Positions 1 to 64,000 of a stretch of 64,000 nucleotides of DNA are shown here, one piece after another. This DNA is from Sebaldella termitidis ATCC 33386 (GTDB taxonomy: Bacteria > Fusobacteriota > Fusobacteriia > Fusobacteriales > Leptotrichiaceae). Position numbers and translations under genes: made by a program. The stretch is from positions 3,255,989 to 3,319,988 of the forward strand of contig NC_013517.1 in assembly GCF_000024405.1 (NCBI RefSeq), given 5' to 3'. Under the pieces are notes generated by a model, which made no database searches, was not told the origin of the DNA, and worked only from the letters and a program-made list of their open reading frames with translations. Numbering within the stretch: position 1 is the stretch's first letter; every line of letters starts with the position of its first letter.

Positions 1-1923
1 GCCGGTTCCAGTGCTGAACATGCAGCCGGAGATATGCTTTATGAAGAGTTCAAAAAGCTCGGGCTTAAAAATGTCAGAAAAGATGAATTTACTGTAGATG
101 CATGGGAATTTAAAAATGCAGAGCTTACGTATACCGATAAAAAAAATAAAAAGCAAAGGCTTACTTTAAACAGTTATGCTGCCAATTTTGCGACAAATGG
201 TACAGAAGTGTATGATCTGGTTTATCTGAACAAGGGTACCAGAGATGATTATGAAAATGCGGATGTCAAGGGAAAGATAGTTATGGTTGATATTAATCAG
301 CGTGAGGACTGGTGGATTAATTATCCTGCCATGCAGGCAAAGCTAAAAGGAGCAAAGGCTGTAATAGCCGTAAATAACGGAGGATATGCAGAAATCAGCG
401 ATGATGCCCTGAATGTACAGGACATGTGCGGTCCTGATGATACACCTGCCTTGGGAATGTCAAAAGCAGACGGTGATAAGCTGAAAGCTCTTATGAATAA
501 AAATAGAACTGTAAAAATAGAACTAAATGTGGATTCTCAGGTTAAAAGAGATCAAAAGGCCTATAATATTGTTGGTGAAATCCCCGGAAAGGATCCTGAT
601 TCACTTATAATATTAAGTTCACATTATGACGGATATTTTGAGGCATTTCAGGATAATGCTACAGCAGTTGCCCTTACTATGGGAATAGCCAAAAGTATAA
701 TTGACAGCGGGTATCAGCCTGAAAAAACAATTATCGTTATTGCACATGCTGCCGAAGAATGGGGAACAGTAGATACAAGATATGACTGGTCTGTAGGTGC
801 GTATAATCAGGTGTTTAAAGTAAGACCGGACTGGGCAGCCAAAAGTTTTGCCATGCTGAATTTTGAACAGCCGGGATCTGAACATGTAAAAACACAGGAA
901 ATAAGAACTGTTTATGAATATAAAACATTCATTGAAAGTATTGCTGACAGAATTAAACCGTCTGTCTCAGGTGTATATGAGGGAGGAATCAAGGTTACCA
1001 CACCTCCGAGAACATGGGCGGATGATTTTTCATATTCTATAGCCGGGATTCCTACTATAAGAAATGATTATGTAGGAGCACAGTTTATGAAATCGACATA
1101 TCATACAAATTATGATACTAAAGCAACTTATAATGAAAAAGCCTTTACTTATAATCACCAGCTTTATGCACAGATTGTTTACGAGCTTGATCAAAAAGCA
1201 GTTATGCCGATGGATTTTACTACACGTTTCAATGAATTCAAAGCTACGCTGGATATGGATTTACTGGCTAAAACCGGAAATGAAGGAAAAAAACTTCTGA
1301 CAGACATTGAAGAAGTAATAAAAACTTCTGAAAATCTGAACAGACTGCTTGCAGATATAAATAATAAGCATGAGCAGGCTATAAAAAGTAATAATACTGC
1401 CGAAATTAAGAAATATGAAACAAAAGCAGATACTGTGAACAAACAGCTCCTTGCTCTTTATAAATATTGTCAGGATTCATTTATAAAGCTTACATGGGAA
1501 GATGATTCCATATTCCCGCATGAACATGCACAAAATAATATAAATGCCCTAAATGAAGCTGTAGCTTTACTTGAAAAGGGAGATATAGATACTGCAGTTA
1601 ATGATCACCTTTCTTTAATTGATAATAACTGGTATGCACTGAGTTTTGACAAAGAAACTTATGAATATTTTACGAATCAGGTTTTAAAACAAGATAAGGA
1701 ACGTCTGAACTGGGGTGCAGGAAGAATTATGGGACATGAGGATCTTTATGATATTATTTTCTCTTTGCAGCAAAAACAAAAATCAGGAGAAAAAAATGTT
1801 AAGAATGAAATAGAAGCTTTGAAAAAGATTCTTGCTTCTCAGGAAGCACTTATGAAAAATACTGTTATTACAGAAAATAAACAGCTTCTTGAAGTAAAAA
1901 AATATCTAAATAAAATAAAGTAA
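1..1923 (+). CDS. M28-family zinc metallopeptidase, 5' end outside the window
   Basis: The reading frame is open from base 1, and the eleven codons before the first ATG (position 34) read like the start of an M28 domain (GSxxxxxAAxxM), so the gene begins upstream and the ATG at 34 is not the start. A PA-type insert is followed by the catalytic core: SSHYDGYFEAFQDNA supplies the His and Asp zinc ligands, and AHAAEEWG the Glu-Glu pair of general base and ligand. M28 enzymes are co-catalytic two-zinc aminopeptidases or carboxypeptidases. The C-terminal 250 residues are a helical, Lys/Glu-rich extension not needed for the fold. Localisation cannot be judged because the N-terminus is missing. A strong hairpin follows the stop. 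Family assignment is firm; substrate is unknown. Confidence 0.85.
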   Translation, partial: AGSSAEHAAGDMLYEEFKKLGLKNVRKDEFTVDAWEFKNAELTYTDKKNKKQRLTLNSYAANFATNGTEVYDLVYLNKGTRDDYENADVKGKIVMVDINQREDWWINYPAMQAKLKGAKAVIAVNNGGYAEISDDALNVQDMCGPDDTPALGMSKADGDKLKALMNKNRTVKIELNVDSQVKRDQKAYNIVGEIPGKDPDSLIILSSHYDGYFEAFQDNATAVALTMGIAKSIIDSGYQPEKTIIVIAHAAEEWGTVDTRYDWSVGAYNQVFKVRPDWAAKSFAMLNFEQPGSEHVKTQEIRTVYEYKTFIESIADRIKPSVSGVYEGGIKVTTPPRTWADDFSYSIAGIPTIRNDYVGAQFMKSTYHTNYDTKATYNEKAFTYNHQLYAQIVYELDQKAVMPMDFTTRFNEFKATLDMDLLAKTGNEGKKLLTDIEEVIKTSENLNRLLADINNKHEQAIKSNNTAEIKKYETKADTVNKQLLALYKYCQDSFIKLTWEDDSIFPHEHAQNNINALNEAVALLEKGDIDTAVNDHLSLIDNNWYALSFDKETYEYFTNQVLKQDKERLNWGAGRIMGHEDLYDIIFSLQQKQKSGEKNVKNEIEALKKILASQEALMKNTVITENKQLLEVKKYLNKIK

Positions 1924-1940
1924 CTTTTATTATAAATGTA

Positions 1941-1978
1941 AAAATGAACACAACTGTATTATCTGTGTTCATTTTTTT
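1941..1978. terminator. Bidirectional rho-independent terminator
   Basis: AATGAACACA pairs with TGTGTTCATT across an 11-nt loop and is followed by a T run; the mirror side is A-rich. It sits between the convergent peptidase and lipid operon and can serve both. Confidence 0.85.
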
Positions 1979-2016
1979 ATTTGCAGTACTGTTGTTTCAC
2001 TCTGATATTAAATCTC

Positions 2017-3309
2017 TTAAAATTCCCTTTTTATATCCCGTTTTTTAGCAAGCCTGTTTTTTTTCTCATAAGCTGAAAAAGTTAAATTTATCCTCTGTAT
2101 ATCTGTATCAAAGCTGCTAAATAAATCATATAAATTCTCTTTTATTTTTTCTTTTATCATATCATAATCCTTGTAATTCCGGGGAATAAATGATACTTCA
2201 ATATCCGTAAATGTTTTTTGAATAATATTATATTCCTGAATATCCCCGCCGCTAAACATCAGTGCCCTTCTTAAAAAGTCCGGAAAAATTTTTATATCTT
2301 TACCATCTCTGGATTTCAAGATAAAAATATCATCCTCTCTGCCTTCTATTTTATCAAGGATCATAAAATCCCCGTCAGATCTCCGGCTTTCTATCCAGAT
2401 ATCATTTAGCCTGTAACGTATTACCGGCTGCGATTTTCTCTCAAAGTCCGTTATTACAGGTATAAATCTGGTTTTTTCATTATTAATATATTCCTTTTCG
2501 ATATATAAAACATCTTCATTTATTTTCAAACCCTGCCCGGAATCATAAGAATATCCTAAAAACCCTTCTGTTGCCTGATAGATCTCTCCTATTTTCTTAT
2601 TAAATTTCCGGTTTATGTATTCCCTGTTTTCCTCTGTAAGTACTTCCGCACAGGAAAATACACGATTTGGCTTTATATCTATATTTTCTATATTATCCGC
2701 CAGTATTTTCAGCATGGAAGCCGGTGCTATTAATATATCCGGTTTGAACCTGTCCAGCTCCTTCAGATTATTTTTATAATCATTTATCATATCAAAAAAA
2801 CGGAATTTCAATACTCTGGAATTAACAGAATTATATAGTTCACTGTCTGCCCTCAAAAAAAGTGCTATTTTCTGTTTTTTTAAAATAAAATCCGGAAGTA
2901 ATTTTGCAAGGATAATTCCGGTCCATTTTGCCCTCTCAAAATCCGATATTATGAATAATCCCCGGTTTCCTGAAGTTCCCGAAGATAAGCCTACTGTTAT
3001 ATTATTATACTTTTCTTTAAAATTTCTGGTTTTCTCAGAATTCATTGCGATTTCCAGAGCATGATTTTTGCTGAGTCCTACTGTATTTACAGTATCAAAA
3101 TTTTCCATCATAATTTTTTTATCAATAACCGGAAAATCTTTCAGCTCTTTTCCTCTGTATTCTGAATAATATCCAGATTTTTTTGTAATATAATCCAAAT
3201 GTTTTTTTATTTTTCTTCTTTGAAACGACAGAAGTTTTTCTTTATTACTGCTCTTCATAAAAAATTTATATTTCAGATAATAATAAAAAATAATAAGCTT
3301 AAAACTCAT
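2017..3309 (-). CDS. Adenylate-forming enzyme, F390/CoF synthetase-related
   Basis: Likely ATP-dependent acyl-adenylate or acyl-CoA/ACP ligase of the ANL superfamily, phenylacetate-CoA ligase/F390-synthetase branch. The P-loop-like A3 motif LSSGTSGNRG is near residues 108-117, the A5 motif YQATE near 244-248, and RYRLND near 298-303. At 430 residues it has the short size of this branch. The start at 3309 has AAGGAG five bases upstream and overlaps the preceding hydrolase gene by 11 nt, indicating translational coupling. It is the last gene of the seven-gene operon. Being next to a KAS III and an extended SDR, it could activate a beta-hydroxy acid as OleC does in the Ole pathway, but that is inference; a plain fatty-acid ligase is equally possible. 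Confidence 0.75.
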   Translation of the reverse strand: MSFKLIIFYYYLKYKFFMKSSNKEKLLSFQRRKIKKHLDYITKKSGYYSEYRGKELKDFPVIDKKIMMENFDTVNTVGLSKNHALEIAMNSEKTRNFKEKYNNITVGLSSGTSGNRGLFIISDFERAKWTGIILAKLLPDFILKKQKIALFLRADSELYNSVNSRVLKFRFFDMINDYKNNLKELDRFKPDILIAPASMLKILADNIENIDIKPNRVFSCAEVLTEENREYINRKFNKKIGEIYQATEGFLGYSYDSGQGLKINEDVLYIEKEYINNEKTRFIPVITDFERKSQPVIRYRLNDIWIESRRSDGDFMILDKIEGREDDIFILKSRDGKDIKIFPDFLRRALMFSGGDIQEYNIIQKTFTDIEVSFIPRNYKDYDMIKEKIKENLYDLFSSFDTDIQRINLTFSAYEKKNRLAKKRDIKREF

Positions 3310-4105
3310 AAGGACTCCTTAAAAACTTTTCATCATGTGTAATTACAGGCTCTATATCTGCATGAGCTGTATTTTCCAGATCATACAAAATTTCCTTTAT
3401 TTTTTTTACGGTACTCTCATACTTTTTTTCATCTGCAAAAGCTATTTTTTTCAGTATTTTTCTCGGCTCTGCCCCGTACAGATTCTCCTTTGACCATACT
3501 GCATCAAAAATCATTAATTTATTCAGACTCTTCAAGTACAGTCCAATCTGCCCTTTGGCATGTCCCTCCAGATAAAAGCCATATATCTCATTTAAGTTTA
3601 ATATATTAAAAAAATCATTTTCAGATATTTTTATTTCTGGAAAGTCTTCCATTTTTATAATTCTTTTTTCCATATCTTTGAAAATAAGTCTCTCAAACAC
3701 CAGATTTCTTATCCTTGACATTTTGCCCGAATATAAAAGCTCCGCTGCTTCCCTGCTGCATATAATCACAGCTTCCGGAAATTTTTTCAGCGAGCCGTAA
3801 TGATCGGGATGAAAGTGGCTGATTATTATATACTGTATCTCATCAGGATTAATATTATTTTCCATCAGAACCTCGTCGGCATCTTTATCACATTTTACCC
3901 TTGTTACAAAAGAATAAAGTCTGGCAGCAATCCCTGCATTCCTAAAAAGACTTACAGAATAACCTGTATCTATAAGTATTTTTATTCCGGAAATTTCCAG
4001 ATAAAAAAATGTTGCCGGAAATTTTATTATTCTGCTTTCGGATTTTTTGTTGATATATTTTTTATCCGCTGTACAATACCCGTTATTAAATGCTGTGAGC
4101 TTCAT
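3299..4105 (-). CDS. Metallo-beta-lactamase-fold hydrolase
   Basis: The signature HFHPDH (HxHxDH) is at about residues 97-102, with later ligands plausibly the His in EGHAKGQ (near 182), Asp in FDAVW (near 202) and His in ITHDE (near 258). This full set predicts a dinuclear zinc hydrolase. The 268-residue size and motif spacing resemble lactonase/thioesterase-type members more than RNases or glyoxalases. It lies 21 bp after the KAS III gene and overlaps the ligase. In context it may release a condensed acyl chain from its thioester or open a lactone (inference). No signal peptide, so probably cytoplasmic. Confidence 0.8.
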   Translation of the reverse strand: MKLTAFNNGYCTADKKYINKKSESRIIKFPATFFYLEISGIKILIDTGYSVSLFRNAGIAARLYSFVTRVKCDKDADEVLMENNINPDEIQYIIISHFHPDHYGSLKKFPEAVIICSREAAELLYSGKMSRIRNLVFERLIFKDMEKRIIKMEDFPEIKISENDFFNILNLNEIYGFYLEGHAKGQIGLYLKSLNKLMIFDAVWSKENLYGAEPRKILKKIAFADEKKYESTVKKIKEILYDLENTAHADIEPVITHDEKFLRSPYEF

Positions 4106-4126
4106 GTTATTTCCCTCCTGTACATA

Positions 4127-5104
4127 TTAATATTCCAAAAGCATCATTCCTATGGACATTCCCGCAGATGTCCCGGCTATGAGAATTTTATCGTTTCTTT
4201 TTATAAGTCCCTTCTCCACACCGTAAGCAAATGTGAAAGGTATGGATGCTGCTATCATATTTCCGTATTCCGCTACTATATTTATCAATTTTCTGTCTTC
4301 TATATTAAGCTGTCTTCCTATTAATTTCAATCCTGTTATACTGGCCTGATGCGCTACCACTCTGTCTATCTCTGACATATTGACATTATTTTCCAATAAA
4401 AATTCCTGAAAAAACTTATCTATTTTCTGTTTTATCAGCTTAAAGGCCTTGCTTCCTTCCATATGAAACAAATAATCGGTCTTATTATTTTCATTATAGT
4501 CCTTTACAGGGTATCTTGTTCCTCCGCCCTGAATATGAGTATAATAAAACCCTTCAGAAAACGTCTGAAACTTTGATACAGGAGAGCTTCCGCCGTTTCC
4601 CGCTATAATTGCCGCTGCTCCGTCTCCGAAGAGCCCCGCACTCTCTATATGCCCGTAATTTATTCCCATTGATGCTACCTCACTTGAAACTATAAGTATA
4701 TTTTTATACTTTCCTGCTTTCAGATACATATCTGCTATTTCCAGTGCCGTAAAAAAGCTCAGACAAGTAGAGCCTACATCAAAACAGGCTGTTTTACTAT
4801 TCTCAAGACCAAGCTGTCTCTGTATCAGCGAAGCAGAACACGGGAGAAGTATTTCCTTCGTGGCATTAGCACCTATTATCAAATCTATATCCTCTTTTTT
4901 TATTCCTGCACTTATCAAAGCTTTTTCAGCTGCATATTTCCCCATTTTTGAGGCAGTTTCCTTATCTCTGAAATCAGCATAGTGCCTTTTTCTTATTCCA
5001 GTTTTTTTCAAAACTGTCCCTCTTTTTACTCCTGCTAAAAAATCAACCTCTTCGGACATCACTATTCTCTCAGGAATATAATATCCCTGCCCTAAGATCC
5101 TCAT
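4127..5104 (-). CDS. 3-oxoacyl-ACP synthase III family condensing enzyme
   Basis: Thiolase-superfamily condensing enzyme of the FabH/OleA type, 325 residues. The catalytic triad is intact: Cys114 (GSTCLS), His252 (AHQAS) and Asn282 (YGNMIAAS). The canonical FabH HQAN reads HQAS here and the Cys context differs from housekeeping FabH, arguing for a specialised enzyme. It sits in mid-operon between an extended SDR and a metallo-hydrolase, without acyl carrier protein or malonyl transferase genes nearby, so it probably draws substrates from primary fatty acid synthesis. Claisen condensation of two acyl thioesters (OleA-like) or chain initiation are the two realistic roles. Confidence 0.85.
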   Translation of the reverse strand: MRILGQGYYIPERIVMSEEVDFLAGVKRGTVLKKTGIRKRHYADFRDKETASKMGKYAAEKALISAGIKKEDIDLIIGANATKEILLPCSASLIQRQLGLENSKTACFDVGSTCLSFFTALEIADMYLKAGKYKNILIVSSEVASMGINYGHIESAGLFGDGAAAIIAGNGGSSPVSKFQTFSEGFYYTHIQGGGTRYPVKDYNENNKTDYLFHMEGSKAFKLIKQKIDKFFQEFLLENNVNMSEIDRVVAHQASITGLKLIGRQLNIEDRKLINIVAEYGNMIAASIPFTFAYGVEKGLIKRNDKILIAGTSAGMSIGMMLLEY

Positions 5105-5114
5105 AGTTCCTCCT

Positions 5115-6116
5115 CTATTTTATATGATCTTTTTCTTTGTAAAATTTTCCGAATCTTTTTATTTCATCTCTAAGACTTATTCTCGGTTTATATCCCAGAA
5201 GCTTTTCAGCCTTTTCAATGTTAAGTGTCTGACTGAATGCCAAAGTACACACTGTATATCTTGTCAGCAGCGGCTCCTTGCTTACCCTGAAAAATTTATA
5301 TATACCTTCCAGTATTGAAGCAATCATGTAAATTCTTCCAAATGAAAGCTTTTTATATCGAAATTCTGTCCCGAGACTTTCCGATACGTATTTCAGAAGT
5401 TTTTTCTGGTTTGTCGGCTCTCCGTTTGTTATATTAAATATTTCTCCGGAAACCCCTTCTTTCTCCATACACAATAATATTGCATATGCAGTATTTTCCA
5501 CGCTTGTCATATCTGCAAGAATATCTTCCTTCCCTTTGAAAACAGGAATTCCTATTTTATTATTTGCTTCGATAATTCTTGGCAGTATACTTGTATCACC
5601 GATTCCTATCAGGCCCTTTGGTCTTATTATAACTACATCCAAACCGTCGCTCTCTGCTTCCAGTACTTTTTTTTCCGCTGCAATCTTTGTTTCTATGTAG
5701 TAATTCAGCTTATTGCCACTGTCAAATTCATTTTCCCTTACATTAAGCCTGTCTTTTTTTCCGGTATAAACACTGGGAGTAGAAACATACACCAGCCTCC
5801 GGGCTTTTTTTGTCCTGCAGTATTTTATAATATTTTCTGTTGCTGTTACATTATTTTTTATAAATTCTTTTTTTGAACCCCATATTGTAGACAACGCAGC
5901 AGAATGTACGACAATATCAGCTTCGGGAAAATCCAGAACTTCCTTCAATTCTGCCAAATCTGCACTTATACACTCTATTTTACTATCGTCTTTTTTTATT
6001 TCCATAAGCTTTTCTTTATTTCTTCCCACAGAAATTATATCATACTTCCCCTTTAATTCTTTCAGAATATAAGAACCAAGAAATCCTGTGGCTCCTGTCA
6101 CCAGAACTTTTTTCAT
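5115..6116 (-). CDS. NAD(P)-dependent epimerase/dehydratase family (extended SDR)
   Basis: Extended short-chain dehydrogenase, 333 residues. The Rossmann motif TGATGFLG is at 7-14 and the active-site YxxxK at Tyr140/Lys144, with the preceding VSTPSVY segment supplying Ser/Thr. Sequence flavour is that of the 3-beta-hydroxysteroid dehydrogenase/OleD group (reduction of a beta-keto group) rather than a sugar-nucleotide epimerase, though the latter cannot be excluded in a locus with two glycosyltransferases. The gene overlaps the upstream glycosyltransferase by 4 nt and is followed 10 bp later by the KAS III gene. Confidence 0.8.
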   Translation of the reverse strand: MKKVLVTGATGFLGSYILKELKGKYDIISVGRNKEKLMEIKKDDSKIECISADLAELKEVLDFPEADIVVHSAALSTIWGSKKEFIKNNVTATENIIKYCRTKKARRLVYVSTPSVYTGKKDRLNVRENEFDSGNKLNYYIETKIAAEKKVLEAESDGLDVVIIRPKGLIGIGDTSILPRIIEANNKIGIPVFKGKEDILADMTSVENTAYAILLCMEKEGVSGEIFNITNGEPTNQKKLLKYVSESLGTEFRYKKLSFGRIYMIASILEGIYKFFRVSKEPLLTRYTVCTLAFSQTLNIEKAEKLLGYKPRISLRDEIKRFGKFYKEKDHIK

Positions 6117-7423
6117 TTTTTTCCGCCTCCATATTCCTGAAACAATCTTTTTATTTCACTGTCCAAAATTTTATACGGCTGATATTTTTTAAAATCTTCC
6201 GATAATTGTTCCAATTTTTTCCATTTTTCTTTATTAAACAATATATTCAGTTTTTGAGTTATATCTTCTGTATCATTAATATTTTCAGCCTTAATTCCTG
6301 TTTCAAAATATTCGATTCTTGCAGCAAAGTCAAACTGATCATAATCCTGAGGAACTACAAGCGAAGGTTTTTTATATTTTATACAGTTATATGTTATTCC
6401 GGCTCCGCCGTGATGTATTACATAATCAAAACTGTCCAAATGCCCGGTATACGGAAGATAGTCAGTTATCACCATATTTTCTTTTATTTTTCCCGCTAAA
6501 ATATCAAACTCCCTGTTTTTCTCTCCCATTGTTACCACAAAAAGCGTATCTTCAAAATTTTCTGCAATTTTCTCTATATTTTCTGTAAGAGTTTTTTTTG
6601 CCCATTTCAGATGCGTTCCAAGAGTTACCAGTATTTTTCTTTTATATTTATATTTTTCTTCCAAAATATCTGATATTTTTTCTTTATTTATTTTTTCCCT
6701 GTAATACAGCGGTGTCTCACAGCATGCCCCGGCAAAATGATACTGTTTCGGCCAGCTCCTTTTAAATTCAAATTCTTTCATACCCAGCCCCAGCATTGAA
6801 TAAGGCGAGTAAATGTTTTCCTCTCCGCAGTTATTATAAAGCCTGAAATTCATTTTCTTTATCTGATTATAAAATAAATAATAAATAGTTTTCTTAAATA
6901 ATCTGATCTGCTTTCTTGCGAAATAATCCCGTATTTTACTGTAAATTGTACTATCAGGACTGAGTCCTCCAAAATAAGCAGGCGTTCCGTCTTTATTTTC
7001 CGGTGCAAAGCTTGTAGGCATAGTTGTAATAAATGGAATCCCCAGCTCTTTTGAACAGAATACCGACGAAACCACAATAAAATCAGCCACAATAATATCT
7101 GTTTTATTCTTTCGCATAAGCTCTTTTAATTCATCAGTAACTTTGGGTATAAGTCTCAGGTTTTCAAAAAATTGCTTTTTCAGCTCAAAAAAATTAGTTT
7201 TTACCTGTTTTTCAGTATTTGAAAGCCTCTCAAAAACCTCATTTTCTTCTGTCAAAATATTTTCTACCTGAAATCCGCTGTTTATTATTATCTCATTTTT
7301 ATCTTTTCCTGTTATAAATCTAATGTCATATTTGTCCTTTAATTTTTCAGCCATTTCAATCAGAGGATTCAAATGTCCCTCAAAAGGCGGAGCTAAAAAG
7401 TCAACCCTTATCCTCTTTTCCAT
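6113..7423 (-). CDS. GT1-family glycosyltransferase (UGT/MGT type)
   Basis: GT-B fold nucleotide-sugar glycosyltransferase of 436 residues. The N-terminus has the acceptor-domain signature PPFEGHLNPLI, and the donor-binding HHGGAG occurs near residues 337-342 followed by PQDYDQ. Members glycosylate small lipophilic aglycones (macrolides, sterols, lipids). I chose the ATG at 7423 with GAGGTG upstream over an in-frame TTG at 7426. Translation overlaps the end of the preceding membrane glycosyltransferase by 23 nt. With that gene it implies two sequential sugar additions to a lipid made by the rest of the operon (inference). Confidence 0.85.
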   Translation of the reverse strand: MEKRIRVDFLAPPFEGHLNPLIEMAEKLKDKYDIRFITGKDKNEIIINSGFQVENILTEENEVFERLSNTEKQVKTNFFELKKQFFENLRLIPKVTDELKELMRKNKTDIIVADFIVVSSVFCSKELGIPFITTMPTSFAPENKDGTPAYFGGLSPDSTIYSKIRDYFARKQIRLFKKTIYYLFYNQIKKMNFRLYNNCGEENIYSPYSMLGLGMKEFEFKRSWPKQYHFAGACCETPLYYREKINKEKISDILEEKYKYKRKILVTLGTHLKWAKKTLTENIEKIAENFEDTLFVVTMGEKNREFDILAGKIKENMVITDYLPYTGHLDSFDYVIHHGGAGITYNCIKYKKPSLVVPQDYDQFDFAARIEYFETGIKAENINDTEDITQKLNILFNKEKWKKLEQLSEDFKKYQPYKILDSEIKRLFQEYGGGKK

Positions 7424-8573
7424 CAAAACTCACCTCAATTATTCCGTCTTTTATCTTCACGGACTTCCCTCTCCAGATAATTTTACTTGGCCTTATCAAA
7501 GCCAGAATCCAGTAAAGTATTTGAACTATTCCGGAAATTATTTCCAAAACCATATCCTTTATTCTGTCATTTTCACAGAAAATTCTTTTTCTCAGTATTT
7601 TCCCTGCAAAAAAATTCAATATGCTTATTCCGATATATATCAAAAATATCTTATAACTGTAAATCAATGAACATATAAAAAATAAACTTCCCGAAATAAA
7701 TGGAATTATTGAGAAAATAAAAATGCCCATATCCAGATTTTCTTTTATATAATGATTTGCAAACACGTGCCAGCGTCTCATAAGCTTTAAAAATGTCCTC
7801 AAATCCTTTATTTCAGTATTTAATTTACACGGAATAACTGACTGATATACTTTTATTCCGTTCTCTGCTGCAATTTTGGCAAATTCATAATCGTCACAGA
7901 GTTTCTGCCTTATTTTTTGATAAAGCTTCAGTGAAATTACTTTTTCAGATTTAAATATATAAAACATCCCGTTTATCGTTCTATTTCCACTGAAAAACGC
8001 AGAAGTAAAATAATTATATACAGAATTGCTGTTTACATATGCTCTTACCATATCTCCCCATATATTTCCCGCTTTTAGATAATAAGGAATTCCTGTTATT
8101 ATACTGGTTTCCAGCAGTTTTTTATCAATATTCTCCAGTTCTTCTGTATTTACAGCAGTATCATCATCAAGAATAACAACATATTTTCTCCATAATTTTT
8201 CAGTCTGTATAATTTTGTATACCTTGGGATTTTCATAAAAAGGCGCCCTGCTGCATTTTATCACGCGAAGATTCTTTTTAGGATTATTTCCTGTAATTTC
8301 ATTTATTATTTTTTCAGCTTCGTTGTCATCTTCATCTACAGCCCATATTAATTCTGCTTCTTTTGCGGTATTATAAATAATGGAAAGTTTTTCTTTCAGA
8401 TAACTGTCTCCTGATAATACCGGCTGAAAAATTGTAACTTCTTTCAGTGATAATCTGTTTTCTTCTTTTATATTTCTCTCTTTTTCTCTTTTATAATAAG
8501 TAAAGGTAAAAATAAACCTCAGCAATAAAATTACTGCATATATCATCAAAAGGATAAAAATAAAATATATCAT
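7401..8573 (-). CDS. Membrane glycosyltransferase, GT2/GT21 (ceramide glucosyltransferase-like)
   Basis: 390 residues: an N-terminal membrane helix (residues 1-25), a GT-A catalytic domain, and two to three hydrophobic helices after residue 285. The processive/GT21 signature is visible: first Asp in AVDEDD (near 80), LDDDT (135-139), DDYE (227-230) and RRW (266-268); the residue normally Gln/Arg in QxxRW is Leu here. GT21 enzymes transfer a hexose to ceramide or similar lipids at the cytoplasmic membrane face. Start has AAGGAG seven bases upstream and overlaps the SDR stop as ATGA. Likely adds the first sugar to a membrane lipid. Confidence 0.8.
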   Translation of the reverse strand: MIYFIFILLMIYAVILLLRFIFTFTYYKREKERNIKEENRLSLKEVTIFQPVLSGDSYLKEKLSIIYNTAKEAELIWAVDEDDNEAEKIINEITGNNPKKNLRVIKCSRAPFYENPKVYKIIQTEKLWRKYVVILDDDTAVNTEELENIDKKLLETSIITGIPYYLKAGNIWGDMVRAYVNSNSVYNYFTSAFFSGNRTINGMFYIFKSEKVISLKLYQKIRQKLCDDYEFAKIAAENGIKVYQSVIPCKLNTEIKDLRTFLKLMRRWHVFANHYIKENLDMGIFIFSIIPFISGSLFFICSLIYSYKIFLIYIGISILNFFAGKILRKRIFCENDRIKDMVLEIISGIVQILYWILALIRPSKIIWRGKSVKIKDGIIEVSFDGKEDKG

Positions 8574-9382
8574 TCTGTCTCCTTCACCATTCCTTCATAC
8601 ATCAGCTTAGCACAAAGCCTTTCCGGTAAAAACCTTACCAGAAATCCGGCCGTTTTATAAAAAGCACCCGGAACCGAACGCTTCCTGCCGCGAAAAAAAT
8701 CCTTTACTGCTGATTTAGCTACATATTCCGGAGACATCATCAAATTTAAAAATCTGAATTTTCTGCAGAAAGCCTTCATTTTCAAAAACTTTGCCTTACC
8801 AGTAAATTCTGTATCTACTGCTCCCGGACATAAAGACATAACATTAACTCTGCTGTTTTTATATTTTTTTCTTATTTCATATCTCATATTGCAGCTGTAT
8901 TGATCCAGAAAATATTTTGACGGTGAATAAAATACAGTCAGCGGATGGGGAAACAATCCTGCAATTGATGAAACATTGATTATTCCTCTTATAGTATCTG
9001 TATCATCTTTTTCCAGCATTTTTTTTATATAATAATTACCAAGAAAACATGGAGCTTCCACATTTAGTCTGATTCCGTCCAGTAATATCCGGTTTTCTGT
9101 TTCATAGCTGTACCCTAATTTTACCATACCTGCGTTATTTACCAAAATATCTATTTCATTATATTTTTTTATTAAAATATCCCAGCTTTCTTCTGATATA
9201 AGATCCGCTGCTTCTATTTCTATTATTTGATTTTTATATTTTTTCTGAAGCTCTTTTTTTGTATTTTCCAAGTCCTGCTTATTTCTTGCTGTAAGAATAA
9301 CATCATACTTCCGGCTTAGGAATTCTTCCGCCATTGCTTTCCCAATCCCTTTTGAACCGCCGGTTATTAAGACTTTTCCCAT
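8570..9382 (-). CDS. Classical short-chain dehydrogenase/reductase
   Basis: First gene of the operon; 270 residues. It has TGGSKGIG near residues 7-14, NNAG, the VSSIAG serine and YSPSK (Tyr/Lys pair). Likely NADPH-dependent ketoreductase acting on an acyl or lipid keto group (3-ketodihydrosphingosine-reductase-like activity is possible beside a ceramide-type glycosyltransferase, but is only inference). A longer frame to 9436 exists, but it would run through the promoter; the ATG at 9382 is preceded by AAAAGGAGA and lies about 18 nt after the predicted transcription start. Confidence 0.85.
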   Translation of the reverse strand: MGKVLITGGSKGIGKAMAEEFLSRKYDVILTARNKQDLENTKKELQKKYKNQIIEIEAADLISEESWDILIKKYNEIDILVNNAGMVKLGYSYETENRILLDGIRLNVEAPCFLGNYYIKKMLEKDDTDTIRGIINVSSIAGLFPHPLTVFYSPSKYFLDQYSCNMRYEIRKKYKNSRVNVMSLCPGAVDTEFTGKAKFLKMKAFCRKFRFLNLMMSPEYVAKSAVKDFFRGRKRSVPGAFYKTAGFLVRFLPERLCAKLMYEGMVKETE

Positions 9383-9406
9383 GATTCTCCTTTTGAATTT
9401 TTTTCC

Positions 9407-9437
9407 ATTATACAACAAATTTTGACATAGTGTCAAA
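9407..9437 (-). promoter_or_regulatory. Operon promoter with a perfect operator dyad over the -35 box
   Basis: On the minus strand TTGACA (9431-9436), an 18-bp spacer and TATAAT (9407-9412). The -35 is one arm of the perfect dyad TTTGACACTATGTCAAA (9421-9437), 7-bp arms around CTA. A dimeric repressor (TetR-type sites look like this) bound there would block polymerase. No regulator gene adjoins it. Confidence 0.8.
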
Positions 9438-9475
9438 CATTTTTTTTATTTATGATATAATATTATCTTAATTAA

Positions 9476-9518
9476 CAAAAACAGGACTGAACAATTTTTT
9501 TTGTTCCAGTCCTGTTTA
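9476..9518 (-). terminator. Terminator after manA
   Basis: AAACAGGACTG...CAGTCCTGTTT long stem with further ACAA/TTGT pairing, followed on the minus strand by a T run. It separates manA from the lipid operon promoter. Confidence 0.8.
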
Positions 9519-9521
9519 CTT

Positions 9522-10466
9522 TTATTTGGAATATGCTGCAAGTATTTCCACTTTTCCATTTATCTCAATCTTTTTTACATTATTAGTCAGAATAAAAAAA
9601 TCTCCTTTTTTTACCCTAACAGTATTTACTGTTCCCTCTCCCGCCATCACAAAGCATGCATAATAAGGAAACTCTTTTTCTATAACTGCTGTTTTAGTAG
9701 TTTTAATATGCTTTACTGTAAAGCATTCCTCATCAACCAGAGTCATTTCCACTGCATTTGCCTTATACGCTGTTTTTGTGTTAATAACAGGATAGATGCT
9801 GGGAACAGCCACGACATCCAAGGATTCCTTCAAATGAAGCTCTCTCTTTTTCCCGTCGGAGGTTTTTCTGTTATAATCATAAAATCTGTATGTTGTATCA
9901 CTGCAGGTAGCAATTTCCACGGCCATTATGTCACGGGTAAGTGCATGAAGGGTTCCCGCCGGCACATGGATAAAATCACCGCTTCTTACGGGAAGGTAGG
10001 AAAGATGCTCCTCCAGTCTGCCCATCTCGACAGCCTCTGCTAATTCTTCCCTGCTTTTGCATGTATGCCCGAAAACTATTTCTGCATTTTCCGGAGCATC
10101 CATAATATACCAGCATTCATCCTTACCATTATCATTTGAATTTTTCATTGCATACTTATCATCAGGATGAACCTGAATGCTAAGATCCTCTTTGGCATCT
10201 ATTATCCTTATCTGCAGGGGAAATTCACCATTTGCCGTTTTATTCCCAAACAAATCAGGCTCACTGTTAATAAGATTATTAATTGACATTCCCTCAAAGG
10301 GAGAAGTCAAAATCTCAGATATCCCGTTTTTATGCCCTGACACACCCCAGATCTCGCCAAGAGGAAACTCAGTATTTGTATAATTGAAGTTATATATTTC
10401 CGGCAGTTTATTTCCTCCCCATATTTTTTCAAAAAATAATGGTTTTAAAAATAATATGTCTTTCAT
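9522..10466 (-). CDS. manA: Mannose-6-phosphate isomerase, class I (short form)
   Basis: Interconverts mannose 6-phosphate and fructose 6-phosphate, feeding glycolysis or GDP-mannose synthesis. The cupin core has the expected zinc ligands: Gln98 and His100 (IQVHPDD), Glu117 (DECWY) and His174 (PAGTLHA). At 314 residues it is the short Firmicutes-like type. It is a single gene 197 bp downstream of the GntR gene and ends at a strong terminator, so it may be transcribed from its own promoter in that gap. Confidence 0.92.
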   Translation of the reverse strand: MKDILFLKPLFFEKIWGGNKLPEIYNFNYTNTEFPLGEIWGVSGHKNGISEILTSPFEGMSINNLINSEPDLFGNKTANGEFPLQIRIIDAKEDLSIQVHPDDKYAMKNSNDNGKDECWYIMDAPENAEIVFGHTCKSREELAEAVEMGRLEEHLSYLPVRSGDFIHVPAGTLHALTRDIMAVEIATCSDTTYRFYDYNRKTSDGKKRELHLKESLDVVAVPSIYPVINTKTAYKANAVEMTLVDEECFTVKHIKTTKTAVIEKEFPYYACFVMAGEGTVNTVRVKKGDFFILTNNVKKIEINGKVEILAAYSK

Positions 10467-10662
10467 TTTTTCCTTTCATGTAAACCGGTCTTTATTATAT
10501 ATACAGTTAAAAGTCCGATTATAATGCCTTATATTTTGGGATCTGTATTATGAAAGGTACTGCCTGTAAAGAATTTTTCACAATATTTAAGCTTTTGCAT
10601 ACTAAAAATATGAATTCTTATCCCGGATAAACTCCGGCTTCTACTATATTATCAAGGATAAT

Positions 10663-11376
10663 CTACTCTTTTATATTTATCATCTTAAACTCTGCTTTAT
10701 CACTTCTATGTCTTGATATTGAATATTCAAAAGCCTGTCCGTTGCTCAGAAAGGCAACCTGCTCCACTTCCAAAACAGGAAGATACCTGTCTATCTTAAG
10801 ATATTTCTGTTCCTTTTCCGTGGGAACATCTGCTCTTATTGTTCTGTGCGAGCTTTGAATTTTTAGCTTCAGAACATTTTCTATATAATCATAAACAGAG
10901 GACTCCAGATTTTTTTTCTGTAATCCGGGAATCAGTGTTATCGGCATAAACGTTTTTTCCATAACATAGGGAATATTATCAGAATAACGTATTCTCTCAA
11001 CATGATAAATAAATTCATCTGTTCCTATTTTTAGTTTATTTGCTATTTTCTCATCGGGATTAACAATCTTAAATTTGATAATTTTAGATTTTACCTTATG
11101 ATCCGAATGTGTGGTGCTGAATCCTAAAAATTGCTTTTTCATGGCTATTTCTATGGCTTCATCATCATTTATATCCTTTACAAAAGTCCCTGATCCGCGT
11201 CTTTTTACTATCAGCCCCTCTGCTACCAGAAGATCTACGGCTTTTCTTATAGTAATTCTGCTGACATCATAATCTATACTCATTTCCCTCTCAAAGGGAA
11301 GCTGTTCATTAACTTTATATATTCCGTTTACAATTTTATCCCTTAAGTCCTGGGCTATTTCTTTATATTTCAACAT
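10663..11376 (-). CDS. GntR-family (HutC subfamily) transcriptional regulator
   Basis: 237 residues. The N-terminal winged helix-turn-helix (LPFEREMSIDYDVSRITIRKA, VKRRGSGTFV) is followed by a UTRA ligand-binding domain of about 150 residues. HutC-type regulators typically sense phosphorylated sugars. The start was set at the ATG at 11376, which has GGAGG seven to eight bases upstream; a longer frame to 11406 has no ribosome binding site. It is the last gene after EIIC, GH1 and SGNH hydrolase, so it is probably the local repressor of that beta-glucoside unit (inference). Confidence 0.9.
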   Translation of the reverse strand: MLKYKEIAQDLRDKIVNGIYKVNEQLPFEREMSIDYDVSRITIRKAVDLLVAEGLIVKRRGSGTFVKDINDDEAIEIAMKKQFLGFSTTHSDHKVKSKIIKFKIVNPDEKIANKLKIGTDEFIYHVERIRYSDNIPYVMEKTFMPITLIPGLQKKNLESSVYDYIENVLKLKIQSSHRTIRADVPTEKEQKYLKIDRYLPVLEVEQVAFLSNGQAFEYSISRHRSDKAEFKMINIKE

Positions 11377-11477
11377 TGAAAATCCTCCGAGTTTTATAAT
11401 AAACATTATATATCATTTTTATGCCAAAAACAATTTTATAAGAATATTTGTTGATTTTTCAATGTTTCATATTTTCC

Positions 11478-12161
11478 CTATCCGGAAATTTTCCGATAAT
11501 AATCCAGAATCACGGGTTTTATAATATTTGTAAATTTTTCATAACCTTTTTCCGATAAGTGAATTCCGTCCAAACTGTATTCTTTGCTTAATCTGTTATT
11601 TTCATCAAGCATTTCGGAAAATACATCTATATAAACTATATTACTGAAATTCACAAGCATTTTCTGTGTTTCTTCGTAAATCTTACGGATAAGCTCATTA
11701 CTGCGTATTCCCTGTTTTGCTTCAAATTCTTCCTGTCTGTATTCCATATTCTGCTCCGGATTCCACGGAAGAGTCGAAATTAATGCAAAATTTACATTTT
11801 TTATGTTTATATCCAGCATCTCAATGAGATTTTTTATATTACAGGCTGTCTGCTTCGGACTCAGCATACATGTTTCTCCTGAATCATTAATTCCTATCAT
11901 AAGTATAACAAGATCAGGCTGATATTTTATTACAGCTTCATCACAGAACCAAAGAAGACTTTCCGATGTAAAGCCGCTTATTCCGGAATTATATTTTGTC
12001 TCTATCTCCGGGAAGTATTTTTCTATATTATAGTTCTCTGTTATTGAATCTCCGTAAAAAACCAGCCCGCCTTTATTGGCTCGAAGATTTTTTTCTATTA
12101 TTTTCCCCATTGTTTCTACCTGATAATCTCGAAACTGAAAATATCCGGAATTATACTTCAT
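11478..12161 (-). CDS. SGNH/GDSL-type hydrolase
   Basis: 227 residues with block I YGDSIT (catalytic Ser), block III IGINDSG, and the C-terminal DGIHLSEKG containing the Asp-His pair. This is a lipase/esterase-fold hydrolase, often a carbohydrate O-deacetylase. No signal peptide, so it acts in the cytoplasm. It sits between the GH1 gene (31 bp upstream) and the GntR regulator; removal of acetyl groups from imported acetylated beta-glycosides is the most economical role (inference). Confidence 0.85.
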   Translation of the reverse strand: MKYNSGYFQFRDYQVETMGKIIEKNLRANKGGLVFYGDSITENYNIEKYFPEIETKYNSGISGFTSESLLWFCDEAVIKYQPDLVILMIGINDSGETCMLSPKQTACNIKNLIEMLDINIKNVNFALISTLPWNPEQNMEYRQEEFEAKQGIRSNELIRKIYEETQKMLVNFSNIVYIDVFSEMLDENNRLSKEYSLDGIHLSEKGYEKFTNIIKPVILDYYRKISG

Positions 12162-12191
12162 ACTACACTCTCCTGCCTTTATTCTCTATGT

Positions 12192-13574
12192 CTAATCATC
12201 AAACCCGTTGTTTTTAGAAAGCTCATTAAACCACAATCCTGATTTTTTCAGCTGTCTGTTGCCTGATTCTATACTAAATTCTATTAAACCGTAACGATTT
12301 TTATATTCATTTATCATAGACCAGTTATCTATGGGAGTCCACATATGATAGCCAAAACAGCTCGAACCTTCCTGAATTGCCTTATGCACATAACTTAGAT
12401 GTTCTTTAAAAAACTGAATTCTGTAATCATCCTCTATAACTCCGTTTTTATTTCTAAATTTATGCTCATCCTGAACACCCATACCATTTTCAGCAATAAA
12501 ACATCTAAAATTGTTATATTCATTCTTCATTGTCATCAGCATGTCATAAATAGCTTTGGGATATATTTCCCAGCCTCTTGAAGTATTCATTTTTTTCCCC
12601 TGCATATCATAATAATCAAAAAATGATTCGGGAAGGAGTACTGAATCAGGATTTACAATATGCTCCTTTGCTTTTACCCTTCTTGGCTGGTAATAATTCA
12701 GTCCCAGAAAATCTATAATATTATTTTTTACAATTTCTTTATCCTGAGGCTGTGTTTCAGGCATTAGCCCGTTATCCTTCAGAAATTCTTTCAATTCTTC
12801 ATTAAATTCCCCTTTTACAAAAGGATCAAGAAACGATCTTACAAAAATCAGGTCAGCAATTTTCGCTGCTTTCATATCTTTCTCATTGCTGCTTCTCGGA
12901 TAAATAGGAGTAATATTCAAAACAGTAAAAATTTCTCCGCCCAGATTCAGCTTTCTGTATTCCGCTACAGCCTTTGAATGTGCAATAATCATGTTATATG
13001 CTACCTGTACTGCCCTTTTAAAATCAACAACATTCGGATAATGAAAATCATACAGATAACCGCCTTCTGGAGTAACAATAGGCTCATTAAACGTACACCA
13101 TTTTTTTATTCTTTTTCCAAAAAGCTGAAAACAAGTTCTGGCATATTCGACATACGCCTCTACCACATCTCTGCTTTCAAATCCCCCTTCATTTTGAAGC
13201 TCTATAGGAAGATCAAAATGATGCAGATTCATAAAAAGCTCTATACCGTTTTTTTCAAATTCATCTATTACTCTGTTGTAATATTCCACGGCTTCACGAT
13301 CCGCTTCTCCTCTTCCTCCCGGGATTAATCTTGCCCAGCTTATTGAAAATCTCAGGGAATTCAGACCTGCTTTTTTTAACAGTGCTATATCCTCTGCATA
13401 GTTTTCATAAAAATTTGATAATTTTCCGGGTCCCATACCATTGTAAAATCTGGTAGGAGCCTCTTCGAAAAACTTATCCATTGTTGTTTTTCCCCTGCTT
13501 GTGTCGGAACCTTCAGTCTGTAATGCAGAAGAAGCTCCGCCCCAGTAAAAGTTTTCCGGAAATAAATATTTCAT
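12192..13574 (-). CDS. Glycoside hydrolase family 1, probable 6-phospho-beta-glucosidase
   Basis: 460 residues, the full length of GH1. The acid/base Glu164 is in TFNEP and the nucleophile in FIAENG; the N-terminal FYWGGASSALQTEG is the GH1 signature. Lying 20 bp behind a PTS EIIC of the cellobiose type, it most likely hydrolyses 6-phospho-beta-glucosides (cellobiose-6-P and similar) delivered by the PTS. Free beta-glucosidase activity cannot be excluded from sequence alone. Confidence 0.9.
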   Translation of the reverse strand: MKYLFPENFYWGGASSALQTEGSDTSRGKTTMDKFFEEAPTRFYNGMGPGKLSNFYENYAEDIALLKKAGLNSLRFSISWARLIPGGRGEADREAVEYYNRVIDEFEKNGIELFMNLHHFDLPIELQNEGGFESRDVVEAYVEYARTCFQLFGKRIKKWCTFNEPIVTPEGGYLYDFHYPNVVDFKRAVQVAYNMIIAHSKAVAEYRKLNLGGEIFTVLNITPIYPRSSNEKDMKAAKIADLIFVRSFLDPFVKGEFNEELKEFLKDNGLMPETQPQDKEIVKNNIIDFLGLNYYQPRRVKAKEHIVNPDSVLLPESFFDYYDMQGKKMNTSRGWEIYPKAIYDMLMTMKNEYNNFRCFIAENGMGVQDEHKFRNKNGVIEDDYRIQFFKEHLSYVHKAIQEGSSCFGYHMWTPIDNWSMINEYKNRYGLIEFSIESGNRQLKKSGLWFNELSKNNGFDD

Positions 13575-13594
13575 TTTTCCTCCTTATTTGGCTT

Positions 13595-14884
13595 TTATGT
13601 ATTTTGTTCTTTTGTCTTAAATTCTTTCTGTGAATAAAGAATAAACGGAATCCACAGCAGTACAACTGCAATAAAACATATCACCTGTACTACACCGCCC
13701 ATAATTGAATTGGTAGCTAGAGTTCCGCTTATTCCCAGCGGCATTGTCCACGGTACGGCAACTCCTGTTGTTTTCGGCATTATTCCTGTTACTGTGGCAA
13801 AATATGCAATTGCCGCAGTAAGCGGTCCGCCTAACATCCACGGAATAGCCATAATCGGATTCAATATTACCGGAAGTCCGAATAAAGTCGGCTCTGCAAT
13901 ATTGAAAATACCGGGGATAAATCCCAGCTTTGCTACTTCACGCTGCTGTTTTATCTTACTTACCAGAAATATAGCAGTCAGTGCTGACAGTGCCCCCATC
14001 GATCCTACACTCACAGTAAACATTTCCACGAACTGTTTAGTTACAATGTGCGGCAGCGGAAGATTATTATTGTAAGCATTTAAATTTTCCAGAGATGCCA
14101 CATTCCACACTGTATCCATGATCGGATTTACTACAAGATGTCCGTGTATCCCAAAAAACCAGAAGAACTGTACTAAAAATACCGCAATCATAGTTGCTGC
14201 AAATGAAGTTCCCAAACCTATTAACGGTTTTTGCAAAAATTCATATACGAAACTATGTATTGAATGAAATGAAGTTCTTTCAAAGATCAGGCTTATTATC
14301 ATAAATGTAGTAAGCGTAATTGCACCCGGAATAATGGCTGAGAAAGATTTTGCAATCGCCGGCGGAACTTCTTTGGGCATTTTTATAATTATATTTTTGT
14401 TAATCATAAAACTATAAATAGTAGTAGACAGAATTGAAATAATTATAGCCACAAACAGTCCCTGTGCACCTACCAGCGAAGTAGGAATAACACCTGAAAT
14501 AATATTCTCCCCTTCAAGTGTCAGTGAAAACGGTGTAACTATAAAAAATGAAGTAAGCGCCACTGCTGCTGAATATAAAGCCTCGGATGGTTTTTCAGGA
14601 TTTTTGTATTTATACAGATAATATCCTATTCCCAGACTTATAAAAATAGACATTAACAACATGGAACTCTCAACGGAATGTCCGAACAGTTTCCATAGAA
14701 CATCCTTCTTTTCAGCGGAGATCAATGGAAAATTGCTGATTACCAGTAGTATAGAACCGAACATTGTAAGAGGGAACGAAAGCATAAATGCATCTCTCAG
14801 ACTTAACAAATAAATATTTTTTCCAATTTTTTCAGCAAATACCAGTAATATTTCTGAAAAAGCTTTTTTAGAACCAGAGCTCAT
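13595..14884 (-). CDS. PTS EIIC, lactose/cellobiose family (CelB-like)
   Basis: Polytopic permease of 429 residues with about ten hydrophobic segments, including the conserved FFGIHGH and the PGIFNIAEP loop typical of the Lac-family EIIC. It translocates and phosphorylates beta-glucosides together with EIIB and EIIA partners, neither of which is encoded here, so it must borrow them from another locus. It is first in its operon, has AGGAGG before the ATG, and is preceded by a good promoter. Confidence 0.9.
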   Translation of the reverse strand: MSSGSKKAFSEILLVFAEKIGKNIYLLSLRDAFMLSFPLTMFGSILLVISNFPLISAEKKDVLWKLFGHSVESSMLLMSIFISLGIGYYLYKYKNPEKPSEALYSAAVALTSFFIVTPFSLTLEGENIISGVIPTSLVGAQGLFVAIIISILSTTIYSFMINKNIIIKMPKEVPPAIAKSFSAIIPGAITLTTFMIISLIFERTSFHSIHSFVYEFLQKPLIGLGTSFAATMIAVFLVQFFWFFGIHGHLVVNPIMDTVWNVASLENLNAYNNNLPLPHIVTKQFVEMFTVSVGSMGALSALTAIFLVSKIKQQREVAKLGFIPGIFNIAEPTLFGLPVILNPIMAIPWMLGGPLTAAIAYFATVTGIMPKTTGVAVPWTMPLGISGTLATNSIMGGVVQVICFIAVVLLWIPFILYSQKEFKTKEQNT

Positions 14885-14922
14885 AAATTATTTCCTCCTA
14901 AAATCTTTTTTCTGTTAAAATA

Positions 14923-14950
14923 ATTATATCTCTTTTCTTTCAAAAGTCAA
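14923..14950 (-). promoter_or_regulatory. Promoter of the beta-glucoside operon
   Basis: Minus strand TTGACT (14945-14950), 16-bp spacer, TATAAT (14923-14928), about 40 bp before the EIIC start. CTTTTGAA occurs twice around the -35. The rest of the 14885-15215 gap is featureless AT-rich DNA apart from the next terminator. Confidence 0.75.
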
Positions 14951-15146
14951 TACTTTAAATTCAAAAGATATGTCCTTTATAATTTATAAAAATATAAAAT
15001 TAAAAAAATAAATTGAATTATATATTTAAAAATATGTATTTTATGATTTTAAAAATAAAATATTTTAATCAAATAAAAATATAAAACAAATATTATATAA
15101 GAACAAAATAAATTTTAAAATTTTGAATTTTATTATGCCAATAAAA

Positions 15147-15203
15147 AAAGGAACCGTAAGAAAATCAACAGTTTTTTCTGTGTCTGTTCTTTGGTTCCGC
15201 TAT
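15147..15203 (-). terminator. Terminator after pnkp
   Basis: GGAACC/GGTTCC outer stem with an inner AACAG/CTGTT helix, followed on the minus strand by seven T. Confidence 0.75.
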
Positions 15204-15215
15204 ATTTAATTATTT

Positions 15216-17786
15216 TTATAATCTTGGATCTATATCTTTTTCCTGAGAAACTTCAAACAGCAGATTAGCAGCTATCTGTCTAAAATCTGCATTATCAGTG
15301 CTTATTTTTGAAAAAGGAATTTTTAACAGCTCCTGTCCCAGTTCATACTCATTTATAGAGGCTTTTAGTTTCTTTCTTATATTTTTCTGTTTTATCAGCT
15401 TTTCATATTTATGCGGGAACATATAATCATATCCGTAAATAATAGATAAATATTCAGAATTTCTTACCTTCATATAAGGTGCTCTTCCTTTTTTCATTAT
15501 TTCCGGTTTTATTACTATCCCCTCCATATTCCTGTCTATTGTCATTTTATTATAATATTCCCCGGCTGTTTTAAGACTGTCAGGATTCTTGAGATCTATT
15601 AACACATATTCATCATCTGTAAGAAACTTATACTTTTCAGATGTTTTCCATTCAGGAATCTCTTCTGTTCCGTCTTCATATATTATTTTCAGCAGATCAA
15701 ACGGTTTATAGGAAATCTTTCCTTCAGTTCCGTACAACTCTACCTGTTTTTTGTAAATTTCCCCGGCCTCTATATGTTTTTCAAGAGAAACACGGCTTTT
15801 TTCAATACTGCTTATTACTTTATAATTCTGATAAACTGAATTTCCATACTTTTCTATCAGCTCTTTTTTTGAAATCACGGTCTGATCTTTTTTAAAATCT
15901 GTTTTATAATATTTTTCAGTTATTTTCTGCAGCTCGTCTTCAAAATTATTTTCCTTCAAAAATTTTAATTCCAGCTCCAGTGCCTTTGATATTGGTTTGA
16001 ATTTCATATCTATAAGCTCTTTCCCCAGAGCAGTCCACGGCATTAATTCCCCGTCAAGAATCATCATTTTTATTTTGTTATTTTTCATATAATCAGCAAA
16101 TTTTTCATTCATACTGCTGTATATCTCATGCAGATCCAGACTTTTTATTTTATATCCGTTACGGCTTACTGCAAAACACTGATCCTGCTTTGCAGACAGA
16201 TATAGTGTACAGCGTGAGCCCATATATTTGGGCTGCAGCACTACTTTATCAATACCGTTTTCGATAAAATAGCCGAGTCCGTTCTCCAAGGACTCGAGAT
16301 TACCGCTGTTTATATCTTTATCTGCCGGAGACATTGTTCCGGAAATAAAATTTATACGGTTTTCTGCAATATAATTTAATCTGTATATGTCATTTTCAGA
16401 TAATTCATTTATATTTACATTTTTCCTCCTGCTAAATAAAGTCTCAAGCTTTTCCGAATCATTTCCTTCCAATGAAGCCGCACTGCTGTATATAGGTTTG
16501 AATCCGTTTATTACCACTGATGTCAGCCTGTTTTTATACACAGCTCCTGTATCAATATGACATTTATTTTTTATGGAAAAAGCATTTTTGGCAGCTATAT
16601 GTCCGAATATATGATAAGGATTATTTCTGACAGCTTCTTCTGCAAGAAAACTCAGCTGTTCTTCTGTCGGTTTTTCTCTTTCCAGTCTAAAAGCTCTCTG
16701 TTTTTTTTGTGATTTATTATCCAGCTTCCCCAGATATCTGACTTTTGCCGGTGCATGTGTCACTATAAAGGAAGCCCCTTTAAAGCCTATTCTTTTTACA
16801 AAAGGCTTTGAGTCCAAAAATAGTTCTTCAAATTTTTGGAATAATTCACTGTCTTTTTCAAAAACAGGAATAGAATCAAAAAAATTATCCATTATTTCCT
16901 TTTCTACACCCTTAATATTTCCCTTTATCTTATTATATACAAAATTTTCATGATTCCCTTTCAAAAGTATAAAATGCTCTCGGTTTTCAAATAAAAATTC
17001 TGTGATTTCTCTGGTCTTCTTTCCTTTATCTATCCAGTCTCCAAGCAGAACAAATTTTGTTTCCTCTTTTACACTGTCAGAAATTTTTATTTTTCCGTTG
17101 TCCTGATAAAATCCGTAGCTTTCCGTTAATTTTATCAAAGTATCCACACATTCATGAACATCTCCGACTATTATGTATTTTATTTTTTCATCAAGAAGAC
17201 ATTTTGTATAAATTTCAAGATCAGTAATCTCTATTTGAAAATCTTCTGTTCTGTTTATTTTTTCTTTTATTCTGTGTATCTGACCGTAATTTTCCCTTGA
17301 AAGTGAAGGAAGAACCTCCTTTTTCAATCTTTGGATATGCTTGGTTATTACTTTTTTGCTTCTTTCTGACTTATAATATTCATCTCTGTTTTTATAGTCA
17401 AAAACAATGACTTCTATATTATAATGGTTCTTTTTGGCTGTTTCTATTACATTATTTCTGAATTCCAAAGACAGTCCTGTCGTATCCACCACTATAAATT
17501 CTGCGTTCACAGGATATGATGTTGCCATCTTCAGCTTTTCCTCCAAAAGCCGGAAAGCCTGCCCGCTTGATTCCATCATTATTTCATCATATTTATCATA
17601 ATTATAGCCCAATATTTCCTGTCTTATGACATCTGATGACAGATACTGCACATTGGCATAAAAATTTTTCTCAGGAAGAGAATACTCCAGCTGCGGGATA
17701 AGTATATTTTTTGCAAAAGTACTTTTTCCGCATTCCGTGGGACCTACAAGTAAAAAAATCGTATGCAGCTGTGTTTTTATATTCAT
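15216..17786 (-). CDS. pnkp: Polynucleotide kinase-phosphatase-ligase (bacterial Pnkp)
   Basis: RNA end-healing and sealing enzyme of 856 residues with the three-domain order of clostridial Pnkp. The 5'-kinase P-loop GPTECGKS is near residues 15-22. The calcineurin-type phosphatase has GDVHE (about 208), GDWIDKG (about 249), GNHEN (about 277) and THAP. The ligase-like nucleotidyltransferase has the lysine motif PKYMGSR (Lys near 520), LDGELMP, EGIVIKPE and YMKVRN. In the family the ligase needs Hen1 for sealing, and Hen1 is the gene just upstream. The start at 17786 has AGGGAGG and overlaps the hen1 stop as ATGA; a longer frame to 17942 only shadows the hen1 3' end. Expected substrate: tRNAs cut by ribotoxins. 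Confidence 0.95.
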   Translation of the reverse strand: MNIKTQLHTIFLLVGPTECGKSTFAKNILIPQLEYSLPEKNFYANVQYLSSDVIRQEILGYNYDKYDEIMMESSGQAFRLLEEKLKMATSYPVNAEFIVVDTTGLSLEFRNNVIETAKKNHYNIEVIVFDYKNRDEYYKSERSKKVITKHIQRLKKEVLPSLSRENYGQIHRIKEKINRTEDFQIEITDLEIYTKCLLDEKIKYIIVGDVHECVDTLIKLTESYGFYQDNGKIKISDSVKEETKFVLLGDWIDKGKKTREITEFLFENREHFILLKGNHENFVYNKIKGNIKGVEKEIMDNFFDSIPVFEKDSELFQKFEELFLDSKPFVKRIGFKGASFIVTHAPAKVRYLGKLDNKSQKKQRAFRLEREKPTEEQLSFLAEEAVRNNPYHIFGHIAAKNAFSIKNKCHIDTGAVYKNRLTSVVINGFKPIYSSAASLEGNDSEKLETLFSRRKNVNINELSENDIYRLNYIAENRINFISGTMSPADKDINSGNLESLENGLGYFIENGIDKVVLQPKYMGSRCTLYLSAKQDQCFAVSRNGYKIKSLDLHEIYSSMNEKFADYMKNNKIKMMILDGELMPWTALGKELIDMKFKPISKALELELKFLKENNFEDELQKITEKYYKTDFKKDQTVISKKELIEKYGNSVYQNYKVISSIEKSRVSLEKHIEAGEIYKKQVELYGTEGKISYKPFDLLKIIYEDGTEEIPEWKTSEKYKFLTDDEYVLIDLKNPDSLKTAGEYYNKMTIDRNMEGIVIKPEIMKKGRAPYMKVRNSEYLSIIYGYDYMFPHKYEKLIKQKNIRKKLKASINEYELGQELLKIPFSKISTDNADFRQIAANLLFEVSQEKDIDPRL

Positions 17787-19063
17787 CTGTTTTCCTCCCT
17801 GTTGTTCCATATTCTTTTCACTATTACCCCTTGTGTGGTAGAAAGCCCGTCTACACTGTCCCCTATTTCCACATATGAAATTTCTGCTTCTTCCAATATA
17901 TCGGAAATCCAGCTTTTGAACTCTTCTTTTCCAAATTCCCATTTATGATCATCATGTCTTAATTCTTCATTCAGTTCATAAAATTTGTTAAATTCCTGAT
18001 TCGGGGTAGTGATTACCAAAGTTTCAAAGTTTATATTACGGCATATGGATTTTATTAAATTCCCTGCCTCTTCCAAAGGCATATGCTCTATTACCTCTGT
18101 CAGAATAACATCGCTTAACTCTCCGTCATAATCTTCAATGTATGATTCCAGCGACGGATAAGTAAATATATTATCCAGCTCTCTTTTCACTGCATTATTC
18201 CGTACTCTCTCGAGAAGTGTCTCATCAATATCCACCGCTATATATTCATGCTCAATATTTCTAGCAAAGCTCAGTGCATAAAACCCTTCTCCGCACCCTA
18301 TATCTATAATTTTTTTGTCAAACTTCAGTTTTCCTTTTATAAATTCTCTCCTTTGATAAGCAGTATTTCCAAACTCAAATCTTATTCCGTATCTTTCGCT
18401 CTTTTCAAGCTCAGCCTTGAAGTCCCTGAATCTTTTTCTCGAAGTAAGAAAATTCTGAACAAACAGATTTCTTATATAAAAAGGTGCATCTATTATCTGG
18501 AGCGATGTTATATATTTTTTCAGCATGCTTTCCGGAATATCAATATATTCTTTTCCAAACATCGCAAAAAATAAGAACAGTACGCTGCTGACATGAACAA
18601 GATCCTCCAGTGTTCTTTCGGTGGTGATCAGAAGCTTATAACTTTTATCTGATATTTCCTCTATTTTAAATTCAAAATCTTTGAAATGCTTCTGAAAAAA
18701 TTCTATATAATGTATTCTCTGTAAATGTATCATATTTATCATAAGAGTATGTTTAAAGCCTGCCGTATCCTGCACATTATCTTTCTTTACAAGACTTCCC
18801 AAAAATTCTGTTAACATATTCAGAGGAATCAGCGGCGAATTATATCTGGATAAATTCAAGTATTCAAAATCCTCGTCCGGATATTGTTTAAAAGAGATTT
18901 CGTTATCTGCATCCTTAAAATAAATATTATATGTCTCATCATCCGAATACCAGCCGTATGCTGTTCCCTTTCTGATTTCCCTGAAAATCATACCATTTCC
19001 CGGATTCTTCTTTATAAGAAATGAAAAATCGGGATTTGTTGATCTTAACTGCATAATTGCCAT
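17783..19063 (-). CDS. hen1: Hen1 3'-terminal RNA 2'-O-methyltransferase
   Basis: 426 residues in the bacterial Hen1 layout: an N-terminal domain that binds and activates the Pnkp ligase module, and a C-terminal SAM methyltransferase. The latter has IDIGCGEGFYA, AVDID, and the Mn-binding ligands in EVIEHM plus the downstream HDDHKWEF. It methylates the 2'-OH at the cut 3' end so that the repaired junction resists the same ribotoxin. It overlaps pnkp by 4 nt, giving a two-gene RNA repair operon closed by a terminator. The ATG at 19063 is preceded by AAGGAAAAGAAG; a second ATG at 19054 lacks a ribosome binding site. Confidence 0.95.
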   Translation of the reverse strand: MAIMQLRSTNPDFSFLIKKNPGNGMIFREIRKGTAYGWYSDDETYNIYFKDADNEISFKQYPDEDFEYLNLSRYNSPLIPLNMLTEFLGSLVKKDNVQDTAGFKHTLMINMIHLQRIHYIEFFQKHFKDFEFKIEEISDKSYKLLITTERTLEDLVHVSSVLFLFFAMFGKEYIDIPESMLKKYITSLQIIDAPFYIRNLFVQNFLTSRKRFRDFKAELEKSERYGIRFEFGNTAYQRREFIKGKLKFDKKIIDIGCGEGFYALSFARNIEHEYIAVDIDETLLERVRNNAVKRELDNIFTYPSLESYIEDYDGELSDVILTEVIEHMPLEEAGNLIKSICRNINFETLVITTPNQEFNKFYELNEELRHDDHKWEFGKEEFKSWISDILEEAEISYVEIGDSVDGLSTTQGVIVKRIWNNREENR

Positions 19064-19232
19064 TTTTCTTCTTTTCCTTTCTTTGTATACTAATAATCTA
19101 TTATAACAGAATTACCCCTGTTAATCTATTTTTATCATTGATTTTTTTCAGATAAATGTTTCAAATAAGAAAATTCAAAGATTATTATGCTATACTTTAA
19201 TAACTATAATTAAAAAGAAAGCGGGGCAACAA

Positions 19233-19664
19233 ATGAAAAGATTACTGTTTTTATTTATTTCGGTTTTACTGGTTTTCAGCTGCAGCAGCACTGCAAATAA
19301 CTCAAAAAATAACATCTCCTCACTTGAGAATACTTCATGGAAATTAGTAGACATATCAGGAGAAAAGATCCCTCCAAAGCCTGACGGACAAAGATTTGGA
19401 GAATTCACCCTGAATATCGGTGCTGATTCAATAAATGGTTCCTCTGGAATCAATTCATTCTTCGGTTCATATACAGTTAACAATGGCAAGATTACTACGA
19501 AAGGAATAGCCGGAACTCTAATGGCAGGACCTGAAGAGCTTATGAAATTGGAAGGAAGATATTTAAAAGCATTAAATGATATTAAAAGTTACAAAATTAT
19601 TAACAATACCCTTAAAATCGAATCTGATACTGACACATTGACTTTTCAAAAAGTCAGTCAGTAA
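19233..19664 (+). CDS. META-domain lipoprotein (HslJ-like)
   Basis: 143 residues. The signal sequence of about 17 residues ends in the lipobox VFSC, then a Ser/Asn-rich linker leads into a META domain starting at SLENTSWKLV and including GSSGINSFFGSY and LMAGPEELMKLEGRYLKAL. META domains occur in HslJ-type envelope lipoproteins linked to stress tolerance; the biochemical role is unknown. It is a lone plus-strand gene, divergent from hen1. The ribosome binding site is weak (AAGCGGGG, nine bases upstream). Confidence 0.85.
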   Translation: MKRLLFLFISVLLVFSCSSTANNSKNNISSLENTSWKLVDISGEKIPPKPDGQRFGEFTLNIGADSINGSSGINSFFGSYTVNNGKITTKGIAGTLMAGPEELMKLEGRYLKALNDIKSYKIINNTLKIESDTDTLTFQKVSQ

Positions 19665-19701
19665 TTCCATAAAATGGTTTTTAGCTTTCTATAGCTTTAG
19701 A

Positions 19702-20673
19702 TCATTTTTTATTTTTAATATTTCTTTTACTTTTCACCTCCAACGGATATACCCCGTAGTGTTTTTTAAAAATTTGTGAAAAATAACCATAATTTTCATA
19801 GCCGACCAGATTTGCTACTTCCGATACCTTCAGTCCGTCATCTCTAAGCATACTGTAGGCTCTGTCAAGCTTAATATTTTTAAGAAATTCATGCATTCCC
19901 ATTCCGGTCTTTTCTTTAAATTTTTTACTCAATTCTCCTCTGTTCATATAAAACTTTTTGTGTATTTTTGCCAGTAGATCAGACTCATTATAATTATTTT
20001 CCATATAATCCACAACATCTTCAAATACATCGCTGTCATGACTGTCTATTTCAATAAGAGTCTTCATAAAAACTGTTATTATACCGCCCATACCCTCGTT
20101 TACCTTGGAAAAGGCAAAAAATTTCTTTCCCCACTTCGCTTCATATCTCATTACCAGATCAAGAATATTAAGAAGTTTTTCCTGAGTATTTCTTATGAAT
20201 TTTTTTTCGTTGGGAACCAGATTTTCTTTTAAATAACGAACACATTTCTCTACTTCTTTGTCTTCGCGAAAATTTTCAAGATACCCCTTACTTAATACTA
20301 ATATAAGCAGTTTTATTTTTGTATCCGGTTTAGGTATAAGTACTTCTGTCGAGCCTTTTCCGCCGTAACTCAGAAACAGCTCTCCCGCTTTCAGACTGTA
20401 GCTCTCTTCATCAGGATATTTTACCGTCATTACCCCTTCTTTTAAAAAACGGATTATTAAACAGTCTTCAAAATCTTTATTATTATATTCACAATAATTC
20501 TTCAACCTGGCTTCTACCTTAAGTAACTCCACACCTTCACACATTATCTGGTGAATGATATTTATTTTCTCATCACCATTTAATACATGATATTCCCTTT
20601 CCGTCAAACCTATATCCACTTCATCCACCATATGTTTAAGAGATTTCAGATATTGCTGACAGTAGTTTTTCAT
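19702..20673 (-). CDS. AraC-family transcriptional regulator
   Basis: 323 residues with an AraC/XylS double helix-turn-helix in the last 100 residues (ELSKKFKEKTGMGMHEFLKN and VSEVANLVGYENYGYFSQIFKKHYGVYP). The N-terminal 220 residues form a cupin-like sensor region (AGELFLSYGG) plus a helical linker of no recognised family. It is monocistronic with its own promoter, its neighbours on both sides point to other functions, and its target is not evident. Confidence 0.88.
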   Translation of the reverse strand: MKNYCQQYLKSLKHMVDEVDIGLTEREYHVLNGDEKINIIHQIMCEGVELLKVEARLKNYCEYNNKDFEDCLIIRFLKEGVMTVKYPDEESYSLKAGELFLSYGGKGSTEVLIPKPDTKIKLLILVLSKGYLENFREDKEVEKCVRYLKENLVPNEKKFIRNTQEKLLNILDLVMRYEAKWGKKFFAFSKVNEGMGGIITVFMKTLIEIDSHDSDVFEDVVDYMENNYNESDLLAKIHKKFYMNRGELSKKFKEKTGMGMHEFLKNIKLDRAYSMLRDDGLKVSEVANLVGYENYGYFSQIFKKHYGVYPLEVKSKRNIKNKK

Positions 20674-20756
20674 AATTTTACCTCCAAGCTTTATATTCGT
20701 CTAAAGGCAATTTTTATAATAATTTTTTATAGTCGGAAATTTTTCTTTCCCCTACT

Positions 20757-20784
20757 AATATACCCGATTTGAGTCAATTGTCAA
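20757..20784 (-). promoter_or_regulatory. Promoter of the AraC-family gene
   Basis: Minus strand TTGACA (20779-20784), 16-bp spacer, TATATT (20757-20762), giving a leader of about 75 nt. Confidence 0.7.
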
Positions 20785-20847
20785 GTTATTTATGCCTAAC
20801 TTTTTATTTATAATCCAATTAATTTTATTATTTTATTAAGCTTTTTA

Positions 20848-20887
20848 AAAGAAAAAACTGCCTGATGGTATATCGGCAGTTTCTTTT
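20848..20887 (-). terminator. Terminator after the deacetylase
   Basis: AAGAAACTGCC/GGCAGT...TTCTT stem with a 12-nt loop and a T run on the minus strand. Confidence 0.8.
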
Positions 20888-20898
20888 ATTTCAATAAT

Positions 20899-21729
20899 TT
20901 ATTTTCTGTGCTGAAATTTTGGACTGTAAACTGTAAGCTCTTCAAAGTCATATCCTCTGCTTCTGTAAGAATCTATTATCGGCTGCAGTGCATCTGCCGT
21001 AGTCATCTTTGCGGCACTGTCATGCATTAACAGATTTATTTTTGTTGCATTACAGCTTGTGGCATTTTTTACCAGTACATCAACAGGACGTTTATTCCCT
21101 GCTGCATCAGTACTGTCACAATTCCAGTCTTGATAGACAAATCCTTCATCGTTTAATCGGTCTATTATTTTTCTAAGTGTAGCTTTTTTTACTATTGCAT
21201 TGCTGGAACCGCCGGGAAATCTGGTAACCTTCGCATCTACCCCTGTCTTTTCCATTACTGCATCGTGAATTTTATACAAATCTTTAAAAAATGCTTCTTC
21301 TGATGCATAAACTTCTTTATAATTATGAGAATATGTATGAAGTGCTATTGTATGACCTTCCTCCACTATCCTCTTATACATATCGGAATTATGTCCTATT
21401 ACAAAAAAAGTGCCTTTTATGTTGTTTTTTTTCAGAATAGCAAGAATTTTTTCTGTATTCTGCGGTGTAGGACCGTCATCAAATGTAAGATAAACCACTT
21501 TTTTATTTGCCAGCTGCTCTGAAAGCTCTGACCTTAATGCTTTATTTTCCTCCTCAAGCTTTACTAATGTGTCATTAGTCTCTTTTTCCTTTTTATCAAG
21601 TGCTGCAATTTCTGTTTTTAAGCCTTTTATTTTATCCACAGTTTTTTTATTGTTAAGTAAAATACGTCCTGCATCTCCCAATGCAAAAATACTTACTGCC
21701 AACATAAGAAAGATTATTACTTTTTTCAT
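20899..21729 (-). CDS. Polysaccharide deacetylase (CE4/NodB), exported
   Basis: 276 residues: an N-terminal signal/anchor (first 18 residues), a coiled coil of about 60 residues rich in Lys/Glu, then a NodB domain. Metal and catalytic motifs are present: TFDDGP, HTYSHNY (HxxxH metal site), RFPGGSS and LLMHDS. CE4 enzymes remove N-acetyl groups from peptidoglycan or other envelope glycans. The ATG at 21729 overlaps the stop of the upstream small gene as TGATG, so the two are coupled. The coiled coil probably pairs with that upstream exported coiled-coil protein (inference). Confidence 0.9.
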   Translation of the reverse strand: MKKVIIFLMLAVSIFALGDAGRILLNNKKTVDKIKGLKTEIAALDKKEKETNDTLVKLEEENKALRSELSEQLANKKVVYLTFDDGPTPQNTEKILAILKKNNIKGTFFVIGHNSDMYKRIVEEGHTIALHTYSHNYKEVYASEEAFFKDLYKIHDAVMEKTGVDAKVTRFPGGSSNAIVKKATLRKIIDRLNDEGFVYQDWNCDSTDAAGNKRPVDVLVKNATSCNATKINLLMHDSAAKMTTADALQPIIDSYRSRGYDFEELTVYSPKFQHRK

Positions 21730-21959
21730 CACTTTTTACCTTCTTTCAGCTCTTTCAGATCTTTATTCTCATCTTCAAATCTTTTCAGCTTTATCTCTGT
21801 GAGCTTGAATTGTTCTTCCTTTTCTTTTTTCTCGGCAAGTAATTTTGATACTTCTTTCTCATTGGCACCTTTTTTTACACTAACTACAAAATGTGAATAA
21901 TATTCAGCTCCTCCTGAAATCATCACTACTGCTAACAATGTTACCACTACTTTTTTCAT
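21729..21959 (-). CDS. Small exported coiled-coil protein
   Basis: 76 residues: a hydrophobic N-terminal signal or anchor of about 18 residues (MKKVVVTLLAVVMISGG), then a charged Lys/Glu heptad region to the end. No family recognised. AGGAGG precedes the ATG and it is translationally coupled to the deacetylase, whose own N-terminal coiled coil is similar in character. Possibly a membrane partner or tether. Confidence 0.75.
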   Translation of the reverse strand: MKKVVVTLLAVVMISGGAEYYSHFVVSVKKGANEKEVSKLLAEKKEKEEQFKLTEIKLKRFEDENKDLKELKEGKK

Positions 21960-21993
21960 TTTTCCTCCTTGAATTACAATTTTACATACTTGA

Positions 21994-22022
21994 ATAGTAT
22001 CATCTATTTAAAATTTTTTCAA
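21994..22022 (-). promoter_or_regulatory. Promoter of the coiled-coil/deacetylase pair
   Basis: Minus strand TTGAAA (22017-22022), 17-bp spacer, TACTAT (21994-21999). The 22023-22205 stretch shows only AT-rich sequence. Confidence 0.55.
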
Positions 22023-22205
22023 TTATGTTTTGTTATGATTCCAATTTATATAATGCATTATAAATAAACGACCGTAAATCTTCCCGGAAAACATATATAA
22101 TTTTTTTCTGTTTTTGAATATTTTATTTACTTATATATAATGTTTAATTTTTTTCTAAAAAAATTCTAAAAAAATTAACCGTATTTCAAATATAAAAGAT
22201 ATTTT

Positions 22206-22234
22206 TTGACTTTTCATTCTATTTTTAGTATAAT
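22206..22234 (+). promoter_or_regulatory. Promoter of the ABC exporter operon
   Basis: TTGACT (22206-22211), exact 17-bp spacer, TATAAT (22229-22234), leaving a leader of about 108 nt before the first gene. Confidence 0.8.
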
Positions 22235-22242
22235 ACTATGAT

Positions 22243-22316
22243 AAAAGAGTTATTTCTATATTACAATATAACTAAATTTTTTATATAAAGGGATGCCGAC
22301 GGGTATTCTCTTTTTT
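22243..22316 (+). promoter_or_regulatory. Structured leader with terminator-like hairpin before the ABC exporter
   Basis: GGGATGCC-GACG-GGTATTCT (22290-22308) folds into a hairpin followed by T6 (22311-22316). Upstream, AAAAGAG (22243-22249) can pair with CTCTTTT (22308-22314), which would compete with the terminator, and TATATT/AATATA forms another helix. Resembles an attenuator; class not recognised. Confidence 0.5.
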
Positions 22317-22348
22317 AAATAAAATATATTAACTAAGGAGGAAAAGAC

Positions 22349-24079
22349 TTGAACTTAATGTGGCGTTATGCAAAAAAGTACAAAAACTATATTTTCTTAA
22401 ATTTTCTATGTGTATTTAGTTTCATTCTTATTGAGCTGGGACTTCCTACACTTCTAGCCAGAATAATTGACAAAGGTCTTGTTCCCAAAGACTTTGAAGT
22501 AGTAAAAACGACTTCTGTCTGGATGCTTGCTGTTTGTTTTGCCGGACTTATCGGGCTTATTCTGCTTGCTTTCTGCGGAAGTAAAATTTCTACCAGTGTA
22601 ATAAGAGACATGCGTGATGATGTATTTGCTAAAATACAGGAATTCTCTCATGAAGAATATGATGACTTTGGTATCTCGTATCTTATTACAGCTACTACAA
22701 ATGATGCATTTCAGGTAATGACTTTTATGCAGATGATGCTTCGTATGGGAATGGTGACTCCTTTAATGTTTATAGCCAGCTTTGTTATGATTATATATAA
22801 AAGCCCCTCGCTTTCAGTGAGTGTTATTTTAGCAGTACCGTTTTTACTTATGGGAGTTATCCTTATAGGAAAATTTTCTGCCCCTTTATCTGAAGCACAG
22901 CAGAAAGGGCTGGATAATATCAATACCAATCTCCGTGAGAATCTCACAGGATTAAGGGTAATACGTGCATTTATAAATGAAAAGTTTCAGGAAGGCCGTT
23001 TTGAAAAGATAAATAAGATATATTCCGAAACTTCAAAAAAACTGTTTAAACTTATGGCTGTACCTCAGCCCGGTTTTTCTTTTATCTTTAATATTATACT
23101 GGCTATAGTTATATGGTTTGGTGCCAGTCAGATTAATCTCGGACAGCTTCAGGTCGGTGAGCTTGTAGCATTTATCGAATATATTTTCCATGCTCTGTTT
23201 TCTTTTATGCTATTTGCTACAGTTTTCATGATGTACCCGAGAGCTGCAGTTTCAGCTCACAGAATAGAAAGAATCCTTGAAAGGGTTCCAAGAGTGACTG
23301 AAAATATAAACGGAATTACAGAATCAAAAACACATGGATATATAACATTTGAAAATGTAACATTTGCTTATCCCGGAAACAGTGACGAGCCAATTTTGAG
23401 AGATGTAAGCTTTAGTGCAAAACCCGGTGAAACAGTAGCTTTCATTGGAAGTACGGGAAGCGGTAAGTCTACGCTTATTCAGCTTATACCCAGATTTTAT
23501 GATGTTACCAAAGGAAGAATAATAATAGACGGAGAAGATATCAGAGATTATAATCTAAGCTTTCTGCGTCAGAAAATCGGATTTATTCCTCAGAAGGCCC
23601 TCCTTTTTACAGGAACCATCAGTGAAAATATCCGTTATGGTAAGCATGACGCTACTCAGGAGGAAATTGAAAGTGCATCTAAAACAGCACAGGCCTTTGA
23701 TTTCATAAATCAAAAACCTGATAAATTCAATGAATTTCTGGCTGAAGGCGGAAGCAACATGTCCGGCGGTCAGAAGCAGAGACTTTCCATTGCAAGGGCC
23801 ATAGTAAAAAAACCTGATATCTATATTTTTGATGATTCATTTTCTGCACTTGACTATCAGACTGACGTAAAACTGCGTACAGCTCTGAACAGCATCACAA
23901 AAGAGTCTACTGTGTTAATTGTTGCACAGCGTGTAAGCACAATCATGAACGCAGATAAAATACTGGTTTTAAATGAAGGAAATGTTGTTGCAGAAGGAAC
24001 ACACAGAGAGCTCCTGAAAACCTGTGATATTTACTATGATATTGCCTCATCACAGCTTACAAAGGAGGAATTGGAATGA
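22349..24079 (+). CDS. ABC exporter half-transporter, subunit A (MdlA/BmrC type)
   Basis: 576 residues: a six-helix transmembrane domain (residues 1-310) fused to an ATPase with Walker A GSTGSGKST, Q-loop, signature MSGGQKQR and Walker B IYIFDDSFSALD. The Asp after Walker B where Glu is usual (FDDS) marks a degenerate catalytic site typical of one half of heterodimeric exporters. Start is a TTG at 22349 placed seven bases after AAGGAGG; the next ATG at 22358 is too far. It overlaps subunit B by 4 nt. Probable multidrug or lipid exporter; substrate unknown. Confidence 0.9.
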   Translation: MNLMWRYAKKYKNYIFLNFLCVFSFILIELGLPTLLARIIDKGLVPKDFEVVKTTSVWMLAVCFAGLIGLILLAFCGSKISTSVIRDMRDDVFAKIQEFSHEEYDDFGISYLITATTNDAFQVMTFMQMMLRMGMVTPLMFIASFVMIIYKSPSLSVSVILAVPFLLMGVILIGKFSAPLSEAQQKGLDNINTNLRENLTGLRVIRAFINEKFQEGRFEKINKIYSETSKKLFKLMAVPQPGFSFIFNIILAIVIWFGASQINLGQLQVGELVAFIEYIFHALFSFMLFATVFMMYPRAAVSAHRIERILERVPRVTENINGITESKTHGYITFENVTFAYPGNSDEPILRDVSFSAKPGETVAFIGSTGSGKSTLIQLIPRFYDVTKGRIIIDGEDIRDYNLSFLRQKIGFIPQKALLFTGTISENIRYGKHDATQEEIESASKTAQAFDFINQKPDKFNEFLAEGGSNMSGGQKQRLSIARAIVKKPDIYIFDDSFSALDYQTDVKLRTALNSITKESTVLIVAQRVSTIMNADKILVLNEGNVVAEGTHRELLKTCDIYYDIASSQLTKEELE

Positions 24080-25851
24080 AAAAGATTATTTCAAATTTAA
24101 AACGTCTCGGAAAATATATAACTCCTTACAAGGGATATTTTATTCTGTCATTGCTGCTTACTGTCATTGCTGTCGCAGCTAACTCGCTCATTCCTTTTAT
24201 CATAGGACTTGCTGTTACAGAAATGGCTTCCAATGTAGCCGATATGCTGAAAGGCATAGAAGGAGCCGGAGTTAACTTCCCGTATGTCGGTAAAATAATC
24301 ATAATAACTTTAGTGATCGGCTTATTAAATCAGCTTGCCACATATTTTTCAAGCTTTTTTATGACTAATGTGGTACAGGGAAGTATGAAAGATCTGAGAA
24401 CTGATATTGATGAAAAAATAAACAGACTGCCTATTTCATATTTTGACAGAAACCAGCAGGGAAATATTCTGAGCAGAATTACAAATGATGTAGATACTAT
24501 AAGCAATGCACTTCAGCAAAGTCTTATACAGGTTGTTACTTCCATTTTAGGAATCATATTATCATTAATTATGATGCTTATTTTATCTGTTCCTATGACC
24601 TTGATTGCTGTATTGATAATACCTTTGTCTATTATAATATCAAAGGTTATCATAAAAAAATCCCAGAAATATTTCAAAGAGCAGCAAAATTCACTGGGAA
24701 ACCTGAATGGTTATGTTCAGGAGGCTTATACAGGATTCTCTGTTATTAAGCTTTATAATAAAGAAAATGACACACTGGAAGAATTTAAAAATATAAATCA
24801 CAGACTTGCAGGTTTTTCTTTTAAGGCACTTTTTAGCTCTGCACTTATAAATCCCCTTGTAGGTCTGGTTGTTAACCTGTCTTATACCAGTATGGCTGTA
24901 TTGGGAAGTTATTTCGTTATTTTTGGTACTATGACAATAGGCGGACTGCAGGCGTTCATACAATATATCTGGCTTATAAATCAGCCGATCAGTCAGATCA
25001 CACAGCTTACAGGAATTATACAAAGCTCGGGAGCCGCTTCGGAAAGAGTTTTTGAAATACTCGACGAAGAGGAAGAAGCTCCTGAACCTGAAAATGCTTT
25101 ATTTCCTGAAAAAGTTGAAGGAAATATAAGTTTTGAAAATGTTTATTTCAGTTATAATAAAGAAAATGAACTGATAAAAGACCTCAGTTTTCAGGTAAAA
25201 AGCGGTCAGACAGTGGCTATAGTAGGTCCTACGGGGGCAGGAAAGACTACACTTATTAATCTGCTTATGCGTTTTTACGATATAGACAGCGGTTCAATAA
25301 AAATAGATGGTGTGGATACCAGAGATGTGAAACGTTCTGACGTTCGTTCTCTGTTTGGTATGGTATTGCAGGATGCATGGCTTTATCATGCAAGTATTTC
25401 GGAAAATATACGTTTTGGTAAGCTTGATGCTACGGAATATGAAGTAGTCGATGCCGCCAAAACAGCCAATGTACACCACTTTATCAGAACACTGCCAAAC
25501 GGATATGAAATGGTTCTTAATAAAGAAGCAAGCAATATTTCTCAGGGGCAGAAGCAGCTTTTGACTATAGCACGTGTTGTTATTGCAGATCCTAAGTTTC
25601 TTATTCTTGATGAAGCTACAAGCTCTGTAGATACAAGACTTGAAGTCCTTATTCAGAAAGCCATGAAAAAAGTAATGAACGGACGTACAAGCTTCGTTAT
25701 TGCACACCGTTTATCTACTATAAGAGATGCTGATCTGATTTTGGTTATGAATCAGGGACAGATCGTAGAACAGGGAACACACGAAACTCTTCTGGCAAAC
25801 AACGGTCTTTATGAAAAGCTTTATAACAGCCAGTTTGAAGAGGATGAATAA
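24076..25851 (+). CDS. ABC exporter half-transporter, subunit B (MdlB/BmrD type)
   Basis: 591 residues, six transmembrane helices then an ATPase with Walker A GPTGAGKTT and Walker B FLILDEATSSVD carrying the catalytic Glu. The signature loop reads ISQGQKQ. Together with subunit A, whose Walker B lacks this Glu, it forms an asymmetric heterodimer with one consensus site. Translation is coupled through the 4-nt overlap, with AAAGGAGGA inside the upstream gene. The operon ends in a perfect terminator. Confidence 0.92.
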   Translation: MKKIISNLKRLGKYITPYKGYFILSLLLTVIAVAANSLIPFIIGLAVTEMASNVADMLKGIEGAGVNFPYVGKIIIITLVIGLLNQLATYFSSFFMTNVVQGSMKDLRTDIDEKINRLPISYFDRNQQGNILSRITNDVDTISNALQQSLIQVVTSILGIILSLIMMLILSVPMTLIAVLIIPLSIIISKVIIKKSQKYFKEQQNSLGNLNGYVQEAYTGFSVIKLYNKENDTLEEFKNINHRLAGFSFKALFSSALINPLVGLVVNLSYTSMAVLGSYFVIFGTMTIGGLQAFIQYIWLINQPISQITQLTGIIQSSGAASERVFEILDEEEEAPEPENALFPEKVEGNISFENVYFSYNKENELIKDLSFQVKSGQTVAIVGPTGAGKTTLINLLMRFYDIDSGSIKIDGVDTRDVKRSDVRSLFGMVLQDAWLYHASISENIRFGKLDATEYEVVDAAKTANVHHFIRTLPNGYEMVLNKEASNISQGQKQLLTIARVVIADPKFLILDEATSSVDTRLEVLIQKAMKKVMNGRTSFVIAHRLSTIRDADLILVMNQGQIVEQGTHETLLANNGLYEKLYNSQFEEDE

Positions 25852-25900
25852 TTTATTTTTTCAAAAAGATAATTTTTAAAAATTAAAATATAAAAATTTT

Positions 25901-25941
25901 AAGAACAGATACCAGAATTATTATGTATCTGTTCTTTTTAT
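25901..25941 (+). terminator. Terminator after the ABC exporter
   Basis: Perfect 12-bp stem AAGAACAGATAC/GTATCTGTTCTT followed by a T run. Confidence 0.9.
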
Positions 25942-26008
25942 ATTTTACGGCTCTGACTTCCAATTTGACCATATCTTAAGATAAGCTGTAATTACACAAA
26001 ATGAATAT

Positions 26009-26048
26009 AAAAACAGATTATTCGCATAACTCGGAATAACCTGTTTTA
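26009..26048 (-). terminator. Terminator after the ferredoxin-flavodoxin gene
   Basis: AAAACAGGTTATTCCG...AATAATCTGTTTT imperfect stem with a T run on the minus strand, just after the stop at 26051. Confidence 0.7.
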
Positions 26049-26050
26049 TT

Positions 26051-26836
26051 TTATATAAATATTATATTTTCTTTTTTTTCAGCAAATTTAGTTTCGAGCA
26101 TTACTGAAAAGTTTTTCATCATTTCATTATCAAAATATTTAGCTTTCACAGGACAGGCTTTTACACATGCACAGCAGTGAATACACTTATTTGCATCTGC
26201 TATTCTCGGATTTTCAAAGCTTATTGCTGAAACCGGACATTCTTTTGCACATTTCATACAATCATAGCATGCTTCTCCTGTTTCAGGTGCTGCTACTATT
26301 CCTGCCGATCTTTCTTTATATGGTTTATTTCCAGAAACCTCCAGTATTTCAGCATCATTTTCATTTTTTATTTTTTCGGCTGTTTTTACAGCAAACTCTT
26401 CTGCTTCCTTCTGATCCTCTGTATCGGGTCGTCCGGTTCCTACATTTTTCGTATACGAGTGTTCACCTATAAATGCCCCTGCTGAAACCACTTTGAATCC
26501 TTTTTCAGTAAAAATATCTCTTGCCTCTAATATTGCATCATCAAAATCTCTGTTTCCATATACTGCCATAATAACTGCCGGATTACCATTTCCTTTTATT
26601 TTTTTTATTACCGGTTCAAGCAGCAGAGGAATACGTCCCCCGTATACAGGGAAACCAAATACAAGAATATCTTTTTCACCTAGTTCTATTTCCTTTACGC
26701 GTTCTTTGACCAACGTCAGGTCTGTTTCCTCTGTTTCTGCTTCAAAAATATCCGAAAGCTTTCCTGCTGTTTTTACAGTTAATTTTTTAGTGCCGTGTGT
26801 AGGGCTAAAATATACCGCTCTTATTTTTCTTTCCAT
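26051..26836 (-). CDS. EFR1-type flavodoxin-like/4Fe-4S ferredoxin protein
   Basis: 261 residues. A flavodoxin-like N-terminal domain (FSPTHGTKK phosphate loop, FGFPVYGGRIP) is followed by two 4Fe-4S motifs near the C-terminus, CYDCMKCAKECP and CIHCCACVKACP. Such fused proteins carry electrons in anaerobes. GAGGTG precedes the ATG. It stands alone between the ABC exporter and the DinB-like gene; redox partner unknown. Confidence 0.88.
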   Translation of the reverse strand: MERKIRAVYFSPTHGTKKLTVKTAGKLSDIFEAETEETDLTLVKERVKEIELGEKDILVFGFPVYGGRIPLLLEPVIKKIKGNGNPAVIMAVYGNRDFDDAILEARDIFTEKGFKVVSAGAFIGEHSYTKNVGTGRPDTEDQKEAEEFAVKTAEKIKNENDAEILEVSGNKPYKERSAGIVAAPETGEACYDCMKCAKECPVSAISFENPRIADANKCIHCCACVKACPVKAKYFDNEMMKNFSVMLETKFAEKKENIIFI

Positions 26837-26909
26837 TTCTCTTCACCTCTTTATCTTCCAAAACTTCAAAATTCTCTAGTTTTCAGTATAGACATAAAGC
26901 TATTTTGAA

Positions 26910-27590
26910 TTATTTTATCTTCTTCTTTGTTTTCAGACAGTCGTTTATATGCATTACATGATGTCGTGTAATAGGGAGCAGCAAAAGCCCTGCTACCGTT
27001 TTCTTCCCCCAAAATTCCACAAGCCATACAGCATCCGGCTTTTCTGAAACAGCTTTTTCATCCAGAATTCTCTGGAGACTCTTATCGTTCATTTTTCTTT
27101 TCATATCCTTAAATGTAAGATTCTTTATGATTTCTCTTGTTTTTTTTCCCACAGCCGCTCTGTAATTCATTAATTCTTCCCTGCTTATTGCCGCGCTGAA
27201 CTCTGCTATCTCTTCAGCAGTAAGTGCATTTCCAGTATCAGTTATTATACTTTTTGTTTTTTTAAGCCAGTTATCTGTATTAATTACCTGTACATCATCA
27301 GCGATAAGAATATTGGCACATATATCCTCGATACGGGTTATATGCCAGATATTATAAGCCATTGTTCTTCCTTTATATGACGAAGAATAGTTTTTAAATC
27401 CATCATCGCTTACACCAGATAAGACTTCCTCCAAAAAAGAATACTCCCCGCTTCCAGAAACCTCAGGCATATGAACTATTGAATGAAGCTTCAGACAAAG
27501 CTCAATCGTTTCCTGAAAATCCCCCTCTTTTTTTATAATGTCCCTTAACCTTGTCTGTTTGGGATTCCAGTCATTGTTAATACTAAACAT
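26910..27590 (-). CDS. DinB-like four-helix metalloprotein
   Basis: 226 residues, helical, with His residues placed as in the DinB/YfiT-like superfamily: HSIVHMPE near the N-terminus, NIWHITRIED in the middle and TRHHVMHIND at the C-terminus. The family binds a metal with three His; some members are thiol transferases, and most have no known role. GGAGG lies eight bases before the ATG. No obvious operon partner. Confidence 0.75.
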   Translation of the reverse strand: MFSINNDWNPKQTRLRDIIKKEGDFQETIELCLKLHSIVHMPEVSGSGEYSFLEEVLSGVSDDGFKNYSSSYKGRTMAYNIWHITRIEDICANILIADDVQVINTDNWLKKTKSIITDTGNALTAEEIAEFSAAISREELMNYRAAVGKKTREIIKNLTFKDMKRKMNDKSLQRILDEKAVSEKPDAVWLVEFWGKKTVAGLLLLPITRHHVMHINDCLKTKKKIK

Positions 27591-27641
27591 ATAAAAAACC
27601 TCCAGAATGATTTGATTATAATAAATTATTAAAGTTTATAC

Positions 27642-27780
27642 TTTCTATTTTATATATTCTTATTTTATATTGTAGTCGTTTTTCTCAGCAAAAACAAGAT
27701 AATTATAATATATTTTTTCTATTTTATGTATTCTTGCAGCATTCTGTTTTATATTGCAGATGATTTTTTCAGCGGCAAAA
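27642..27780. repeat. Imperfect tandem duplication in the 27591-27938 gap
   Basis: A segment beginning TTCTATTTTATATATTC (27642-27695) recurs, diverged and slightly longer, at 27717-27780 (TTCTATTTTATGTATTC, then TTTTATATTG and TTCAGC-GCAAAAC in both). No ORF or RNA signature. The rest of the gap holds only the terminator at 27881. Confidence 0.5.
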
Positions 27781-27880
27781 CAGCAGTTAAAAATAAGTTA
27801 TCACCCAGCTGTATTTATGCTTTTCATTCTTATTATACATAATAAAAAGTTTTCTTAACAGGATAAAGGATACCGCTCAC

Positions 27881-27911
27881 AAAAAAGAGCAGAATAAATC
27901 TGCTCTTTTTG
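27881..27911 (-). terminator. Terminator after the YcxB-like gene
   Basis: AAAAAGAGCAGA/TCTGCTCTTTTT perfect 12-bp stem with a 5-nt loop; T-rich on both strands. Confidence 0.85.
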
Positions 27912-27938
27912 TATTCTGAAAAAACATTGGTTTAGTGT

Positions 27939-28475
27939 TTATAAGTATGTTATTATATTTTCATCAATATTACTTTTTATTATTAATCTTAGCTCATCAA
28001 TTTCATTTTTATTCAAAGCTTCTATATTCACACATAAGCCCTGATACGGTATTGTAAATAAGAAACAATATTCATCTGTAAATACCACCTTCATAAAAAT
28101 TTCCCATTTCATTTCTGACTCAGTATATTCACTTACTATTTTTACTTTTTCTTCGCCAAAGTAGTATTTCATCTCTGTAAAATACTTCTCATTATCTTTA
28201 TTTTTTAAAAATTTATTTATTTTAACCTTAGCAACTACTTTATTTATAAAGAATAATAATATAAACATAAAATAACAATATAATCCAAATAATAATTTTA
28301 AATCATTATGTTCTTTTATACTCACATATATTGAATAAGTTCCATAAAAAAAAGATAGCAGCATTATTATATAATTTAACACTCCCCTCTTCGAAAAAAA
28401 TTTCTGCGAAACCTTATTAAACATAATCAAGTCTTTTTTAGACGGTTTATTTATAACAATTATTTCATTAATCAT
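27939..28475 (-). CDS. YcxB-like membrane protein
   Basis: 178 residues: two transmembrane helices (around residues 30-50 and 58-75) then a soluble C-terminal domain matching the YcxB-like pattern (YYFGEEKVKIVSEYTESEMKW, EYCFLFT, LNKNEIDELR). Function of the family is unknown. The ATG at 28475 has AAGGAG seven bases upstream; an ATG at 28493 does not. Confidence 0.75.
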   Translation of the reverse strand: MINEIIVINKPSKKDLIMFNKVSQKFFSKRGVLNYIIMLLSFFYGTYSIYVSIKEHNDLKLLFGLYCYFMFILLFFINKVVAKVKINKFLKNKDNEKYFTEMKYYFGEEKVKIVSEYTESEMKWEIFMKVVFTDEYCFLFTIPYQGLCVNIEALNKNEIDELRLIIKSNIDENIITYL

Positions 28476-28738
28476 CAAAAGCTCCTTTCTCAAATTTAAA
28501 AATTTTCATTTTTTTACTATATATTATAATATATAAGTGAAGTCTATGTGAAGACATCTAAAAAAAGGCTTCAAAGACTCTTTGATAAACATGATTTTTC
28601 TTCACGCCTCTCTGTTAATTATTTTATAATCCTGCATTTTGATTATTATCCCTTCTTCTTTTGTTTGTATATTCAAAAATAAAGAATTTTTATAATGTTT
28701 TCCATATTATATTGTACATTTTTTTGGAAATAAAATTT

Positions 28739-28839
28739 AAAAAACCTGTATTTTATTATAATTACATAAAATACAGGTCAATTTCTTAAATTCACTTTTC
28801 TTTTCCTACTTTCTAATTCAGAGCCGTTGTTCATCTCCT
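28739..28839 (-). ncRNA. Small-RNA-like gene, copy 1 of a dispersed repeat
   Basis: A compact unit on the minus strand: TTGACA (28868-28873), 16-bp spacer, TAAACT (28846-28851), a predicted transcript of about 100 nt, and a perfect terminator TAAAATACAGGT/ACCTGTATTTTA with T6. The transcript would start near AAGGAGATGAA. It includes an 18-codon ORF (28778-28834), but its ATG abuts the AAGGAG, a spacing too short for normal initiation, so I favour a non-coding RNA. A second copy at 39216-39351 is about 90% identical by eye, including promoter and terminator. Nothing else was found between 28476 and 28739 or 28960 and 29039. Confidence 0.55.
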
Positions 28840-28930
28840 TAATATAGTTTATCTCATTTTTTCAAATTGTCAATAGCAAAATTTTTTATTTTTTTATTTA
28901 TATAGATACTGCTGCTTAAACATGTAATAA

Positions 28931-28957
28931 AAGAGAACCCGATCACTCAGGTTCAAA
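28931..28957 (-). terminator. Terminator of the NAD operon
   Basis: GAACC/GGTTC stem with loop TGAGTGATCG and a CTCTTTT tail on the minus strand; a very similar hairpin precedes the second copy of the small-RNA block. Confidence 0.65.
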
Positions 28958-29039
28958 GCAGTTTAGGGATACACATAAAATTATGTACACTCTTGAACTG
29001 TATCAATTTTTTTTATTTTTCTATAAATTTATTCTTCTT

Positions 29040-30074
29040 CTATATATCATAAAACTCCCCTTTTATTATTTCCAAAGCCTTATCCAGCCTTTCTTCATAA
29101 TTTCCCGATATCATTTTTACTTTATCAGCAATATTATATTTTTCGAGTAATTCTGCCAGTATTTTTTTTCCTTTATTCCGTTCTTTATCACTGCCGTTTT
29201 TTCGTAATCCGTCATCTACCCACTTTACATCATTTTCAAGATACAGCCACAAATCATAATTTTGTCTTTTTATAATTTCATCAATAGCAGGATCTTCCTT
29301 ACCCTCGTATAATTTACAATAAAACTGTGTTACTATTGCTTCTGTATCTATAAATACTATTTTATTAGAATGCCTTACTGCCTCTGCCTCAAGCTTCTTC
29401 TGATGCATTGCTATTTTTATGTAATCCCCGTACTCTAGGTTATCCTCATTTCCGCCGCATTCTTCATAAACATAATTTCTGCCATATTCCTCAGCCCATG
29501 AAGTGTTAAAGGCTTTTGCAAGAAATTTTGTAAGAGTTGTTTTTCCGCAGGATTCAGTTCCTATAAGCACTACCTTTTTGCAGAAAAACGGTCTTACTAC
29601 TGCCGGAAGATACTCCCAGTTTTTATAAGGATTTTTTCTTATCTGTGTTCCTGATATATTATATCCGGTTCTTTCAGGATCAATTAATATATGCTCAACC
29701 TCAGGAAGAAGCTCTTTGAAAAAACTATCATAAGATGGTTCCCCGGAATAGACAAAATCTATTTTTTCAGGTACAGTTTTCTTTAAAAGCCCTACAAACT
29801 CTTTCCAGCCGTCAGGATATGCAGGAATGCTGCTTTCATCCAGACTTCTTATCTCAATATGCGGAATATCCTGATAAATTGTATGAAGCCATCTTAACCT
29901 GTCTTTTACGGTAATTTCGGGAATTCCATATTCTTCACACATTTTTTTATCCCTGCTGCTGTGACATACTACTACTATCAGCTTATCTGTCTTTGTAGAA
30001 CTTCTGTTTATAAAATTTACATGCCCCAGATGCAGAGGCAGAAATTTTCCTATGATAACTCCTGTTTTCCCCAT
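29040..30074 (-). CDS. nadR: NadR-type NMN adenylyltransferase / ribosylnicotinamide kinase
   Basis: Bifunctional NAD salvage enzyme, 344 residues. The N-terminal nucleotidyltransferase has GKFLPLHLGH (HxGH) and ISGTQIR; the C-terminal kinase has Walker A GTESCGKTT and AEEYGR. It phosphorylates nicotinamide riboside and adenylates NMN to NAD. The helix-turn-helix of enterobacterial NadR is absent, so it does not regulate. It overlaps pnuC by 25 nt and is the last gene of the operon. A terminator follows at 28931-28957. Confidence 0.93.
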   Translation of the reverse strand: MGKTGVIIGKFLPLHLGHVNFINRSSTKTDKLIVVVCHSSRDKKMCEEYGIPEITVKDRLRWLHTIYQDIPHIEIRSLDESSIPAYPDGWKEFVGLLKKTVPEKIDFVYSGEPSYDSFFKELLPEVEHILIDPERTGYNISGTQIRKNPYKNWEYLPAVVRPFFCKKVVLIGTESCGKTTLTKFLAKAFNTSWAEEYGRNYVYEECGGNEDNLEYGDYIKIAMHQKKLEAEAVRHSNKIVFIDTEAIVTQFYCKLYEGKEDPAIDEIIKRQNYDLWLYLENDVKWVDDGLRKNGSDKERNKGKKILAELLEKYNIADKVKMISGNYEERLDKALEIIKGEFYDI

Positions 30075-30742
30075 ACTTCCCTCTCCCTTCTATAAAGCTT
30101 CGCCCAGTTGTACAGACCGTAAACAGCGTTCACCAGATATGCAATCCACATTATTGTTATATTATAATCTGACTTTATAAAGAGCCACATATATATTGCC
30201 ACAATATCTATCATTATCCACACTATCCACTGTTCTATATATCTCTTTACCATTAGTATCATTGCTGTCACTGATAATACAGTAGTAAACGAATCAGCCA
30301 TCGGAAGAGTATTATTAAGTTTTTTCAGTATTATCCCGTATACTATTACTGCTATTCCTGACAGTACTGACCATAGTATAATTTCTTTTGCCGTCATTCT
30401 TTCTGCTTTCACTTCTTTGCTTTCATCAATATTTACATTGTTTCTTCGCCACATCATAAAACCTATTATCTGCATGGGAAGAAAATAAAGTATATTCAGC
30501 ATAGCTTCCCCGTAATATTTTGAGTTATAAGAAATAAAACCATATATTACCACATTTATAATACCAAAATAATAATTTGATATTTTTCCTTTTGCCACAA
30601 GTATGACAGAAAGCATCCCTGTTACCGAAGCTGTAAAGCCTAAAATCCCTTCCTTCGAATAAATTAATACTGCTACATTAATCAGAGTAAAAATTATAAG
30701 CCAGCTTTTTTCAAATAAATTCCAATCTTTAAATATTTTCAT
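30050..30742 (-). CDS. pnuC: PnuC nicotinamide riboside transporter
   Basis: 230 residues, about seven membrane helices, with the conserved MLNILYFLPMQIIGFMMW region and a C-terminal amphipathic end (LYNWAKLYRRE). PnuC carries nicotinamide riboside by facilitated diffusion, trapped by the NadR kinase encoded immediately downstream. It starts 51 bp after kptA ends, within the same operon. Confidence 0.93.
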   Translation of the reverse strand: MKIFKDWNLFEKSWLIIFTLINVAVLIYSKEGILGFTASVTGMLSVILVAKGKISNYYFGIINVVIYGFISYNSKYYGEAMLNILYFLPMQIIGFMMWRRNNVNIDESKEVKAERMTAKEIILWSVLSGIAVIVYGIILKKLNNTLPMADSFTTVLSVTAMILMVKRYIEQWIVWIMIDIVAIYMWLFIKSDYNITIMWIAYLVNAVYGLYNWAKLYRREREVWGKQELS

Positions 30743-30792
30743 AAAAACTCCCCGTTTCTCTATTTTATTTTTTCTTCAAAACTCCCGTTATG

Positions 30793-31335
30793 CTATTCAA
30801 ACACCAGATATTTACTTTCTATATCTTCCGAAAGCCATACATTGTTTTTGGAGATATAAAAATTTTTACCGTTTCTGTACATTTCCCCCGAAAGTACTTT
30901 TATTATATATGCCTTTCCGTGCCTGCTCCCTACATTATATGCCGTATCATGATCTTCAGATAAATGTACATACTGCCTTTTGATTTTCTTTATTCCATCA
31001 GCCTTTATTACAGACAGATTTTGTACAGCTGTACCATGATAAAGAAATTCCGGCGGCTGCACCGGCTTCAGCTCCAAATCTACATCTATGCTGTGTCCCT
31101 GACATGCTCTTATCCTTTTATGATCTTCGCTAAATTCATATCTTTTTTTATTATTCGTTTCCACAATTTCATTTAATGTGTCATAATTTATTCTTCTTCC
31201 TTTTTTATTCATACCGCTGATCAGCTCTTCCACGTCAGCCCAGCCGTTTTCATCCAGCTTCAATCCTATTGTTTCCGGAGAATGTCTTAGTACCAGACTT
31301 ATAAATTTCCCCAGCTTTACCAGATTATTTGCCAT
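30793..31335 (-). CDS. kptA: RNA 2'-phosphotransferase (Tpt1/KptA)
   Basis: 180 residues, full length. It has the family hallmarks LGKFISLVLRHSPE, LDENGWADVEEL, YHGT, HLSED and VWLSEDI with the Arg-His-Arg-Arg set distributed through RH and SRHGKA. KptA removes a 2'-phosphate from RNA using NAD, yielding ADP-ribose 1'',2''-cyclic phosphate and nicotinamide. No bacterial substrate is settled. Here it sits among NAD import, synthesis and ADP-ribose genes, and overlaps the NADAR gene by 11 nt, linking NAD use to this operon. Confidence 0.93.
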   Translation of the reverse strand: MANNLVKLGKFISLVLRHSPETIGLKLDENGWADVEELISGMNKKGRRINYDTLNEIVETNNKKRYEFSEDHKRIRACQGHSIDVDLELKPVQPPEFLYHGTAVQNLSVIKADGIKKIKRQYVHLSEDHDTAYNVGSRHGKAYIIKVLSGEMYRNGKNFYISKNNVWLSEDIESKYLVFE

Positions 31336-31822
31336 TTTTTCCTCCTTCCTCCTTCAAAATATCCTCTCTTAATTGTGTCAATATTTCTCCGAGATAATTT
31401 TTCCCACGCCATTTGCTTCTTCTTTTACTGTCAGGATTCTCTTCGGAAAGACCTATCCCCCATATAGTATCATAAGGACTTGCTTCTACCAGTGTTTTAC
31501 CTTTTGTTTCCAGCAGTGCACTTTTTAATCCCTCGTTTTGTGTAAATTTGGCGTAATTCCCGTTATACACTATATTTTTACACTGTCTTTCCCATATATC
31601 CTTATTAAAGTTTTTTACCTTTCTTCCCAAATCTTTTTGTTCTCTAGGGCTTTTCGCTTCAAGTATTTTTGCCGCAATTATTTCATCACCGAATAAAACA
31701 GCTTTCATATACATCATGTACTGTTCTGCACAGTTAAACGACTTTCCTTTTACTTTAAATCCCTTTTTGTACCATTGTGAAAAAGGTGAATCACTTTTCC
31801 AAAAAAATTCAAATTTTTCCAT
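31325..31822 (-). CDS. NADAR (YbiA-like) N-glycosidase-family protein
   Basis: 165 residues. The fold signature runs FSQWY, FNCAEQYMMYMKA, SPREQKDLGRKV, WERQCKNIVYNGNYAKF and the C-terminal YDTIWGIGL. NADAR proteins cleave N-glycosidic bonds in riboflavin intermediates or ADP-ribosyl modifications. Beside KptA, an Nudix regulator and NAD salvage genes, ADP-ribose processing is the likely role (inference). I place the start at 31822; an ATG at 31834 lies directly on the AAGGAG. Confidence 0.88.
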   Translation of the reverse strand: MEKFEFFWKSDSPFSQWYKKGFKVKGKSFNCAEQYMMYMKAVLFGDEIIAAKILEAKSPREQKDLGRKVKNFNKDIWERQCKNIVYNGNYAKFTQNEGLKSALLETKGKTLVEASPYDTIWGIGLSEENPDSKRRSKWRGKNYLGEILTQLREDILKEEGGKNGK

Positions 31823-31848
31823 TTTTATCTTCATCTCCTTATTTTTCC

Positions 31849-32433
31849 TTATACATCAATTCTAAGTCTTTTTATTACTTCAGAATCTTCAATCCTCAGT
31901 TCTTTTTCCACAGGCAGGTATTCTTTTATATCTTTGCCCTCATCTCTCATTTTCTTAATCTTTCTTACCATTGGTGTAATATCCTCTATATTTACAATCC
32001 ATTTTTTTATATAGCTTTCCACGATTTCGTCCTTCAGCCCAAGCTGAATTGCCCTGAATTCCAGCGGACTGCCGAAAATATTTCTCTCAGGATCCCATTG
32101 ACATCTTCCTGAAAAATTTCGTTTATCCAGCTCCCATTCTTCGGCTTTTTCATAAACCTTCCTGTCATAATGTGATAATACAGAATTTTTTAATATTGTA
32201 AGAAACCCGTCTTTTGTAATATCTATGGCAAGAATTCTTTCCTGACCTTCCTTTTCAGCCCATCCTGCCCTGTACATCATCCATAGAAACGACGGTTTTA
32301 TCCATGTCATTCTTGTTCTCTTAAAATGACTGCCGAATGTGCCGAGTTCCAGGGCTTCATCAGCTATTTCATTTCTATATGCCTGATAAACCCTTACTGT
32401 ATCATCATCATAAAGTGCATTTATTTTTCTCAT
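31849..32433 (-). CDS. DUF4291-family protein
   Basis: 194 residues matching the DUF4291 pattern: DDTVRVYQAY, the invariant-looking RMTWIKPSFLWMMYRAGW, QERILAIDI and the CQWDPER block. Biochemical function unknown. AAGGAGG precedes the ATG, 15 bp after the NrtR-like gene and 26 bp before NADAR, so it belongs to the NAD operon. A role in NAD/ADP-ribose chemistry follows only from neighbourhood. Confidence 0.85.
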   Translation of the reverse strand: MRKINALYDDDTVRVYQAYRNEIADEALELGTFGSHFKRTRMTWIKPSFLWMMYRAGWAEKEGQERILAIDITKDGFLTILKNSVLSHYDRKVYEKAEEWELDKRNFSGRCQWDPERNIFGSPLEFRAIQLGLKDEIVESYIKKWIVNIEDITPMVRKIKKMRDEGKDIKEYLPVEKELRIEDSEVIKRLRIDV

Positions 32434-32448
32434 ATTTCCTCCTTGTGT

Positions 32449-33303
32449 TCAAATATCACTTACCTTGGAGTTAAATTTGAAAAGTCTTGACGGCCTGTGG
32501 CCTGCTTCATCTGAAAATTTTTCTGTTTCTGTTACCAAATCCTTTATTTTTCTTCTGAAATTAGCTTTTATCAGTTCTTTTCCCAGTATTATTTCATATA
32601 CTTTCTGTAACTCTGTAAGTGTAAAATATTCCGGCATTAAATTGAAAACCAGATTTGTGTATTCTATTTTATTCCGAAGTCTCATTAGTGCATATCCTAT
32701 TATTTTAGCATGATCAAAAGCAAGCTCACCGCTTTCTGCTATTTTTATCCTGTTTTCCCCGCGCTCTTCATTATCAAATATTAATCCGGCATTCAGGACA
32801 GTTTCTCCGTTATCAAGTTTGATATTGAATTTTCCGTTATCCAAAAATTCATATGTAAGCTTAAACCATGAAACTGCACTTGCATCTGTAGCAGCTTTCA
32901 GCTCTATATTTTCAGGTTTTATTAACGCCATATATGCAGTACTGATTATTCTCATTCTGGGATCACGTTCTACATTTCCGAATGTATACAGCTGCTCCAT
33001 ATACAGATCATCAAGGTTAGTCTCTTCTTTTAATTCCCTGTAGGCACTTTCTTCCACACTTTCATTTATTCTTACGAATCCTCCGGGAAGTGCCCAGTTA
33101 TTTATAAAAGGATGCTCTCCTCTTTTTATTAATAATAAATATAAATTTTGTTCAGGATTTTTTCTGTAATTCCCGGTTTTTGTCTCAAATATACTGAATA
33201 TCACATTATCCACAGTAACTGACGGTCTTTCAAATTCCGAAGGGTCATAATTTTTCAGGAATTCCTCTTCACTTATATGTTTCTTCTCTTCCTCTGCTTT
33301 CAT
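32449..33303 (-). CDS. NrtR-like Nudix transcriptional regulator
   Basis: 284 residues: an N-terminal Nudix domain (about residues 20-180) and a C-terminal winged helix (about 210-284, FTLTELQKVYEIILGKELIKANFRRKI). NrtR proteins bind ADP-ribose and repress NAD genes. The Nudix box GFVRINESVEESAYRELKEE keeps the REL-EE catalytic core with TNL instead of TGL, so hydrolysis is still possible. It is first in the operon of DUF4291, NADAR, kptA, pnuC and nadR, and dyad repeats overlap its promoter, pointing to autoregulation. Confidence 0.88.
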   Translation of the reverse strand: MKAEEEKKHISEEEFLKNYDPSEFERPSVTVDNVIFSIFETKTGNYRKNPEQNLYLLLIKRGEHPFINNWALPGGFVRINESVEESAYRELKEETNLDDLYMEQLYTFGNVERDPRMRIISTAYMALIKPENIELKAATDASAVSWFKLTYEFLDNGKFNIKLDNGETVLNAGLIFDNEERGENRIKIAESGELAFDHAKIIGYALMRLRNKIEYTNLVFNLMPEYFTLTELQKVYEIILGKELIKANFRRKIKDLVTETEKFSDEAGHRPSRLFKFNSKVSDI

Positions 33304-33320
33304 TTTAATACCTCCTTTTT

Positions 33321-33378
33321 TGATATTATCTTTTTGATATTATCAAATATATAATATCATTTTTTTTGAATATGTCAA
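33321..33378 (-). promoter_or_regulatory. NAD operon promoter with repeated operator-like dyads
   Basis: Minus strand TTGACA (33373-33378), 16-bp spacer, TATTAT (33351-33356). TGATATTATC occurs at 33321-33330 and 33335-33344, the second inside the palindrome TTGATATTATCAA (33334-33346), and its inverse ATAATATCA at 33351-33359 covers the -10. Plausible NrtR sites. Confidence 0.6.
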
Positions 33379-33401
33379 GATATTTTTTATCACCATAAAA
33401 A

Positions 33402-33427
33402 AAGAACTGCGTCTATATCGCAGTTCT
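33402..33427 (-). terminator. Terminator after the YARHG gene
   Basis: AGAACTGCG/CGCAGTTCT stem, loop of eight, seven T on the minus strand. Confidence 0.85.
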
Positions 33428-33474
33428 CAATATTTTGAGTATACTTATTTTTTATTAAAATCATTTGCCGAATA

Positions 33475-34812
33475 TTACTTTGTTTCAGAAATTTTATTTA
33501 TTTTATCTATTAACAGATTTTCGTCATCTGTGAATACCATATCGGATATTTCCACATACTTTTCGGGTTTATACCATTTATACTTATTTTTATAATAAGC
33601 TTGGAGCTTTTCGTCCTTAAAGCTATAACCTCTTAATGCATACGGAAGATTTCTTATATATCTTAATTCCTCTTTTGAATACTTCCCTAAATCTTTTGCT
33701 AAATATTGTTTTGTCTCTTTTCTTACTTCTATTATTGCATCTGTTTTTTCTCTAAAAGTCTCCGCTTCTTCAGCTGATACTTTTACATCTTTACTAATCG
33801 GAATATACCAAAAAAACTGCGAAAAATATTTTTTTAATCCGGGATCGGAAAAATCATATCCTGCTGCTGCATATGGATAATTTCTCAGTATTCTCAGTTC
33901 TTCCTCATTTCGTGCATAGATATCCTGATTATAAATTCTTCCGTAAAGATATGTAAGATCATCTTTATACAGGTTCTTTCCCTTTGACCGCGGAAGCATA
34001 TCCAGCCTGCCGGTAAAAAAGTCTATATCAAGTATTTCTATATCAAAATCCGGTGAAAAATTTTTAGTTTTATATCTTACATAACCATTTTTTATTTTTA
34101 CAAAAAAAGTATCTGGCTTTTCACCGGTATACAGCAAATACTTTCCGCTTTCTATTCTTCCTTCACCGAATACCTCCCAGTCTATTTTTTTATTATTTTT
34201 CCAAAAAGTATAAGGAAGCATAAAAAAACTGTTTTCTCCCATATCAATAACAAGCTCAAAATCATCTACCCTTTTATTTTTCCATTTTGAAATTGTTGTT
34301 ATTACATAAGCATAGTCCCGTCCGTCTATACCGCCGGAACCGCTGTAAATATAGCTGTGCTCTACTACATTATCACCTTTTTTAAACGGCGCATCAAAGT
34401 AATAGACATAGCCTGTCACATCATGCTCGGCTGATTCTTCCATTTCCTCCGCTGCTTTTTTCAAAGCCGAATTTGCAGCAAATGGTGATTTATCAAAGTT
34501 TTCTACTTTTGAAATTACTTCCTGACCATTTACCATGGTTTTAAAATCAGTCATAAACAATTCTCCCTGCTGCTGGTCAGGCGGGGTTATAAAGCCTATT
34601 TTCTTTACCTCATTTACAGGACTGTTAAAAACAAACCTTACATTTATTTCCATTCCTTTTTCTGTGAGCTTCATAACTATTTTTTCACTTTTTATGGAAA
34701 CGTCGGAAATCTCAAGAGGTATAAGATGTTCACCCTCGGAACCAAACTCCCAGTCATTGGAAAAAACCGCAAAACATAATAATGTTAATATCAAAAAAAT
34801 TAATTTCTTCAT
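33475..34812 (-). CDS. Exported protein with two YARHG domains
   Basis: 445 residues. A signal peptide (MKKLIFLILTLLCFAVFS) precedes a beta-rich domain of about 250 residues, then two YARHG units: one ending in RNYPYAAAGYDF and one in RNLPYALRGYSF, each followed by a Lys/Tyr-rich WY segment. YARHG is an extracellular domain of unknown function. The start at 34812 has GGAGG five bases upstream; an ATG nine codons earlier overlaps that site. The upstream HEAT-like gene ends 40 bp away. Confidence 0.8.
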   Translation of the reverse strand: MKKLIFLILTLLCFAVFSNDWEFGSEGEHLIPLEISDVSIKSEKIVMKLTEKGMEINVRFVFNSPVNEVKKIGFITPPDQQQGELFMTDFKTMVNGQEVISKVENFDKSPFAANSALKKAAEEMEESAEHDVTGYVYYFDAPFKKGDNVVEHSYIYSGSGGIDGRDYAYVITTISKWKNKRVDDFELVIDMGENSFFMLPYTFWKNNKKIDWEVFGEGRIESGKYLLYTGEKPDTFFVKIKNGYVRYKTKNFSPDFDIEILDIDFFTGRLDMLPRSKGKNLYKDDLTYLYGRIYNQDIYARNEEELRILRNYPYAAAGYDFSDPGLKKYFSQFFWYIPISKDVKVSAEEAETFREKTDAIIEVRKETKQYLAKDLGKYSKEELRYIRNLPYALRGYSFKDEKLQAYYKNKYKWYKPEKYVEISDMVFTDDENLLIDKINKISETK

Positions 34813-34852
34813 TTTATCCTCCATTTTTAAAAGCTTCATATTTTCTGCTGCT

Positions 34853-35392
34853 TTATTTTTCTGAAAGTCCGAATTTCTTTTTTAATTCTCTGGCTTTTTT
34901 TGCAGTTTTCGGACTTGTATTTTTGAGATTTGCCAGTATTTTTTCATTTATTTCATTTTTATATGATGTTTTTTCATAAAACTCCTCAAATATAACGAAC
35001 ATATCATAAAGAAGCAATGCCTTTTGATTCTCTTTAAACTCGCATATTTTCTCCATATTCAGATAAAGCTTCATTACCTTATCAATATAGTCAGGACGCT
35101 GTCTCAGAATTTTTCCGGTACTTGTTACACAGTCTCTGGCTGTTGTGATCTTCCTGTCATTAATAAACATAAAATATTTATCAGAAATTTTATCGAAAAG
35201 CTTTTCTTTATCTGCCGTAATAAGATTAGAGAGCATAACCACGCCTATAGTCCTGTGATAAGAATTTTCATGGTCAAGCAGCTTTTCGAATTTTTTCCAG
35301 TCTTTATAGAATAATTCCGGATTCCTGCTGCTTGCTTTATCAAGAATATAATAACAATGATAATAAACCATAATATATCTGTTAGTTATCAT
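34853..35392 (-). CDS. HEAT-repeat-like helical protein, possibly 5'-truncated
   Basis: 179 residues of predominantly alpha-helical repeats (FEKLLDHENSYHRTIGVVMLSNLI, GKILRQRPDYIDKVMKLYL), resembling HEAT/armadillo-type adaptors. The first codons (MITNRYIMVYYHCYYIL) start in mid-helix and there is no ribosome binding site, so the true start may have been lost or lie further upstream in a degraded frame. No specific function. Confidence 0.55.
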   Translation of the reverse strand: MITNRYIMVYYHCYYILDKASSRNPELFYKDWKKFEKLLDHENSYHRTIGVVMLSNLITADKEKLFDKISDKYFMFINDRKITTARDCVTSTGKILRQRPDYIDKVMKLYLNMEKICEFKENQKALLLYDMFVIFEEFYEKTSYKNEINEKILANLKNTSPKTAKKARELKKKFGLSEK

Positions 35393-35493
35393 TTATAAGC
35401 CTATAAACAAGCTTTTAGACACTGTTTTGTATACTACGAGTATATTTATAAAATGTGATATAATTCCGAAACATTTTGTATATTATAATAAAA

Positions 35494-35515
35494 AAGACTA
35501 GAAAAATCTAGTCTC
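35494..35515 (-). terminator. Terminator after the antirepressor frame
   Basis: AGACTAGA/TCTAGTCT with loop AAAA and a T run on the minus strand. Confidence 0.8.
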
Positions 35516-35542
35516 AAGTTATAGTAAACAAAAAAATATAAT

Positions 35543-36547
35543 TTATTTCTTCTGAATCATCACTTTATATCCCATGCAATTTGTAACATATGTATTAGGT
35601 GGAGTTTCTATATCCTTAGCATCTCCATCAACTACAATTGATCTAAAACTTTCATTTTCGCTTTTATGTATAATATCTCCTTTACTCTCTATAAATCTCA
35701 TATGTAAATTATCAGATTTATATTCTCCCAGTATTCTGTCATCTACAAGTTTTATTATCTTAGCTACTAAATGATCTCTTAAACTTTTTTCATCTATATA
35801 TGGAAGAACCTGCAGAAGTAATTCTGCCTTTTTATTTTGATCAGGAATGTCATCTGATAGCTTATTCTCTGCTTCAGGTATAAAATCATCAAAATAAGCC
35901 AGTATTTGAGGTTTAACTTTATCATATATCTTCATCTTTTTACAGATATTTATAACTTCTTCCCGGTATAAGATTGTCATATGTGATAGTCTTTCAGATA
36001 AGTTAGGATTTTCTTTTTTAAAATTTATCATTTCATAATTATTTATAATTGTTTTCTTTTTTCCAGCGTAATAATGAACATTAAAAATGGTACTCTTCGT
36101 AATTACAGATAAATCCTTTATGCTCATAACAGGAACACCATTATAGTATTTTTTTATTATTTTATGTTCTTTTGGTTTTGGTAATGTCAGCTGGTTAGGT
36201 TTATTATCCAAAAAAGCTGCTGCAAGAACATCTTTTGCACGTAGTTGATATTCAAGTAATTTATCCTTCAGCTCTTTACTGAATCTTGCTGGATTTATTT
36301 TAGCCAACCATAATGGCAGGTAGTCAAGTTCTATCAGTGATGTACTTTGAATCACTCCATTTGTTATAAGGGGATAGATTTTTTTACCCCCTTTCAAAGT
36401 CTCGTCTTTATTGAACTTATTCACTATATATTTTCTTTGACTCTCTGTTAACTTAAGACCATTACATATATGTCTCATACTCACATAATATTTATTTTCA
36501 ATTTTTACTGCTAATAAGTTAGCTCCATTAAATTCTACTTCTTTAAA
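35543..36547 (-). pseudogene. Phage antirepressor (P22 AR N-terminal type) lacking its start
   Basis: The frame encodes an N-terminal P22-antirepressor domain (MRHICNGLKL, YLPLWLAKINPARFSKELKDKLLEYQLRAKDVL) and a helical C-terminal region. The homologous N-terminus (FNGANLLAVKIENKYYVSMRHIC) is still readable upstream of the first GTG/ATG, but the frame runs directly into the TAA of the DKNYY gene (36548-36550) with no start codon or ribosome binding site at the expected place. It could initiate at GTG 36484 as a shortened protein. Read as a phage gene joined here by a deletion. Confidence 0.7.
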
Positions 36548-37216
36548 TTATTTCTTTTTTATTAGTTCTCCGCAATTATAGTAGTAGTTTCTATCTTCTG
36601 AATCGTAAGCACTCCCATTATTTAAATATTTATCTTCTTCATAAACTATAAATGTGTCAGAATCCGAACCTTCTAATTTTTCACCACGATAATATACCCT
36701 AAATTTGTCTTTTGAATAACCATATCCTAATGTTTCAAAGCTATTTGGATCAGATTCCGTTATTTCAAATTCAAAATAATAAACTCTTCTTTTATCTTTG
36801 GTATAAATAGAATTTAGAACTTCAAAGCTAACTGAATCTACCCCTGTTATCACTTTTCCTGCGAAATATGCTTTATTTTTATCTTTACTAAATAAATCTT
36901 TTAAAACCTCAAAACTTATTGGATCTGATTCTTCTATTTCAGATTTCCAATAATAAACTCTATTTTTATCTTTTGAATAAGGAAACTCTAACTTTTCAAA
37001 GCTTTTTGAATCTGAATTTTCCAGTCTTTTGCTGAGAAAATAGCCCCCATTTTCATCTTTAGCATAATTATTATCCAATATTATAAAACTTCTAGCATCT
37101 GCATGGTCTAATAACACCAGATGATCATTTTCATAATAAAACACTTGATTTTTTTCTATTTTATATTCACTGAATGTAAACACACTAAATATTGTGAATA
37201 GAAACAACTTTTTCAT
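36548..37216 (-). CDS. Exported DKNYY-repeat protein
   Basis: 222 residues: a short signal peptide, then five repeats of about 29-30 residues with the core SKDKNRVYY...SDPxSFEVL (near residues 50, 80, 109, 138, 167). DKNYY proteins are exported beta-repeat proteins of unknown role. GAGGAAG precedes the start. Its stop is directly contiguous, in frame, with the start-less antirepressor. Confidence 0.8.
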   Translation of the reverse strand: MKKLFLFTIFSVFTFSEYKIEKNQVFYYENDHLVLLDHADARSFIILDNNYAKDENGGYFLSKRLENSDSKSFEKLEFPYSKDKNRVYYWKSEIEESDPISFEVLKDLFSKDKNKAYFAGKVITGVDSVSFEVLNSIYTKDKRRVYYFEFEITESDPNSFETLGYGYSKDKFRVYYRGEKLEGSDSDTFIVYEEDKYLNNGSAYDSEDRNYYYNCGELIKKK

Positions 37217-37293
37217 TTTTTCTTCCTCTCTCTTTAAACTATATTTGATTATATCATAAAATTATAAAATCGACCCTAAATTTCAACAAAATA

Positions 37294-37318
37294 AAAAGCA
37301 CCCATGTAGAGTGCTTAG
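37294..37318 (-). terminator. Terminator after the DUF4352 gene
   Basis: AAGCAC/GTGCTT stem with nine-nt loop and T5 on the minus strand. Confidence 0.7.
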
Positions 37319-37323
37319 TTTTA

Positions 37324-37854
37324 TTATTGTAATTTAATAAATTTACTACTTCCAAATGCATCCCAAATGATTGTTTTGTCAGCATAATCTGCAGGTATTT
37401 TATATACTAATTTAGTTTTTTTAGATAATTTAGGATTTACTTCCTCTAAAAAAGCCCCATATCCTTCAGTTAACAAAGTTTCGTCATTCTTAATTTCAAT
37501 TTTGTCATCTCCATCACCTAAAATAAGTTTTCCTGCACTAACTAATGATTTGCTTTCATTAGCAATATTTTTAGCACTTACATCAACAATTAAATATTTC
37601 ACTCCATCTTCTTTATCAAGTGAAGTAATTGAGTTAATTTTTTGCGAATCAATAGCTTTGATTCCACTAACTGTGACTTCAAAATTATTAGTTGTAAAAG
37701 GTTCTCCTATTTTACCCATTTCTTCTTCCTTTACCTCAGCAATTTTTTTTGTGAAACTTCCACTACCTGAAGAAGATGAATCTCCTCCGACACTTCCCAC
37801 AGCTAAAATTACAAAAACAATGATACCAATAACAAGCAATACTTTCTTTTTCAT
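37324..37854 (-). CDS. Membrane-anchored DUF4352 protein
   Basis: 176 residues: one N-terminal membrane helix (residues 4-20), a Ser/Gly-rich linker (GGDSSSSGSGS) and an immunoglobulin-like DUF4352 domain (FEVTVSGIKAI, YLIVDVSAKNIANESKSL). Function unknown. It overlaps the upstream membrane protein by 4 nt and has AAAGGAG before its ATG, so the two form a unit. Confidence 0.8.
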   Translation of the reverse strand: MKKKVLLVIGIIVFVILAVGSVGGDSSSSGSGSFTKKIAEVKEEEMGKIGEPFTTNNFEVTVSGIKAIDSQKINSITSLDKEDGVKYLIVDVSAKNIANESKSLVSAGKLILGDGDDKIEIKNDETLLTEGYGAFLEEVNPKLSKKTKLVYKIPADYADKTIIWDAFGSSKFIKLQ

Positions 37855-38291
37855 TTCTTATTCTCCTTTATATTTAATTTTATTACAAACATAATAGTCA
37901 ATATACAAAGTATTATAATAATTAAATCCAGAATATCAAATGTACCTGGTACGAACCATAATTGAAGTATTTCAACAGCAGCACTGATTGTCCCCAGTAA
38001 TGTATAAATAAACTTATTTTTAAAATACAAACTTAAGAACGCTATGAATGAATAAACCCATAAGCCATCTGGTAAGGAATATAAAATATAGTAAGGTATA
38101 TTCTTTTGGTATAAAACTGTATATTTTCTTATAAAGTGTATAAAACCATCTATTTTTAAAAATTTAAACCATGAAAACATTAATAGATCACTGCTTCTAA
38201 AAAATACATATATTGTACCACCCAATAAAATAGGGAGAATTATATTAATAATTACAAATTTTAATTTCAAATTATTAATATAACTCCCCAT
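37851..38291 (-). CDS. Four-helix membrane protein, unknown (weakly VanZ-like)
   Basis: 146 residues with four hydrophobic segments. The phrase LQLWFVPGTFDILDL near the C-terminus recalls VanZ-like proteins, but the match is too weak to name. Translationally coupled to the DUF4352 gene. No function inferred. Confidence 0.65.
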   Translation of the reverse strand: MGSYINNLKLKFVIINIILPILLGGTIYVFFRSSDLLMFSWFKFLKIDGFIHFIRKYTVLYQKNIPYYILYSLPDGLWVYSFIAFLSLYFKNKFIYTLLGTISAAVEILQLWFVPGTFDILDLIIIILCILTIMFVIKLNIKENKK

Positions 38292-38426
38292 TAATAAAAG
38301 TCCTCCTATAAATACTATTTAAAATTCAATTTATTGTAACATAAATTAAACTTATTGTAAATACACAAACCTTCCTATAAAATATTTTATAAATTATTAT
38401 AGCATAAGTTTAATTTATTATAAATA

Positions 38427-38453
38427 AAAAAGAGCCTTTATAGCTCTTTTTTT
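38427..38453 (-). terminator. Terminator after the small secreted genes
   Basis: AAAAAGAGC/GCTCTTTTTT with a six-nt loop; works on the minus strand for the gene ending at 38452. Confidence 0.8.
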
Positions 38454-38634
38454 AATTATGGTAAACAATGACTACAGAGTTTCCAACAACAACAATATGA
38501 TCAATTACATACTTGTATTCTAGCAATCGAACAAGTTGCTTCCCTGCTTCTGCAGCAGTAACTGTTACTGAATAATAACCTGAATAACTTATTATATTGA
38601 AAATTAAAAATAATGAAAAAATGATTTTTTTCAT
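38452..38634 (-). CDS. Small secreted protein, unknown
   Basis: 60 residues with a signal peptide (MKKIIFSLFLIFNIISYSG) and a short mature part rich in Val/Tyr. The start at 38634 follows AGGAGG by four to five bases, the same leader arrangement (AGGAGGTATTATG) as the DUF6150 gene upstream, which suggests a related pair. A longer frame to 38685 has no ribosome binding site. Confidence 0.6.
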   Translation of the reverse strand: MKKIIFSLFLIFNIISYSGYYSVTVTAAEAGKQLVRLLEYKYVIDHIVVVGNSVVIVYHN

Positions 38635-38650
38635 AATACCTCCTAATATT

Positions 38651-38956
38651 TTATTGAACGCCAGGAAACATATTAACAAATTCAATTTTAAAGTCAGAAT
38701 TTACATTTACAAATTCAACTGTAAAATCTGATAACATATCTACAAACTCCCATTTACCGCAAGAATCAGAAAACATTTTCACTTGTTCAACCTTAAGATC
38801 CGCACCACTACTAACTACCTCTACTTTAAAATCTGCCATAGATGATACGACTCTTACTTTTCCATATAATCTTTTTCCATTTAGTATACAGTCTCCACTA
38901 ATATTTCCTGAAAAAATTACTGCTCCAAATAACAAAAATATAAAAACTCTTTTCAT
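38651..38956 (-). CDS. Secreted DUF6150-like beta-repeat protein
   Basis: 101 residues: signal peptide of 16-18 residues, a Cys pair (one near the mature N-terminus, one in SCGKWEF) and short repeats of the type DFKVEVV/DFTVEFV typical of DUF6150. Function unknown. AGGAGG precedes the ATG. It is separated by only 16 bp from the small secreted gene. Confidence 0.7.
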   Translation of the reverse strand: MKRVFIFLLFGAVIFSGNISGDCILNGKRLYGKVRVVSSMADFKVEVVSSGADLKVEQVKMFSDSCGKWEFVDMLSDFTVEFVNVNSDFKIEFVNMFPGVQ

Positions 38957-39215
38957 AATACCTCCTGATATTTTATTACATTTTACACCATAATTATGAC
39001 ATTTATGTGAATATAGAAAAAAAGAACCCTCTCAGATTCTCAAAATATTTATTTAATTCTTCAAATTAATTGTATATTTAAGAGAGTTACTACTGGATTA
39101 TGAGTCCAACTCCCTTTTGCTTGTGTGCAAAACATATTTGCAAAACTATTCTAACATTTATCATTAAATGAATCAAGAAAAATATGAACTTGAATTTTGA
39201 TTGCTTTACTTTAAT

Positions 39216-39317
39216 AAAAAACCTGTATTTTATTATAATTTCTATAAAATACAGGTTAGGTTCTTAACTTCAATTTTCTTTTCCTACTTTCTAAATCAGA
39301 GCTATGCTTCATCTCCT
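39216..39317 (-). ncRNA. Small-RNA-like gene, copy 2 of a dispersed repeat
   Basis: Second copy of the block at 28739-28873: TTGACA (39346-39351), 16-bp spacer, TACACT (39324-39329), transcript of about 100 nt and a terminator with TAAAATACAGGT/ACCTGTATTTTA. The 18-codon ORF is kept in length (39256-39312) but its codons differ mostly non-synonymously; the best-preserved part is the purine-rich core GAAAGTAGGAAAAGAAAA. The other parts of the 38957-39526 gap hold a dyad at 39080-39115 resembling a tRNA anticodon arm and a short gene fragment (39402-39474). Confidence 0.55.
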
Positions 39318-39369
39318 TAATATAGTGTATCTCATTTTTTTAAATTGTCAATAGTAATATTTTTTATAA

Positions 39370-39397
39370 AAAAAGAACCTAATTACTCAGGTTCTTA
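39370..39397 (-). terminator. Terminator-like hairpin upstream of small-RNA copy 2
   Basis: AAGAACCT/AGGTTCTT with a T run on the minus strand; same position and loop sequence (CTCA) as the hairpin upstream of copy 1. Confidence 0.65.
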
Positions 39398-39526
39398 AAA
39401 TAATTCTTTCAAATCTGTGACAGCTCTTTCTTCGAACTGCTCCATCTCTATTTCTATATTTTTTTTACTCGGCTACCTCAAAAATATATATAAAAAAAAA
39501 CATCTTTAAAAATGTCTTTTTTTATA

Positions 39527-39841
39527 TTAATATGGTGTTATTTCTATATATTCAGGTATTAAAGAATTGATATCAATTGTTTTATCTTTCATTTCTATCA
39601 TCTTTGCACCTTCTGGAATTCTAGCTCTACTCATATAAATTCCATGATAACAAAAATTACACCAACTTTGTAGATATCCAATTCTATCTATTTTAGAACC
39701 TATATATAAATAACCGACACCTTTTTTACCACAATATGGACATATTAAAAAATCAAACTTATTCAATTCATTAAGATTTCCAGGCAATAATTTTAACCAT
39801 TTATCAAATATTTCTTTATTAGTATATTTTTTCTTAAACAT
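39527..39841 (-). CDS. Hypothetical protein with a possible zinc site
   Basis: 104 residues, not recognised. Two CxxC pairs, CPYC near residue 34 and CNFC near 61, are spaced as in a zinc ribbon. GGAGTG precedes the ATG. In an accessory region of short genes it could be an immunity-type protein, but nothing in the sequence proves it. Confidence 0.5.
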   Translation of the reverse strand: MFKKKYTNKEIFDKWLKLLPGNLNELNKFDFLICPYCGKKGVGYLYIGSKIDRIGYLQSWCNFCYHGIYMSRARIPEGAKMIEMKDKTIDINSLIPEYIEITPY

Positions 39842-39941
39842 CTACTTCACTCCACTCTTTGCTTTATATCTTGCCCACCAAAGACCTTCAGACCTTCTCA
39901 CAACATTTTCAAAATTTTGAAGTACCCATATATTCTCCTCT
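39842..39941 (-). pseudogene. Short frame-broken ORF
   Basis: A GAGGAG site and ATG near 39924 open a frame that stops after six codons at a T4 run; shifting one base continues to a Lys/Arg-rich end (RRSEGLWWARYKAKSGVK) whose stop touches the next ATG at 39841. Looks like a small gene broken by one base. Family unknown. Confidence 0.35.
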
Positions 39942-40232
39942 CTAATCATTAATAATTGAATATACTTTATCTCCAACCTTAATATGAGCAATACTTTCTG
40001 AATCATTAACAAGAATTCCAAGAGATAAATTACCTGCAATAGATGTTGATATTCTAATATCTTTTATCCAAAACTTATAAAAAACATCAGACTTAATTAG
40101 TATCTCACTTCCTTTGTTCCCAATATCTAAAGCTTTTTCCTCACCATTTAAATCCACAGAACCAGAAATAATATGTCCTTTTTCCTTTAAATAAACAATC
40201 GAACCAATAGTCATAATATAACTTATATTCAT
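39942..40232 (-). CDS. Hypothetical protein, unknown family
   Basis: 96 residues, beta-rich (GSIVYLKEKGHIISGSVDLNG; HIKVGDKVYSIIND). No signal peptide or motif. Starts 20 bp after the next ORF upstream ends, in the same direction as its neighbours. Confidence 0.45.
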   Translation of the reverse strand: MNISYIMTIGSIVYLKEKGHIISGSVDLNGEEKALDIGNKGSEILIKSDVFYKFWIKDIRISTSIAGNLSLGILVNDSESIAHIKVGDKVYSIIND

Positions 40233-40252
40233 CTCTATATCCTTTCAAAACA

Positions 40253-40459
40253 TTATCTTTCATTTATATCTAAGAGATGTTTTACATCTCTTAATAATAT
40301 ATTTTCATTTCTTAATCTCTGAATACCATCTCTCAAAAGTATTGTTCTTTCACTATTAGTTAATCCTGGTGCAAAACGTACCGCTCTAATACTTGCTTGA
40401 GCTTCATCTAATGCAATATTTTTAGGATATGAAACCAACCCTCTTCCTTTTCTAGCCAT
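40253..40459 (-). CDS. Short helical ORF next to the IS element
   Basis: 68 residues, charged and helical (SERTILLRDGIQRLRNENILLRDVKHLLDI). The ATG sits one base after AAGGAGA, so initiation is doubtful and this may be the tail of a larger gene cut off by the IS element 43 bp upstream. Confidence 0.35.
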   Translation of the reverse strand: MARKGRGLVSYPKNIALDEAQASIRAVRFAPGLTNSERTILLRDGIQRLRNENILLRDVKHLLDINER

Positions 40460-40536
40460 TCTCCTTGAATAAGAGCAGTTCCCTTTTTGGCAGTTTCATA
40501 ATGGATCGGTCCCCAAATTTAGGACCACTTTTTTAC

Positions 40537-41421
40537 TTAACTAGCTCTATTTATTTTAATTTCTTTTTTTAATTGTTCTTCGTATTCTACTGGACTCAAA
40601 TATCCCAATTTCTCCTGTATTCTCTTCCTATTATACCATGATTCTATATATTCAAATATCCCTTGTCTTATTTCTTCCAAATTTTTGAACTTTTTATGAT
40701 GTACATATTCCTTCTTCAACGTTGCATGAAATGACTCTATACACGCATTATCATACGGATTCCCTTTTCTAATTCCAATTTATTTTCCTTACAATATTTC
40801 CTATATTCTTTACTCAAATATTGACTCCCTCTATCTGTATGAATTATCGTCTCTCTTACACTTCCTCTCATGTAAGTCGCCATTTCTAATGTCTTCACTA
40901 CCAATTCTACATCCACTACTTTTCCTACCTTATGTGATATTATTCGATTGCTCTTCAAATCCATTATACTTGATAAATAACACCGGCCTTCTCTTTCACT
41001 ATGAATATATGTTATATCACTTACCCACTTTTCATTCAATTTTTCTGTGCTAAAGTCTCTTTTTTAGTTTATTCTTTATTTCCCCTCTTTATTAGTTCTA
41101 TATACTTTATATTTTTACTATTATCGAAAATAGTCTATTTTCTCTCATTAATCTTTTCACTCTTTTTAGATTTACTTCTAGTTTTAACTTTTTTAACTCT
41201 ACATGCACTTTTTTACTTCCGTATCTTTTATGACTTTTTTGCCATATTAATGTTATTTGTTCTAATAATATCTCATTTTCTATTTCCCGCTGATTTTTCT
41301 TTTCTTTTTGATTATAGTAATAGCTGCTTCTTGATACTTCCAATATTCTTAATAGCTTTCTTTTACTATGCTTTTTTGATAATTTTTCTACTATTTCATA
41401 TTTTTCTTTTAATTTCAGCAT
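40537..41421 (-). pseudogene. IS3-family transposase OrfB, frameshifted
   Basis: DDE integrase fragments in three frames: an N-terminal HTH_21-like part (41107-41421), the core with WVSDITYI and HTDRGSQY (40737-41039), and the C-terminal part with ESFHATLKKEYV, NRKRIQEKLGYLSPVEYE (40537-40770). The first break lies around 41040-41107, where two stops separate the parts; the second is near 40760, where the usual segment before GNPYDNA is shortened and out of frame. The catalytic D, D and E all remain but cannot be made as one protein. Confidence 0.88.
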
Positions 41422-41729
41422 CTCATTAATATGGCTGTAGCCTTTTTTAAAATTTCTATTTCCTCTTCTTTTTCATTTAATTCTCTATCTTTTGCTTCCA
41501 GTAATTTCTTTAATTTCACAATTTCTAAATAACTTGTTTCATCTTTATACTTCTCTTTTATTTCTTTCTTCTCTCGTTTTAACCATTCTCTTATTGTATT
41601 TGAACTTACTCCATACTCCTGAGATAAATACTTTTTCGTCTTCCCTTGAATATACAGTTCTACTATCATTTTCTTAAAGTCTTCAGTATACCTTTTCCCT
41701 AAGTTTTTTTCCATTCCTATCACTCCCAA
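41415..41729 (-). CDS. IS3-family transposase OrfA
   Basis: About 100 residues: helix-turn-helix (LSQEYGVSSNTIREWLKREK) followed by a leucine-zipper-like coiled coil (LKKLLEAKDRELNEKEEEIEILKKA). It overlaps orfB by 7 nt, as expected for -1 frameshift expression of OrfAB. Intact, although its partner is broken. Confidence 0.88.
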   Translation of the reverse strand: MGVIGMEKNLGKRYTEDFKKMIVELYIQGKTKKYLSQEYGVSSNTIREWLKREKKEIKEKYKDETSYLEIVKLKKLLEAKDRELNEKEEEIEILKKATAILMRC

Positions 41730-41880
41730 TTTTTAGTTTATCACAACTTCACTTTTCTTCATACTCGTTGTCCTAAAATTTGGGCCCGATCCAAAACCTA
41801 AATTACAGAAATAATATAATTAACTTGCTTTTTTATTTTATATATTATAAAATTTAAGTGCTAAAAATTTTTTTATTTTT

Positions 41881-41938
41881 AACAGATTATACTTTTTGCA
41901 TAATCTGTGTGACGGGCTGAAATGCCCGTTTTTTTTTT
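41881..41938 (+). terminator. Orphan double hairpin terminator
   Basis: ACAGATTAT/ATAATCTGT followed by ACGGGC-TGAAAT-GCCCGT and a long T run. It faces plus-strand transcription, yet no plus-strand gene lies upstream; possibly the end of the gene lost at the IS junction. Confidence 0.65.
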
Positions 41939-41971
41939 CTTTCCAGTTATATTCCTATTCTCTGAAATATG

Positions 41972-42000
41972 TTGACTTTTTTTTAAGGTACCTGTAAGAT
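41972..42000 (+). promoter_or_regulatory. Promoter of the first MarR gene with AGGTACCT operator
   Basis: TTGACT (41972-41977), 17-bp spacer, TAAGAT (41995-42000). The palindrome AGGTACCT (41986-41993) fills the promoter-proximal half of the spacer. Confidence 0.75.
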
Positions 42001-42032
42001 TTATATATAAATAAAATTATGGAGGAAATACC

Positions 42033-42614
42033 ATGAATGAAAAAAAAAGAAACCTTTCCAGCCAGTTTGCTGCTTTGACATGGCTTATGCATAAATATCA
42101 CCAGCGTGGTCATCATAAATTATTCGGTCCCGGAGTTTTACCGCACAGAGGGCAGGGAAGGGTAATAAAGCTTCTGAAAATACATCCCAAAATTAACCAG
42201 AAAGACCTTTCTTATCTGCTTGATATCCGTCCGCAGTCTTTGGGCGAGCTGTTATCCAAGCTGGAAAAAAACGGATATATACTTCGTACTCCTTCTGAAA
42301 ATGATAAAAGAGCTATGATTATTGAATTAACTGAAAAAGGAACGGAGCTACCCGATGAAGCTGAATCAGACTTTGACTTCAGTTCTGTTTTCGACTGTCT
42401 GAATGATGAAGAAAAAAATATTCTGAGCGGATATCTTGAAAGAATTACAGAAGCTCTGAAAGAAAATATGAAAAACGAAGCACCTGATCCTGATTTTCGC
42501 GAAAATGTATTTAACCGTTTTTTTTCTGATGAACATATGAAAAAAAACTTTGGTTTTCCACCCGCTGGAAAAGTAGGGCCCCCGTGCCGGAAAAAAGAAC
42601 ATGATAAGAAATAA
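42033..42614 (+). CDS. MarR-family transcriptional regulator
   Basis: 193 residues with a winged helix: INQKDLSYLLDIRPQSLGELLSKLEKNGYILRTPSENDKRAMIIELTEKG. An unusual N-terminal HKYHQRGHH cluster is shared with its neighbour, and the C-terminus is basic. GGAGG precedes the ATG. Its promoter and that of the next gene carry the same AGGTACCT site, so it probably autoregulates and cross-regulates. Ligand and other targets are unknown; a metal or drug signal is possible given the His cluster. Confidence 0.88.
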   Translation: MNEKKRNLSSQFAALTWLMHKYHQRGHHKLFGPGVLPHRGQGRVIKLLKIHPKINQKDLSYLLDIRPQSLGELLSKLEKNGYILRTPSENDKRAMIIELTEKGTELPDEAESDFDFSSVFDCLNDEEKNILSGYLERITEALKENMKNEAPDPDFRENVFNRFFSDEHMKKNFGFPPAGKVGPPCRKKEHDKK

Positions 42615-42657
42615 TTTATAATATTCTTATTTTTAAGAAATATTTTAGTATACATTT

Positions 42658-42684
42658 TCCCTTGATATTACAAGGGATTTTTTT
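42658..42684 (+). terminator. Terminator between the two MarR genes
   Basis: TCCCTTG/CAAGGGA with a six-nt loop and T7. Confidence 0.85.
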
Positions 42685-42703
42685 ATTTTCCCGAAAAATA
42701 AAC

Positions 42704-42768
42704 AGGTACCTTAAAATTTTTCTTGACAATATATGAAGGTACCTGTATAATAAAATAGTAAGGTACCT
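42704..42768 (+). promoter_or_regulatory. Promoter of the second MarR gene with three AGGTACCT operators
   Basis: TTGACA (42723-42728), 17-bp spacer, TATAAT (42746-42751). AGGTACCT occurs at 42704-42711, 42737-42744 (same place in the spacer as in the first MarR promoter) and 42761-42768, around the start of transcription. Confidence 0.8.
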
Positions 42769-42798
42769 TTTATATTAAAAATTTCAGGAGGAAAAAAT

Positions 42799-43703
42799 AT
42801 GAATAATACTATTGAAAGAGAAAATAATTTATTTAAAAAGTGGCATCTATGACTTGGGTTTTACATAAATACCATCAAAAAAATCATCATAATTCCCAAA
42901 ATACAAAAAAACATTATGAAAAATATACTGAAAACCGAATTCTTGCTTTACTAAAGCTGCAGGAGGAGATCAGCAGTAAAGAGCTTATGTTTATTTTAGG
43001 AATTCCAAAGCACTATTATAAAGAAGCTGTAGAAAAAATGAAAAAAGAAGAATTCATTCTGCTTACTGATTCTGATAATGATACTATTTTAAAGCTTACA
43101 GAAAAAGGCAGATCAGCAGAAATTAAAAATAAAAAATCAGAATTTGATTCGATTTTCGACTGTCTTTCAGAAGAAGAAAAAGAAAATTTCGGACATTATA
43201 TTGACACTATAGTATCTTCTGTTAAAAGTAAATTTGAAGATAATTCTGATAATGATAGCAAATTCTTTGATAATTTTCATATAGAAAGAGATGAATTCTG
43301 CAGAAGAGATTTTGCACATCCCGGAATAGACGGAAAAGAATTTTACAGATCTTTTCTGCTAAATCACGGAATGGACAGCAATTTTAACAGATGCGGCGAA
43401 AAACATAGTCCTCATAGACATCCTGATTTTCACGGCAGACACGGCATGGAAAGAAGGGGACACGGCAGACATGACTCACACAGAGATTTCATGTTTGAAA
43501 GAGATCCGAGATTTGATAGATCTGACAAAAGATTCGATACGAGAAATGAAAGATGCGGACATACTCATGGTCATGATTTTCATAGAGATTTTGACAGAAA
43601 CAGGGATTTTGATAAAGGATATGATATGGAAAGTGAAAAATGCAGACCCGGACATGATATTCCGGAAGACTTTGAAATTTTTTATCATAAAAGAAAAATC
43701 TGA
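42799..43703 (+). pseudogene. MarR-like regulator with His/Arg/Asp-rich tail, frame-broken at an A5 run
   Basis: Translation from the ATG at 42799 (AGGAGG seven bases upstream) gives only 17 codons before TGA. Just before the stop, at AAAAA (42835-42839), a one-base shift enters the long frame (from GTG 42840), whose start SMTWVLHKYHQKNHH matches the first MarR protein. Adding one A would give an uninterrupted protein of about 300 residues. The winged helix is more diverged than in the neighbour, and the last 110 residues are a low-complexity tail of His, Arg and Asp (HRHPDFHGRHGMERRGHGRH). Either a pseudogene, a phase-variable gene, or expressed by slippage. Confidence 0.7.
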
Positions 43704-43739
43704 TAAAATTTGTAATTCCTATACTCAGAAATACAAAAA

Positions 43740-43780
43740 ATACTGCAGCAGATGATAATTCTTCAGCAGTATTTTTTTTA
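43740..43780 (+). terminator. Terminator between the MarR pair and the gat locus
   Basis: ATACTGC/GCAGTAT stem with long loop and T8 on the plus strand. Confidence 0.75.
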
Positions 43781-43817
43781 TTATCCTAAAATTCTAAATA
43801 AGTCTAAAATTCTTTTA

Positions 43818-44873
43818 TTATTCCTGATCGTCTGTTTTTATAATAACTTTTACAAAAAATTCTTCCCTTTTATAAAGTTTCCCAAACATTTCCGGAGCTT
43901 TATTCAGTGTTATTCTGTGTGTTATTAACGGCTTTATATCTATTTTGCCTTTACTCATACAATTTAGTGCAGTATTCCATTCTCTACCAGGAAACGGAGC
44001 TGATATAGAATTCCATGAGCCTGCTACCTGCAGCTCATTTCTTATAATTTTTTCAAAATTCTCTCTGGGAAGCGGCACATCACCATAAGGAATTCCTAAT
44101 AATAAAACTGTTCCGCCCTTCACAGCCATAGAAAGAGAATCAGCAATTCCTGAAACACTTCCGGAAGATTCTACTGTTATCTCTACTCCTCTGTTTTCTG
44201 TTATATTCATAAACTTTTGAAAATAACCATCCTCAGTTACATCAAATGTGTAATCTGCTCCGGTCTTTTCGGCAATTTCCAGTTTTCTACAATCTGTATC
44301 AAATGCATAAACCTCGGAAGCTCCGAGTATCTTTGCCCACTGCACTGCTAAAAGCCCTATTGTTCCGCAGCCTATCACTGCTACCTTATCTCCTGCTTTT
44401 ATATTTATCCTGTTATATCCGTGGACTACCACACACAGCGGTTCTATAAAACTGGCAGTTTCGTAATCCATATCATCAGGTATCTTTATTACATTTGCTT
44501 CAGGAATTTTTATATACTCGGCAAAGGCTCCTTTTTTATGACCGCCCAGCACCTTCAGATCAGTGCACTTTGAAAATTTTCCCTGTCTGCAAAATTCACA
44601 CTTATAACATGGGAAGCAGGGGCAGGCAGTAACTCTGTCCCCTTTTTTTATACTTTTTACATTATCCCCTGTTTCAGTAACTATTCCGGAAAATTCATGT
44701 CCCCAAGTCAAACCGGGATTATATGAACCTATTTTTCCGAATCGTGATATATCCGAGCCGCATATACCGGCTCTTTTTACCTTTATTATTACATCATCTT
44801 CATTTTCTGTTAACGGCATTTCTGTTTCTTCATACCGTACATCCTGTTTGCCATACAGGTTTAAAGCTTTCAT
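43818..44873 (-). CDS. gatD: Zinc-dependent dehydrogenase, galactitol-1-phosphate 5-dehydrogenase-like
   Basis: 351 residues, medium-chain dehydrogenase. Catalytic zinc: Cys in GICGSD and His-Glu in GHEFSG; structural zinc: four Cys in CPCFPCYKCEFCRQGKFSKC; NAD fold GCGTIGLL. The block IRNELQVAGSWNSISAPFPGREW is characteristic of GatD. Converts galactitol 1-phosphate to tagatose 6-phosphate. It is the last gene of the locus, 75 bp after the aldolase. Confidence 0.85.
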   Translation of the reverse strand: MKALNLYGKQDVRYEETEMPLTENEDDVIIKVKRAGICGSDISRFGKIGSYNPGLTWGHEFSGIVTETGDNVKSIKKGDRVTACPCFPCYKCEFCRQGKFSKCTDLKVLGGHKKGAFAEYIKIPEANVIKIPDDMDYETASFIEPLCVVVHGYNRINIKAGDKVAVIGCGTIGLLAVQWAKILGASEVYAFDTDCRKLEIAEKTGADYTFDVTEDGYFQKFMNITENRGVEITVESSGSVSGIADSLSMAVKGGTVLLLGIPYGDVPLPRENFEKIIRNELQVAGSWNSISAPFPGREWNTALNCMSKGKIDIKPLITHRITLNKAPEMFGKLYKREEFFVKVIIKTDDQE

Positions 44874-44948
44874 AAATACAGCCTCCTGTTTTTCTTTCCA
44901 ATAATTCTTATTATAAATTTCGCTAAAAATTTTTTTATTTCAAGAATT

Positions 44949-45785
44949 TTAATTGGATTTCAGAATTCTTATTTTATTTTTTACTACTTTCTTTACTTCT
45001 TCCAAAACTTTATTTGTAGTAGTCACTATATCATATTCATTATTATTTTCCATATATACTTTACCGTATGTTTCTATCATTTTTTGCTTTAACTCTGATG
45101 AAAAATTTATTTTTACTATTTTGTATTCTTTCAGATATTTCAGATCCTCTTCCCCAATTCCGGAACCACCGTGAATAACCAAAGGTACATCTGTTTTTTC
45201 CCTGATCTCTTTCAAAAGCTGAAAATTCAGTTTCTTTTTTTCCAGACCGTGAGAATTCCCTATTGATACAGCAAGCATATCACAATTGGTTTTTTTATGA
45301 AAATCTTCTACCAGTTCAGCTGATGTAAAATTATTTTTTTCTTCTACTTCCCCTTCATCTTCTTTTCCGCTTATCTCTCCCAGTTCAGCTTCTACCATTA
45401 TTCCCAGTATATGTGCAAATTCTGCTGTTTCTTTTGTCAGTCTCACATTTTCTTTGTATTCTAACATAGAGCCGTCTATCATAACCGAATTAAAACCAGA
45501 AAATACTGCTTCTCTTGCATTCTCGAATTTTTTCCCGTGATCTAGGTGTAAGGCGCAAAGCACGTTTTTCTTTTCTGCCATCTCCTTCACTACTGAATAA
45601 AGCACCTTATATCCTGAAAGTTCTATACTTTTCGGCGTACTTTGTATTATTACCGGATAATTTTCTTCTTCTGCGGCTTCGAGTATACTTCTGCACATCT
45701 CTATATTATGTACATTAAAAGCCGGTATTATCATTTTATTTTCCAATGCTGTTTTTATCAGTTCTTTTGTATTTACTACTGCCAT
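44949..45785 (-). CDS. Class II fructose/tagatose-bisphosphate aldolase
   Basis: 278 residues, zinc-dependent aldolase of the FbaA/GatY-KbaY family: LHLDHG (Asp/His), VEAELGEISG, SIGNSHG and IHGGSGI hold the zinc His ligands and phosphate loop. In this locus tagatose 1,6-bisphosphate is the likely substrate, cleaved to glyceraldehyde 3-phosphate and dihydroxyacetone phosphate. Fructose bisphosphate or a ketose 1-phosphate cannot be excluded. Thirteen bp separate it from the upstream dehydrogenase. Confidence 0.85.
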   Translation of the reverse strand: MAVVNTKELIKTALENKMIIPAFNVHNIEMCRSILEAAEEENYPVIIQSTPKSIELSGYKVLYSVVKEMAEKKNVLCALHLDHGKKFENAREAVFSGFNSVMIDGSMLEYKENVRLTKETAEFAHILGIMVEAELGEISGKEDEGEVEEKNNFTSAELVEDFHKKTNCDMLAVSIGNSHGLEKKKLNFQLLKEIREKTDVPLVIHGGSGIGEEDLKYLKEYKIVKINFSSELKQKMIETYGKVYMENNNEYDIVTTTNKVLEEVKKVVKNKIRILKSN

Positions 45786-45797
45786 TTTTCCTCCTTC

Positions 45798-46826
45798 TTA
45801 TGCTGTTATTATTATTTTCAGACTTTCATTTCCCGGATCCGCAGCCAGTTCTATGGCTTCTTTCAGCTTTTCCAGCGGAAAAGTATGTGTGATCATATCT
45901 TTTATATTTATTTTCTTTTTTTCAATTATATCCATAGCTTCTGGAAAATCATACGGAGTTACCGAATATGTTCCTATTATCGAAATTTCATCTCTGAAAA
46001 ATCTTCCTGCATCTATTTCCACCATATTGTCTTTATCAAAAGGTGAAAAAACTATTATTTTCCCTCCTCTTCCGAGTAAGGATACTGCTTCGGCAAGCAA
46101 TGAGAAATTTCCAGCTGCTATTATTATTATGTCCAGTCCTTTTCCGCGAGTAATCTCATTTACTCTTTCGCCGAGATTTTCATTCAGAACATTAACTGTA
46201 TATTCTACACCCAGCTCCTTTGCTTTCCTTAATTTAAATTCAGAAATATCCGTAATTATTACCTTATCTGCTCCTTTTAATTTTGCGAGCTGACCATGTA
46301 TTGACCCGATTTGTCCGGCCCCCATTACCATAACACTGTCACCGGTCTGTATGTCCGCAGCTTTCAATCCATGAATACAGCATGCTACAGGCTCTGCCAG
46401 AGTGGCCTCCTCTACTGATACTCCGTCAGGCACTATATGTACAAGATGCTTAACATGCTCTTCGGGAATTCTTATATATTCGGCAAAACCGCCCGGCTCT
46501 ATATTCGTATTCTTAAACTGTCCGCATAATGTATACTGTCCTTTGTTACAGTAATGACATGTGAAACAAGGTACATGGATTGCTGTTATTATTCTGTCTC
46601 CTATGTTAAATCTGTCTGTATTTTTACCCTTTTTCACTATCTTTCCCACTGCCTCATGACCTAACACCACAGGCCCTTTTACTGTCCCGTCCTGTGCTTT
46701 ATGAATATCTGTTCCGCAAAGACCGCATGCTTCCATTTCCATAAGTATTTCTCCGTCTCCTATTTCCGGAACTGATATTTCCTCATACCTGATATCCCCT
46801 TTTTCATAATATATACTTGCTTTCAT
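45798..46826 (-). CDS. Zinc-dependent medium-chain dehydrogenase (sorbitol/threonine dehydrogenase-like)
   Basis: 342 residues. Catalytic zinc residues in GLCGTD and GHEAVG, structural zinc Cys in CFTCHYCNKGQYTLC, and NAD loop GAGQIGS. It is a second polyol dehydrogenase in the locus, distinct from GatD. The start at 46826 has GGAGGAAGA immediately upstream; a frame to 46859 has none. With an FGGY kinase encoded next door, it may oxidise a free polyol to a ketose that the kinase then phosphorylates (inference). Confidence 0.82.
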   Translation of the reverse strand: MKASIYYEKGDIRYEEISVPEIGDGEILMEMEACGLCGTDIHKAQDGTVKGPVVLGHEAVGKIVKKGKNTDRFNIGDRIITAIHVPCFTCHYCNKGQYTLCGQFKNTNIEPGGFAEYIRIPEEHVKHLVHIVPDGVSVEEATLAEPVACCIHGLKAADIQTGDSVMVMGAGQIGSIHGQLAKLKGADKVIITDISEFKLRKAKELGVEYTVNVLNENLGERVNEITRGKGLDIIIIAAGNFSLLAEAVSLLGRGGKIIVFSPFDKDNMVEIDAGRFFRDEISIIGTYSVTPYDFPEAMDIIEKKKINIKDMITHTFPLEKLKEAIELAADPGNESLKIIITA

Positions 46827-46913
46827 TCTTCCTCCGTTCCGACGTTTTATCCCATTCATGCTTTGATATTTGAACAGGACAATGAAGTAGTAATAAACAT
46901 TGATTTAGATAAA

Positions 46914-48422
46914 CTATTGATAAAATTTCTTTTCAATATCTGTTTTAAAATTATAGAATGGTCTGTAAATCTCATTAAAAATTTTAGTATAGTATTTGGC
47001 TGCTCTTCTATCCGGTTTTATTTTTCTTATGGTTTCATTTTTCTCAGTAATATTCAAATCCTTTATATAACCGTTTTTATAAGCACCCAGCATTGCAGCT
47101 CCTTTGCTTACAGCCTCTTCTATTTCATATGCTGCTATATCCCTGCCAAGTATATCTGCCTTTAATTTCAGCCATAATCTGTTCCTGCAGGCAGATCCAA
47201 TTACTTTTATTTCGCTGAATTTTTGTACTGTCAGTTCTTCTATGGAGTTCAGCAGATTTTTTAATTCAAAGCATAAGCCCTGAAATATAATAAGTAATAA
47301 TTCTTCTTTTGTTGTTCCTTCAGTAATTCCGTAGAATAATGCTCTGGTTTTTATACTTCGGACCGGCGGTCCGCTTCCTCTCAAATGCGGGATAAAAATC
47401 CCTTCTGCCTCTGGTAAATAATCCTTCTGCATTATTTTTTCATAAAGATTTTCTGTCATTCTGTAAAATTCATCTTCAGAAATATCAAATTTTTTCCTGA
47501 ACCATTCTATTGCATATCCTGCTGAAGGAAGTGATGAATATATTGTGTAAAAATCTTTTAGTACATGAATACCATTTGAAAAATTAGAATCAAAGAATTT
47601 CTCTCCAAGCCCTGGTTCCCTTCTCAGAAATAGCAGTCCTTCTGTTGTTCCCGTAGAATTTAATATGCCGTTTTCATCATAAAGTCCTGCCGCTGCTGAA
47701 CCGCACATATGATCATGACCTGCTGTAGAAATTGTTGTTTTTACACTTAATCCTGTTTTTTCTGCTGTTTTCCCGCATACTGCCCCGGCTGGTTCACCTG
47801 ATTCTGCCAGCTCAGAAAATACATTCTTTTCTAAGTCTGTATCTTTTAATATTTCTTCAGACCACTTTTTATTTTTTATATCCAGAGCCATTGTACGTGA
47901 CGCCAGTGAAAACTCAGCTTTTCTTATCCCGGTGAATTTATATGTAATATATTCAGCCATACAGAGCCATTTTCTGTCCTTTGGGTATTTTTCCGTATTT
48001 TCCCTGATCCATAATATTTTATTCAGGCTGTAATTACTATGTGCAGGAAGTCCTGTTATATTGTATATTTTCTGCCTTCCTGTTTTTCTGATCACTGATT
48101 CACAAACATCCTTTGTTCTCGTATCATACCATGTCATTGCAGGACCTGTTATATTTCCGTCCAAATCTGTCAAAACTCCTGCTTCTCCTACGCTTGCTAC
48201 AGATATATGCTTTATTTCGTCCGGATCTTTTACAGCTTGCACGATTTCCCGCATTCCTTCCTCTATTCCTGTCCAAAGCTTCTCCACATCAAAGTCGCTG
48301 CTGTCTTTCGTTATTATTTTAGGTGTAACAAAGGAGTACTTTGATATCAGTGAAAAGTCATGCTTTGCAAAAAGACATATTTTGCAGTTAGTGGTTCCTA
48401 CATCAATTCCTATAAAATACAT
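46914..48422 (-). CDS. FGGY-family carbohydrate kinase
   Basis: 502 residues, full length for FGGY kinases. The N-terminal phosphate-1 motif is GIDVGTTNCK; the C-terminal adenosine motif lies around VIGSACRNRLWLKLKADIL; the catalytic Asp is plausibly in AGHDHMCG. Phosphorylates a ketose or polyol of unknown identity (xylulose/gluconate-type is typical). A kinase is not needed for PTS-imported galactitol, so this locus probably handles a second, non-PTS substrate or intermediate. Confidence 0.85.
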   Translation of the reverse strand: MYFIGIDVGTTNCKICLFAKHDFSLISKYSFVTPKIITKDSSDFDVEKLWTGIEEGMREIVQAVKDPDEIKHISVASVGEAGVLTDLDGNITGPAMTWYDTRTKDVCESVIRKTGRQKIYNITGLPAHSNYSLNKILWIRENTEKYPKDRKWLCMAEYITYKFTGIRKAEFSLASRTMALDIKNKKWSEEILKDTDLEKNVFSELAESGEPAGAVCGKTAEKTGLSVKTTISTAGHDHMCGSAAAGLYDENGILNSTGTTEGLLFLRREPGLGEKFFDSNFSNGIHVLKDFYTIYSSLPSAGYAIEWFRKKFDISEDEFYRMTENLYEKIMQKDYLPEAEGIFIPHLRGSGPPVRSIKTRALFYGITEGTTKEELLLIIFQGLCFELKNLLNSIEELTVQKFSEIKVIGSACRNRLWLKLKADILGRDIAAYEIEEAVSKGAAMLGAYKNGYIKDLNITEKNETIRKIKPDRRAAKYYTKIFNEIYRPFYNFKTDIEKKFYQ

Positions 48423-48439
48423 TTTTTCTCCCTGCCTTT

Positions 48440-49786
48440 TTATTCTGCTTTCATCTCTTTCTTTGTAGCTTTATATAAAAATGCAATAATAGCCAGTACT
48501 ATAGGTATAAATATCAAGGCTGTAAAATTACCTTCAAAAATCTTTACCATCCAAAATCTAAAAGGATTTCCGCCGTCAAGAAGGCTTGAGATCTCGCTTG
48601 AAGTTCCCAGCGGGAAATCTATGCTCTTTGCTATTCTTGTAATAACAGGGGCTATTGCTGAGGCTACATACAGATTCCCTATTAAAATAGGTATTCCTAT
48701 AATGAACGATCTTATTACATTTCCCTTACATGCCAGTACTACCATTGATATAGGCACCCAAAGATTGGCAAGGTCCCCCAGAGGAAGAAGTCTGTTCCCC
48801 GGAAGAATAACCGCAAGTAAGATTCCCATAGGTATCAGCATAAGAGCTGTTGCTATTACTGACGGATGTCCCACTGCCACTGCTATATCCAGTCCGATAT
48901 ACAGGTCATCCCTGTCGGGATATCTTTTTCTGAGGAAGTCTCTTATTGCATCTGATAAAGGAAGCAATCCCTCCATCAAAAGCTTTACCATTCTCGGCAT
49001 AATGAGCATTACTGCCCCGAGATTTATACCCAGATTCAGAACGCCTTTCAGATCATACTTGGCTAATATTCCTATAACAACCCCCAGAATAAGTCCTATC
49101 ATCATCGGCTCTCCGAAAACTCCGAATCTTTTCTGAATAGTTTCAGGATCGGCGTTTAATTTGTTTAACCCGGGAATTCTGTCAATTATTGCATTTCCAA
49201 GCAATCCTATAGGAAAGAATATCGCTGATGACAGAGTAGGCAGTGATATTCCCGGAAGATCAAAATATTTCTGAACCATAGGTGCACACCAGTCTGCCAG
49301 CAAAAATGTTATTACAGCTGTCAGTCCTGCTGCAAAAAGACCTAAAAAGAAATTTCCCGTACTGCTATATACCAAAGCACCCACAAAAGCAAAATGCCAG
49401 TAATTCCACATATCTATATCTACTGTTTTCGTCCAGTTAAAAGTAAGCATCACTATGTTTATAATAATAGTAAGAGGCACTACAAACGGTGCTATTCTTG
49501 ATGCCCATGCTATTGCTGCCAGAGGTGTCCATCCCAGATCCACTACAGGAAGATTTATTCCGGTTTCTTTTACCATATCAAGTGCTGCCGGCCCCAGACT
49601 GTCTACCAGAAGACCAAATACCAGAAATATTCCGACAAAGCCCATTCCTATTGTCAGAGCTGCTCTTAATGCCCTGCTTACCTTCACTCCCAGACACATT
49701 GCCATTATGAATATAACCACAGGAAGCATTACCGTCGGTCCCATGCCGAGAATATACTGAACTGCCTTTAATAATGTTTCAGCCAT
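48440..49786 (-). CDS. gatC: PTS galactitol-type EIIC
   Basis: 448 residues, about nine to ten membrane helices, with GatC-family features (LGMGPTVMLPVVIFIMAMCLGVK; FGEPMMIGLILG; IAVAVGHPSVIATAL). Imports and phosphorylates a hexitol, probably galactitol, with GatA and GatB encoded upstream. It overlaps gatB by 8 nt. Confidence 0.92.
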   Translation of the reverse strand: MAETLLKAVQYILGMGPTVMLPVVIFIMAMCLGVKVSRALRAALTIGMGFVGIFLVFGLLVDSLGPAALDMVKETGINLPVVDLGWTPLAAIAWASRIAPFVVPLTIIINIVMLTFNWTKTVDIDMWNYWHFAFVGALVYSSTGNFFLGLFAAGLTAVITFLLADWCAPMVQKYFDLPGISLPTLSSAIFFPIGLLGNAIIDRIPGLNKLNADPETIQKRFGVFGEPMMIGLILGVVIGILAKYDLKGVLNLGINLGAVMLIMPRMVKLLMEGLLPLSDAIRDFLRKRYPDRDDLYIGLDIAVAVGHPSVIATALMLIPMGILLAVILPGNRLLPLGDLANLWVPISMVVLACKGNVIRSFIIGIPILIGNLYVASAIAPVITRIAKSIDFPLGTSSEISSLLDGGNPFRFWMVKIFEGNFTALIFIPIVLAIIAFLYKATKKEMKAE

Positions 49787-50075
49787 TACTTTCTCCTCCT
49801 TTTAAAATATCTACTATTTTCTTCAAAAGAGCCTCTTCTCCTATACCTGTAATTAACGGTAATCCGTTTATTATAGGTGTTTTCAGATTGTATTTTACCC
49901 CTGAGGTAACTACTATCAGATCTGCCATCCCGTCCTGCGAAGGTATTGTCCCTACATTAGACTGCATTGGTTCTACTTCTATACCTTCTTTTTTACAGTA
50001 TTGAAGTACTTTTTCCGTAGCAACAGTAGATGTTGCTATCCCGCTTGTACAAGCGAAAATAATTCTTTTTTTCAT
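49779..50075 (-). CDS. gatB: PTS galactitol-type EIIB
   Basis: 98 residues with the phosphocysteine loop FACTSGIATSTV (Cys9). Passes phosphate from GatA to the substrate bound in GatC. AGGAGG precedes the ATG. Separated from gatA by 128 bp that hold a large inverted repeat. Confidence 0.92.
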   Translation of the reverse strand: MKKRIIFACTSGIATSTVATEKVLQYCKKEGIEVEPMQSNVGTIPSQDGMADLIVVTSGVKYNLKTPIINGLPLITGIGEEALLKKIVDILKGGESNG

Positions 50076-50121
50076 GATTTCCTCCTAAATTTAATTTTTC
50101 AACTGAAATAATATTTTTTCC

Positions 50122-50189
50122 TTTATAGCAGTTTTGCCCATATTACTGAAAACCCAGCCATTCCGTAAGACGGACAAAACTGCTATAAA
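50122..50189 (-). repeat. Large intercistronic hairpin between gatA and gatB
   Basis: TTTATAGCAGTTTTG...CAAAACTGCTATAAA form a 15-bp perfect stem, extended by nearby G/C pairs, with a loop of about 33 nt. There is no T run on the minus strand, so it is not a simple terminator; an mRNA processing or stabilising element is more likely. Confidence 0.7.
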
Positions 50190-50203
50190 TATATAAAAAG
50201 CTT

Positions 50204-50668
50204 TTATTTCAATACATCTTTTAAAATTTTTATTACCTCATCCTTGTCAGAACTCTCCAGAATCTGTTCCAGCTTGTCATTTTCCTGAAAAAGCTCTATC
50301 AGCTTTACAAGAAAATTAATATGGGTATTATGCTCCCTTATTAATAACCCAAATATTATTTTCACATTTAATTTTTCTCCGTTATTTTCCGCATTATTAA
50401 ACTCTATTCCTTTTTTACTGGTGATTACAAATAAATTTTCCTTTAATATATATTTGGAATCTATATGCGGAATAGCCACATTTATTTTCTCAAGTTCCAT
50501 TCCTGTGGGAAAAGTATTCTCCCTTTCCAGCACTTTTGGAAGATATTCCTCTGTTACATATCCGTCTTCAAGAAGAATTCCGTTTATAAAGTGAAACACA
50601 TCCTCCTTATTCCCAAAATCCCTGTGCAGAAAAATATACTTTTTGTCTAAATTTTCAATTATTGCCAT
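50204..50668 (-). CDS. gatA: PTS galactitol/fructose-type EIIA
   Basis: 154 residues, EIIA of the fructose/mannitol superfamily, with phosphorylatable His68 in VAIPHID. It accepts phosphate from HPr. It starts 18 bp after the activator gene, so activator and EIIA are probably co-transcribed. Confidence 0.9.
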   Translation of the reverse strand: MAIIENLDKKYIFLHRDFGNKEDVFHFINGILLEDGYVTEEYLPKVLERENTFPTGMELEKINVAIPHIDSKYILKENLFVITSKKGIEFNNAENNGEKLNVKIIFGLLIREHNTHINFLVKLIELFQENDKLEQILESSDKDEVIKILKDVLK

Positions 50669-50686
50669 TTGTATAGTCCTTTCCTG

Positions 50687-52819
50687 TTATTTATATTTTA
50701 AAATTTCAAAATTTTTATCCTTTATTTTTTCAAATTTTTCAGCCATCAGATTATATAATTTTATCTCATCTGTAATTTTTTCTGTTTCATCCAGAAAATC
50801 AGTTTCGTCTATAATTTTTTTCAGCTGCAAAAATGCGTTTATATGTTCTTTTTTATCCAATGTAGCCAGCATTACTATATTTTTTATTTTTATATTTTCC
50901 GGAAACTCAATTTCTTTCTCTAATTTCAAAAAACTCATTCCGGTTTTAAAAACATTTTTTTTGATGCTCCCGTGAGGCAGTATTATATTTTTCCCTATAA
51001 GCATATACATGCCCTTTTGAAAAATTATCTCTATACACTCTTCTATATAGCTTTCTTTTATATATCCGTTTCTCAGCAGTATTTTCCCGGACTCTCTTAT
51101 TCCTTCCTGCCAGTCTGCCACCTCCCGGATAATTTTCATATTTTCAGCCGGCAGTATTTCCGGAAGTGTTTTTATATACTCTATTTCCTCCTCTCTGTTC
51201 ACATTTAGATATAGTTCCAGTTCTTTTTCCAAAGCATTCCTGTTTTCTATTCTCCCGTGTTTTTCTATTATTTCCATTACTTTTCCCATACTTACATTTT
51301 CATATGTTTTTTCTTTAAGATACTTTTTTATTTTCTTCTCATCATCACTGCTTAGTATGGGACTCACTTTAATTACCGGTATTTCAGAATGATTCAGATT
51401 TATATCTATTGTGGATATAATAATATCTGTATCCTTTAGATCATAATCAAGAAAATTATTATAAGGAATTACATCTGTAATGTTCAGCAGGTATCTCTCT
51501 TTAAGATTCTCCACCAGAAGTCTGGATGTCCCGTAACCAAAATTACAGACTATCAGAATATTATTAATATGACGATTCAGCTTTTTTCTTTTTCTGTCTA
51601 TTGCGAGCTTAAAATATATTGTCAGATATGCAAGCTCCTCTATCTCCATGCTCTTTCCGAGATAATCCTCCAGCGGTTTTACGGATTCTTTCACTATATC
51701 AAGCAATGCCGCATATTTTTCCGTAATCTCATTCAGATCAAGTTTTTTCAGCCTTATATTATTTTTTATTCTGTATATTGTAGGTCTTATATGGTTAATC
51801 AGCCCATCTTCAAGCAGATTATCATTAACAATTGAAATATCCAGCTTCTCATCTACATTTTTTATAATTTCCCTGATAAGTGTCTCTGTCTGTATCCAGT
51901 TCTCATAAAATGAGTAATCAAAGTTATATGAGTGTGTTCCCAAAAGATATTCCACAAATTTCAGTATTTCAAATTCATTGCTGCTAAATCTGTTATATTG
52001 GTAATTCCAGTCCTGAATAAGCCTGTTTAATTTTTTATACTCATTTGTTGCCCTTAGAAAATTTCCGTTTGAGATATGCTCTCCCTGAAGCTGATCCTCT
52101 GTTTTTCTGCTGTGGATAATCAGCAGATATATGATTAATACCTCAAACCCCTCATCTGAAATCATCTTCTTTATTTTTTCTTCGATTTTTTTCAAAAAAT
52201 TAAAGTACAGCTTTATATCTCCTGTTTTCATCTGTTTTATAAGATTATTCACTGCTCTTGAGACAGGCTCTGCTGCTTTTCTTATTTCTATACTGTCAAA
52301 ATTCTTTATACAGAAGTACTTTAATATATATTCCAAAAGCAGTTTTCTTATATTATTTTCGTTTCCCACAAGTATAAGACCCTTTTTTGGTCTTGAAATA
52401 AATGAAAATCCTTGTTTATGAAGCTCCTCCCGTACTTCCTTCATATCATTTTTCAGTGTGCTTTTTCCTACATTCAAAATTTTTTCAAGAGTTCCAAACT
52501 TGAAACCGTCTTCTGAAATAAGAGAAAAAAAGTAAATTATTTCCATTCTCTCATATCTATTAAAATTATAATTTCCAAGATCAAATTCTTCCAGAAATTT
52601 TCCCAGATTTTCATTTTTCCTGCTTAATACTGCCCTGTTCTTTTCTATTCTCAATTCTGCCTTCATATTACTTTTTTGGAAAACATAATTCAGATTTTCG
52701 AATCTGGTTCTTATTGCTCTTTCTGTTACATTTATGTCTTTTTCCAGCTTCTTTACAGAAACAGAATTTTCATTCAGAAAAAATTCCAATATGCCGATAT
52801 CTTTTTTATCTATTAACAT
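50687..52819 (-). CDS. BglG/MtlR-type PRD transcriptional activator
   Basis: About 710 residues. Order: N-terminal winged helices (first 150 residues; SVKKLEKDINVTERAIRTRF), two PRD modules (about 180-400), an EIIB-like domain (VCNFGYGTSR, near 425), and a C-terminal EIIA-like domain (IILPHGSIKKN). Activity is set by phosphorylation from the PTS, and the target is almost surely the gat operon it leads. The second ATG at 52819 has AAAGGA at a usable distance; the first at 52825 is too close. Confidence 0.9.
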   Translation of the reverse strand: MLIDKKDIGILEFFLNENSVSVKKLEKDINVTERAIRTRFENLNYVFQKSNMKAELRIEKNRAVLSRKNENLGKFLEEFDLGNYNFNRYERMEIIYFFSLISEDGFKFGTLEKILNVGKSTLKNDMKEVREELHKQGFSFISRPKKGLILVGNENNIRKLLLEYILKYFCIKNFDSIEIRKAAEPVSRAVNNLIKQMKTGDIKLYFNFLKKIEEKIKKMISDEGFEVLIIYLLIIHSRKTEDQLQGEHISNGNFLRATNEYKKLNRLIQDWNYQYNRFSSNEFEILKFVEYLLGTHSYNFDYSFYENWIQTETLIREIIKNVDEKLDISIVNDNLLEDGLINHIRPTIYRIKNNIRLKKLDLNEITEKYAALLDIVKESVKPLEDYLGKSMEIEELAYLTIYFKLAIDRKRKKLNRHINNILIVCNFGYGTSRLLVENLKERYLLNITDVIPYNNFLDYDLKDTDIIISTIDINLNHSEIPVIKVSPILSSDDEKKIKKYLKEKTYENVSMGKVMEIIEKHGRIENRNALEKELELYLNVNREEEIEYIKTLPEILPAENMKIIREVADWQEGIRESGKILLRNGYIKESYIEECIEIIFQKGMYMLIGKNIILPHGSIKKNVFKTGMSFLKLEKEIEFPENIKIKNIVMLATLDKKEHINAFLQLKKIIDETDFLDETEKITDEIKLYNLMAEKFEKIKDKNFEILKYK

Positions 52820-52866
52820 ACTCATCTTCCTTTCGTTATAACTATACCTTAAAAATAAAATAAAAA

Positions 52867-52917
52867 AAGAGATAAATATCTTCGCGTTTTTTTGAAGTAA
52901 TCTATCTCTTAATTTTT
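52867..52917 (-). terminator. Terminator after the DUF2252 gene
   Basis: AAGAGATA/TATCTCTT outer stem, CTTC/GAAG inner stem, seven T on the minus strand. Confidence 0.8.
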
Positions 52918-53010
52918 TCTCAAATTTTCTGTTCTGTTATTTATAAATACTATCTGCTATAAATATTACCTTATGCTTAGATTTTATATTAATACTTCTC
53001 TTTATATTCT

Positions 53011-54324
53011 TTATTCAAAAAGTCTATTCTCTATAGCCTCCTGAAGCTGCATATGATCTTTTTTTGTCTGATCGGCATACTTTGCGGCAAAATCAGCTAC
53101 TGCCCCGGCAAATGTATCAGACTTACCGAGATAATCCGATATGGCAAAACGGTTTCCCGTATTGGCATGTGCATAGGCAAGAGCCGTGCCGCATGCCTGC
53201 CCGTAAAGGTCAAATCCTTCTTCCCTGATTTCTTCCATTGGTATGGAACCTTTCATATTCCAAAGCTGCCTTACATAAAAGTCCTTATCATTAAGTTTTC
53301 CCCATCCAAGAAAAATATCACTTCCTGCCTGTATAGCTCTCTGCCCCGCCACCACACGATGTCCACCGTTAATATAAGCATCTGTATTCAGATACGGCTC
53401 AAACACAGATTTAGAAGCTCCTTTTACCTGCATTATCAAAGGATCGTTATCATCTTTTCCCAGAAGAAGAACAGCAAAACACGGTGTTCCTACACTTCCT
53501 ATACCAACTACCTTTCTGACTATATCTGTTACTCTGAATCTGTTCAGAATAAGTCTTTTTTCACTTGAAAGGGTTTCACGGTAACTCTTCATGCCGTTAT
53601 GCACAAAATTCAAATCCTCATCACTAAAAACATGCTCTATTAAAGGAGGATTTTCTATAAATTTTCTTTCCCCGTTTACTATATGTGTGAATTTTTCCAT
53701 TGCTTTTTGGCTCGTACGGCTTCGTGCCTTGGCATTTACTTCATCGAGCTTTTTTCTCATCTTTTCTTTTTTTATATCAATATCATCGATTTTTATCTTC
53801 TTATACCATAAATCAAGGGTATTCATTTTAGTTGTTTCTTTCATAGTATCTTTATATGACTGTACGGCATTAAAAGCATATTTCAGACATTCTTTTCTTC
53901 CGATGCCTATAGATTCCCCGCCTAGTATAATACTGGCAGCAAGCCGTTTCAAATCCCATTCCCACGGTCCTTTTATAGTTTCATCAAAATCATTTATATC
54001 AAAAAGCAAGGTTCCTTCCGGAGAGCCGAATATCCCGAAATTGCCAATATGCGCATCACCGCAGATCTGAACATGTATTCCCGTGACTGGTGTTTTTGCC
54101 AGATCGTGTGCCATCACTGCTGCTGCTCCCCTAAAATATGTAAACGGCGATACTGCCATACGTTCATATCTTATCGGTATTAATTTTTCAATTCTTGCTT
54201 TATCTTGTTTTCTTAATATGGAAAGCGGATCTCTTTTTGGTGCAATTTCCCATTCAGAGTGACTGCTTCTGGGAACTTTTTCCCTTATCTCTTTCCAGTT
54301 TTTTCCGCTGCCGTTGTTTTGCAT
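53011..54324 (-). CDS. DUF2252 family protein
   Basis: 437 residues. Kinase-like features of the family are visible: GIHVQICGDAHIGNFGIF, FDINDFDET, GPWEWDLKRLAAS and VVGIGSVGTPCFAVLLLG. The GDxHxxN and DxxDFD arrangement resembles aminoglycoside-phosphotransferase-like folds, but the family's substrate is unknown. The start was set at ATG 54324, nine bases after AAAGG; a GTG at 54333 abuts that site. A monocistronic gene. Confidence 0.88.
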   Translation of the reverse strand: MQNNGSGKNWKEIREKVPRSSHSEWEIAPKRDPLSILRKQDKARIEKLIPIRYERMAVSPFTYFRGAAAVMAHDLAKTPVTGIHVQICGDAHIGNFGIFGSPEGTLLFDINDFDETIKGPWEWDLKRLAASIILGGESIGIGRKECLKYAFNAVQSYKDTMKETTKMNTLDLWYKKIKIDDIDIKKEKMRKKLDEVNAKARSRTSQKAMEKFTHIVNGERKFIENPPLIEHVFSDEDLNFVHNGMKSYRETLSSEKRLILNRFRVTDIVRKVVGIGSVGTPCFAVLLLGKDDNDPLIMQVKGASKSVFEPYLNTDAYINGGHRVVAGQRAIQAGSDIFLGWGKLNDKDFYVRQLWNMKGSIPMEEIREEGFDLYGQACGTALAYAHANTGNRFAISDYLGKSDTFAGAVADFAAKYADQTKKDHMQLQEAIENRLFE

Positions 54325-54506
54325 ATTACTCACCCTTTCATTATCCGTGTTAAAGTAAGTGTTACAAAAACCTTATAATACCTGTGCTGCTATATAATGA
54401 GAATATAGCATATTATCTTTGTAATTGCAAAAAAGATTTTCATTATTTTACTAGTTTTATTTAACGTAAAAGAGGAGTTTTTTTATTTTTATCATTTTTA
54501 CATATT

Positions 54507-54569
54507 AAAAGGGAGCAGCCGCTATTCCAACCGTTTATTTTCAGCCATACAGCCCGTTACTCCCTTATT
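54507..54569 (-). terminator. Terminator after the ABC-F gene
   Basis: AAGGGAG/CTCCCTT outer stem with inner GGCTG/CAGCC pairing; T-rich on the minus strand. Confidence 0.75.
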
Positions 54570-54570
54570 A

Positions 54571-56037
54571 TTATAAATTTATTATTTTAGTTGCAATTTT
54601 TCTGTTGAATGCACTGTCATGTTCCACATAAATTAATGTAGGATTATAGTTTAATATTAATTCTTCTATCTGAATCCGAGAAATTACATCAATAAAATTC
54701 AGTGGCTCATCCCATATATAAAGATGTGCCGATTCGCAGAGACTGCCTGCCAGCAGAACCTTTTTCTTCTGTCCTTCACTGTATTCATCTATCCTTTTGT
54801 CAAACTGTCCCCTGTCAAAATCCAGTTTTCTCAATATTGATTTGAAAAGAGTTTCATTTATTCCCCTGTCCTCTGCAAATGAGTTTAAAGTTCCCGAAAG
54901 AAAAGAAGCATCCTGCGGAACATACGAAATAGTTAATCCGCTTCCTGTCTTGATAAAACCCATATGGGGTATTTCCTCTCCTGCAAGAAGCTTTATCAGA
55001 CTGGATTTCCCTGAACCGTTTTTTCCTTTTATTACTGCTCTGTCTCCATTTCTAACAGAAAAATCCACTCCTTCAAATAAGATTTTATCTCCATAAAATA
55101 TTGATAAATCACTTACATCAACCAAAGAGCCCTTGGGATATACCATAGGATGAAGCTTCAGATTTTCGGCAGTTTCTATATTTTTCAAAAGACCTGATTT
55201 TTCTTCTATTGCTTTATTTTGCCTTGCTTCAATACTTTTTGATTTTTTCATCATTTTAGCAGATTTATGCCCCAGAAAACCTCTGTCTACTCCCTTTGTC
55301 CCAAATTTAGATTCCTCAGTTTTTTCAGACCATGAAGAAGTTCTCTTAGCCGCCTGCTTTAATCTGTTTATATCTTTTTTCAGTTTTTCATTTTCCGCTG
55401 TTTCAAAATTATCCTCTCTTTCCTTCTTCTGATTCCAGTCGGAAAAATTACCTCTTATAATATCTATATTTGTTTTATTAACGGATAATACATGGTCTAT
55501 AATTTTATCCAGAAAATCCCTGTCATGTGAAACAAGTATAAATCCTTTCTTTTTCTTGAGATATTCTGCTATTGTTTCCTTTCCCTCTTCATCAAGATGA
55601 TTTGTGGGCTCATCAAGAAGAAGAAAATTCTGTTCTTTCAGAAATAAAGCTGCAAGCAGAACCTTTGTCTGCTCTCCGTTGCTTAGTGTCTCAAACGGTC
55701 TGTACAGAACATCCTGATCCACATCAAGCAGTGAAAGCTCTCTGTTTAGCTCCCATACTTCATAGCTGTTATTAATTGAATCAATTATATCTATTGTGGT
55801 GTGTGATTTATCCTCTACCTCAAAAGGAAAATAATCAAATGTTACCGATGCCGAAATTTTCCCCCTGTAATCATATTTTCCCAGTAAAAGATTCAGCAGG
55901 GTAGTTTTTCCCCTACCGTTTCTTCCTATAAATCCCAGCTTCCAGTCTGTATCAATCTGAAAAGACACATCCTCAAAAATATTTTCAAAGCTTGTTTCAT
56001 AACTAAATGTCAAATTTTTTATATCTATTAATGACAT
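54571..56037 (-). CDS. Lsa-type ABC-F ribosomal protection protein
   Basis: 488 residues with two ATPase domains and no membrane helix. Walker A motifs are GRNGRGKTT and GKNGSGKSS; Walker B LLLDEPTNHLDEE and LYIWDEPLNFID; signatures LSNGEQ and YSEGQKKK. The inter-domain linker (about residues 185-300) is the antibiotic-resistance-domain arm. The N-terminus (MSLIDIKNLTFSYETSFENIF) resembles the Lsa group, which displaces lincosamides, streptogramin A and pleuromutilins from the ribosome; the spectrum here is unverified. Its leader holds a uORF and attenuator. Confidence 0.88.
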   Translation of the reverse strand: MSLIDIKNLTFSYETSFENIFEDVSFQIDTDWKLGFIGRNGRGKTTLLNLLLGKYDYRGKISASVTFDYFPFEVEDKSHTTIDIIDSINNSYEVWELNRELSLLDVDQDVLYRPFETLSNGEQTKVLLAALFLKEQNFLLLDEPTNHLDEEGKETIAEYLKKKKGFILVSHDRDFLDKIIDHVLSVNKTNIDIIRGNFSDWNQKKEREDNFETAENEKLKKDINRLKQAAKRTSSWSEKTEESKFGTKGVDRGFLGHKSAKMMKKSKSIEARQNKAIEEKSGLLKNIETAENLKLHPMVYPKGSLVDVSDLSIFYGDKILFEGVDFSVRNGDRAVIKGKNGSGKSSLIKLLAGEEIPHMGFIKTGSGLTISYVPQDASFLSGTLNSFAEDRGINETLFKSILRKLDFDRGQFDKRIDEYSEGQKKKVLLAGSLCESAHLYIWDEPLNFIDVISRIQIEELILNYNPTLIYVEHDSAFNRKIATKIINL

Positions 56038-56100
56038 AAAATCACCTCCCTGTCAGTAAAACATCAGTTTCAGATTTACTCTCTATATTAAAAATAAAAA

Positions 56101-56126
56101 AGAGCCGCAGGAAAGTTCCGCAGCCC
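56101..56126 (-). promoter_or_regulatory. Attenuator terminator in the ABC-F leader
   Basis: On the minus strand GGGCUGC/GCGGCUC with inner GGA/UCC forms a hairpin followed by UUUUUUAUUUUU, 64 bp before the start codon. GCAGGAAAGTT (56187-56197 on the minus strand) is perfectly complementary over 11 nt to AACTTTCCTGC in the hairpin (56107-56117) and can act as antiterminator. Confidence 0.75.
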
Positions 56127-56156
56127 GAAAAGAAATAAAATAGTTTTCTAAACCAG

Positions 56157-56234
56157 TTATTTCATATATATTATATCGAGAGTAATAACTTTCCTGCCCG
56201 GAAAAAGCAAAATAAAACAGCCGCTGCTGTTCAT
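56157..56234 (-). CDS. Putative leader peptide (uORF) of the ABC-F gene
   Basis: 25 codons, ATG at 56234, stop TAA at 56159. The antiterminator segment lies inside it, so ribosome stalling on this ORF could free or mask that segment. The ribosome binding site is weak (GGGA ten bases upstream). The peptide has a hydrophobic middle (CFILLFPGRKV). A 6-codon GTG-started ORF lies further upstream near 56280. Confidence 0.5.
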   Translation of the reverse strand: MNSSGCFILLFPGRKVITLDIIYMK

Positions 56235-56310
56235 ATACGCTATTCCCGAATTATTAATTAGCAAGAAATATTATTCACCCTCTCAACTCCAATCTGTAAT
56301 TTATTTAAAT

Positions 56311-56339
56311 ATTATAGCTTTTTATGTGCCAAAAGTCAA
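56311..56339 (-). promoter_or_regulatory. Promoter of the ABC-F gene
   Basis: Minus strand TTGACT (56334-56339), exact 17-bp spacer, TATAAT (56311-56316); leader of about 270 nt. The -35 lies just downstream of the preceding gene's stop at 56360. Confidence 0.8.
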
Positions 56340-56359
56340 ATTCTTTATCTGTAATTATT

Positions 56360-56698
56360 CTAATGATACCTTGTTAATTCTATCATAACAAAGTCCTCCT
56401 CGATTCTTTCCATACGGAATTCATCCACACACATTCCTACAAGATTCAATTCCGCCGAAACCTCACTTTCTCCCATGAGAACCCAGCCGTATTCCTCCAT
56501 CGCCCTGTCTCTTTTTTGTGAAAAGCACTCTTTTATCAGGTCAAACTCCCTGTCTGTAAGCTTACCCAAAAAAATAGTAATTATTGTTTTTTCCTGTGAA
56601 TAATTCAAATCCATTTTCAATTGATGATACTTCTTTTTAAGAAAAAAAGTCACAAGCTCATCTATAATCTTACCGTTTTTCTTTATCTCATTAATCAT
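56360..56698 (-). CDS. Hypothetical protein co-transcribed with DUF1576
   Basis: 112 residues, cytoplasmic, not recognised. Basic N-terminal half, acidic C-terminal half (EYGWVLMGESEVSAELNLVGMCVDEFRMERIEEDF). It starts one base after the DUF1576 stop, so the two are translated together. No function inferred. Confidence 0.65.
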   Translation of the reverse strand: MINEIKKNGKIIDELVTFFLKKKYHQLKMDLNYSQEKTIITIFLGKLTDREFDLIKECFSQKRDRAMEEYGWVLMGESEVSAELNLVGMCVDEFRMERIEEDFVMIELTRYH

Positions 56699-56699
56699 T

Positions 56700-57923
56700 T
56701 TAAGCCTTTCTTCTAAAGAGACTATCCATTATGCTGTGTATTATTCCTGCTACAAAGCCTCCTGCAAAACCGTTATTATAAAGATTCGCACCGCCCTGCC
56801 AGTCCGCTGTATACTGAACCAGACAAAAATGCATGACTCCCGCTATTATTCCTATAAAAAAACCATACTCTCCCGCCAGCGGAGCCAGCCCCGTAACAAA
56901 AATAATAGTCAGAATAACTGCCGGGGTAATTGTCGCATTGGTAGCTGCTATTATAAGCAGGCACCCTATTATTACCGGTGTTATATTTTTCGGATTTTTC
57001 CCGAATGCTGCAAAACCTATTACACTTATTATGGAGCCTACTGTTGCCCCATTTAGTGTAAGTCCGGTACTCAAAGCCACCATTGTAAGCAGTAATCCTA
57101 CGACACCCATATTAATAAGTGTCATTTCTTCGCCGAAAAGCCCGTAATAATCTGTAATTGCCCTTCCGCTCATAGACATCATTCTCTTATATTTATGCCA
57201 GCAGAAGCCGCCTTTTATAATCCCGAACAGCAGAAAATAACCCGATATTGACAGCAGAATCATAAGAAGTATCTGATGGACATACTGAGACTGGTTTACA
57301 TCTACCACTACATCAAGCTCGTATCCCAGCGTCCTGAATATCCCCGTAAAAAGCATGGCAAATATCCCGCCGGTAAAACCTATATTATAAAGGACATACC
57401 CGTTATGAAACCTTATTATATGGCTTGCCAGAGGAACAAGTATAAAACCGTAAAAAATCTTTATGCTTATCCCCAGAATAATCCAGAATATATTTAATTC
57501 AATGGTGTTGGTAGCTATAGGAGCCAGCCCTGCCCCGAACATCGCTATTACAAAATACTGCCTGAATGGTTTGTTATTGAATCTTGAATATAGATAAACT
57601 CCTGCATATACAGGCAGAATATTATATATATTCTTACCAAAAAACGAAAATCCCATTGTTGTTAGTAAACCAGCCATAACAAATCCGTTCAGCTCAATTC
57701 TGTTTATTCTTTGTACGAACAAAGTAAAAGCCATGACAAAAAACACATTTAACAATGTAGGTCCTATGCCGCTTACTGATGTATAATCAGTAATAAGTGT
57801 ATCCCTTGAGATAATCAGCCTCATCAGTCCCGTCCCTAATTCCTGAACAGGCGTTGTTACAAAAATTATTGCCAGAAAAAATAATAAAATTAAGTCAATA
57901 TGTTCTATCTTTTTAATTATCAT
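56700..57923 (-). CDS. DUF1576 membrane protein
   Basis: 407 residues, about ten hydrophobic segments, with two internally similar halves: FSFFGKNIYNILPVYAGVYLY and FAAFGKNPKNITPVIIGCLL, and HNGYVLYNIGFTGG versus GGANLYNNGFAGG. Such an inverted or tandem repeat is common in transporters. Function unknown. GGGAGG precedes the ATG. Confidence 0.8.
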   Translation of the reverse strand: MIIKKIEHIDLILLFFLAIIFVTTPVQELGTGLMRLIISRDTLITDYTSVSGIGPTLLNVFFVMAFTLFVQRINRIELNGFVMAGLLTTMGFSFFGKNIYNILPVYAGVYLYSRFNNKPFRQYFVIAMFGAGLAPIATNTIELNIFWIILGISIKIFYGFILVPLASHIIRFHNGYVLYNIGFTGGIFAMLFTGIFRTLGYELDVVVDVNQSQYVHQILLMILLSISGYFLLFGIIKGGFCWHKYKRMMSMSGRAITDYYGLFGEEMTLINMGVVGLLLTMVALSTGLTLNGATVGSIISVIGFAAFGKNPKNITPVIIGCLLIIAATNATITPAVILTIIFVTGLAPLAGEYGFFIGIIAGVMHFCLVQYTADWQGGANLYNNGFAGGFVAGIIHSIMDSLFRRKA

Positions 57924-57986
57924 AAACCTCCCGTTTTTACTTACATAAGATTATTTCAGATTTGTATCTGTAATATTTGGTATAAT

Positions 57987-58016
57987 ATTATACTACATCA
58001 CAAAAAGATTAGTCAA
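57987..58016 (-). promoter_or_regulatory. Promoter and dyads upstream of DUF1576
   Basis: Minus strand TTGACT (58011-58016), 18-bp spacer, TATAAT (57987-57992). A dyad CAGATTTGTATCTG (57957-57970) follows in the leader. The remaining 58020-58347 shows AT-rich DNA, a small AGCTGA/TCAGCT hairpin near 58075-58100, and a likely extended -10 (TGATAGAAT, 58312-58320) for the next gene. Confidence 0.65.
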
Positions 58017-58347
58017 TTTTTTCAATACATTTTTTTATAGTTTCAATAATTTTTTTATCGGATACAGTTAAAGCTGACTGCTGAAGCTGCTATAAATCAG
58101 CTGCTCTTTTATTTTTCATTTTTTTTGATAAAAAAATTCCTTTTGATTATTAATATATAATTTTTTTCTTTGTGTTTAATGTATACTTTTTCTGTAAATA
58201 AATATTATTTTCTTACAATTTTCATTTTTATTAAAATATCAGATATTAAAATTATTTTAGGATTAAAATCCTGAAATTGTTTCATCTGTTACAAAATATT
58301 TTTTTCACATATGATAGAATAGTAAGGATACATAGAAAGGAGAACAG

Positions 58348-59106
58348 ATGTTTAGCGAAACTTTGGAAAAACTAGATGAATACGGAATAAAAAAAGTAAA
58401 ACTTTTAAAACAGAGTAAAACAAAATACTTTATTGCTTCTATGCTTGCAGGATTTTATGTGGGACTGGGAATATTTCTTATTATGACAATAGGAGGAGTT
58501 ACAAGCCAGAACGGATATCAGTACAAAATATTTATGGGTCTCGGCTTTGGAATAGCACTAAGTCTTGTTATTATGGCCGGTTCAGAATTATTTACCGGTA
58601 ATAATATGGCTATGTTTTCCGGTATGCTGAATAAAAAAATTACCGTAAAAGACGGAATTAGTATATGGATATTTAGTTATCTAGGAAATCTTGCCGGCTC
58701 TATGCTTGTCGGACTGCTATTTTTTCTCTCAAATGCTGCAAATAAAGAGGTAGCTGGATTTTTACTGAATACTGCAAAGTCAAAGATGAATACGCCTGCA
58801 CCGGATTTATTTTTTAAAGGTATTTTATGTAATATCCTTGTATGTCTTGCGGTTCTCTCTGCAGTTAAGCTAAAAGAGGAAACAGCAAAACTTATTATGA
58901 TATTCTGGTGCCTTTTTGCATTTATAACTACCGGATTTGAACACAGCGTTGCCAATATGAGTCTCTTTTCGGCAGCATTGCTGTATCCGCATCCGCTGGA
59001 AATATCATTAATCGGTTTCGGGTATAATTTATTCTGGGTGACTCTGGGTAATATTGTCGGAGGCTGTGCTTTGGGCGGCGCCTATTATATAATCGGCAAA
59101 AAATAA
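58348..59106 (+). CDS. Formate/nitrite transporter family channel (FocA/NirC-like)
   Basis: 252 residues, six membrane helices. Conserved FNT segments: FYVGLGIFLIM, AGSELFTGNNM and the late GFEHSVANM with the central pore His. Members pass formate, nitrite or hydrosulfide; which one cannot be told from the sequence. AAAGGAG stands six bases before the ATG. Single gene ended by a bidirectional terminator. Confidence 0.9.
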   Translation: MFSETLEKLDEYGIKKVKLLKQSKTKYFIASMLAGFYVGLGIFLIMTIGGVTSQNGYQYKIFMGLGFGIALSLVIMAGSELFTGNNMAMFSGMLNKKITVKDGISIWIFSYLGNLAGSMLVGLLFFLSNAANKEVAGFLLNTAKSKMNTPAPDLFFKGILCNILVCLAVLSAVKLKEETAKLIMIFWCLFAFITTGFEHSVANMSLFSAALLYPHPLEISLIGFGYNLFWVTLGNIVGGCALGGAYYIIGKK

Positions 59107-59208
59107 GTATCATGGAAGTAAAGAGAATTTTTCAAATAAAATTTTGTAAAGGATATTTTCAGGCAGCTTAATATATGCGAGTCCAAAAAATAATCCGAGA
59201 AATATATA

Positions 59209-59238
59209 AAGGGCTTATTAATAACAATAAGCCCCTTT
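59209..59238. terminator. Bidirectional terminator
   Basis: AAGGGCTTATT/AATAAGCCCCTT with a six-nt loop; T5 on the plus strand. It separates the convergent channel and MipA genes. Confidence 0.85.
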
Positions 59239-59253
59239 TTATATCACAATATT

Positions 59254-60027
59254 TTAGAAATGAAAACTATATGATACTCCTGTACCTACAGTATAAATAT
59301 CTCTGTCCTTTACCAACGGGCTGTCTGCTATGCTGTTCCCATATCTTGTATAGCTGGCAGTAAGAAATACATTAAAACTCTTATTTATTTTTATCATACC
59401 TCTTACCCCTGTTTCAAAGTTAACAGAATCATCTGCTTTATAGCTCTTGCCGTTATTAATCCCTCTTGCAGCCTCGCTGTCTTTTATTCCGAAATAATAG
59501 TCAGTATAATTTTCACTCATGTATTCTACTGCGGCATACGGCATAATCGTTACTCTTTCTCCCAGTGCAACCGGCTGATTGATTTCAGCTCTTGCCAGCA
59601 TTCCGTCACTTTTATCAGATACATCCCCAGAAACATGAGCAATTATTCCTGTACCCAGAGGGCCAAAGTTATATTTCCCTCTTAATCCAAGATGAAAATC
59701 ATCTTTTCTTTTATCCATATCCTTAAATTCATTTTCTAAATCTTTGGGTTTATAACCTGTATAAAGATTGTATCTCCCGTAAGCCGTAAAAGTAAGGTTT
59801 TCCTTGTCATAAAAGCGATATCCAAGCTCCACGGGTGCTTCGTAATAAAAATTTTTATATCTGACTCCCACCACTGGAAGCGGCAATACTTCATCATTAT
59901 CCTTTTCTTTGTAAACACTGTTTCTGTAAAATACACCCAGACCTAAGTCTATACTGTTTTCTCTTTCTTTTTCTGCAAATGATACTGTTGATACCAATAA
60001 AGCCAATAATACTGATAATTTTTTCAT
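59254..60027 (-). CDS. MipA/OmpV-family outer-membrane protein
   Basis: 257 residues: signal peptide (MKKLSVLLALLVSTVSFA), then alternating beta strands ending in a C-terminal aromatic (GVSYSFHF), the mark of an outer-membrane barrel. IDLGLGVFYRNSVYK and LPLPVVGVRYKNFYYEA are family-like. It is evidence for a double-membrane cell. Role unknown; relatives scaffold peptidoglycan enzymes. Confidence 0.85.
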   Translation of the reverse strand: MKKLSVLLALLVSTVSFAEKERENSIDLGLGVFYRNSVYKEKDNDEVLPLPVVGVRYKNFYYEAPVELGYRFYDKENLTFTAYGRYNLYTGYKPKDLENEFKDMDKRKDDFHLGLRGKYNFGPLGTGIIAHVSGDVSDKSDGMLARAEINQPVALGERVTIMPYAAVEYMSENYTDYYFGIKDSEAARGINNGKSYKADDSVNFETGVRGMIKINKSFNVFLTASYTRYGNSIADSPLVKDRDIYTVGTGVSYSFHF

Positions 60028-60118
60028 AAATTTTCCTCCTGATTTTTTGTATTTATTATTAATAATATATGCTATTAATTTTTTTATTTTTAACTGATTC
60101 TGCTTTCTGTATTTTTAT

Positions 60119-60877
60119 CTAAAAATCCATCTTCATAAGCCATTCTGAAAGTCTTTCCTCACGCTTTTTATATTCATTTTCATATTTCCCGAGATGGTAT
60201 TCGCCGGTTATGCTTCCGTCTTTCATAAAAAGTATTCTTTCACTTCTCAAAGCTACTTTTATATCGTGAGTTACCAGCAAAACTGTTGTCCCTTCTTTAT
60301 TTATTCCGCATATGATATCCATTACATCATTGGCATATTTCGAATTCAGGGCACCTGTCGGCTCATCCCCGAACAGAATACAGGGGTTATTTATAAGTGC
60401 TCTGCAGATTCCTGCTCTCTGAAGCTGTCCACCTGATACCTCTGTAATATCCTTTTCTGCCAGCTCAAAAATCCCTGTTTTTTTCATCAGCTCTTCTGTC
60501 TTTTTATTTATTTCTTTTCTGCTTTGCTTTTTTGCCACATATGCAGGAAATGCAATATTATCGTAGATATTCATATTTTTTAAAAAATTTATATGCTGAA
60601 AAATAAAACCAATTTTTTCGAGACGTAATTTTGAAAACTCATTTTCCGAAAAACCGGATATTTCATTCCCTTCAAAAATAAGATTTCCTGATGTTATTCT
60701 GTCCATTCCGCTTATATTATAAAGAAGTGTTGATTTACCCGAGCCTGACGGACCCATCACAGACACAAATTCTCCTTTTTTTATCTTTATATTTATATTC
60801 TTCAAAACATCCTGCTTTATATTTTTATCAAATACATATGTTTTTTTTATATCCTTTGTTTCAAGTATTGTTTCCAC
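60119..60877 (-). CDS. ABC transporter ATPase, MacB/LolD type
   Basis: 252 residues. Walker A GPSGSGKST, Q-loop FIFQH, signature VSGGQLQR, Walker B ILFGDEPTGALN, and H-loop VTHD. The GDEPTGALN variant is typical of the MacB/FtsX-partner class. I chose the GTG at 60877, which follows AGGAGG by four bases; a frame to 60916 would begin inside the permease gene without a site. Partner of the FtsX-type permease upstream. Confidence 0.9.
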   Translation of the reverse strand: METILETKDIKKTYVFDKNIKQDVLKNINIKIKKGEFVSVMGPSGSGKSTLLYNISGMDRITSGNLIFEGNEISGFSENEFSKLRLEKIGFIFQHINFLKNMNIYDNIAFPAYVAKKQSRKEINKKTEELMKKTGIFELAEKDITEVSGGQLQRAGICRALINNPCILFGDEPTGALNSKYANDVMDIICGINKEGTTVLLVTHDIKVALRSERILFMKDGSITGEYHLGKYENEYKKREERLSEWLMKMDF

Positions 60878-60899
60878 AGTACCTCCTGTTCTATCCTTA

Positions 60900-63230
60900 C
60901 TATTTTTCCATTTCATATTTTTTTACCGAATTTGTAGCCTGTAATGTAGTTATTACTACAATTGCAGTTAATACTACCGGACATAAAATATATCCCTGTA
61001 ACGGATCTATCACAAATTTGATTTCTGCTGCTCCTAAAAAGGACCACATAATACCTGTTATTTTTTGTCCAGCTGTATTGGCAGCAGCAGTTCCCAGCAG
61101 TATTCCCGGAATGATAACCGAGATCATTCTTGTTACATACTGTATCTTTATATTTCTTACAGACAGTCCTATTCTTCTCAATATAGAAATCTCAAAACGG
61201 TCTTTCGACAATAACATTTTTAGAAACAATGAAGTCATAAGCATTAGTATTCCGGAGGCTGACAATATTGTAACCAGAGTAAAATTCTCAAGATATTTTA
61301 CAGTTTCTCCCATGGTCTGATTCATATATTCTTCTGGATATGTTATTTTGGCTTCCGGGAATATTTTTTTATATGATGCAATCTTTTTATTAATATCTGT
61401 TCCCTCTTTTACATTTATATTTATTACATATCTCTGTTTTTCCCCATCTCTGCTTTTAATTACTGCTTTTACGGTTTTTCCTCCGTTTGTAATATCCTGA
61501 TATACACCTGTTACAGTCATTTCTTTAATAGTGTCGTCTATTTTCAGTATTATTTTATCACCCGGATTTTTTCCGGTTTCTTTGCTGTTTAGATATGAAA
61601 GTGCTGCTTCTCCGTCATTTACCGGTACCTTTCCCTTTATATACCCGGCCGGAAATATAGTAAAATCTCCTGTTTCAATATCAATATCCTCATAATCCCC
61701 GTCAGCATTCAAAATCTGAACCCTGCTTGTTGCCACTGGTGAAACTTCCTTTATATCTGCATCGTTTTTTATATATGCTATAATATCACTGAAATTTTCC
61801 TCTATTTTCGCACTCTGCTGTATATCTATTCTTATATCACTTTCAGCTGCTCCGGTATAAACTATAAATGAAGGTGACTTTATTGTATTTAGAAAATTTA
61901 CCGGAACGATTACCAGAAAAGAGCATATGAAAAAAATCATAAATAACAGTCTGTATAATTTGAATCTGACCAAAATATCTTTTATTCCCAGAAAAATATC
62001 TGGATTAAGTAATCTGAAATTTTTCAGATTCATCCTAAAGCTTTTTCTTTTATCCTTTATTCCTGTTCTTAAAGCCTCTACAGTGCTTATTTTCCTGAAT
62101 TTTTTCAAAATAATCATGCAAAACAGCATTATCATAAAAAATATTAATAATGATGCAAAAGCTGCAAAAATATATTCTGCTGCACCTGATGGTACTTTTC
62201 CCATATAAAGGCTCATATCGGAAAGAAGAAAACCTTTCAGAAATACTGACAGCAAATATCCCGATGCACATCCAACTGCTGATATTACTCCATATTTCAC
62301 GGCATATATTTTTTTTATTTCTGTATTACTTATACCTATTGCCTTCATTGTGCCGATTTCCCTGTAGTCTTCTTCTATCGATGCTAAAACGGTAAAACTC
62401 AGACACAACAGTGCTATTATATTTATAATTATACTTACCAGTATAACTGCCGCTGTTATTATTCCGTCTGTTATAGAGTTCAGAAGTATAAACAGACTGT
62501 GATCAATAACCGGACCATTCAGACGAAACGGCGCTTTACCGTATTCTGTTCTGAATTCTCCGAGACTGCTTATATCATCCAGCCGGAATTCCAGCAGCTG
62601 TTCACTTTTTCCTATTTTAGTTCTCATGCTGTGAAAGTCTTCATCATTTATTACAAAACGTTTTGAATGTATGATTGCAGGGTTCATCTGTGCATCCCTT
62701 ATAAAATCTGAAATTATAAGGTCAGCACTGAAATCTCCGTCATATATTCTTATTTTATCTCCCTTTTTCAGATTCTCTTTCTGCATATAATAAACAGGAA
62801 CAGCTATCTTTCCTTTTTCTACATAAACAGGACTGTTATCCAGTGTCAGCAGAAAATCAAAATCTTTATTCTGCCTTACCAGACTGATATCCATGATGTC
62901 ATTCTGCCCGGTTTCCTCTTTACCGTTAAACAGTATATTCCGGCTCCCCATACTTATCATTTCTACTATCTGTACTTCACTTATAAGCCGGCTTTCTGAT
63001 ACAAATCTGCTGATGGCTGCTCTATCTATCCCGCCGGAATTCATCTGAACGAAATGAGGCACTTTTGATTTTTCAAACAGATGTTTTACCGCTCCTGTAA
63101 GTCCTGCAGCCATGAAGCTTCCCGCAGAAGCAAACAGTGATGAAAGAAATATAAACAAAAATAAAGTCATTATTGCAGCTTTATTCCTTAAAAAATCCTT
63201 TTTTACCATTCTCAAAATCATTTTATTCAA
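60900..63230 (-). CDS. ABC transporter permease with two FtsX domains
   Basis: 776 residues. Two FtsX/MacB-like membrane modules (helices near residues 20-40, 270-420 and again near 430-450, 650-770) separated by large extracytoplasmic domains. The motif EDYREIGTMKAIGISNTEI before the first triplet and DRFEISILRRIGLSVRNI before the second are coupling helices. Mechanotransmission-type transporters of this kind export peptides, lipids or antibiotics; substrate unknown. Confidence 0.88.
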   Translation of the reverse strand: MNKMILRMVKKDFLRNKAAIMTLFLFIFLSSLFASAGSFMAAGLTGAVKHLFEKSKVPHFVQMNSGGIDRAAISRFVSESRLISEVQIVEMISMGSRNILFNGKEETGQNDIMDISLVRQNKDFDFLLTLDNSPVYVEKGKIAVPVYYMQKENLKKGDKIRIYDGDFSADLIISDFIRDAQMNPAIIHSKRFVINDEDFHSMRTKIGKSEQLLEFRLDDISSLGEFRTEYGKAPFRLNGPVIDHSLFILLNSITDGIITAAVILVSIIINIIALLCLSFTVLASIEEDYREIGTMKAIGISNTEIKKIYAVKYGVISAVGCASGYLLSVFLKGFLLSDMSLYMGKVPSGAAEYIFAAFASLLIFFMIMLFCMIILKKFRKISTVEALRTGIKDKRKSFRMNLKNFRLLNPDIFLGIKDILVRFKLYRLLFMIFFICSFLVIVPVNFLNTIKSPSFIVYTGAAESDIRIDIQQSAKIEENFSDIIAYIKNDADIKEVSPVATSRVQILNADGDYEDIDIETGDFTIFPAGYIKGKVPVNDGEAALSYLNSKETGKNPGDKIILKIDDTIKEMTVTGVYQDITNGGKTVKAVIKSRDGEKQRYVININVKEGTDINKKIASYKKIFPEAKITYPEEYMNQTMGETVKYLENFTLVTILSASGILMLMTSLFLKMLLSKDRFEISILRRIGLSVRNIKIQYVTRMISVIIPGILLGTAAANTAGQKITGIMWSFLGAAEIKFVIDPLQGYILCPVVLTAIVVITTLQATNSVKKYEMEK

Positions 63231-63249
63231 ACATCCCCAATATAATTTT

Positions 63250-63444
63250 TTAATTTTTTTCTTCTTTTTTGCCCTTAAAAAAACTCATTACATTATATAT
63301 CTTGTCAAATGCCCCGCCAAGTCCCTTTGAATCTGCCAGCTCTTCCTCCAGCACTTTTTCAAAAGCATCTATTACTTTTCTGCACTCTTCAAATTCCACT
63401 CCAGATCTTTCTGATACCTTTCTGGCTATTTCTGTTTTATTCAT
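63250..63444 (-). CDS. Short HU-like protein
   Basis: 64 residues. The first 36 residues (MNKTEIARKVSERSGVEFEECRKVIDAF) look like the N-terminal helices of an HU/IHF protein, but the DNA-embracing beta arms are absent and replaced by a short Lys/Gly tail. Without arms it may dimerise but not bend DNA. It sits between the TetR gene and the permease, in the same direction, with GGAGG before the ATG. Confidence 0.65.
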   Translation of the reverse strand: MNKTEIARKVSERSGVEFEECRKVIDAFEKVLEEELADSKGLGGAFDKIYNVMSFFKGKKEEKN

Positions 63445-63456
63445 AATTTCCCTCCG

Positions 63457-64000
63457 TTATTCTTTATTATTAATACTATCTTTTACGACAGGACTCTCTG
63501 TCATAAAATCAAAACTTCCTTTTTCAGCTCCAAGGGACTTTTCCATGAGATAAGCCAAACCTTTAGCTTTTTGAATTTTCTCCTCCGCTGTCCATTGAAA
63601 TACTCCTTCATCAAAAATCATATTCAGAATAACCAGTATATTTTCCACAGTCTCTTTTGGATACGGAGTATTAAATACGCCCTCCTCTATCCCCTGAAGT
63701 ACTACATCGGTTATTAACGGTGTCAGACGCTCTATAGATATAACCAGACTTCTCAGATGCATTTCCGCGTCTCCTGCCTGATGAAATTCTTTCAGCATCT
63801 CATCTTTATTTTCTGCGTTAGTAACATCTTTGGTCAAAAGTATTGTGAGCTTCTCTATAGCAGTAAAGCTTTTATCTTCTATAATTTTTTTCACTGCTAT
63901 TGTCCCCATATCTATATACCTCATAGCCACAGCATCCATTACTTCCTCTTTTGACTTAAAGTAATAGTAAAATGTCCCTTTAGCTATCCCGACTTCCTGC
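63457..64000 (-). CDS. TetR-family regulator, 5' end outside the window
   Basis: The frame stays open past 64000; the last visible residues (QEVGIAKGTFYYYFKSKEEVMDAV) are the second half of a TetR helix-turn-helix, so only about 30 N-terminal residues are missing. The C-terminal ligand domain is helical (about 150 residues). The genes downstream are an HU-like protein and a two-gene ABC exporter, so this is probably the local repressor of that exporter. Confidence 0.9.
   Translation of the reverse strand, partial: QEVGIAKGTFYYYFKSKEEVMDAVAMRYIDMGTIAVKKIIEDKSFTAIEKLTILLTKDVTNAENKDEMLKEFHQAGDAEMHLRSLVISIERLTPLITDVVLQGIEEGVFNTPYPKETVENILVILNMIFDEGVFQWTAEEKIQKAKGLAYLMEKSLGAEKGSFDFMTESPVVKDSINNKE

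Follow-up and report, generated by a model that had tools for sequence, protein, structure and literature searches.

A candidate operon for a glycosylated acyl metabolite in Sebaldella termitidis and its four-enzyme core shared by several phyla

Several described systems bring together enzymes of the kinds encoded in a seven-gene operon of Sebaldella termitidis ATCC 33386. The Pseudomonas pqsABCDE alkylquinolone operon combines a ligase, KAS III enzymes and a metallo-beta-lactamase-fold hydrolase, as does the operon described here; however, the KAS of the latter is not PqsD/PqsBC-like, its ligase is of the PaaK/F390 type, and a ketoreductase and glycosyltransferases are added. The Ole pathway (OleABCD) and the lipstatin and nocardiolactone clusters likewise join a condensing enzyme, an OleD-like reductase and an adenylate-forming enzyme, but the S. 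termitidis operon differs in having a KAS that is not OleA, an adenylating enzyme that is not OleC, no OleB, a fixed metallo-hydrolase, and glycosyltransferases. Its KAS III shares with MxnB and CorB (myxopyronin, corallopyronin) the fold, the catalytic triad, the active-site motif, the lack of an OleA-type glutamate and one supported clade, whereas the sequence relation is distant, the operon has no type I PKS chain supply, all neighboring genes are different, and the chemistry is a prediction. HpnI and ceramide glucosyltransferase resemble one of the two glycosyltransferases in the GT21 domain and in the DDD and RW motifs; the operon enzyme reaches 56 bits against the HpnI model, below the cut-off of 310, and lies among genes that include none for hopanoids or sphingolipids. 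The adenylate-forming enzyme is a member of TIGR02304, the 'F390 synthetase-related protein' family, which is named by similarity only and in whose neighborhoods the same four-gene core recurs. Reconstituted MxnB joins two beta-ketoacyl chains (PMC5724707), and its lack of a base glutamate has been explained by a substrate carbon that is already acidic, the E105A variant of PpyS, in which that glutamate acts as the base, being inactive (PMC4578411). A full-text literature search, with subscription journals outside its range, returned no published description of the cluster, of a TIGR02304 function or of this enzyme combination, and no assay of any core member or known product.

The window is a 64,000-nucleotide stretch of the S. 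termitidis genome (4,486,650 bp in three contigs). An earlier note, made from the DNA letters, had seen in it a seven-gene transcription unit for a glycosylated lipid, and profile searches (Pfam/NCBIfam) return the same families in the same place, as seven minus-strand ORFs within 2017-9436:

2017-3309, minus strand: F390-synthetase-related adenylate-forming enzyme (TIGR02304), 430 aa, 453.6 bits against a curated cut-off of 251.9
3299-4105, minus strand: metallo-beta-lactamase-fold hydrolase, AHL-lactonase-like, 268 aa, PF00753 at 45.8 bits
4127-5104, minus strand: KAS III of the MxnB/CorB-like clade, 325 aa, Cys114-His252-Asn282, without the OleA-type base Glu
5115-6116, minus strand: extended SDR, OleD-like (2-alkyl-3-oxoalkanoate reductase nearest), 333 aa
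6113-7423, minus strand: GT1/MGT-like glycosyltransferase from an ATG start, the ORF running on to TTG 7426; HHGGAG motif
7401-8573, minus strand: GT21 membrane glycosyltransferase, HpnI/ceramide-glucosyltransferase-like, 390 aa, PF13506 at 134.5 bits
8570-9382, minus strand: classical SDR, 270 aa, PF00106 at 116 bits
9407-9436, minus strand: promoter TTGACA-18-TATAAT, matching 12/12 consensus positions
9421-9437, no strand assigned: 17-bp palindrome with arms TTTGACA and TGTCAAA around CTA, a probable operator that overlaps the -35 box

From low to high coordinate the gene junctions are -11, +21, +10, -4, -23 and -4 bp, the same tight spacing (-23 to +21 bp) from which a single transcript had been argued, and the block is indeed one transcription unit; if GT1 begins at the TTG instead of ATG 7423, its overlap with GT21 becomes -26 instead of -23. 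No ACP gene lies within the operon, as had been noted before, and because the longest intergenic gap is 21 bp there is no room for one. Transporter or flippase genes are likewise absent among the seven.

The first gene of the operon also defines its control region. The classical SDR starts at ATG 9382, behind an AAGGAG Shine-Dalgarno sequence, and not at TTG 9436; its start Met and its Tyr and Lys are invariant in an alignment of 12 homologous sequences, and the conserved start therefore leaves 9383-9436 as promoter and leader. The TTGACA-18-TATAAT element at 9436-9407 on the minus strand is the sole 12/12 site within 1850-10600. Its -35 box sits inside the palindrome TTTGACACTATGTCAAA, which is found once in the whole 4.49-Mb genome. 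A congener (G089) carries TTTGACACAGTGTCAAA at the equivalent position, ahead of the same first gene, with a different gene upstream of the operon, and the palindrome is absent from the clusters examined outside the genus. These features suggest that the 17-bp palindrome is probably a dedicated operator of this operon. Near the operon ends, inverted repeats with T runs behind them can be made out by eye at about 1943-1978 and 9485-9517.

The KAS III is the enzyme whose assignment most constrains the chemistry. Against profile models it scores 346 bits with PRK07204, 213.7-217 bits with FabH models (FabH cut-off 292.1, not reached) and 111 bits with PRK09258, the best-matching of the models that we take to be OleA-type (cut-off 285). 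Its best matches among solved structures are MxnB (4v2p, 184 bits) and CorB (4yuc, 172 bits), followed by FabH (147), PqsD (87) and OleA (75). In an IQ-TREE phylogeny of 62 KAS III proteins, which includes neither PpyS nor PqsD, a branch with support 97/96 sets the cluster enzymes and MxnB/CorB together apart from the rest; the FabH references, with the FabH of this genome among them, and OleA fall elsewhere. A scan of genome contigs with the KAS protein gave mostly FabH-type matches, which served as outgroups. Alignment finds Cys114, His252 and Asn282 intact, as first reported, and the cluster enzymes share with MxnB/CorB the Cys-His-Asn triad and an active-site motif of the (S/T)C(L/T)SF type. 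At the position of OleA Glu117 and PpyS Glu105 both OleA references have Glu, all cluster enzymes have Leu or Ile, and MxnB and CorB have Val. By sequence, then, this KAS III belongs with the chain-joining MxnB and CorB and not with FabH or OleA. Identity with OleA is ruled out by the score of 111 bits against 285, the missing base Glu and the separate clade; identity with the housekeeping FabH is ruled out by the tree, the score under the cut-off and a separate FabH gene in the genome, which groups with the FabH references. Since there is no Glu to deprotonate an ordinary fatty acyl chain, the enzyme most likely condenses with a partner that is already activated, in contrast to OleA, which uses a plain fatty acyl chain.

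The remaining enzymes of the core show the same preservation of functional residues. In the TIGR02304 enzyme the P-loop SSGTSG (109-114), the A5 motif YQATEG (244-249), A7 Asp303, A8 Arg324 and the candidate A10 Lys422 are recognizable, and the key positions are conserved in at least 94% of 52 sequences. PaaK enzymes (phenylacetate-CoA ligases), at 30 bits, are its nearest and the sole solved relatives found by sequence; given this kinship, an aromatic acid substrate would fit too. It is not OleC, as it has no Pfam match to PF00501 at E 0.01 and belongs instead to the PaaK/F390-type TIGR02304. The hydrolase ligands H97, H99, D101, H102, H182, D201 and H257 are invariant in 47 sequences and give the dizinc signature (HxHxDH with a third His, a bridging Asp and a last His). 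Its nearest solved structures are AiiA lactonases; as an AHL lactonase equivalog it was rejected, at about 50 bits against cut-offs of 375-475. The extended SDR scores 195 and 177 bits with two OleD models (equivalog cut-off 580, not reached), which makes OleD its nearest curated relative, and its Ser112, Tyr140 and Lys144 are invariant in 45 sequences. Judged from these alignments, all four core enzymes keep their catalytic residues, and conservation across 45-52 sequences argues that none of the hydrolase, the extended SDR and the adenylating enzyme is a relic. Among the tailoring enzymes, GT1 matches TIGR01426 at 66.7 bits (cut-off 260, not reached) and PF06722 at 38.2 bits; the DDD (136-138) and RW (267-268) motifs of GT21 are invariant in 13 sequences; and the classical SDR has a mycolate reductase as its nearest model (117 bits, under the cut-off of 380).

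The grouping of these genes extends well beyond S. termitidis. Among 98 Fusobacteriota genomes TIGR02304 exceeds its cut-off in 14; a GT21 homologue occurs in 11, all within those 14 (Fisher p = 3e-12), and 11 of the 12 genomes with a GT1 homologue belong to the same set (p = 4e-11). These p values overstate the evidence because related species are not independent. All seven families are clustered, with changed gene order, in genome G047 and in Leptotrichia-like genomes, and the co-occurrence that the earlier note had proposed to look for is thus borne out by joint loci in other genera. Reordering across clusters implies repeated selection for clustering, and the recurrence of the reordered families, together with the tracking of TIGR02304 by GT21 and GT1, argues that the seven-gene block is not a product of chance. 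Within Fusobacteriota both glycosyltransferases accompany the core; Fusobacterium-type relatives have GT21 and no GT1, and most Leptotrichia-like clusters and two genomes of another genus carry an extra gene of about 210 aa that belongs to no Pfam family.

Across phyla the conserved unit is a core of four genes: KAS III, OleD-like SDR, metallo-hydrolase and TIGR02304 enzyme. All four are present in 44 of 50 loci picked by their F390-like protein, in at least five different gene orders. The core occurs in Fusobacteriota, Bacillota, Pseudomonadota, Bacteroidota and Bdellovibrionota, with a presumed phylum for some of the genomes, and in a sixth group, sampled around genome G109, that from its gene content is probably Cyanobacteriota. 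Hosts include Paenibacillus, Pontibacillus, E. coli, Burkholderia, Paracoccus, Rhizobium, Ketogulonicigenium, Paraburkholderia, Roseateles and Pseudomonas. The core is incomplete on a Pseudomonas megaplasmid, where the KAS gene lies about 18.6 kb off, and at five loci of probably cyanobacterial genomes, where the adenylating enzyme is present and the full core is not nearby. In E. coli it is found in 674 of 5,426 complete genomes (12%, about one in eight), between narI and the tyrosine-tRNA/purU region. The four core proteins co-vary in their pairwise distances over 45 loci (Spearman 0.56-0.68; none of 500 permutations as high), and the core is inherited and clustered as a unit. The earlier note had said in advance that a KAS III grouping with housekeeping FabH, in a block conserved nowhere else, would make a dedicated pathway unlikely; the enzyme stands apart from FabH, and the core recurs in the five named phyla and the sixth group.

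What varies from locus to locus is the set of tailoring genes. Groups formed by BLAST linkage and named from example annotations include an ATP-grasp-type protein in 16 loci and a GNAT-type protein in 9. The E. coli loci have PAP2, fatty-acid hydroxylase and desaturase genes, and Burkholderia relatives have lipid-type tailoring genes as in E. coli. Paracoccus and Ketogulonicigenium have a sulfotransferase gene next to the core, locus L057 encodes a 957-aa NRPS-like protein, and GT21 with GT1 tailors both the S. termitidis operon and locus L126. The NRPS, sulfotransferase and ATP-grasp sets are as compatible with a small secondary metabolite as with a lipid.

On balance we favor the view that this is a dedicated and regulated operon, organized around the conserved four-enzyme core, whose product is a glycosylated acyl metabolite and probably a glycolipid. 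KAS III would be loaded at Cys114 with an acyl group that fatty-acid synthesis supplies, and would condense it with a beta-ketoacyl or malonyl thioester, yielding a beta-keto acyl thioester whose new keto group the extended SDR would reduce, like OleD. The dizinc hydrolase may then release the acid from the thioester, a step that OleA performs itself, or open a lactone, after which the F390/PaaK-like enzyme would adenylate the free acid and pass it to CoA or an acceptor; in relatives this acceptor may come from the extra ATP-grasp/GNAT or NRPS proteins. The classical SDR could carry out a further reduction. Glycosylation would begin at the membrane with one sugar from GT21, followed by another from GT1. 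We infer this order from the families and residues present, and infer likewise the number of sugars on the product. The end product is likely a lipid because a GT21 is present and relatives encode hydroxylase and desaturase.

An alternative pathway resembling that for PQS would start from an aromatic acid. The PaaK-like enzyme would make aryl-CoA or aryl-AMP, KAS III would extend it, the hydrolase would serve as a PqsE-like thioesterase, and the product would be a glycosylated signal or antibiotic, not a membrane lipid. The restriction of solved relatives of the adenylating enzyme to phenylacetate-CoA ligases is consistent with such a route, as are the pqs operon's own combination of KAS III, CoA ligase and metallo-beta-lactamase-fold thioesterase, the detectable relation of the KAS III to PqsD (87 bits), the macrolide-GT-like character of GT1, and the NRPS and sulfotransferase genes next to the core elsewhere. 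However, PqsD/PqsC-type enzymes score far under MxnB and CorB, GT21 is a lipid-acceptor family, and fatty-acid hydroxylase and similar lipid-type tailoring genes occur in the E. coli and Burkholderia relatives. We therefore consider an aryl-primed pathway unlikely.

Less probable still is an Ole-type route in which KAS III condenses two acyl-CoAs. The earlier note had matched the condensing enzyme, the SDR and the adenylate-forming enzyme to the classes of OleA, OleD and OleC, and this holds for the SDR, of which OleD is the nearest relative, without membership; it fails for the other two enzymes because the KAS III is not OleA and the adenylating enzyme lacks the OleC/PF00501 signature. A thioester hydrolase could supply the hydrolysis done by OleA, and MxnB likewise joins two chains (PMC5724707), but the base Glu present in both OleA references is missing from every cluster KAS, its replacement inactivates PpyS (PMC4578411), and the KAS III clusters away from OleA. 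No OleB-type alpha/beta-hydrolase (beta-lactone decarboxylase) is found among the seven genes, as the note had said; the metallo-hydrolase proposed as its stand-in is a fixed part of a widespread core, not a locus-specific substitute. The label 'Ole-like' is thus loose; the reading as a dedicated pathway with a glycosylated acyl product stands. Auxiliary fatty-acid synthesis, with KAS III as an additional FabH that widens the range of membrane fatty acids, among loosely associated neighbors, would draw on the KAS III fold and the 217 bits to a FabH model, but the separate FabH that groups with FabH references and the maintenance of the core as a unit across phyla make it highly improbable.

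Returning to the glycosylated acyl metabolite, we tentatively propose, as a possibility short of an even chance, that the core is an undescribed, phylum-crossing module in which an MxnB-type ketosynthase acts on fatty-acid-synthase chains together with an OleD-like reductase, a metallo-hydrolase and an F390-type enzyme. It would make a new two-chain or beta-hydroxy acyl class, with the decoration (sugars, amino acids, sulfate or desaturations) differing between bacteria. In fusobacteria the product would be a lipid or signal bearing two sugars, and about one in eight E. coli with complete genomes would make a version of it. Four catalytically intact enzymes that lack a described product, in fusobacteria (with oral and gut relatives), Proteobacteria, Bacillota and E. 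coli, offer a tractable route to a metabolite class. The E. coli form lends itself to expression or deletion in laboratory strains, while the regulated promoter of the fusobacterial operon offers a way to learn when the pathway is in use. Such work would assign a function for the first time to TIGR02304 and to a large group of MxnB-like KAS III enzymes.

The core of the operon (KAS III, OleD-like extended SDR, metallo-hydrolase and F390-like adenylating enzyme) recurs with different partners in E. coli, where a relative likewise comprises seven genes.

L043:9146-16027 (also at L205): E. coli seven-gene relative

At both E. coli loci the core is joined by genes for PAP2, a fatty-acid hydroxylase and an acyl-CoA desaturase, and the cluster lies between narI on one side and the tyrosine-tRNA/purU region on the other. 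No account of this cluster was found in the literature searched; it is carried by 674 of the 5,426 complete E. coli genomes.

Several clusters, Leptotrichia- and Fusobacterium-like ones among them, carry an additional gene, and in one fusobacterium (G046) a large protein flanked by core genes replaces the glycosyltransferases.

L046:11133-11759: extra gene of ~210 aa, without a Pfam family
L057:4260-7133: protein of 957 aa that carries AMP-binding and carrier domains (G046)

Homologues of the ~210-aa gene occur at loci L045, L047-L050, L052, L053 and L126, and in these Leptotrichia- and Fusobacterium-like clusters and L126 it has GT21 on one side and GT1, or else the extended SDR, on the other; the window is without it. 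The L045 cluster, from genome G071, has in-frame stops in GT21 and a truncated extra gene, which together suggest a decaying copy. Beyond the window operon lies a further gene group.

Window 10663-14884: ORFs resembling a beta-glucosidase, PTS EIIC and a GDSL esterase, with an adjacent GntR-type regulator

Judged by eye from the translations, this looks like an ordinary beta-glucoside uptake operon.

On a Priestia megaterium plasmid (L117), a KAS of the MxnB-like branch of the KAS III phylogeny adjoins an ACP and an MMPL transporter, with the remainder of the core missing around it. The Pseudomonas megaplasmids pMPPla107 and pBASL58 (L041, L116) carry the core in split form, the KAS and F390-like genes standing ~18.6 kb apart on pMPPla107 and the core being spread over ~10 kb among unrelated genes on pBASL58.
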